Below, one piece after another: positions 1 through 27,155 of a stretch of 27,155 nt of DNA (positions within the stretch are counted from its first letter, which is position 1; every line of letters begins with the position of its first letter). The notes below the pieces were generated by a model. The model was not told where the DNA came from and did no database searches. It saw only the letters and a list, made by a program, of their open reading frames with translations. Origin of the DNA: a virus; the IMG/VR virus record IMGVR_UViG_3300012009_000151, positions 1 through 27,155 of that record, one strand, 5' to 3'. The position numbers were made by a program, and so were the translations under genes.

Positions 1-636
1 GGTTATCCGCCCGCCGTCAAGCGCCGGAGTCAAAAACCGCAGGGATGACACCTGATCAGACACGATCTTGCCGCCGATCAACATAACCCAGTTGAGCATC
101 AACAACTCTCCGGGCACACACTCCGGATCGGTTGTTACAATCTCCGCTATCAGGGATAAATCGTGCAGATCATTCCCGCTGCCGCCGGCCTCTCCGGGGT
201 TGGGGATGGTGGGCACGGACGACAGAAAAGCGCAGTTCGTGCAGGTAATTAAATTTCTCCTGGTCACGGTCGCGCCCTTCCACGAACAGGGAGCACACTC
301 AAGTTCATCCGGCCAGCGGTTGAAGGTAAAAGTCAAACTTTCCTTGCGTGCGCGAAAATCGCCGTTATGATCCACATCAATGCCGCGCGCGTACGAAAAG
401 CCGGTGTCCCCGTACTCGGACAAGTCTAAATTGTCCTGGTCGGCCTGGGCAATGATCGGCACACTAAGGCGATACTTATTTACCGGCATCAGCGGGATGG
501 TAACCTGGTTGCCGTCCACGGTCAACTCAGACGGACCAACACCATCGCAGGAGGCTTCAAACTCCGCCGCCCCGCCGGCGGACGCACCCAACAGGGCTCC
601 GTTTTTGGGACAAATATATGTTGTTACCGTGGCCAT
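1..636 (-). CDS. Unknown tail-region protein with paired CxxC motifs (3' end cut by window edge)
   Basis: An open frame of 212 codons runs without a stop from an ATG at 636 off the left edge, so the C-terminus is missing. The ATG follows the TAA of the upstream gene directly (TAAATG), which indicates translational coupling. Two cysteine pairs, CAPC at residues 114-117 and CTNC at 132-135, could form one zinc ribbon; a further Cys is at residue 9. The N-terminal 100 residues look beta-rich, with no signal peptide or membrane segment. I do not recognise the family. Its place at the distal end of the tail operon suggests a tail-tip or tail-associated structural protein, but that is inference from position only. 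Confidence 0.8.
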   Translation of the reverse strand, partial: MATVTTYICPKNGALLGASAGGAAEFEASCDGVGPSELTVDGNQVTIPLMPVNKYRLSVPIIAQADQDNLDLSEYGDTGFSYARGIDVDHNGDFRARKESLTFTFNRWPDELECAPCSWKGATVTRRNLITCTNCAFLSSVPTIPNPGEAGGSGNDLHDLSLIAEIVTTDPECVPGELLMLNWVMLIGGKIVSDQVSSLRFLTPALDGGRIT

Positions 637-1470
637 TTAACTTTCCGGTACCGTAAATGAGTCATTAGACAATAAATCCTGATCCGAGTCCACATACCCG
701 GACGCAGTTATAGTTATATCATAAGTCTGGCCCGGGGTCAAAGACAGCAAGCGGGCCACACCGGCGGCGTTGGTTGTTTTAATCTGCCCGCCGGCGGAAA
801 CCGTCGCCCCGGATACCGGGTCACCCGTGCAAAAATCCCGGACCATCAGGTCCACATCCACAGTGGCTGATCCGGTGCCTGCTCCGCCGTCAGTGTCGGT
901 GCTATACGTTACGGAGGCGTTCGCTGATCCGCCCTGGCAGGTAGCCACCACCAGAACATCAAAGCTGTCATCATCGCCCACCCCGGCGGGCGCGCTGGAC
1001 ACACCGGACAAACGGATTTTATCATAACGATAACTGTACGCCGCTCTTAAAACACCGGTCGCCGGCTCGGACAGACGGATGGTATCGCCATCAACAACAA
1101 CATTAACGCCGGGATCACGACCGATCCAGGTCAGGGTCACCGCTCCGGCCGGAACCCGGGATAGAGATTGCTCGCTTTCGGCGGCAAAGGTGAGCGTGTC
1201 GGTCTGGACCTGGGTGGACCCGGCCCCAACCATCGCGGCCGTGCCCACAGTGGCTGTTAAGGCGACCGACCGACCGGGCGGCGCGCCGGTCAAAACCAGA
1301 TCAGCCGCCGCTCCCAAATCTAAGGGCTGGCTGCTGGTACAAGTCAACGCCAGGTCGGGGACGGCGGCCTCACCGCTATCCGGCGGGGAGCCCTGGCCGT
1401 CGTCTTCCGGCGGATTAAAAGAGATGGACAGGTGCTCGGTCTGTCGCTTGTTAATTGTGTCGTCAGGCAT
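637..1470 (-). CDS. Ig-like domain tail-tip protein
   Basis: This 277-residue protein is rich in Ser, Thr, Gly, Ala and Val, typical of secreted or virion beta-sandwich domains. After a Pro/Glu/Asp-rich N-terminal linker (about 1-40) come two likely beta-sandwich stretches (about 40-135 and 135-200). A C-terminal segment (about 205-277) resembles the carboxypeptidase-regulatory/Cna-B fold: a GATV strand, TTNAAG turn, TPGQTYDIT and ASGY motifs. Such folds decorate tail fibres and tail tubes and may bind host surface glycans. The ATG overlaps the end of the upstream gene by 8 bases (ATGCCTGA), a coupling arrangement. The structural role is inferred from fold and position; no enzymatic motif is seen. 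Confidence 0.75.
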   Translation of the reverse strand: MPDDTINKRQTEHLSISFNPPEDDGQGSPPDSGEAAVPDLALTCTSSQPLDLGAAADLVLTGAPPGRSVALTATVGTAAMVGAGSTQVQTDTLTFAAESEQSLSRVPAGAVTLTWIGRDPGVNVVVDGDTIRLSEPATGVLRAAYSYRYDKIRLSGVSSAPAGVGDDDSFDVLVVATCQGGSANASVTYSTDTDGGAGTGSATVDVDLMVRDFCTGDPVSGATVSAGGQIKTTNAAGVARLLSLTPGQTYDITITASGYVDSDQDLLSNDSFTVPES

Positions 1471-1717
1471 TGATAATCACCGTTGTTCGGTTGGCCGCGG
1501 CGTAATTGCCAAGGTCCTCGGTTATGTATCTGCGGCCGGACAGATTGCTCACAATCACCCGGCGGCCCGCCGTTAAGTCTGCATCCAGGGTGGAATGCAC
1601 TACCCGGGATTGACCGTTGATAATTACCTGATACCGTCCGTCGTCCCGTTTATACGATACCACCGCGACAGACATGGTGGATCCCGGATCAGATAATAAT
1701 TTTTTTAAATCAGCCAT
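1463..1717 (-). CDS. Small OB-like tail protein, unknown function
   Basis: An 84-residue protein sits between the large LamG tail protein and the Ig-like protein, overlapping both (13 bases upstream, 8 downstream). The middle (about residues 15-65) reads as alternating beta strands with a GRYQVIINGQ hairpin and a GRRVIVSNLSGRRYI strand pair. This suggests a small beta-barrel of the kind found in baseplate or tail-tip spike proteins. No catalytic residues are apparent. The ATG lies inside the final codons of the preceding gene and has no clear Shine-Dalgarno site, so it is probably translated by coupling. The tail assignment is inferred from context. Confidence 0.7.
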   Translation of the reverse strand: MADLKKLLSDPGSTMSVAVVSYKRDDGRYQVIINGQSRVVHSTLDADLTAGRRVIVSNLSGRRYITEDLGNYAAANRTTVIINA

Positions 1718-4626
1718 CGCCGCGCTCGTATTTGGTTGATAATTCTCGGCCCGGAAATCTTTGTGCCGGCGGCCATAATCTGATAATTGCCCCGGTCGCC
1801 AATTTCAGCGTCGTTGATATAACAAATCGCTCCGTCCACAGCCGTCACATCCCAGGGCGCGTCAAAGGTTACGTCCACATAATCATAATGATTGCCATCC
1901 AGCCAGGCGGTGCCGCGCTGACGCAGGCCCGACGGCGTGGTTAAATACTGGGTCATAATCGGATCGCCGTATTCCGGCGAGTCACCGCCATCTGAGGCGA
2001 CAACAGCCACCTCCCGACCGGCCACGTCTAAGATATCCAAAAACAACGCTAAAATCAGGCGCGGCACGTTGGCCGACGTGATCCGCAATCGCTCATACGT
2101 GGTGGTATATTCCATTTTACACACCCGGAACAACTGATCTCCGTCACTGCCGACAGTCAGCTTCTGGGACCCGGGTGTATAACTAATGCTGGCAGAGTCG
2201 CCATACCAGGTCTCCCGGTTAATTGAGGTCACCGGATAAGCGGTGGTGGCTTTGGAGTCGGCAAACTCCACAATCTCATCAGATATAGTGGTGGTATGGT
2301 TGCCCTCAGACACCACCAGTCCGTCGGTCACGTAGCGGCTGAAAGTAGTGTTTTCCCGGCCGGACCAGAAAACCCGGACATGGGCCACATCGCCCATGGT
2401 CAAACTGTCCTCCTCAACTTCTAAACGAGGAGTGGCGCCGACCGTGTCGCTGTTGTTGGATACGATCACCGCGTCAAACAGCGCGCCCAAAACCTGCTCG
2501 CGCCGCAACGCGATCAACTCCGTCTGATCATACGATATATCCGCATCAGTGGTATCTAAATCCACCGGCCGTACCGGGTAACGATTGCGAATCAACAGGC
2601 TGCCGTCGCTCTGGGCGCGCGCAATCGCGCCAATCTCCGCAGCGAGAAGGCGGATGCCGTCCACCGGCACCCCGGAAAAATCATAATTATCCGGGCAGAC
2701 AAAATCCTCGCAGTCACTATCCCAATCCACCGCGGACACAGCCGCCAAATCCGCGACAATATCAGACGCGGCCGTGGGTGCTGTCAGGCTGTAATCCGTG
2801 GGCGACTGATAGGTGTCGGACTCCCGGGCGGTAATATCCCGGCCCCACAAGCTGAAACCACCCGAGGGAGACCCCTCCCGGCGTTCCAATAAAAAATTTT
2901 CCGTATTAGAGTCAATTTGGATTTCTATCCGACTTTCGCCGCTGTTGACATCCGGGTCCGCCCGGTGCCATAACTCCGCGTCCCGACTGACAATGGTAAC
3001 ATCATTAAAAATAGAGTTCTGATCCCGACTGATAGTTACTGAGGCGCACCAGCCGGTGATGGGGCGGCCGTCCAAATAAACCGCCCGGGAGATGGTATGT
3101 ATCTCGGCGGCGGGGTCACCGATGGACATTAATATGTGTTGACACGCCTGCACATAATCTGTCGAGGCCAGTATGCCCCGCAAGGCCTGGAGACCGGACA
3201 GCTCGGCGGCGGTGATGGTAATACGCAACGCTTGATGGCCGGACAAAACAGCGGACAGCGCGCCGATCAACACCTGGCGACTCATCAGCCCCAGGCCGGT
3301 GTAGTGACGGAAAGAATCCATGTTTCCCAAACCGGACGGCAAGCTCAAATGATCCGTATTACCTAAACCGGCCAACAATCCCAAATGATCCATATTGCCT
3401 AAACCGGACGGCAATACCGCATGATCCATATTACCCAGGCCGGATAAAAGGCTGTGATTATCTGTTTTGGGCGTATCTCCGGCATGGTTTAACAGGCTCT
3501 GGTGTTTAATTAATTCGCCAATTTGACCAATAACCGACTGCATCCCGGAAAATGACTGGACATAGCTTTCGTAATTTTCAAAAGTAATAAAATTGCCCAA
3601 ATCAAACAGATTGTTGTATTCCGTGGTAGCCCAGTCCGCGTCCATATCCTGCGCGGTATTATCAGCCACGGCCACGTCACCGATCAATCCGGTTATTTCA
3701 CCGTTGGTACTATAATATAGACTCCGCTCTCCGCCAATGCTGATATAACCGGCTCCGGAATAGCTAAATCCCATGGGATTGTCCGCGGAGTCCTCTGCAA
3801 CCGCGGAACCATTCCAGATGAGCACCGGAATATTACTGCCCACACTGCGATCATAAATCACAATTAGATGATACCAGGTATCGGCCGAGATTCCCCCGGG
3901 CGGTGAAAATTCCCACTCCCCGGAAAACCCATTAAAAGTCATATGGATAGTAGTGCTGTCTTTGAGGTTAATATAAAAACCCTCATTATTATTCATCTCA
4001 TGCAACAAACAAAATAATATTTTCCGCCAGGGGGATGCAGATAATTTAAAAACAATAGAGATATACAAATCATCCATATCCTGTAACGAGACGTCATCAT
4101 CAATAAAAATGTGTTTCTCCAAAGTGCCGTCTAAAGTAGTGGCCAGGCTGTATTTTCCGTCAGTGTTGCCGGTACTGCCGGGTTCCCATGACGCAAAACC
4201 ATCGGAATAATACAGAGCGCCGTCGTTGCCGTTGGAGGTTAAGTCCGTTCCGCCGGCGTCTGAAAAATGTTTAAAGTCAGACCGAAAAGGGTTGCCGGCG
4301 GAATAGGCCGGCGGAGAGTCTTTACCGAATTTTAGCTTAAACGTAGTATTAGCCGACCCGGACAAGGCATCGGCATCAAAAATCACATATCCGGTTTCAG
4401 TAGCAGTGTCGCAGGAGATGACCGTGCGCGGCATTTCCGTGTCGCCGGCGGAATTGGTAATGCGGATATCAGCGCCGCCATTGGCTACCTGATCCCAGAA
4501 ATTGCTCCCCAAAACAGACAGATCCACCCGGACCGGAAAATGGGTACAGTTGGCCGCCACCAGGGTATGGTCCACCACCAGGTCGTACTGATACCAGCCG
4601 TCTGTTAAGGGATACAATTCCGCCAT
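1705..4626 (-). CDS. Large tail-tip protein with LamG-like domain, 12-residue repeats and hub-like C-terminus
   Basis: The protein has 973 residues in three visible parts. Residues about 1-345 resemble a beta-sandwich/concanavalin A-like (LamG) module, with strand patterns such as WYHLIVIYD and GYISIGG, often used for carbohydrate binding. Residues about 384-455 carry tandem 12-residue repeats with a GLGNMDH core. Residues about 480-973 are beta-rich (GRPITGWCASVTISRD, RDAELWHRAD) and look like a tail hub or baseplate domain. It lies just after the 492-residue structural protein, with the RBS-like GGGAGAGAG between them. The likely role is an adsorption or tail-tip component. The LamG call is from pattern only; hub function is inference. 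Confidence 0.8.
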   Translation of the reverse strand: MAELYPLTDGWYQYDLVVDHTLVAANCTHFPVRVDLSVLGSNFWDQVANGGADIRITNSAGDTEMPRTVISCDTATETGYVIFDADALSGSANTTFKLKFGKDSPPAYSAGNPFRSDFKHFSDAGGTDLTSNGNDGALYYSDGFASWEPGSTGNTDGKYSLATTLDGTLEKHIFIDDDVSLQDMDDLYISIVFKLSASPWRKILFCLLHEMNNNEGFYINLKDSTTIHMTFNGFSGEWEFSPPGGISADTWYHLIVIYDRSVGSNIPVLIWNGSAVAEDSADNPMGFSYSGAGYISIGGERSLYYSTNGEITGLIGDVAVADNTAQDMDADWATTEYNNLFDLGNFITFENYESYVQSFSGMQSVIGQIGELIKHQSLLNHAGDTPKTDNHSLLSGLGNMDHAVLPSGLGNMDHLGLLAGLGNTDHLSLPSGLGNMDSFRHYTGLGLMSRQVLIGALSAVLSGHQALRITITAAELSGLQALRGILASTDYVQACQHILMSIGDPAAEIHTISRAVYLDGRPITGWCASVTISRDQNSIFNDVTIVSRDAELWHRADPDVNSGESRIEIQIDSNTENFLLERREGSPSGGFSLWGRDITARESDTYQSPTDYSLTAPTAASDIVADLAAVSAVDWDSDCEDFVCPDNYDFSGVPVDGIRLLAAEIGAIARAQSDGSLLIRNRYPVRPVDLDTTDADISYDQTELIALRREQVLGALFDAVIVSNNSDTVGATPRLEVEEDSLTMGDVAHVRVFWSGRENTTFSRYVTDGLVVSEGNHTTTISDEIVEFADSKATTAYPVTSINRETWYGDSASISYTPGSQKLTVGSDGDQLFRVCKMEYTTTYERLRITSANVPRLILALFLDILDVAGREVAVVASDGGDSPEYGDPIMTQYLTTPSGLRQRGTAWLDGNHYDYVDVTFDAPWDVTAVDGAICYINDAEIGDRGNYQIMAAGTKISGPRIINQIRARRWLI
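3262..3441 (-). repeat. In-frame 36-bp tandem repeats (12-residue GLGNMDH units)
   Basis: Five in-frame units begin at residues 396, 408, 420, 432 and 444 of the large tail protein. The first four have the core GLGN(M/T)D; the fifth is degenerate (GLGLM). A diverged unit ending NHSLLS precedes them. Synonymous positions differ between copies (GGC CTG GGT, GGT TTA GGC, GGT TTG GGA), so this is an old repeat kept at protein level rather than a recent duplication. It links the LamG-like part to the hub-like part. Confidence 0.9.
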
Positions 4627-4641
4627 GGCGCGCTCTCTCCC

Positions 4642-6120
4642 TTATTCGCAATACCAGCCCAAAGCCACCAGGTTGTTGGGGTCGGCGGATGTGGCCGCCG
4701 GAACTAATTGCTCCAGCCATAGCGGCAACGCTGACGGGCTGGTGGAAAATTCCACGGTATCGCCCGAGGCCCAGGTGCCGGCCCAGCCGTCTTTATCAAT
4801 GGTGAAATACGGCTGGTCTGTATCCGGATTAGTCGGCGAAAAATCAGACAGCGTGCTGCCTGTGCCCAGAGACCCAAAATAAGCGCCGGAGCAGGTAAAC
4901 GACGTGGCCCCGGTAAAGGTGATGGTCCAGTCGTCCTCTTCCGTGCCGTCGTTAAACAATACCGGCGGGTAAGATGACTCATCATAGGTACCATCTCCGG
5001 CACAGGTCTCGGTCCAGCCGTCATACTCGGGGATAATTTCATCCATTGACAAACATGACCCGGCATAGGCGGAGCTGTCGGCATTATACGAGTTGGCAAA
5101 CTGCACTCCGGTCTCTAATTGCACGGTGCAGACATTGCCCGCATAAGAAAACGCGTTTTCGGCATAGGTGATGGTTATATTGTCGGAACCAGCGGCCGGG
5201 GCCGTGTCCCAGGTGATATCAGTCGTCCAGGTACCGTCGGTCATATCCAGCTCGCCGGCAGTGGCGTCGGAGTTGGCCGTGTCTAAGGTGCCGTCCGGAT
5301 CAAACTTTGCCACCATGTCTGACCCGCCGCCGGTCGGGGGGGCGGTAACCACCACCGGATGACCGGTTTCGTTTGTGTCCACGCCCTTTTTGCGACAAAT
5401 GCCGTTAGTGGCATTGGCGAGAGTGGACAGGGTGACAGTCAGGCTGGCGCCGTCACCGGTGCCGATGGATTCATCCTCGGTCAGGTTGGTTTTTATTTGC
5501 AGCCATTCCTCGTTGGTATCATCGTCCGTGGACATAACCAGATCAGCGCCGACGCACAATCCATTGGGGTATGCGATATCATCGGTATAGGTGATTTTCT
5601 CCCATTGCGCGGACGTGTCATTATATTCCACGCTGTCGCCCACGGACACGGAGGAGGCAATGGTCTGCCCGGTCATAACTTTATCGGCAATATGCAGATA
5701 ATCCCCGTTGGGAAACACATAATCATTGCTTTCCATCAAAATCGCCACGGATGTGTCCCCGGCCGTGACCGCGGAATTAACGGCGCCGGTACCGATGCGG
5801 AGGGGATCGTATGTTTCCAGGCTGGACTGGATGTCCCGCTGTGTTCCCGATCTCAGATAAAACCGGTCTCCGGAGGTGGACGGCAGCTCGAGATATATCA
5901 GGGCGTCGTAGGCGGTCTCATCGTCTGCGTTCTCGTTGGCTAAAAATTCTTTGCGATAGCGGGTGACACCGGCGGTGCGCTCTGCCTTGGTGACGCGCGG
6001 AAACAGGCTGTGCCGGGTACCGGACACCACCAATACCGACCCTTTGCGTCCGCCGTTGGTGCCGGTATTGGTAATCACGACCGGTTTGCGAAAAACAAAA
6101 TCAGATTCAGAGACAGACAT
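4642..6120 (-). CDS. Virion structural protein of the tail-tip region, unknown family
   Basis: This 492-residue acidic protein is rich in Thr, Asp, Gly and Ser, with many predicted beta strands and Asp/Gly turns typical of virion surface proteins. The N-terminal 60 residues include a basic, more ordered stretch (FRKPVVITNT, then VSGTRHSLFPR). The C-terminus (about 440-492) ends in a strand-rich segment followed by PLWLEQLVPA. There is no signal peptide, membrane segment or enzyme motif. The ATG at 6120 has a good GGAGGT site about 6 bases upstream and starts two bases after the previous stop. Position downstream of the tape measure supports a tail-tip or distal tail role; the exact function is unknown. 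Confidence 0.75.
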   Translation of the reverse strand: MSVSESDFVFRKPVVITNTGTNGGRKGSVLVVSGTRHSLFPRVTKAERTAGVTRYRKEFLANENADDETAYDALIYLELPSTSGDRFYLRSGTQRDIQSSLETYDPLRIGTGAVNSAVTAGDTSVAILMESNDYVFPNGDYLHIADKVMTGQTIASSVSVGDSVEYNDTSAQWEKITYTDDIAYPNGLCVGADLVMSTDDDTNEEWLQIKTNLTEDESIGTGDGASLTVTLSTLANATNGICRKKGVDTNETGHPVVVTAPPTGGGSDMVAKFDPDGTLDTANSDATAGELDMTDGTWTTDITWDTAPAAGSDNITITYAENAFSYAGNVCTVQLETGVQFANSYNADSSAYAGSCLSMDEIIPEYDGWTETCAGDGTYDESSYPPVLFNDGTEEDDWTITFTGATSFTCSGAYFGSLGTGSTLSDFSPTNPDTDQPYFTIDKDGWAGTWASGDTVEFSTSPSALPLWLEQLVPAATSADPNNLVALGWYCE

Positions 6121-6122
6121 TT

Positions 6123-6506
6123 TTATACCTCCATTAATTTAATCAGCACATTGCGATAATAATCAGCATCCGCCGCGTTGGGGCGCGGCACAATTGATTC
6201 AGCGGACAACACCGGCAACTCTTCAAGACGAAATCGGACGGTATAAGACACGCCCTCGTAACTCAACACATAAGTGGCCCCGGCCACTGAGGCCAAGGCG
6301 AATAAATCATCCAACACGGACTTGGTAATCCATCCCCAATCCATGCCGCCCATCAGATCCCGCCGTCGGCCGGCGCTGCTCTCCGCCTCAAAAACAATCG
6401 GAGTGTTGATAATAGACTGCTCCACCACGGCCGCCACCGGGGGCTCTCCAAAAGCATCGACAAACACCAGGTCTGGTAATTCCACTGTATCAATATAAAT
6501 AGCCAT
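6123..6506 (-). CDS. Distal tail-like protein, unknown
   Basis: A 127-residue protein is encoded directly after the tape measure; its ATG lies one base after the tape-measure stop, with AAGGAG about 11 bases upstream inside the end of that gene. In lambda-like phages this slot holds gpM-type minor tail proteins of similar size, which join tail tip and tape measure. Here the sequence has a short N-terminal strand, a central GWITKSVLDDLFALA helix and a TYVLSYEGVSYTVRFR hairpin, compatible with a distal tail or gpM-like fold. I do not see enough identity to name it gpM. Confidence 0.7.
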   Translation of the reverse strand: MAIYIDTVELPDLVFVDAFGEPPVAAVVEQSIINTPIVFEAESSAGRRRDLMGGMDWGWITKSVLDDLFALASVAGATYVLSYEGVSYTVRFRLEELPVLSAESIVPRPNAADADYYRNVLIKLMEV

Positions 6507-6507
6507 G

Positions 6508-9084
6508 TTATTCGTTGCTCCTTAAGGCATTTTCGCGGGTCAGGCTGTTTTTCAGGGCGGTAAGCACATCCGTGGGGGCCGACACCGGATAACTGCCGCC
6601 GCCCACGGTAATGTTAAGAGTACCCATGTCCGTCGCACCAGCGGGGGCAGCCACCCGGCCACCGGCGGCAAAGGCGGTCCGGGGCACAGGCACGGACGGG
6701 TTAGGCATGCGAGCCTTAAATCCGCCACTTAAGGTGCTGATAATAGATTGCCCGATCCGGGACCAGGGGTTATTGATGGCATCAAAAAATCCAGTACCAA
6801 ACTTTTTGTCCCATACGGCCAGGGCCTCGTTGCGCACAAAGCCCTCACCGGGCCGGGCCAGGACGGGAATGGAATCTTTTTTGCTGTTTCCGGGAAATCG
6901 ACCGCCGGCGGCCATTCCGGCGCGTCCACCGGTTGACTTGGGCTCTGCCTTGGTCTTGCTTCCGGCGGGAACTTCATGAATGTAAATGTATTTATGTCCG
7001 TCTATCAATAAATCATTAATATCTTTCTGGACATCTTTTAAGTTGGGCAAGCTGACGGGTATGTTTAGTTCCGCTGATTCGTTGATATGCTGTATCATGC
7101 CCTCGATCATAGACATGGCAGACTCGGCGTCCTCGCGCATTTTAGAAAACGTGTCAATCTGAATCTGGTCGGCTTTATTTAAAATTTCGTTGACACGCTC
7201 CAACCCCTCAATCGCTGTACTGGTCGCCTCTTTGCCGTTGCCCGCGTAACTGGTCCAGGCCGATTCGGCATCTTTGGCAAACCGCTTGGCTAACTCTAAT
7301 TGCCGCTCCGAGCCGGTGGCCGCAAACTTGTTGACGGCCTTCTGGGCGGCGGCCTCTTTTTCCAGGGCCTGGGCGCGCAAATCACTGGTGGCCTGGGCCT
7401 CTTCCATGTTTTTGCGGCGCAACTCGCGGATTTTATCCGCAAGAGACAGCTCCCGGTCGGCGATGGATTGATTGAGCGCCGTGATCTTATCCGCATATTT
7501 CTGGGCCTCGTCCGCCGCGGCCTGGTAGGCCTCCTGGGCTGATTCCTTAAATGCCTTTAGATGGTCTTTGGTGGCCTCCACCGCTTTGCCGGGTTTTTCC
7601 AAACCATGATTATTGCCAATGGTATCGATAGCATCATTGAGTTCCGCTAACCGTTCCTTGACGCCTCTCATTTCCGCCTGGGCCTCCCGGGCCTCATCAG
7701 TAAAGGTGCCAAGCCTGGTTTTTTCTTTGGATTTGCGCTTTAACTCCAACAGAGTAACCTGCCAGTACGCGCGGGCGGCATGCAGTTTTTTGTTCAGATC
7801 GTCCAGATCCTGCTGGGCCAGATCGGTTAGATCGCCGGGGATTTTAACGTCCTTAAATTCTCCATATTTTTTCTTGACGTCGTCGATTGATTTCTGCGCG
7901 CGGGCGGCGGCCGCGGCCGCGTCCTTCTGAGCCTGACGCATTTCAATATATTTTTTAATTATATATCCAATCGCCACAGCGAGAGCTAAATAAGCCAATA
8001 CGGTCCCCGTGGTCGTGGCCAAAATGGGACCTATAACGGCCGCCCATTTGCCGAACATAGCAGCAACACCTATACCCCTAAGCACAACAAAGGCGGCATT
8101 TAACCCTTTAACAAAAAAGACCAGCTTGGCCAGCACGGAAAAAACAACAACTGTACCGGCGAGTGTCAAAATAACATTCCGCCATTCCAAAACAAACTCG
8201 CCCGTCTTTGCGCCCAGGGTAACCAGGCTACTTATAACATCACCGATTTCATCGGCATTGGCACGCAGAGATTCAGCCAATTCCACCATGGCGCCGGCGG
8301 CGTCTTCATTGTTAGACACCGCGTTGATCACTTCTTTTTGCACCAACTGCCAGGCGCCGCCCAGTGTCTTGGCGGAATCCGCGGCCCGGCCCTGCATTTC
8401 ATCAGACTGCTTTAAAAACACCGCGTACCGAGCCTGGGCTTTCCCGACATCATCTAACTCCGCCCAGGCCTTACCGGTCACATCGTTGGCCTCATACCAG
8501 GCTTTTATATAATTCTCATTCAGAGTCAATCCCAGATATTCCGCGCTTTCCGCTTCACCACGCATGGCCGCGGAGACCCTCTCAATGGCCCCCTCCAAAG
8601 AAACTTTACCCGCGCCCAAGTCACCGGCCCGGACAATCAGCTCCTCCATCTGGTCTTTTTCCAGGCCCAGGCGCTTGGTCATGTCCACCGTTCGCGAGAT
8701 AGCGTTTTTTAGGGCGGTGTCGGAATATATTTGTAATCGATCGGACAGCCGGCCGATGGTTTGTTCCCAGTCTTCTAAGGAGCCGGTGGCCGCAAACTCC
8801 CTGTTAGCGGCGGCCACGGACGCGGCCATGTTAAACGCGGCCTCATCGGCCTCTTTAATAATTCGGACGGCCCCGGTAACAGACTGCCAGCCGGCATACG
8901 CGGCAACAAGACCCTTTATCCCGGATGTCAGCTTGTCGGCCGTCCGGCGTCCCTTTCTGGCCGTGGCATTAAACGCGGCCATGGCTTTCTGGCCGCGAGT
9001 AAACCCGTCGGACAGGCTTTTGGTGGTGGCTTTAATGCCTTTACCCGCGGCCGAGACAATAATCTGATATTTTTTAGAGGCCAC
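6508..9084 (-). CDS. Tape measure protein
   Basis: At 858 residues it lies between the G/GT chaperone and the distal tail genes, the invariant place for a tape measure. The N-terminal 300 residues are helical and Ala-rich; a long hydrophobic segment at about 305-380 contains several possible membrane helices (LTLAGTVVVFSVLAKLVFFV, AYLALAVAIGYIIKKY). Charged coiled coil follows to about 650. The C-terminal part has the GGRFPGNSKKDSIPVLARPGEGFV pattern common in phage tape measures. Start is GTG at 9084, five bases before the end of the T frame. At roughly 1.5 angstrom per residue the tail would be about 130 nm. The protein sets tail length and probably helps DNA entry through the inner membrane. 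Confidence 0.93.
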   Translation of the reverse strand: MASKKYQIIVSAAGKGIKATTKSLSDGFTRGQKAMAAFNATARKGRRTADKLTSGIKGLVAAYAGWQSVTGAVRIIKEADEAAFNMAASVAAANREFAATGSLEDWEQTIGRLSDRLQIYSDTALKNAISRTVDMTKRLGLEKDQMEELIVRAGDLGAGKVSLEGAIERVSAAMRGEAESAEYLGLTLNENYIKAWYEANDVTGKAWAELDDVGKAQARYAVFLKQSDEMQGRAADSAKTLGGAWQLVQKEVINAVSNNEDAAGAMVELAESLRANADEIGDVISSLVTLGAKTGEFVLEWRNVILTLAGTVVVFSVLAKLVFFVKGLNAAFVVLRGIGVAAMFGKWAAVIGPILATTTGTVLAYLALAVAIGYIIKKYIEMRQAQKDAAAAAARAQKSIDDVKKKYGEFKDVKIPGDLTDLAQQDLDDLNKKLHAARAYWQVTLLELKRKSKEKTRLGTFTDEAREAQAEMRGVKERLAELNDAIDTIGNNHGLEKPGKAVEATKDHLKAFKESAQEAYQAAADEAQKYADKITALNQSIADRELSLADKIRELRRKNMEEAQATSDLRAQALEKEAAAQKAVNKFAATGSERQLELAKRFAKDAESAWTSYAGNGKEATSTAIEGLERVNEILNKADQIQIDTFSKMREDAESAMSMIEGMIQHINESAELNIPVSLPNLKDVQKDINDLLIDGHKYIYIHEVPAGSKTKAEPKSTGGRAGMAAGGRFPGNSKKDSIPVLARPGEGFVRNEALAVWDKKFGTGFFDAINNPWSRIGQSIISTLSGGFKARMPNPSVPVPRTAFAAGGRVAAPAGATDMGTLNITVGGGSYPVSAPTDVLTALKNSLTRENALRSNE

Positions 9085-9086
9085 GC

Positions 9087-9227
9087 TTATACCTGTAATT
9101 TTTTAACCATTTTATTGACATCGTCATCTTTTCCCCAGACTGCATTGCGGATATTGATTATAAATCGGGCGTCTTCCCGATCCTGGGCCCGGACTTCCAG
9201 CGCCAAGGCCGCCTCAAAAAAACTCAA
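9087..9227 (-). CDS. T extension of the tail assembly chaperone (GT, minus-1 frame)
   Basis: The frame minus 1 to the G-like gene stays open past its stop (9224-9226) and encodes SFFEAALALEVRAQDRED and then INIRNAVWGKDDDVNKMV, ending TAA at 9087-9089. The preceding minus-1 codons also look like protein (NAAEYGLSFF), which favours frameshifting before the zero-frame stop, as with lambda G/GT. The minus-1 frame is open back to at least about 9350. I found no perfect X XXY YYZ slippery heptamer; a weak candidate is GAG GGC ACG near 9250-9256. A TTG at 9227 overlapping the TGA (TTGA) could instead allow reinitiation. If fused, GT would be about 180 residues. Extent given is the stretch from that TTG. 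Confidence 0.75.
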   Translation of the reverse strand: MSFFEAALALEVRAQDREDARFIINIRNAVWGKDDDVNKMVKKLQV

Positions 9228-9613
9228 TCCGTATTCGGCGGCGTTGGCGTGCCCTCGGCGGATAAGTCGGCAAAGTCCTCTTTCAAGATTTCTAAGAGGG
9301 TCTCCTTGACAGTCTCTAATTGCTCGGCGGCCATTCGGCTCAGGCCCGTCATCCGGGCCAGCTCGAAAAAACCAGGATTAATATCCACCAAGGCTTTCCA
9401 GAGGGTGACCAGCTCGGACAAAAGCAGATCGTCCAATTCTGCCAGGGATAGATTACACACCAATGGCAGGAGGGTCTGGATCAGGTCCTGGGGGGCCATC
9501 TCTTCTATTTTATGCCCGGAAACCATCAGGGTGCGAAGGTCACCGACACTTATCTCTTGGATTGTGACCGTGCGATCGCCTAAGCTAATCTCTTTTTTTG
9601 ATCTATTGCTCAT
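9224..9613 (-). CDS. Tail assembly chaperone (G-like)
   Basis: The protein has 129 residues from the ATG at 9613. I prefer this start to the in-frame TTG at 9628 because AAAAGG lies 6 bases before the ATG. It is acidic and helical after an N-terminal beta part (ISLGDRTVTIQEISVGDLRTL), a pattern common to gpG-type chaperones, which hold the tape measure and recruit tail tube subunits. It lies between the tail tube gene and the tape measure and is followed by an overlapping minus-1 frame with a coding-like extension. That arrangement is diagnostic of the G/GT pair. Assignment rests on synteny and frame layout more than on residue identity. Confidence 0.85.
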   Translation of the reverse strand: MSNRSKKEISLGDRTVTIQEISVGDLRTLMVSGHKIEEMAPQDLIQTLLPLVCNLSLAELDDLLLSELVTLWKALVDINPGFFELARMTGLSRMAAEQLETVKETLLEILKEDFADLSAEGTPTPPNTD

Positions 9614-9631
9614 CTCACACCTTTTCAATAT

Positions 9632-9681
9632 GGATTAAACGCCGGGTTATTTTACCGGTTTAATTCCTACCGGTTTAATCC
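9632..9681. repeat. Inverted repeat between tail tube and chaperone genes
   Basis: GGATTAAAC at 9632-9640 is perfectly complementary to GTTTAATCC at 9673-9681, and a second GTTTAAT copy at 9658-9664 could pair with it instead. The RNA would fold across the stop of the tail tube gene. It may be a processing or attenuation hairpin that tunes tail tube versus chaperone amounts; no U-tract follows, so a classical terminator is not supported. Confidence 0.5.
9653..9679. repeat. 15-bp period direct duplication spanning the tail tube stop codon
   Basis: TACCGGTTTAAT occurs at 9653-9664 and again at 9668-9679 (plus strand). The TAA of the tail tube gene (9675-9677) is inside the second copy, so the duplication also creates a second TAA downstream. 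Confidence 0.85.
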
Positions 9682-10658
9682 ATGGTTTCGATTTTAAAAT
9701 ATTCCTGGCCGGAGGACTGGCTGGTATCTTTTACGACGGTCCCTTCGATGGGGATGGTGGCCGGGCCGTCGCCGATCAAAGACCAGTCGCCATTCATTTT
9801 CACGTTGACCTTGTGAAAGGTGATCCGGTTGCGGATGCCGTTGTCGTCCTGGTCTGTTACCATAACAACTTTTTTCTGGACCGTGGCCGCGCTCATGCCA
9901 TAAAAATAATTGACCGTGACCGCTTCGTAATCATACGAGACATAGGCCGGGGAGGTGATAGAGCCGTCAGACAAAAGTCGCAAATAACCATAATCCGCGT
10001 CTAAGCTGTAATCCGTTCCCTGGACATAGCGAGTGGTCGGCGTGCCGGAACCAACGGCCGAGTCCACCACCACCACATCCTCGGCCTCGGTAACGCCGGT
10101 AACGGTGATGTAATTACTGTCATCCAGCTCGACTTTTTCGCCGGACACAAACGTTCCGGATACATTGACCAACTCAACCAGGCCGGACTCGGTCCAGGCA
10201 ATATCTCCGGTTGCTGTCGATGTATCACCGGTCAGTGAGTCGCCACAATCCAGAGAGCCGGTGATGGTGCCGGTTAACTGGGTCACAAAAACATTAACAT
10301 GGCCCAGATCAACATATTCATCGGATACCAGGGCGACAGAGGTGTCGGACACATAGCTCGCGGACTGATCATCCGCCGACACAGATGATCCCATCAATGC
10401 CAAAAGCAGATTCTGTTCGGTCTGCTCCTGCAAACCAAAAGACAGGGCCGCGTCGCGCTCGGTTTCTTTTTCTAAAATGGTGGCCCGATCAGCGGATCGA
10501 GTGGTTTTCAGTTTGTCCGTGGACACGGTCATATTAAAATTAAACCCGTCCAGCTCGCCCAGGTCGCGCAACGAGCTGCCGGCCACCGTGCCTACATACA
10601 CCCGGCCGGTGCCATTATAGCGGATATTGTCGGCCGATGTTTCAAGATGTTCTCCCAT
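9675..10658 (-). CDS. Major tail tube protein
   Basis: This 327-residue protein lies between the tail terminator and the chaperone genes, the place of lambda gpV. The N-terminus (about 1-110) and C-terminus (about 255-327, TFHKVNVKMNGDWSLIGDG then IPIEGTVVKD) form a tail-tube-like beta domain. A central stretch (about 125-200) has the LDCGDSLTGDTSTATGDI and VSGTFVSGEKVEL pattern of an inserted beta module, perhaps exposed on the tail surface. The ATG has AAAAAAGGAG about 8 bases upstream, one of the strongest ribosome sites in the window, fitting a product needed in many copies. The family call is by synteny and fold pattern. Confidence 0.85.
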   Translation of the reverse strand: MGEHLETSADNIRYNGTGRVYVGTVAGSSLRDLGELDGFNFNMTVSTDKLKTTRSADRATILEKETERDAALSFGLQEQTEQNLLLALMGSSVSADDQSASYVSDTSVALVSDEYVDLGHVNVFVTQLTGTITGSLDCGDSLTGDTSTATGDIAWTESGLVELVNVSGTFVSGEKVELDDSNYITVTGVTEAEDVVVVDSAVGSGTPTTRYVQGTDYSLDADYGYLRLLSDGSITSPAYVSYDYEAVTVNYFYGMSAATVQKKVVMVTDQDDNGIRNRITFHKVNVKMNGDWSLIGDGPATIPIEGTVVKDTSQSSGQEYFKIETMD

Positions 10659-10677
10659 GATGTTTCTCCTTTTTTAC

Positions 10678-10697
10678 AAATTAGCCCAAATTAGCCC
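10678..10697. repeat. Perfect 10-bp tandem duplication spanning the tail terminator stop codon
   Basis: AAATTAGCCC is present twice head to tail (plus strand). The stop TAA of the tail terminator gene at 10691-10693 lies in one copy and is repeated in the other. The repeat stands directly before the ribosome site of the tail tube gene. Confidence 0.9.
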
Positions 10698-11155
10698 GGC
10701 AGGCGCCGGCGGGTTGTTTTCAACGATCTGTGCTCAATAGCTGTGTAACTGATATATAACGGCGGATGAGCGTCTGGTTCGGCCACAAAATCTGCAGCCA
10801 CCGCGCCCAACCGCGCGCGAAAAATAGCGTCTTCGGCCAGCTCGCGCATGGTTTCCACTTGATGCAGGCCGGTATGTGTTCGGCGATATCCGTCGGTAAC
10901 TACCTCGCTGTTTTCCACAGACACACCAAGCACAACCTGTTTAATAATTTCCGTGCCGCCGTCGCTGCGGCTGTTCCCCGAAACGCCTAAAATAGCAATG
11001 CAGGGCGCGTCAGCCTCATCCGGGGCGCCCTCATAAATCACCAGATCGGTGCCAAACTGAGCGTCGCACCACGCGATTAACGTCGTGTCCGCGGCTAAGG
11101 CGGCGGCGATGGCGGTGATTAATTCCGAGGCGGTCAGTGCATTCAGGCTGGCCAT
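10691..11155 (-). CDS. Tail terminator-like protein (gpU position)
   Basis: The 154-residue protein begins with an Ala/Leu-rich helix (ASELITAIAAALAADTTLIAWC), followed by strands including CIAILGVSGNSR and KQVVLGVSVEN and a long helix near GLHQVETMRELAEDAIFRAR. This helix-strand-helix pattern and the place just before the tail tube gene match phage tail terminators, which cap the tube and join it to the head connector (lambda gpU is about 131 residues). The product ends in a basic RRRLPG tail. It starts with ATG 9 bases after the upstream stop, and AAGGGA serves as ribosome site. Function is inferred from order and predicted fold. Confidence 0.75.
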   Translation of the reverse strand: MASLNALTASELITAIAAALAADTTLIAWCDAQFGTDLVIYEGAPDEADAPCIAILGVSGNSRSDGGTEIIKQVVLGVSVENSEVVTDGYRRTHTGLHQVETMRELAEDAIFRARLGAVAADFVAEPDAHPPLYISYTAIEHRSLKTTRRRLPG

Positions 11156-11164
11156 GTGTGTCCC

Positions 11165-11797
11165 TTATGTTTTTTTGGCACCGGTAATGTAACGATCCAG
11201 GGCAGCGTTAAATTTTTTCTCAAACCAGGGCGCAATCCTGGGGCTCACCTTGTTCCAGACCGGCGTAAATATTGGCCTCGGCGGCGTTTTCAGGGTGCTG
11301 GTGCTTTTTTTCAACGGGAAATATGTCTGACCGGGAATCTGATTTTTGGGACGCTTTCGCCGCGTCGCCGCCAAAAACCGACGCATGGCCGGCGTTACTT
11401 TAACAACGTCGCCGGCCTCCGCGCGGTGGACGTCCGCCATCAGGCCACGATCAAACCCGCCCTTTTTGCCTTTGCCAAAATGGATATTAACGGTATCTCC
11501 GCTGTCTTCCACGCGATATCGGGCAAATTTGCCAAGCCAAAACAAAGGGCCGGGATGAGACCGGCGCTTGGTCCATTTGGAGCGGATTCCGTATTTGTGC
11601 CGAAATGACCTGGTCAGGGGATGCAGCGCCGGCCACCCGCTGCCGCCATACTCAACATGATTGCGCAATTCCTGTTGGATCATCCAACCCGTGGATTTTA
11701 ACGCGGATTTGCGGGCGCGGGTAAACTGACCAGGCAGGTTCATGACCGCCCGGGTGGCTTCCGACAACTCGCTGTAATCCACGTTTATTTTTGTCAT
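11165..11797 (-). CDS. Tail completion / minor tail protein (gpZ or HK97 gp10-like)
   Basis: The protein has 210 residues from the ATG at 11797, one base after the previous stop; an in-frame upstream start at 11821 would lie inside the preceding gene and is less likely. It is strongly basic, with an N-terminal helix pattern (FTRARKSALKSTGWMIQQELRNHV) followed by WPALHPLTRSFRHKYG, seen in phage virion-morphogenesis and tail-completion proteins. It sits between the head-closure and tail-terminator genes, where gpZ stands in lambda. Such proteins join or finish the tail before head attachment. Evidence is position and motif pattern. Confidence 0.75.
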   Translation of the reverse strand: MTKINVDYSELSEATRAVMNLPGQFTRARKSALKSTGWMIQQELRNHVEYGGSGWPALHPLTRSFRHKYGIRSKWTKRRSHPGPLFWLGKFARYRVEDSGDTVNIHFGKGKKGGFDRGLMADVHRAEAGDVVKVTPAMRRFLAATRRKRPKNQIPGQTYFPLKKSTSTLKTPPRPIFTPVWNKVSPRIAPWFEKKFNAALDRYITGAKKT

Positions 11798-11798
11798 T

Positions 11799-12128
11799 TT
11801 AAAAAGTAACCTTAACGTCATCTTCCAGGGTCAGGCGCCACTCCCAGTCATTTGCCCTGGCAGATGAGGTCACCGTCCAGTCAACACCGTCAATGGTGAT
11901 TACCTGTCGCCGCGTCGGCTCGGACAAATCCACCACCCGCACAAAACACCCGGCCTCGGCCCTGGCAAACGCTTCATCCACCTCCGCCCAGGCCGGGTTC
12001 GGCCCATACATAAACCGTACATAACAGCTTTCCCCGGAAATCGACGCCGACCGGACCCACGGCAAATCGGGGTCATAGGTCAGGTCGATATCAGCGGATC
12101 GCTGCTCGGTTTCGGTAGGCAGGGCCAT
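11799..12128 (-). CDS. Head-closure (stopper)-like protein
   Basis: The protein has 109 residues from the ATG at 12128, 8 bases after the TAG of the upstream gene. A longer reading from 12221 overlaps that gene and begins with low-complexity His/Arg/Pro sequence, so I reject it. The C-terminal half (RRQVITIDGVDWTVTSS then WEWRLTLEDDV) has the strand pattern of small beta-barrel head-tail stoppers such as lambda gpFII and SPP1 gp16. Place after the capsid gene and before the tail completion gene agrees. It would plug the connector to hold packaged DNA. Identification is moderate. Confidence 0.65.
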   Translation of the reverse strand: MALPTETEQRSADIDLTYDPDLPWVRSASISGESCYVRFMYGPNPAWAEVDEAFARAEAGCFVRVVDLSEPTRRQVITIDGVDWTVTSSARANDWEWRLTLEDDVKVTF

Positions 12129-12136
12129 GGCGGCGG

Positions 12137-12388
12137 CTATCTCATAATCCGGTCGCGCACCAGGCCGATGCGCCACCGGCCCTTGGCCTGAAACGATCTC
12201 AGGCCGTGGGCGGTGGTGCAATCCTGGATGCGGGGCTGGATCATAACCTGCCAGCCGGCGTTTTTCAGCGTTTCCAGAGCGGCCTGCTCCGCCTTGCTCA
12301 GGCTCTGGTCGATTTCATCAACCAGAGCGGCAAAACGCCCGGCCGGAGTGGATGGGCCGGGTTTTATGGTTTTTTTCTTGTCGGCCAT
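12137..12388 (-). CDS. Unknown small head-region protein
   Basis: An 83-residue basic protein follows the major capsid gene by 20 bases, with GGGGGTAGAGG as ribosome site before its ATG. It has a Lys-rich N-terminus (MADKKKTIKPG), an acidic helix (AALVDEIDQSLSKAEQAALETLKNAG) and a C-terminal basic part. Lambda has FI and FII in this slot; the sequence here does not let me call either. It may be a connector or packaging helper, but I do not recognise the family. Confidence 0.65.
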   Translation of the reverse strand: MADKKKTIKPGPSTPAGRFAALVDEIDQSLSKAEQAALETLKNAGWQVMIQPRIQDCTTAHGLRSFQAKGRWRIGLVRDRIMR

Positions 12389-12408
12389 ATTATCCTCTAC
12401 CCCCTACT

Positions 12409-13410
12409 CTACTGGATATTGGTCATGCGATAAGAAACCAACGCCGCAATATCCGATTTGATGGTGCCGGTTTTGTCTTTGCTGGCCAGCAGGTTTTCGT
12501 CGCTGTCATGGCGGACCCGGATGATATCGCTGCGCTTGGTCTCGTTGCGATACGATTCGACAATGGTGTTGACCTCGTCGTCTCCGGATTCATCTAACCA
12601 ATAAAACGTACGGCCCAGGCAGGCTTCCGTTAGATCACCGGAGGTGGCAATAGAAGTCAGCATGACCTGCGTCGACGGCCAGATACGCGCGATATCGGCG
12701 TCCAGGTTTTCACCGGCGCTGTCATAGACGCCGCCGCCAACAAGCACCTGCTCCACGCCCAACACCCGGGCGACCTGGGCCATATTCATGTTCGCGATAT
12801 CGATCCCCGGAAACGTGTATTTCAGTCGATCGACCACCTGATCGCAATTAATAACGCAATCCATAGTCGTCGGGTCCATAATCAAGACGTTCGGGGTCAT
12901 GCCGCATTGCAGCTCCACCGCTCGCTTGGCGTCCCGGGTGTCATCGATTGGCGTAGCGCTGGTCACGTCCGACCATTTATTGCTCACCGCGTGGGCGGTA
13001 AACCGGGTGGCGTTAAACACCAGATCGGCCACACGCTTTTCCCGGCCGCGCATAATAATCTGCATGGCCCTACGCGCGCAAACGCTTTCCACATCAAACA
13101 GACGCCGGTATATTTTCCGCTCCCGGTCATCGATGGGCTCTTCCCAGCCATTTTCGCTGGTGGCAAACAACCCGTTTTCCCAGTTCCAGTCAGCGCTGGG
13201 ATACGCCGAACGTGGCGCCCGGGCGGTTTCTTTGAGCTTGAGCATGACCTCTTTCGGGATCACGGGGAACCCGGAGGACTGCAGGCTGACCGGAAACAAC
13301 GGCAAAACCCTGTCCGCGATCATGCCGGCGCTGCGGGCGGCTGTAAACTCATCCACCACCGCGCCCAGATCGGGTCTGAGGATGGCAGCATCATTTGATT
13401 CTCTTGGCAT
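12409..13410 (-). CDS. Major capsid protein (lambda gpE family)
   Basis: The 333-residue protein is close to lambda gpE in length (341). It has the expected layout: an N-terminal arm with VDEFTAARSAGMIADRVLPLFPV, then IPKEVMLKLKETARAPRS and a DRERKIYRRLFDVESV spine-helix region, and a peripheral/axial domain with PNVLIMDPTTMDCVI and RVLGVEQVLVGGGVYDSAG. The gene order protease-scaffold-decoration-capsid supports the call. The ATG at 13410 has AAGGAG 8 bases upstream, fitting high expression. Subunits form the HK97-fold icosahedral shell; no covalent cross-link motif was looked for or seen. Confidence 0.92.
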   Translation of the reverse strand: MPRESNDAAILRPDLGAVVDEFTAARSAGMIADRVLPLFPVSLQSSGFPVIPKEVMLKLKETARAPRSAYPSADWNWENGLFATSENGWEEPIDDRERKIYRRLFDVESVCARRAMQIIMRGREKRVADLVFNATRFTAHAVSNKWSDVTSATPIDDTRDAKRAVELQCGMTPNVLIMDPTTMDCVINCDQVVDRLKYTFPGIDIANMNMAQVARVLGVEQVLVGGGVYDSAGENLDADIARIWPSTQVMLTSIATSGDLTEACLGRTFYWLDESGDDEVNTIVESYRNETKRSDIIRVRHDSDENLLASKDKTGTIKSDIAALVSYRMTNIQ

Positions 13411-13457
13411 TTTAATTGCTCCTTATTTTCTGTGTTTATAAAAAATCTAAATAATTG

Positions 13458-13513
13458 TACGGCAGCCGGATTATGGCAACCGGATTACGGCAGCCGGATT
13501 ACGGAAGCCGGAT
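13458..13513. repeat. Four 14-bp tandem repeats spanning the decoration protein stop codon
   Basis: Four contiguous 14-base units, consensus TACGGCAGCCGGAT on the plus strand, fill 13458-13513 with 0-2 changes each. The first unit in the sense of transcription encodes the last residues and the TAA (13499-13501) of the decoration gene; the other three are non-coding copies of that end. The period is not a multiple of three, so they did not extend the protein. Confidence 0.92.
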
Positions 13514-13867
13514 GCACTCCAGATGTGCCCCGTCGCTGCCGGCTTCGGCGGCCTGAAAATAAGCCGTACCAGAGGCAACCTCGGTGACCTTGCCATCATT
13601 GGCGACATAGAGGCTATCCATAACAGCGATGGCTGATCCCACGGACGCCTCAATCAAAAAGGTTCCGGCATCGTTTAACAGCCGAATAGCCACCGGGTCG
13701 CCGCTGTCCACAGCGTATTCTGTAACCCCGATGGGCGTGTCGGCGTCATCGGCATACATCACCTCCGGCGGGCTTTCGCTGGTGCCGGATTTTACCTTGA
13801 CCAATCGCCGGGCTTCCAGATCCTCGCCGGCGGTAAAGGTTTTTTCTCCAGTTCTAATCTCTGACAT
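13499..13867 (-). CDS. Head decoration / capsid cement protein
   Basis: A 122-residue, beta-rich acidic protein lies between the protease/scaffold gene and the major capsid gene, where lambda has gpD (110 residues). The N-terminal EKTFTAGEDLEARRLVKVKSG, followed by DTPIGVTEYAVDSGDPVAIRLLN, matches the pattern of DUF2190-type capsid cement proteins. Trimers of such proteins bind the capsid surface and stabilise the expanded head. AAAGGAG lies 9 bases before the ATG. The last codons are part of a 14-base tandem repeat that continues past the stop. The choice between gpD-type and DUF2190-type is not settled by eye. Confidence 0.85.
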   Translation of the reverse strand: MSEIRTGEKTFTAGEDLEARRLVKVKSGTSESPPEVMYADDADTPIGVTEYAVDSGDPVAIRLLNDAGTFLIEASVGSAIAVMDSLYVANDGKVTEVASGTAYFQAAEAGSDGAHLECIRLP

Positions 13868-13911
13868 TGTTTTTTCTCCTTTGTTTTTATCCGCCTGAGC
13901 GGACGCCTTAA

Positions 13912-13939
13912 ATCATACAACCGGCATCATACACCGGGC
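13912..13939. repeat. Imperfect 14-bp tandem duplication just after the protease/scaffold stop
   Basis: ATCATACAACCGGC at 13912-13925 is followed by ATCATACACCGGGC at 13926-13939 (12 of 14 identical). It lies one base from the TAG of the S49/scaffold gene (13941-13943), in the 73-base gap before the decoration gene. Confidence 0.75.
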
Positions 13940-13940
13940 G

Positions 13941-14498
13941 CTAATCGGATTCCGGTGTGGCGTTGACTTTTTTAAGATACGCCGCGTGCAGCTTGGGATA
14001 TTTTTCCGCTGTCTGCGCGATGGCCGCGGCTTTGGTCATTTTGCTGTCGCTTTCCATGGCGGCCCGGACCTGACCGGAAAAATCAAGCTCCCCATCGGCT
14101 GTTCCACCGGCACCGACGGCCGGGGCCCCGGTTGCCTGAATAGCGGCCAACATCTGGGCCACTTGCGGGTCGGCTGCTGCCGCCGCGGCGGCCGTGTCTG
14201 TGGGATCGCCTGTCTCGCCCGCGGCGGGCGGCTGGGCAGGCAACAGAGCAGCGGCCATAGACTGATACTGATCGGCAGTGATCCCGTTTTTAACAATGGC
14301 CTGGAACTTTTCGGCGTCATCGCCAAAATGAATCATGGCCAAGGCCAGGAGTCGATCGGTCTCCGCGCTTACAGCGGCGTCGCTGTCCGGCGCGGCCGCC
14401 AGAGCGTCGGCGGCAGCCTGTTCGGATAACTCGCGACACAAATCAGGATACGCCGCGTGCAGTTGTGGCAGGGTGGTAATTACGTTTTCGTTGGGCAT
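13941..14498 (-). CDS. Nested capsid scaffold protein (Nu3-like)
   Basis: An in-frame ATG at 14498, residue 293 of the protease gene, has AGGAG 7 bases upstream (GAAGAGGAGATTATT then ATG). It would give 185 residues identical to the protease C-terminus. This region lies after the protease domain and is acidic, Ala/Gln-rich and helical, as scaffold proteins are. Lambda encodes Nu3 in the same manner inside gene C. The scaffold directs capsid assembly and is then removed by the S49 protease. The arrangement and ribosome site are seen; translation from this start is inferred. Confidence 0.75.
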   Translation of the reverse strand: MPNENVITTLPQLHAAYPDLCRELSEQAAADALAAAPDSDAAVSAETDRLLALAMIHFGDDAEKFQAIVKNGITADQYQSMAAALLPAQPPAAGETGDPTDTAAAAAAADPQVAQMLAAIQATGAPAVGAGGTADGELDFSGQVRAAMESDSKMTKAAAIAQTAEKYPKLHAAYLKKVNATPESD

Positions 14499-15374
14499 AA
14501 TAATCTCCTCTTCTTCGGGTTGAATTTGTGATTGATAATATACGGCGGGATCTCCGGACCCGGCCATATCGATGGCGGCGTCCAAGTCTCCGACCTGATC
14601 GGCCAGACCGGCATCAACCGCTCTCTGGCCGACAAAAATGCGGCCCTCAGCCATGTCGGCGCGAACAGCGGTCGCAGAGACGGCCCGGTTCCGGGCCACG
14701 GCATCAACAAACACTGTATAAAGATCCTGGAGACGGCCCTCAATACGACGGCGCGCCGGCTCGGAGAGGGGGGTGTCCTCGTTGCCTTCGGCCTTGTATT
14801 TTCCGGCCGTCAACCAGGTATATTTAATGCCGTGCTCATCGTTCCACTTGGACCAGTCGGCATGCACCATCAGCACGCCGATGGAGCCGGCCTCGGCCAC
14901 CGGGCTGAGAATAATTTTATGGGCGGACGATCCCACCCAATACCCGCCGGACATCATAACGCCGTCGGAATAGGTGACAATCGGTTTTTCGTCGCGGGCG
15001 CGATAGACCAGGTCGCAAATATCCGGAATCATGGACACCGGGCCGCCGGGGCTGTCTACATACAATACAATCCCGCGCACCCGACGGTCTTTGACGGCCG
15101 CGTCTAAGTCGACGGCAAAACGATTCAAATTTCCGCCGCCCATCAAAAACGAAAACAGGGTCTGGCGTTTGGATAAATACCCGGACAGCGGAATAACGGC
15201 CACATTGCGAGTAATTGTCAGCTCCGGCGTGTATTCGTCTCGGGCCGGACCGGCGGTTAAACTTTCAGCAGATATGTTTTCCGGGGTGACCAGACGCGGC
15301 AGCATGGACATCATACTGTCCAGGGCCTTTGGCTCCACTGCCCAGGGGGATTCATAAAAATCTCTAAACTCCAT
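13941..15374 (-). CDS. Head maturation protease, S49 family, with scaffold C-terminus (gpC-like)
   Basis: The protein has 477 residues from the ATG at 15374, which overlaps the portal stop by 11 bases and has GGAGG 6 bases upstream; an in-frame ATG at 15476 lies inside the portal gene and is rejected. Residues about 55-260 are an S49/SppA-type serine protease: LYVDSPGG near 104-111, the nucleophile Ser142 in MSGGYW and the probable base Lys192 in AGKYK, 50 residues later as in SppA. GSIGV is at 163-167. The C-terminal 185 residues are the scaffold and can also be made separately. The protease trims portal and scaffold during prohead maturation. Confidence 0.92.
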   Translation of the reverse strand: MEFRDFYESPWAVEPKALDSMMSMLPRLVTPENISAESLTAGPARDEYTPELTITRNVAVIPLSGYLSKRQTLFSFLMGGGNLNRFAVDLDAAVKDRRVRGIVLYVDSPGGPVSMIPDICDLVYRARDEKPIVTYSDGVMMSGGYWVGSSAHKIILSPVAEAGSIGVLMVHADWSKWNDEHGIKYTWLTAGKYKAEGNEDTPLSEPARRRIEGRLQDLYTVFVDAVARNRAVSATAVRADMAEGRIFVGQRAVDAGLADQVGDLDAAIDMAGSGDPAVYYQSQIQPEEEEIIMPNENVITTLPQLHAAYPDLCRELSEQAAADALAAAPDSDAAVSAETDRLLALAMIHFGDDAEKFQAIVKNGITADQYQSMAAALLPAQPPAAGETGDPTDTAAAAAAADPQVAQMLAAIQATGAPAVGAGGTADGELDFSGQVRAAMESDSKMTKAAAIAQTAEKYPKLHAAYLKKVNATPESD

Positions 15375-17097
15375 GAACAGCCTCCATTTCATCCACAACC
15401 CGCTCGGCCACAGCACCGGCCAATGCTTCGGATAAGGCTTCTGGTGCGGCGCTGGTCCCGGACAGCTCTGAGTCATTGCCGCTCTGGGTGTCCGCAGGCA
15501 TCAACCCGCGTGATCTTAAATCGGTTTTTTCTTTTTCGATTTGACGAATAACGGCCTGGGGGTTACCGGCGCCGTCTTCTAAGATAATCTGTTCCAGGGG
15601 CTTGATGTTATTTTCATTTTTCAGCAGATCGGCTTTGATCGCCTTATACGGCTCAATATCACCCTTGGGCGCGCCGTACCATTCACACGCGCACAGGGCG
15701 TCCTGGTTGGCGTAAAATTCAGCCATTGGGCCGGGAATCGGCAAATCTCCCATCAGGTACGCCTCCTCCTGCAGCATGTTATAAATTGCTTGAGATGGAC
15801 CGCGGCCAATATGCTGCCGCCGATACGTATAAACCCGCCAGGCTTCCAGCATCGCCGAGCGGAATCCGGCGTGGCTGACCCCGTCCACATCTTTAAACAA
15901 CACGGGGTAGGGGATGTTAAGGCCGTGGGCAAACGCTTTTTTTAACTCCCGCACAAACGAGGGAAAGGTGGTGCCGGGTCGATTGGCAGATATCGGGTGG
16001 GGTTTCTCCCCGGGGTTGCCGTACATGATGGACCCGGGATCAAGGTTCTGATACCGGACGGTTTCATTTTTCTGTCCGGACCAGACATCGTCATAAAACG
16101 CGGACAGATTGCTGCCCACGTCCATGGGGTTGGTCCCGCGCTGCAGCTCGATAAAAATTGAAAACGCGGCGGTCACAACATTGGATACCAGCTCCGCGTC
16201 TAAAAAGTCGTTTAAATCTTTAAAGCCTTTTAAAATCGGCGTTAAGGGAGACACGCCCCGATACTGCTCCGGGTCGTCTTCATAAAAATCGTGTATCACT
16301 AACCATCGATGACCTCGCTGGAATGGAATTCTTCTGAAATTCCGGGAATGACCGGATAACAGCCCACTTTTTCCGGACTTGCGTATCCAGGCCGCGACCG
16401 GCGCGCCATTGTCATCAACCTCTACACCATCGAACACATTTGAGTTTGTTTTATCGGTTGGCGTCGCTAAGCGGGACGGGTGCAACATGCGCAGGCACAG
16501 GTTATATCTCCGGCCCGGCCGGGGCTGCATCAACACCAGGGTCAACGCTTCGCCGTGTTGAATTAAGGATCGCTCCCAAACGAATTGTATTTGGCCGAAA
16601 TCACGGCCGGTGATGTCCGCCTGGGGAGCAAACCGGGACCAGGCCCGGCGTTGTGCCGACTCAATCCCGGCGGCGATTTCTTCGGTGATGCCCAGGGCTT
16701 CGGAATCCAGAGAGGGATACGGGGTCAGGCCGGAGCCGACCACCGTCACCGGAAACGATTGAACCACCCCGGCGGCATGAGGATCGGACCCGATTAAATC
16801 AGAAATCCGCGCCTGCAGCGTCTGCCGCTGTCGCGACATTTGAGACCCGCTCGATAATTTACGCGGAACCCAGGATCGCAACGAGCCTTTTTGAGACGCC
16901 CCCCGGCTGGCATACTGCACCGGGTCCGGCGTTATATTGACGCGAGAGTTGGATAAGGGTCGACCGCTGGCATTATACAAAACCGGCGGCGCGGTGGCCA
17001 CAGCCGACCCGGTGGTGGCGGCGATAATCGCGGGCAGGTGCTCATGTAAATATGATATGGCCCGCTGCTGGATCTGCTGCTGATTAGTGTTCGTCAT
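15364..17097 (-). CDS. Portal protein (lambda gpB family)
   Basis: The 577-residue protein is near the lambda gpB length (533). It shows the lambda-family layout: an arginine-rich start to the core (LRSWVPRKLSSGSQMSRQRQ near 74-93), SDPHAAGVVQSFPVTVVGSG near 105-124, then FGQIQFVWERSLIQHGEALT and VIHDFYEDDPEQYRGVSPLTP. These resemble the phage_portal_2 family. Its ATG overlaps the gpW stop by one base (TGATG). The dodecameric portal is the packaging vertex through which terminase drives DNA and to which gpW and the stopper attach. The acidic, Ala-rich tail (about 540-577) runs under the protease start. Confidence 0.94.
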   Translation of the reverse strand: MTNTNQQQIQQRAISYLHEHLPAIIAATTGSAVATAPPVLYNASGRPLSNSRVNITPDPVQYASRGASQKGSLRSWVPRKLSSGSQMSRQRQTLQARISDLIGSDPHAAGVVQSFPVTVVGSGLTPYPSLDSEALGITEEIAAGIESAQRRAWSRFAPQADITGRDFGQIQFVWERSLIQHGEALTLVLMQPRPGRRYNLCLRMLHPSRLATPTDKTNSNVFDGVEVDDNGAPVAAWIRKSGKSGLLSGHSRNFRRIPFQRGHRWLVIHDFYEDDPEQYRGVSPLTPILKGFKDLNDFLDAELVSNVVTAAFSIFIELQRGTNPMDVGSNLSAFYDDVWSGQKNETVRYQNLDPGSIMYGNPGEKPHPISANRPGTTFPSFVRELKKAFAHGLNIPYPVLFKDVDGVSHAGFRSAMLEAWRVYTYRRQHIGRGPSQAIYNMLQEEAYLMGDLPIPGPMAEFYANQDALCACEWYGAPKGDIEPYKAIKADLLKNENNIKPLEQIILEDGAGNPQAVIRQIEKEKTDLRSRGLMPADTQSGNDSELSGTSAAPEALSEALAGAVAERVVDEMEAVHGV

Positions 17098-17318
17098 CAG
17101 TAACCCCGCACCAAGCCGACATTAAACGCGGGGCCGGAGGAGCCCTGCTCTTTGTTGTACTGATCCATCAGGTCCTTGCGGGCCGCCTGCAAATCAGCAT
17201 ATCTGTTGCGCATCAAAGAGTCACCACCAGCCCCGGCCGTCTGTAGAGCCGCCAGGGTTTTGGTGATCGCTTCGTCCAGCTCTAATATTTGCTCCAGCGT
17301 TGTTTTGGGTGTAGCCAT
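17097..17318 (-). CDS. W: Head-tail joining protein (gpW-like)
   Basis: The 73-residue protein lies directly upstream of the portal gene, as gpW does in lambda (68 residues). It has a first helix (TLEQILELDEAITKTLAALQTA), a second helix with RNRYADLQAARKDLMDQYNKEQ and a flexible GSSGPAFNVGLVRGY tail, the same plan as gpW with its final GPAGF segment. gpW joins the portal ring to the stopper after packaging. Its ribosome site GGGGG is part of a large inverted repeat, so translation may depend on RNA folding. Confidence 0.88.
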   Translation of the reverse strand: MATPKTTLEQILELDEAITKTLAALQTAGAGGDSLMRNRYADLQAARKDLMDQYNKEQGSSGPAFNVGLVRGY

Positions 17319-17323
17319 TTACG

Positions 17324-17376
17324 AAAACCCCCATGATAATAATCATAATTTTTGATCCAGCTTATCACGGGGTTTT
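17324..17376. repeat. Inverted repeat that includes the gpW ribosome site
   Basis: AAAACCCCCATGATAA (17324-17339) and TTATCACGGGGTTTT (17362-17376) are complementary apart from one mismatch and one extra base. In the minus-strand RNA the GGGGG Shine-Dalgarno of gpW would be paired in the stem and a short U-run follows. It could repress gpW translation or act as a leaky terminator at the head of the morphogenesis operon. Confidence 0.65.
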
Positions 17377-17430
17377 AGCCCAAAACCGTATAATGCCGCA
17401 AAATACCGCAAAATGATGCTAAAATGTCGA

Positions 17431-17457
17431 ATTATATATGCAGAAAAGTGTTGACAA
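17431..17457 (-). promoter_or_regulatory. Possible promoter for the morphogenesis operon
   Basis: On the minus strand TTGTCA (17452-17457) and TATAAT (17431-17436) face gpW, about 110 bases upstream of its start. The hexamers are close to sigma-70 consensus, but the spacer is 15 bases, two short of optimal. It stands in the 177-base gap between the accessory block and the head genes, a sensible place for a late promoter. Weak to moderate support. Confidence 0.35.
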
Positions 17458-17460
17458 GGG

Positions 17461-17508
17461 TTTTTAGGATTTGAGGATTTTAAGATTTTAGGATTTTATG
17501 ATTTAAGG
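17461..17508. repeat. Six 8-bp tandem repeats spanning the ASCH-like gene stop codon
   Basis: Six contiguous 8-base units fill exactly 17461-17508; minus-strand consensus is CCTAAAAT, with one or two changes per unit. The first two encode the last residues and the TAA (17496-17498) of the ASCH-like gene; the rest are non-coding, and they stop just before the possible promoter. The unit length is not a multiple of three. Confidence 0.9.
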
Positions 17509-18188
17509 ACTTTAAATTCAACAACCCATACCCACGGATTATTTTTCCACGACTGTTCGGGCCACCGCCCGCTGGTAGAATCCCAAAATTCGGCAAAGGC
17601 GTCACGCAACTTGCCACCTGCTCCGTAATTATTAATTGACCCATCTTGCGGTATCCCCTCCGACAAACAATCCTGATAGCTTATATCCTGCACCCGCTCC
17701 ACTCTAACATCCGTTATCTCCAGCCATATCCGGGCGGCCCATTTCGGCATGTGGATGGACGGCCGCCAGCGGCACCCGGGATCTTCCATGTCTTCATAAT
17801 AGAGTTCGGGCGGATCGTCTGTCGCCCGGTAATGGCACTGCTCCCACCAGTCACCATTAAGGCTGTCGCTGTGGAATCGGATGGGCCGGTTATAGGTAAA
17901 CGGCGGCTCGTAAGGGTCAACCCCGAGGGAGGATTCTACAACAAACGTCTCCCGCACATACAGCCGGTCACCTGGCTGCCCGTAGGGGCAAGGCATATCA
18001 TGATAATTCCCACATTCGTCTTGCACCAGAGCTTTATTGGGTTCTTGCTGGCTATAATTTTCTTCTATCAAAACCCATACCCCATCAAGGTTTTTAATCG
18101 CCCGGCGTGTCTGGGTTTTACACCCGGCCATAATAGCCCGCACCATCGGCCCGTTGAAAAGTATTGGTCGTTCTTTTGGGATTGTCAC
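17496..18188 (-). CDS. ASCH/PUA-like phage protein
   Basis: The 230-residue protein starts with GTG at 18188, with a strong GGAGGG site upstream. Hallmarks of a widespread phage family are present: an N-terminal ILFNGPMVRAIMAGCKTQTRR, then CPYGQPGDRLYVRETF near 67-82, RWRPSIHMPKWAARIWLEITDVRVERVQDIS near 140-170, and an NPWVWVVEFK C-terminus. The family has an ASCH-type PUA-like fold expected to bind RNA or modified bases; it is sometimes labelled a morphogenetic protein without firm evidence. It is the last gene of the accessory block before the head operon. Biochemical role unknown. Confidence 0.8.
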   Translation of the reverse strand: MTIPKERPILFNGPMVRAIMAGCKTQTRRAIKNLDGVWVLIEENYSQQEPNKALVQDECGNYHDMPCPYGQPGDRLYVRETFVVESSLGVDPYEPPFTYNRPIRFHSDSLNGDWWEQCHYRATDDPPELYYEDMEDPGCRWRPSIHMPKWAARIWLEITDVRVERVQDISYQDCLSEGIPQDGSINNYGAGGKLRDAFAEFWDSTSGRWPEQSWKNNPWVWVVEFKVLKS

Positions 18189-18201
18189 AATATTCCCTCC
18201 T

Positions 18202-18699
18202 TTAATCGTTAGACCGCATGAAGACGAGCCAGTGAGTCATCCCCTTGCGTCCACTAATCTGCCCGAATAGCGGCGGGTGGGGTGACAACGGCAAGACCTC
18301 GGATAATTTTATTTGTGTTTCGTTCCACTTGAAAACCAGGACGCCATCCATTTTCAGCACGCGGAAACATTCACGGAATCCCGCCGCTATGTCTTCTTTC
18401 CAGGTGTCGGGGGTCAGCTTCCCGTACCGGGCGGACAGCCAGGAGCGCGGACCGGCGCGATGGATATGTGGTGGATCGAATGTGACCAGGGAAAAAGATT
18501 CGTTTGGAAACGGCAGGGCGCGAAAGTCCAGGCGCGTGTCTGGCTCAATACGCAGAACCCGTTGCCCATCCTGCTTGCCGTGGCTGCGATCGGTGACGGT
18601 AATCGTTTCGCATCGTTGATCACCATAAATACAATCCGGATGCTGCTTATTAATCCACATCGAGCGCGGCCCACAGCATGGATCAAGAATTCGTGTCAT
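18202..18699 (-). CDS. Class I SAM-dependent methyltransferase-like protein
   Basis: This small (165-residue) Rossmann-type protein opens with a SAM-binding motif (LDPCCGPRSMW, residues 5-15). TFDPPH at 73-78 corresponds to the catalytic motif IV (DPPY-like) of amino-methyltransferases, and a VLVFKW strand and late beta hairpin follow. The DPPH form suggests methylation of a nucleic-acid amino group, but no separate target-recognition domain is present, so DNA modification is not proven. The start ATG overlaps the end of the previous gene by 17 bases. A phage enzyme of this size might modify its own DNA against host restriction; this is inference. Confidence 0.8.
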   Translation of the reverse strand: MTRILDPCCGPRSMWINKQHPDCIYGDQRCETITVTDRSHGKQDGQRVLRIEPDTRLDFRALPFPNESFSLVTFDPPHIHRAGPRSWLSARYGKLTPDTWKEDIAAGFRECFRVLKMDGVLVFKWNETQIKLSEVLPLSPHPPLFGQISGRKGMTHWLVFMRSND

Positions 18700-19132
18700 T
18701 GTTCAGCCTCTTACCTCCAACTTTGCCGATGGGAAAATAATAATACGGCTGTCTTGTGTCCGCGCATGCGCTGCAAAGATCTTCTTCAACCCAATAACAC
18801 GGTTTACCCGTTCGCTCGATGCAGCCCGAGCAATCATCGTTTGTGCATCCACACACACGGCAGGTTTGCACATCAAACACTTTAGTGGGCGCGGCTGGGC
18901 TTTCAACAACTACTGCATAAATACCTTTTTCTGTAACAATAAACCAATGCAGACCACCCCACATCTCCCGACAACCCATATCCTTCATTAACCCCATTTC
19001 GACCAATTTTTCACACAAAGAAAAATCCTCCGATCCTGGATCGACTGCAAAATGATTTCGATATTGCTCCCCCCGCCCGTATTCATCAACCCCCAGCGAG
19101 TGTTGCAAAATATGTAATAATTTTTTTTCCAT
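18683..19132 (-). CDS. Winged-helix-like protein with cysteine-rich zinc motif
   Basis: The 149-residue protein has two parts. Residues about 1-78 (LLHILQHSLG, then YRNHFAVDPGSEDFSLCEKLVEMGLM and a HWFIVTEKGIYAV hairpin) look like a compact winged-helix unit common in phage genomes. Residues about 90-124 carry eight cysteines in CRVCGCTNDDCSGC and PCYWVEEDLCSACA, a motif also known attached to phage ParB-like proteins, probably binding one or two zinc ions or a cluster. It overlaps the methyltransferase start and may act with it. Function unknown; nucleic-acid binding is a reasonable inference. Confidence 0.78.
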   Translation of the reverse strand: MEKKLLHILQHSLGVDEYGRGEQYRNHFAVDPGSEDFSLCEKLVEMGLMKDMGCREMWGGLHWFIVTEKGIYAVVVESPAAPTKVFDVQTCRVCGCTNDDCSGCIERTGKPCYWVEEDLCSACADTRQPYYYFPIGKVGGKRLNNDTNS

Positions 19133-19161
19133 ACTTCCCTCCTGTTTTATTTTTTTAAGAT

Positions 19162-19241
19162 CGGCGGCCGAGGCGGGTCTCGGTAAAACCCCTGTTTTCC
19201 GTTGTACGGTTATTAAGTAAGTTTTCCCGCCACGGCCACCG
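19162..19241. repeat. Long imperfect inverted repeat in an intergenic leader
   Basis: CGGCGGCCGAGGCGGG (19162-19177) pairs with CCCGCCACGGCCACCG (19226-19241) over 16 bases, with 14 Watson-Crick pairs, one possible G-U and one mismatch. The 48-base loop contains a smaller AAAACCCC/GGGGTTTT-like element. The structure fills the 113-base gap before the zinc protein gene and is followed in the RNA by an A-rich stretch and AGGAGGG. Possible structured 5' leader. Confidence 0.7.
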
Positions 19242-19245
19242 ATTG

Positions 19246-19443
19246 TTATAAATCCTTATTTAATTGACTGGCGCTGATATCCCGTATTAACCTTATCAGT
19301 CCAGTTTTTATATCTTCCGGCATAAATGAATCGAGAGAAACGGCTTGCATCCATCCATTATCCCATTCAAGTCTTATCTCGTGACCCACATAAAAATGCC
19401 CTGCGGGGTACTGCCTCATCTGAATCTTTTTAAGTTTTGCCAT
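19246..19443 (-). CDS. Small hypothetical protein
   Basis: A 65-residue protein starts with a basic MAKLKKIQMRQYP segment, followed by two beta strands (FYVGHEIRLEWDNGWMQAVSL) and a C-terminal helix with GLIRLIRDISASQLN. An excellent AGGAGG site stands 7 bases before the ATG, which is the main support that it is real. It lies between the clamp-like gene and the structured leader. I do not recognise the family. Confidence 0.65.
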   Translation of the reverse strand: MAKLKKIQMRQYPAGHFYVGHEIRLEWDNGWMQAVSLDSFMPEDIKTGLIRLIRDISASQLNKDL

Positions 19444-19468
19444 CTTTTATCCTCCTGGGCCACCGAGT

Positions 19469-20125
19469 TTATTCTGCCCGCGGCATTATCAGGCCGACAC
19501 CGCCGGCGGCGAATGTAAAACACATGGCCGGGGGATTACCGACGCCGGCAAAAAAATCACCGATGCCGGGATATATCATTACATCCGGCAGCCGCAAAAT
19601 TTTAGCGATCAAATACGCCGAAAATAAACAGTCGTGATGATCCTTAATTGCAAACTCCGCGCGGTGGTAGATCCCGGTACCATCGCAATTAGTGCATTCA
19701 GGAGTGGCTATACGATGGAGGGCATATCCACTGCCGCCACAGTCATCGCAATTCCATTCATGGTCGCAGGTTGGGCAGACCTTAACCCCCTCACCACCGC
19801 AAGCATCGCATTTTTCTATTTCGGAGCTCGTAAGCTCTGGATGACAACCCCAGCATGGCTTTTTTTCTAAGTAATATTGCCGGTCAAAATTCAGTTTTTG
19901 CGGTTTGCTTTGTGCGATAAGCTTTTCAGCAGCGCCTAATGCCTCTTCTATCTTCCATTTTTTTGAGCATTCGGGTGGGACGGAGGCGTGCCGCCCGGGC
20001 AGACGCACAACGATGTATTTATCTGTGGCGTATGTATAATCGCCGGCTGCCCATATACGGCCCACCGGGTAAACTTGCTCGCCGGATGGGACCGGCGGTA
20101 AAATCAATTCAAGCGTTGTTCTCAT
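19469..20125 (-). CDS. Clamp-like protein interrupted by DnaJ-type cysteine-rich zinc domain
   Basis: The 218-residue protein has three parts. Residues about 1-45 include WAAGDYTYATDKYIVVRLPG, like the ATDGY-type strand of DNA polymerase III beta clamps. Residues about 88-152 hold five CxxC pairs (91/94, 106/109, 117/120, 126/129, 144/147), several as CxxCxGxG, as in the DnaJ zinc domain. The C-terminus (about 168-218) has a YLIAKILRLPDVMIYP helix-strand and a final GVGLIMPR strand like the MPMR end of clamps. A good GGAGG lies 8 bases upstream. It may be a minimal sliding-clamp relative with a zinc insertion; residue-level homology was not tested. Confidence 0.75.
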   Translation of the reverse strand: MRTTLELILPPVPSGEQVYPVGRIWAAGDYTYATDKYIVVRLPGRHASVPPECSKKWKIEEALGAAEKLIAQSKPQKLNFDRQYYLEKKPCWGCHPELTSSEIEKCDACGGEGVKVCPTCDHEWNCDDCGGSGYALHRIATPECTNCDGTGIYHRAEFAIKDHHDCLFSAYLIAKILRLPDVMIYPGIGDFFAGVGNPPAMCFTFAAGGVGLIMPRAE

Positions 20126-20144
20126 GGTTGTCCTCCAGTATGTT

Positions 20145-20375
20145 TTATGAAAAATATATCACATCACCGGGAAAAACTTTTCCCCTTAAAACAAAATAAT
20201 CCCCGCGCCAGATTTTACCCTCTGAGTGTTTCGTGTGTGCCTTCCGGCCCGCAAAAATAAAAAATATGCGTTTAACCATCTTACCCAATAAATCTTTAAA
20301 TCTTAAAATCATCAAATAATCCCCGCTCCCTCCTTCCCCCTCCACTAATTCCACAGGCCGCCTGCCTGTAAACAA
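20145..20375 (-). CDS. Possible small basic protein (doubtful)
   Basis: This open frame begins with TTG at 20375 and has no convincing ribosome site there. An internal ATG at 20312 follows GGAGGGAG at a long distance and would give a 55-residue basic protein (FKDLLGKMVKRIFFIFAGRK). It fills the 275-base gap between its neighbours, which are otherwise tightly packed, and this is the chief argument for it. ATAATCCCCGC occurs twice in this stretch (near 20197 and 20318), so the region could instead be non-coding. No recognisable domain. Confidence 0.35.
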   Translation of the reverse strand: MFTGRRPVELVEGEGGSGDYLMILRFKDLLGKMVKRIFFIFAGRKAHTKHSEGKIWRGDYFVLRGKVFPGDVIYFS

Positions 20376-20400
20376 TTCCGGATCGGGAGGTATATGATTG

Positions 20401-20607
20401 TTAAATAATTCCTTTTTTTTTAGCCAACCACGTTGGCAGCGACACTACCACCGCGGCCGAGCTGGGCCCGGGGATCCGCGCCACCTGGATTTGACTCCGG
20501 GGGAGCCACACCCTGTTGACGCCGTCATCAAACAACCAGGCATGGCCGGATTTGGATTCGGCAATCAGATTAAAATAACACTGCATGTGTCCGTTTTCGT
20601 TATCCAT
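20401..20607 (-). CDS. Small hypothetical phage protein
   Basis: The 68-residue protein starts at an ATG 9 bases after the kinase-like stop, with GGGGGTG as ribosome site. It has a beta-hairpin pattern (QCYFNLIAESKSGHAWLFD, then NRVWLPRSQIQV) and ends in a basic VSLPTWLAKKKGII helix. Short proteins with a W-LP-S core are common in phage accessory operons, but I know no function for them. Tight spacing supports it as part of the accessory operon. Confidence 0.65.
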   Translation of the reverse strand: MDNENGHMQCYFNLIAESKSGHAWLFDDGVNRVWLPRSQIQVARIPGPSSAAVVVSLPTWLAKKKGII

Positions 20608-20619
20608 TTCACCCCCTTA

Positions 20620-21138
20620 TTAACATGTTGATATATATTGTATCCCGTGCGCGCGGACCATCACCTTAAAACAGCGATCGATGCTTCTTCGGAAAACAGG
20701 ATCGATGTCCCGGAATCCGTCGTCCACCGGCAGGCCTCCGCCATCCGGGCGGAGCCAATACAGCTCATCGTAAGACCGCATCCAGCGCAACATAAACGGC
20801 ACGGCAACAGACAACCAGGCACACCAGTCCCGGCGTTTTTCCGGGATTTTTTCCTGGGCCGAGGCCCAGACGGCATACACAATCGGATCCAACACTGTGC
20901 GATCACAAATAATAATATCCGCATTAAGGCGGGCCGCGATTGTTTCCCGGCAGACTTGTTGCCCCAATATCCATCGTTGTGATTGTTCCGTCATCCCCTG
21001 ATTAACCGGAAACGGGCATTCGCGCACGGTTTCGGTTATCATTTCAATTGTGGAAAATTCGCTGTACTCGTTGGCCAGATTATTTGCCAGGGTTGTTTTT
21101 CCGGTCCCGTGCGTTCCCATGATGCCGATCTTTTTCAT
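20620..21138 (-). CDS. P-loop nucleotide kinase-like protein
   Basis: The protein has 172 residues from the ATG at 21138, with AAGGAG 5 bases upstream; the in-frame TTG just before it is less likely. A classic P-loop GTHGTGKTT is at residues 8-16, preceded by a KIGIM strand. ETVRECPFPVNQG follows near 38-50 and an IIICDRTVLDPIVYA strand-DR motif near 74-88, both features of AAA_28/thymidylate-kinase-like small-molecule kinases. It probably phosphorylates a nucleotide, nucleoside or related small molecule, perhaps feeding phage DNA synthesis or base modification. The substrate cannot be read from the sequence. Confidence 0.82.
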   Translation of the reverse strand: MKKIGIMGTHGTGKTTLANNLANEYSEFSTIEMITETVRECPFPVNQGMTEQSQRWILGQQVCRETIAARLNADIIICDRTVLDPIVYAVWASAQEKIPEKRRDWCAWLSVAVPFMLRWMRSYDELYWLRPDGGGLPVDDGFRDIDPVFRRSIDRCFKVMVRAHGIQYISTC

Positions 21139-21147
21139 CAATTCTCC

Positions 21148-21354
21148 TTATTCATCATCCCGTTGCGGCCCGGTCGGGCGGGTGACCATCTGCGTCCAGT
21201 CATCGATATTGCCGACATGTGCCCGCCAGGCGCCGGCGAATTTAACCGCCGGAAAACCGATGTTGAGCATCTCCTGGAAAACCCCGCAGGAAAACCCGGC
21301 ATAACTGCAGATCTCTTCTTTGCCGACCAGGATTTTATCGCTTTTCTGGATCAC
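21148..21354 (-). CDS. Small winged-helix DNA-binding protein (excisionase/MerR-like)
   Basis: The 68-residue protein starts with GTG at 21354, shortly after the TerL stop, with GGGAG as ribosome site. The pattern ILVGKEEICSYAGFSCGVFQEML, then GFPAVKFAGAWRAHVGNIDDW, is that of small winged-helix proteins (helix-turn-helix, wing with G-W and a final DW helix) related to excisionases, MerR heads and Nu1-type terminase DNA-binding domains. Beside the terminase genes it could be an accessory cos/pac-binding or regulatory protein. Assignment by motif pattern; role inferred. Confidence 0.72.
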   Translation of the reverse strand: MIQKSDKILVGKEEICSYAGFSCGVFQEMLNIGFPAVKFAGAWRAHVGNIDDWTQMVTRPTGPQRDDE

Positions 21355-21356
21355 TA

Positions 21357-23327
21357 TTAATCTCCCAACCAGGCCGGCCGACGATAGCCGGTTTCCAACC
21401 AGTTGCCAGCCCGGGCCCCGTCCGGATCGTCGCGACGATCGCGTTTTTGTTTATTCTCATCCGCATCCGGTGTTTCCCGGGGGATCACTAAGTGGACACC
21501 GCCGCCGGGCCATTCCGGATCGGCCAGGGCGTGGGCGATGACCTCGCAATCCAATAGATGGTTTTCCCTGTGCCGCTGGACATAGGCGGCCAGGCCGTTT
21601 TTGCCGATCTCTTTTTGTTCCGCTAAAATTTGACGGGCGTAGTCCCGGCCGGTTTGGTTATGCAGCCAGGCAGCCATGGGGCCGCCGCCGTCTTCCACGG
21701 CTTTCTCTAAGCGGAAATGGAAAATGTCTTTCATTTTGTCGGTGTCAATCCGGATCACCTGCAGGCCGCCGGGCAGTGCCCGTCCGGAGGGCGCCCGCTC
21801 CAACGCCTTGCCGATATTGATTTTATTTTGCAGGGGAGATGACGATCCCTTTGTCGGCCAAATCGGCACGCCGCGGCCACGGTTTTTGATGATCCAGAAA
21901 TAAACCTCCTCGGCCGAGGACATTTCCTCCTGATATTTGCCGCCACCGGTATCTAACCCGGCCCGCCAGATCCGCAAGGAGCCTTCGCCGTTGGCCCGGG
22001 GATATTCGGAATTAAACAACAGGTCCTCAACTTCCGCCCAGGAAGACAAAAACCCGTAATGTATCAACCAGTTGCTGTAATCTCTGGCCCAGGCCCGGAC
22101 AACATGCCAGAAGCCGCGCTTTTGAACATCGATGCCGCAGGTCAGGGTGATGGCGGCGTCCGGGACGGTTTGTGGTTCCAGGGATTTCACTTTGGCTTTT
22201 AAAATCCGGTCCTCGGTGGTGGTAACAATGGTTTGTTTCCAGGCGTGGGCCTCGTACTCGGTGCAGAATATACGATGTTTTTCAATGTCGCCCAGGCCGC
22301 GCAGAAACATGCCGGCGCACTCGGATAAAGAAATAAACGGGGAATACCAGGCCGACAAGTGAAACGCCAGGTTTTCCGGGCGGATGGGGATTTCCCGGAG
22401 GTCCATCGGCCAGACCTCTGTAAACGGCCAGCCTTCATCGTGATGATACGCCATCCAGTGGCCAGCGCGCACGGCGCGATCTCGGACACTGTCGTCCCAG
22501 GCAACCCCGCAGGAATCGCAGATATATCGGGCCAGTTTCTGGTTTTCAATTTTTCTGAAATCTCTGATTTTTTTGGGCCACCGGATATTTTGAAACAACA
22601 TCCGCTGTGAGTGCCCGCAAAATGGGCAAACGGGATGATAATAATACAGCAGGTCTGCGTCGTGTCGGATCAGTTGGGTGATGGGGGCGGACTCATCGGC
22701 CGGCGAAGTGAAATACCATAACTTACGGGTGTATTGATACGCGTTGGTCCGCTGATCGCCAAGGGACAGGTTGATACGCGGAAAATATTTGTCGACCTCA
22801 TCAAAAAACATATACCGCGCGGACTCAGACGCCAGGGCGGATACAGATGACGCCCAAGCCAACAACAAGTCCATCCCGTTTTGAAAGGCCACTGACAACT
22901 GATTGGTTTCGGCCGCCTGCCCGGACAGTAGCCGGGAAACCCGCCGGTGGGTCCGAAACATGGGGATTATCTGCCGCCGCGCGATCCGTTTCAGGGTTTT
23001 TTCTGCGGACATAACATAAAACGCCGTGTCTGGATCCTGATCTATCAACGAGCACAGGCAGTTTGCGGCCACCTGTGTTTTACCGGACTGGGGCGGCCAG
23101 CACATGAACACGCGACGAACCCAGGGCACTTGAAAAACATCCATGGGAAACCGCGCATATTCCGTGTTGCTTGTTTTCCAGGGGCCTTTCCAGGGGCCGC
23201 GACTAACAATGCGATATTTGTCAGCTTGCTGAGACACAGTCAGCGGCTCCCTGGCTTGAAAAACCCGGCGTTCCGCGCGGGTAAAATTGACCGCATATTG
23301 ATCCGTGTTGTGATCTTTTTTACTCAT
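21357..23327 (-). CDS. Terminase large subunit (lambda gpA family)
   Basis: The protein has 656 residues from the ATG at 23327, which overlaps the small-subunit stop (ATGAGTAA); a longer reading to 23402 lies inside that gene and is rejected. Length is near lambda gpA (641). It has a Walker A-like PPQSGKT near 78-84, Walker B YMFFDEVD near 172-179, and CPFC (234) and CDSC (270), a probable zinc ribbon. The nuclease domain shows GIDVQ near 397-401, GLDTGG near 456-461 and a late HLLDCEVIAHAL. The enzyme cuts concatemers and packages DNA into the prohead with ATP. A cos-type gpA relative suggests cos packaging; no cos site was found here. Confidence 0.95.
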   Translation of the reverse strand: MSKKDHNTDQYAVNFTRAERRVFQAREPLTVSQQADKYRIVSRGPWKGPWKTSNTEYARFPMDVFQVPWVRRVFMCWPPQSGKTQVAANCLCSLIDQDPDTAFYVMSAEKTLKRIARRQIIPMFRTHRRVSRLLSGQAAETNQLSVAFQNGMDLLLAWASSVSALASESARYMFFDEVDKYFPRINLSLGDQRTNAYQYTRKLWYFTSPADESAPITQLIRHDADLLYYYHPVCPFCGHSQRMLFQNIRWPKKIRDFRKIENQKLARYICDSCGVAWDDSVRDRAVRAGHWMAYHHDEGWPFTEVWPMDLREIPIRPENLAFHLSAWYSPFISLSECAGMFLRGLGDIEKHRIFCTEYEAHAWKQTIVTTTEDRILKAKVKSLEPQTVPDAAITLTCGIDVQKRGFWHVVRAWARDYSNWLIHYGFLSSWAEVEDLLFNSEYPRANGEGSLRIWRAGLDTGGGKYQEEMSSAEEVYFWIIKNRGRGVPIWPTKGSSSPLQNKINIGKALERAPSGRALPGGLQVIRIDTDKMKDIFHFRLEKAVEDGGGPMAAWLHNQTGRDYARQILAEQKEIGKNGLAAYVQRHRENHLLDCEVIAHALADPEWPGGGVHLVIPRETPDADENKQKRDRRDDPDGARAGNWLETGYRRPAWLGD

Positions 23328-24054
23328 GTGTTTTTTTGCCCCAATCCCTGGGCTGACTATATCGATTGAGCCACAGCTCCACCGCCCGCAAATAATAATC
23401 AATCATGACTGGCGTCTTGTCTGCATTACCCTCTACCATTCTGATTAATTCCCCGGCCTCGGACCGGATAAAGTTTTCTATGTCGCTCCTGAAAATACGC
23501 GCCCGGGATGCAAGCTCTCTATCCCACTCTTCCCGGGATACCAGCTCCCCTAATTCAAGTCGGGTTTTTGTCTCCCAGTGTTGCGCCTGGGCCCGGGTTT
23601 TCTGTAAATCAGCTTCCGCCCGTTCGCGCTGCAGAACCTCAATCGACATCCCGGGGCCGCTTTTAGGTTCCAACCATCGCTTCGCATATTTTTCAACATC
23701 AGAAATATAATATGATCCATCCCGCCGCGGGCTGATTTTTCCGGACTTACGGTGCTTGTACGCGCTGGATGTTGATATTTTCCATCCGGCATCAAATAAA
23801 TATTGCACAACCGCCGGAATGTTTTTAAGCACCAGGTCTTTTGATTCGCCCGGAAAATATTTTGACCATAATTTATCAACAATTTTATCCAGGCCGTCTG
23901 CCGCGGAGTCCCAGTTTTTTTTATTTAAGGACGTGGGGTCTGATTTATACGCATTGATTGTTTGCACCACGGCGTTGTGTAGCAGCGATAACTCGCCCTT
24001 TTCCCTGGCATCAACAACGTCTAATAATTTTTTGATTTTGTCCTGGTATTCCAT
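23320..24054 (-). CDS. Terminase small subunit (Nu1-like)
   Basis: The 244-residue protein lies directly upstream of terL and overlaps it by 8 bases. The region about 80-128 (AVVQYLFDAGWKISTSSAYKHRKSGKI, then GSYYISDVEKYAKRWL) is a winged helix-turn-helix as in Nu1-type DNA-recognition subunits. A charged coiled coil follows (about 135-185, RERAEADLQKTRAQAQHWETKTR), typical of the subunit-assembly part. The N-terminal 75 residues are an extra helical extension compared with lambda Nu1 (181 residues). It should bind the packaging initiation site and bring the large subunit to it. Confidence 0.88.
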   Translation of the reverse strand: MEYQDKIKKLLDVVDAREKGELSLLHNAVVQTINAYKSDPTSLNKKNWDSAADGLDKIVDKLWSKYFPGESKDLVLKNIPAVVQYLFDAGWKISTSSAYKHRKSGKISPRRDGSYYISDVEKYAKRWLEPKSGPGMSIEVLQRERAEADLQKTRAQAQHWETKTRLELGELVSREEWDRELASRARIFRSDIENFIRSEAGELIRMVEGNADKTPVMIDYYLRAVELWLNRYSQPRDWGKKTHE

Positions 24055-24057
24055 AGT

Positions 24058-24471
24058 CTATTTAATCAAATTTCTCCACAAACGGACCGTTTCACGATGA
24101 CACCCAACAATTTCAGCCGTCTGGGCATCAGTTCTACCCGAAAACAACAACCACAGCATCAAAACAACAGCCCGGCAAGACAACCCCTTTCCGGCCAGGA
24201 CGGTGCCCGTCCGGGCAGTAAATGTTTTACCGCAATCACACCGGATTGACAACCCCTTCCAAAACCGCGCTGATTTTTTCTTACTCAATCCCCGTCGGCA
24301 TAATGGACACCTGGCCCCGGCCGGGTGTAGCCGCTCAAAAATAAACAGCCGGCAAAAATCCCGATCCAAAAAATCAACACCAAAGCCTTGACAAGCCCAG
24401 AACAAATCAATTAATTCAATTTTAGTTGTATTTTCGGCAAGTTCCATTTTTACACCGGTTTTTTTATTCAA
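24058..24471 (-). CDS. Zinc ribbon and helix-turn-helix protein, transposase-derived type
   Basis: The protein has up to 137 residues from a TTG at 24471; an ATG at 24447 would give 129, and neither has a strong ribosome site. C55/C58 and C78/C80 with FTARTGT immediately after match the zinc ribbon of IS1/IS1595-type transposases, where an F-T-RTGT stretch follows the second pair. Residues about 113-134 (TDAQTAEIVGCHRETVRLWRNLI) form a helix-turn-helix. There is no catalytic DDE/DDN domain, so it cannot transpose. Placed 3 bases before terS, it is probably a captured DNA-binding module that regulates the packaging genes or binds the packaging site. Confidence 0.75.
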   Translation of the reverse strand: MNKKTGVKMELAENTTKIELIDLFWACQGFGVDFLDRDFCRLFIFERLHPAGARCPLCRRGLSKKKSARFWKGLSIRCDCGKTFTARTGTVLAGKGLSCRAVVLMLWLLFSGRTDAQTAEIVGCHRETVRLWRNLIK

Positions 24472-24493
24472 AAGTTGTGATCACTTGCGCTTT

Positions 24494-24763
24494 TTAGACC
24501 CCTGTGGTTGATTCCCCCGGGAAGGACCCATCGCTCGGGCGTATAATTATTTGCATATAATGTACGCGACCATCCTCTCCTCGTAGACGATCAATTTCTT
24601 TTCCAAGCGACTCAATCTTTGGTAGTAGCGCCCGGCGGGTCTCGATCGGTGCCGCGCTTGGATCATCAACCCAATCCGCTAAACTAAACAGTTTGTCTAT
24701 CAACTTGTCAATAGATGCCGCAGCTGGAGGTGTGTTGTATTTTGTAAGAGCTTTATTAAACAT
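24494..24763 (-). CDS. Hypothetical protein
   Basis: The 89-residue protein has an ATG at 24763 and a good GGAGAGG site 4 bases upstream. It is mainly helical (SIDKLIDKLFSLADWVDD and ETRRALLPKIESLGKEIDRLRGE) and ends in a short strand and Gly/Ser tail. It is the first gene after the repeat-rich region, so it may be transcribed from within that region. No family is recognised; a small helical regulator or packaging helper is possible. Confidence 0.65.
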   Translation of the reverse strand: MFNKALTKYNTPPAAASIDKLIDKLFSLADWVDDPSAAPIETRRALLPKIESLGKEIDRLRGEDGRVHYMQIIIRPSDGSFPGESTTGV

Positions 24764-24875
24764 ATTACCTCTCCTATTTCTGTTTTTTTACCCGGTCCGG
24801 GTGGTCCGGGGTGGTCCGGGTGTCTGGTCCGGGTGTAAGTTGCTGTTTTTACTGGTCTGGTCCGGGTGGTCTGGG

Positions 24876-24900
24876 TACTTTTTAACAAATCTAAAAAGTA
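24876..24900. repeat. AT-rich palindrome between repeat clusters
   Basis: TACTTTTTA (24876-24884) and TAAAAAGTA (24892-24900) are perfectly complementary with a 7-base loop. It lies between the forward and reverse clusters of the 9-base repeats and could be an easily melted element or hairpin in the candidate origin. Confidence 0.85.
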
Positions 24901-25003
24901 GGTTAGAAAAACACCACCCGCGCGCGCATACGTATTGTTTTTGCATTTCACCCGGACCACCCGGACCACCCTCCGTAACTATCTGAAAATTTAAATTATT
25001 AGC

Positions 25004-25034
25004 CGGTCCGGGTGGCTGCTTTTCACCCGGACCG
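25004..25034. repeat. GC-rich hairpin of two facing repeat copies
   Basis: CGGTCCGGGTG (25004-25014) and CACCCGGACCG (25024-25034) are perfectly complementary over 11 bases with a 9-base loop. In the minus-strand RNA the stem is followed by AT-rich sequence, not a clean U-run, so a terminator for the primase gene is possible but not strong. Confidence 0.8.
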
Positions 25035-25149
25035 AACCCGGACCACCCCGGACCGGATTACATTGGCAAGGGGTGCATTTTGCTCCAAAGGGGAAGCGGG
25101 GGCGGGGGAGACAGTTGTTGACCCTGGGGCTATATCTCCACAATAATAT

Positions 25150-27155
25150 TTATTCGGCCGATTCCACATCAATACTGATCCCCTTAATCACATACGTCCT
25201 CTTACCATCCACACGCGGCCGGATCAACTGTAAATTATCCCGGGCCGCATATAGCTCTCTAAAGAAATTCTCCCGGGAAAACGCTCGGTATCCATCCCGG
25301 GTGCAATATTCGCGGTACTGAGAATACAACACATCTTTTTCCACTTGATGTCCCTCGCCGATGTCACACACATCATCAACAAAACACAGCACTGGATTAT
25401 TAAGCCGCCGATATCCCAACAACTGATCCCGCGTTTCCTGCGAATCGGTGAATCTATTTTGATCCCACAATCTCCGGAGCCCAACCAGCGCCCAGGTGAA
25501 AATTTCCGACAACTCCTCCCGCAATTTGTTATATAATCTTGGGTCGGTAGCAGGATCACCCTCCCGGAATTGACGCTTAAACTGTATCGGCATGACCCGC
25601 CGATAAAACCCGTCGCTATTATCAATTACCCTGGGGAGTCGGTTTGCTGAAAAAACGAGCTTGCAAAACGGCACAAATTCAAACGTATCCTTGTGCTTAA
25701 ACGCCGCATTGATGGGATCACCGCTGGATATTTTCTTAAAATATTCAGACTCCAGGGACAGAGCCGCGGTCTCGGTCGAAAAGTTAACTGATTTCTGGTA
25801 CAGGCTGGCCCGCAAGAACTGGTTTTCGAGCTCGTTGAATGAAACGCTGGATGTGTTCTCATCGCCGACCATGTCCCTCAATATTTTCAGCATGACACTT
25901 TTGCCGTCGCTTCCCGGACCGACCAGGAACATAGATTTAGCATGCAGCACGTCTTTGGTTAAACAATAGCCGAAAAACTCCTGCACTTGTTGAATCACGT
26001 CCGGGGTCTGAACGGTCTCGCTGAGATAACTCAACCACCTGGAGCACATGCGATCGCTGTCCGGATCCCAGACAACATTGAGCTCAAACGTCGCATAATA
26101 ATCTTTATCATGCGGCGATAACGCCCATGACTCCAGATCCAACATTCCGTTTTTCAAACAGATTAAATTTTTATTATCATTAACATCCCGGCCATCGGGC
26201 AGGGTTGATAAATTTTTGACTTGATAAACCGCATCTTCAACGCGGCTTTTTTGCGCCTCTAATCCCAGCATCCGAATCGCCATGCTTTTCAGGTGCTCCT
26301 CGTGGAATAGCTGCCAGTATCGCCCGTTCCATCGATAAAACAACCCGCTCCCGGGATTATACAGCACATCGAATTTCTCCATTATTTTTTCAGCCAGGAG
26401 GCTCGATTTAAACGACGCCCGCCCCGACACGCCAAACTCAAAAAACTCTCCTGCCCGCGACGACTCATGCCGCAACACATCCACCGGCGCGGCCTCATCA
26501 ACCAGAGCCCACCAGTCATCCATTGTTTTCTTATGCGTGATAAAAAAATCAGTCAGATCCTGCCCGCCCTTGGCCGGCCAGGTGCCGTCAACCTCTCGGC
26601 CCATATACTCCGGCCACTGAATAACCCGCAACGACCGCACAACTTTGCCCAAATACGGGACAACCACATTAACATAATCCTGCCCCACCTGATCCGCGTC
26701 TAATGCCAAGATAACATCCCGATTTTCAAACGCGGCCGCCATCGCCCGGGTCCATTTCTTTGGCCTGCTGGTCAGGGTGATGGCGTTGATGTCGTGACTG
26801 ATCGCGCAAAGCGTATCAGATTCACCCTCCACCAGCACAACCGGTGATTTTTCAGGGTGGGGGGAGGCGGGGAACAGCCGGGCCGATCCATAGCCGGCGC
26901 CCCAGGATATCATTTTCGATTCGTTCTCCCGGAGCTTGCCGGGCTTATATAGCCGGATGTTGCGGACGTGTCCGTCCGTATCGCGTATCGGTATAGCCAC
27001 GCGCTCCGGTGTTCTTAATTTTTTTAAATCACCGCCACCCCTGGGCTGATAATGCGTCTGGAGCCGAATATCAAGCTGCTCAATCGCCTCGGCCGTCCAC
27101 CCGCGCTTTACACTTAGATGCTCAACCCACGTTGCCGGCAACGGCGGGAATTGTT
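25150..27155 (-). CDS. Phage primase-helicase (TOPRIM plus D5/SF3 helicase), 5' end cut by window edge
   Basis: The frame stays open to the right edge; the first start-like codon inside (TTG at 27141) is probably internal, and a zinc-binding primase domain is likely beyond the edge. Numbered from that TTG: TOPRIM motifs EGESD (105-109) and LALDAD (145-150), then GGQDLTDFF near 192-200. The D5-type linker has NLICLKNGMLDLESW near 325-339. The SF3 helicase has Walker A GPGSDGKS (408-415) and sensor-like KLVFSANRLP (494-503). P4 alpha-like proteins of this plan prime and unwind phage DNA and may recognise an iteron origin; such repeats lie directly after this gene. Confidence 0.93.
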   Translation of the reverse strand, partial: QFPPLPATWVEHLSVKRGWTAEAIEQLDIRLQTHYQPRGGGDLKKLRTPERVAIPIRDTDGHVRNIRLYKPGKLRENESKMISWGAGYGSARLFPASPHPEKSPVVLVEGESDTLCAISHDINAITLTSRPKKWTRAMAAAFENRDVILALDADQVGQDYVNVVVPYLGKVVRSLRVIQWPEYMGREVDGTWPAKGGQDLTDFFITHKKTMDDWWALVDEAAPVDVLRHESSRAGEFFEFGVSGRASFKSSLLAEKIMEKFDVLYNPGSGLFYRWNGRYWQLFHEEHLKSMAIRMLGLEAQKSRVEDAVYQVKNLSTLPDGRDVNDNKNLICLKNGMLDLESWALSPHDKDYYATFELNVVWDPDSDRMCSRWLSYLSETVQTPDVIQQVQEFFGYCLTKDVLHAKSMFLVGPGSDGKSVMLKILRDMVGDENTSSVSFNELENQFLRASLYQKSVNFSTETAALSLESEYFKKISSGDPINAAFKHKDTFEFVPFCKLVFSANRLPRVIDNSDGFYRRVMPIQFKRQFREGDPATDPRLYNKLREELSEIFTWALVGLRRLWDQNRFTDSQETRDQLLGYRRLNNPVLCFVDDVCDIGEGHQVEKDVLYSQYREYCTRDGYRAFSRENFFRELYAARDNLQLIRPRVDGKRTYVIKGISIDVESAE

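Follow-up and report, generated by a model that had tools for sequence, protein, structure and literature searches.

An iteron array 3′ of a P4 alpha-type primase-helicase gene in a tailed-phage contig: a probable replication origin whose repeat word covaries with an initiator residue

A 265-bp array of short repeats (24790–25054), directly 3′ of a primase-helicase gene, is very probably a phage replication origin of the bacteriophage P4 alpha/PICI type. The array lies in an IMG/VR virus record (linear), the whole of which (27,155 bp; hereafter the window) was analysed. A first-pass annotation of the same DNA had proposed a candidate origin beside a P4 alpha-like primase-helicase, and this proposal is now supported by conservation of the array 3′ of homologous primases, by covariation between iterons and initiator, and by a match to the spacing of P4 ori1. 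The minus strand of the window encodes a gpA-type terminase, a lambda-type portal, an S49 protease, a major head protein, a major tail protein and a tape measure protein, and because these virion genes are present the window is taken to be part of a tailed phage rather than an obvious satellite. The array sits between two same-strand genes, with terminase genes within 2 kb after it. No family was found for the adjoining 89-aa ORF. Downstream, a 137-aa zinc/HTH-like protein (24058–24471), for which no PHROG match was found, is kept in four relatives (L005, L069, L074 and L114).

The repeat cluster reported in the first-pass annotation was recovered in full, with nine exact and three to four one-mismatch copies of GGTCCGGGT/ACCCGGACC (Table 1). 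The maximum for any 9-mer in 1000 dinucleotide shuffles of the array region was three copies, and the best 386-bp tile elsewhere in the window held four copies of a different word. Read on the primase strand, in bp from the stop codon, the proximal arm has forward iterons at 95, 105 and 116, an inverted iteron at 136 and forward iterons at 182 and 191; after a 73-bp centre, the distal arm has inverted iterons at 273, 282, 315, 328, 338 and 347. Short reading frames across the array are unlikely to be genes, since most of the spacings (9, 10, 11 and 13) are not divisible by three and relatives differ in their word. An 11-bp GC hairpin described earlier (25004–25014/25024–25034) is present but belongs to the iteron layout, its spacing being conserved and also found in P4, and a 9-bp palindrome (24876–24884/24892–24900) is likewise present but is not conserved as an exact palindrome, only an AT-rich tract being kept there. 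The description of the region as the longest gene-free stretch could not be upheld, as two slightly longer stretches (20200–20619 and 17098–17495) are also without ORFs ≥80 aa.

Table 1. Features of the array and its surroundings in the window (strand signs follow single positions where copies are listed).
Feature	Position	Strand	Remarks
89-aa ORF	24494..24763	-	Adjoins the array; outside the replicator as far as tested
Exact iteron copies	24794+, 24813+, 24826+, 24859+, 24950-, 24959-, 25005+, 25025-, 25036-		
One-mismatch iteron copies	24803+, 24868+, 25046-, overlapping 24790-		
Outer distal iterons	24794..24834	+	24826, 24813, 24803 (1 mismatch), 24794
Inner iteron pair, distal	24859..24876	+	24859 exact, 24868 one mismatch
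AT-rich tract, probable unwinding element	24877..24914	.	76% AT; holds most of the palindrome noted earlier; beside the distal inner pair
Alternating purine-pyrimidine (Z-prone) tract CGCGCGCGCATACGTAT	24919..24935	.	17 nt; beside the proximal inner pair
Inner iteron pair, primase-proximal	24950..24967	-	24959, 24950; spacing 9
Inverted iteron	25005..25013	+	Pairs with 25025-25033 as 11-bp hairpin; position kept in relatives and P4
Outer iteron triple	25025..25054	-	25046 (1 mismatch), 25036, 25025; spacing 10, 11 as in P4 ori1
P4 alpha-type primase-helicase	25150..27141	-	5′ end lost at contig end; Pfam Toprim, D5_N, DUF5906 helicase, C-terminal Pox_D5/RFX-like winged helix (about residues 581-656)
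Tyr650 codon (numbered from ORF start 27141)	25192..25194	-	Covaries with the iteron word

The layout agrees closely with that of P4, whose record places type-1 repeats at 9310, 9320, 9331, 9353 (inverted), 9396 and 9406. Expressed as offsets, the half-array of the window (0, 10, 21, 41 inverted, 87, 96) and P4 ori1 (0, 10, 21, 43 inverted, 86, 96) are at most 2 bp apart at every position with equal orientations, which argues that the P4-type reading is right; one in two million random layouts fits P4 ori1 as well as the window does. The mixed orientation of the repeats had been thought to set them apart from P4-type systems, a distinction that falls away as the type-1 repeats of the P4 record stand in both orientations with the same order and spacing. 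Among the tabulated relatives, which together with the window use seven words, 12 of 13 are at most 4 bp from the P4 layout and one (L114) is off by 11 bp. The proteins agree as well, sharing Toprim, D5_N, DUF5906 and Pox_D5 domains, and the P4 alpha-type combination of zinc-binding domain, Toprim, D5_N/SF3-type helicase and C-terminal winged helix was found, the zinc finger in full-length relatives only. P4 differs in its word (GGTGAACA), in being a satellite where the window is a tailed-phage piece, and in its split origin, with ori1 and crr about 4.7 kb apart where the window has both arms in one 265-bp site. P4 crr is 46 bp 3′ of alpha, like the 3′ place of the array here, but consists of two 120-bp direct repeats; the window has a single array with arms flanking one centre and no such separate crr.

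Arrays of this kind recur beside related primases. Exact matches to GGTCCGGGTGGTCCGGG occurred in many of the viral contigs scanned, about 20 of which had the same opposed arrays, and wherever a relative of the window primase (49–70% identical) was present among the scanned contigs the array was 3′ of it. L005, a relative with 70% identity, keeps this layout with GGTCAGGGT as its word. Profile searches with the primase gave about 100 unique relatives, and in an unsupervised search covering the 600 bp downstream of each gene, a 9-mer repeated at least five times occurred in 52% of 100 regions compared to 0.4% of 979 control tiles. The words found included GGTCCGGGT, GGTCAGGGT, GGTCAAGG, TGTCCGGG, TGGCACAGG and TGATCCAAG, among others, and spacing and orientation were constant across relatives while the word changed, the distal arm conserving the order 33, 13, 10 and 9 bp. 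The expectation that the repeat would recur beside homologous primases was thereby borne out for about half of the 100 relatives, rather than the repeat being absent there. For about a third, a clear array was not found in the 600 bp tested; some of these have an array further away (L074), and others include L164, L181 and L293. Three cultured actinophages with distant primases (22–24% identical) had no array, so the system is not universal in this primase family. Three candidate loci (L028, L097 and L078) and most two-hit matches in genome contigs were rejected as coding repeats, unlinked or chance. L005 carries, at 10045–10695 between its genes for the small and large terminase, another stretch with 40% identity to the helicase region of the primase, and in L270 (7660–9551) a GGTCAGGGT array stands beside a 530-aa protein, perhaps a further initiator type, with DUF5906 as the sole recognised domain.

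Full-length relatives of the primase, of about 800 aa, have a CHC2 zinc finger at the N-terminus (PF01807, where P4 has PF08273), so about 140–150 N-terminal residues are missing from the window protein. Several relatives have a C-terminal domain match to the Pfam RFX DNA-binding family, and the domain also matches RFX5 (chain 8zjr_M), where a Tyr occupies the same alignment column as Tyr650. An AF2 model of the window primase (pLDDT 84.9) places residue 650 in the wing, where the last strand of the winged helix begins. In RFX1 it is the wing that inserts into the major groove, in place of the recognition helix (PMC4212688, citing Gajiwala 2000), which makes a wing residue a reasonable determinant of the word.

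Residue 650 follows the iteron word closely. The hypothesis was formed on a first alignment and then put to a blind scan that covered 709 columns of a 27-protein alignment under strict iteron labels; Tyr650 was the top column (z = 7.83; second-best, 3.63). Under these labels the residue is Tyr in 9/10 proteins with GTCCG, while the others have Q, Q, N, N, W, N, Q, N, Q, C, E and Q (GTCAG), A, P and P (GTCAA), and R and R (GTCCA). The single non-Tyr member of the GTCCG group (L054, Arg) has six GTCCG and six GTCCA iterons and, the two being equal in number, was dropped as an exception. Relaxed counting adds GTCCA with Arg in four loci (L178, L183, L197 and L296) and GTCAA with Pro in L180, and makes L303 an exception; L303, L291, L292 and L161 deviate from the simplest residue code. 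At least 13 changes of word class were counted on a tree from which the C-terminal domain had been left out, and independent pairs changing in the same direction numbered six on supported branches and nine on all branches (sign test p 0.03); all six supported pairs agree in nearly all pairings. Close sisters switch residue and word jointly (L091/L171, L114/L156, L081/L273, and the window with L069 against L005 with L148). Outside the set on which the hypothesis was formed, 12/12 clear cases agree, a small test (Fisher p 0.015); fitting loci include L083 (Tyr, 26% identical) and L278 and L280 (Gln, ~27% identical). The wing is built differently in a more distant subfamily with TGTCCGGG words (36–41% identical, e.g. 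L184), which was left out. From this covariation we infer that the initiator binds the iterons through its C-terminal winged helix.

The centre of the array holds a second conserved element, absent from the first-pass annotation. The alternating purine-pyrimidine tract is the only such run of at least 13 nt in the window, and a 17–37 nt run was present at the same place in 22/22 D5-type centres measured (window included), which were picked for a delimitable centre and not for the tract; alternating runs ≥13 nt occurred in 0.9% of control tiles. Such tracts can take up Z-DNA under negative supercoiling. In the literature searched, no precedent for a Z-prone tract at such origins was found, and P4 is without the tract. 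Runs of 14–17 nt also lie near paired repeats in VapE-type cultured phages (Marinobacter PS3 and Pseudomonas LPPA36) and in the Salinibacter plasmid pSR11. The pSR11 locus (L334, 2725–2870, with a P4-family primase) has a 17-nt alternating tract flanked by two 9-bp-spaced CTAACACAG pairs, the layout in minimal form.

Conservation, geometry and covariation are what the analysis shows; taken as an origin, the array would work as follows. The primase-helicase would bind the GGTCCGGGT iterons through its RFX-like winged helix, with Tyr650 in the wing probably reading the variable bases after GTC, as the covariation suggests. By analogy with SaPI and SV40, the iteron sets facing across the 73-bp centre may load two opposed SF3-type hexamers, which would melt the AT-rich tract, possibly with help from the neighbouring Z-prone tract, after which the Toprim domain could prime both strands for bidirectional synthesis. 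More tentatively, and as a possibility rather than an expectation, a large group of tailed phages may share this replicator, with one initiator wing residue setting the word (Tyr with GTCCG, Gln/Asn with GTCAG, Arg with GTCCA, Pro/Ala with GTCAA), incompatible specificities arising by point change plus iteron turnover, and the Z-prone tract acting as a functional part of the melting site not known from P4. The residue-word correspondence bears on initiator-origin specificity and on how it could switch repeatedly without loss of replication, and can be tested by single mutations; the fact that the geometry stays fixed as words change amounts to a natural experiment on the requirements of the nucleoprotein complex, and the conserved alternating tract raises the question of a part in melting.

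Several other replicons share parts of this organisation. PICI origins lie directly 3′ of rep, have an AT-rich region between two iteron sets and allow a plasmid to be maintained (PMC6092414); in the window the array is likewise directly 3′ of the primase gene, with the first iteron ~95 bp past the stop codon and iteron sets flanking an AT-rich region (76%). This group also supplies the closest structures for both initiator families considered here, SaPI5 primase-helicase (7OLA) being the best PDB fold match (Foldseek) for the D5 family and PriRep1 (7PDS) for the VapE-type family, the model of which is poor in the helicase part. PICI/SaPI elements differ in being phage satellites, while the window carries a virion gene set (capsid, portal, terminase, tape measure and tail); an origin organisation described as peculiar to phage satellites is thus extended to virion-encoding phages, which bears on the source of satellite replicons. 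SaPI origins reportedly load a head-to-head pair of hexamers and have been likened to SV40 (PMC9894130); SV40-type origins resemble the window in opposed repeats that load such hexamers (for the window by analogy) and differ in DNA-binding domain and iteron. In pRN1 the origin follows the 3′ end of a gene for a primase-helicase that carries a winged helix at its C-terminus (PMC4234260), as does the site in the window, but the pRN1 primase is archaeo-eukaryotic and its origin has a 100-nt stem-loop, whereas the window has a Toprim-type primase and iterons, and no long stem-loop was found in the array besides the iteron pairs. Iteron theta plasmids (RepA/pi) have direct iterons ~22 bp apart and a Rep_3-type initiator, in contrast to the 9–13 bp spacing, opposed arms and primase-helicase of the window.

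Other roles for the array were weighed against replication initiation. It could be an operator through which the winged helix or another regulator controls the primase operon or the downstream packaging genes, the origin being elsewhere. Its place between same-strand genes suits this, and binding by the primase C-terminus would permit autoregulation; yet the array is 3′ of the primase and not 5′, its opposed arms surround an AT-rich centre as in the tested PICI origins (PMC6092414), and its layout matches annotated P4 ori1, so that an operator appears unlikely. The proximity of the terminase genes (<2 kb on), and of the array to terL in VapE-type contigs, could instead point to a site for lagging-strand priming, termination or packaging (pac/cos) used by the primase-helicase or terminase, and not for initiation. 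This is very improbable given that the word covaries with a primase residue and that the array is found near the primase stop codon in two different primase families. Exact repeats in both orientations could also come from a family of mobile or selfish palindromes unconnected with replication, a reading that is scarcely credible, as each contig has one cluster with almost no copies outside it, the geometry is constant while the word varies, and the covariation with the wing residue contradicts it. A change in GC skew had also been predicted for an origin at this site; the skew changes sign at the array in neither the window nor any of five longer relatives and, treated as weak evidence for short phage genomes, was rejected as evidence for the origin.

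The GGTCCGGGT word is also used, mostly as a near-perfect dyad, by a second initiator family (VapE-type; DUF7146, Toprim_3 and VapE-like helicase; 746–794 aa) in alphaproteobacterial genomes and virus contigs. Relatives within this family use GGTCCCAGT, GGCAACGGT and GGTCAGGGT, and a C-terminal RE-x-RY motif changes correspondingly (few sequences). Profile comparison of the VapE and D5 C-terminal domains was not significant, the Toprim region alone matching, weakly, and the word common to the two families may reflect convergence or an exchanged site. Arrays of GGTCCGGGT with VapE-type primases were seen in Pararhizobium antarcticum (L132), Rhabdonatronobacter (L140), Pseudorhodobacter aquimaris (L144) and a Rhodospirillales MAG (L138), the first three of which also carry gpA terminase genes and are possible prophages. 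In a further set of virus contigs (L221–L246), the VapE-family N-terminal DUF7146/Toprim part is followed by a D5-like helicase and a different C-terminal domain, an apparent domain exchange between initiator families, and the word 3′ of these primases is weakly GGTGACGCA.
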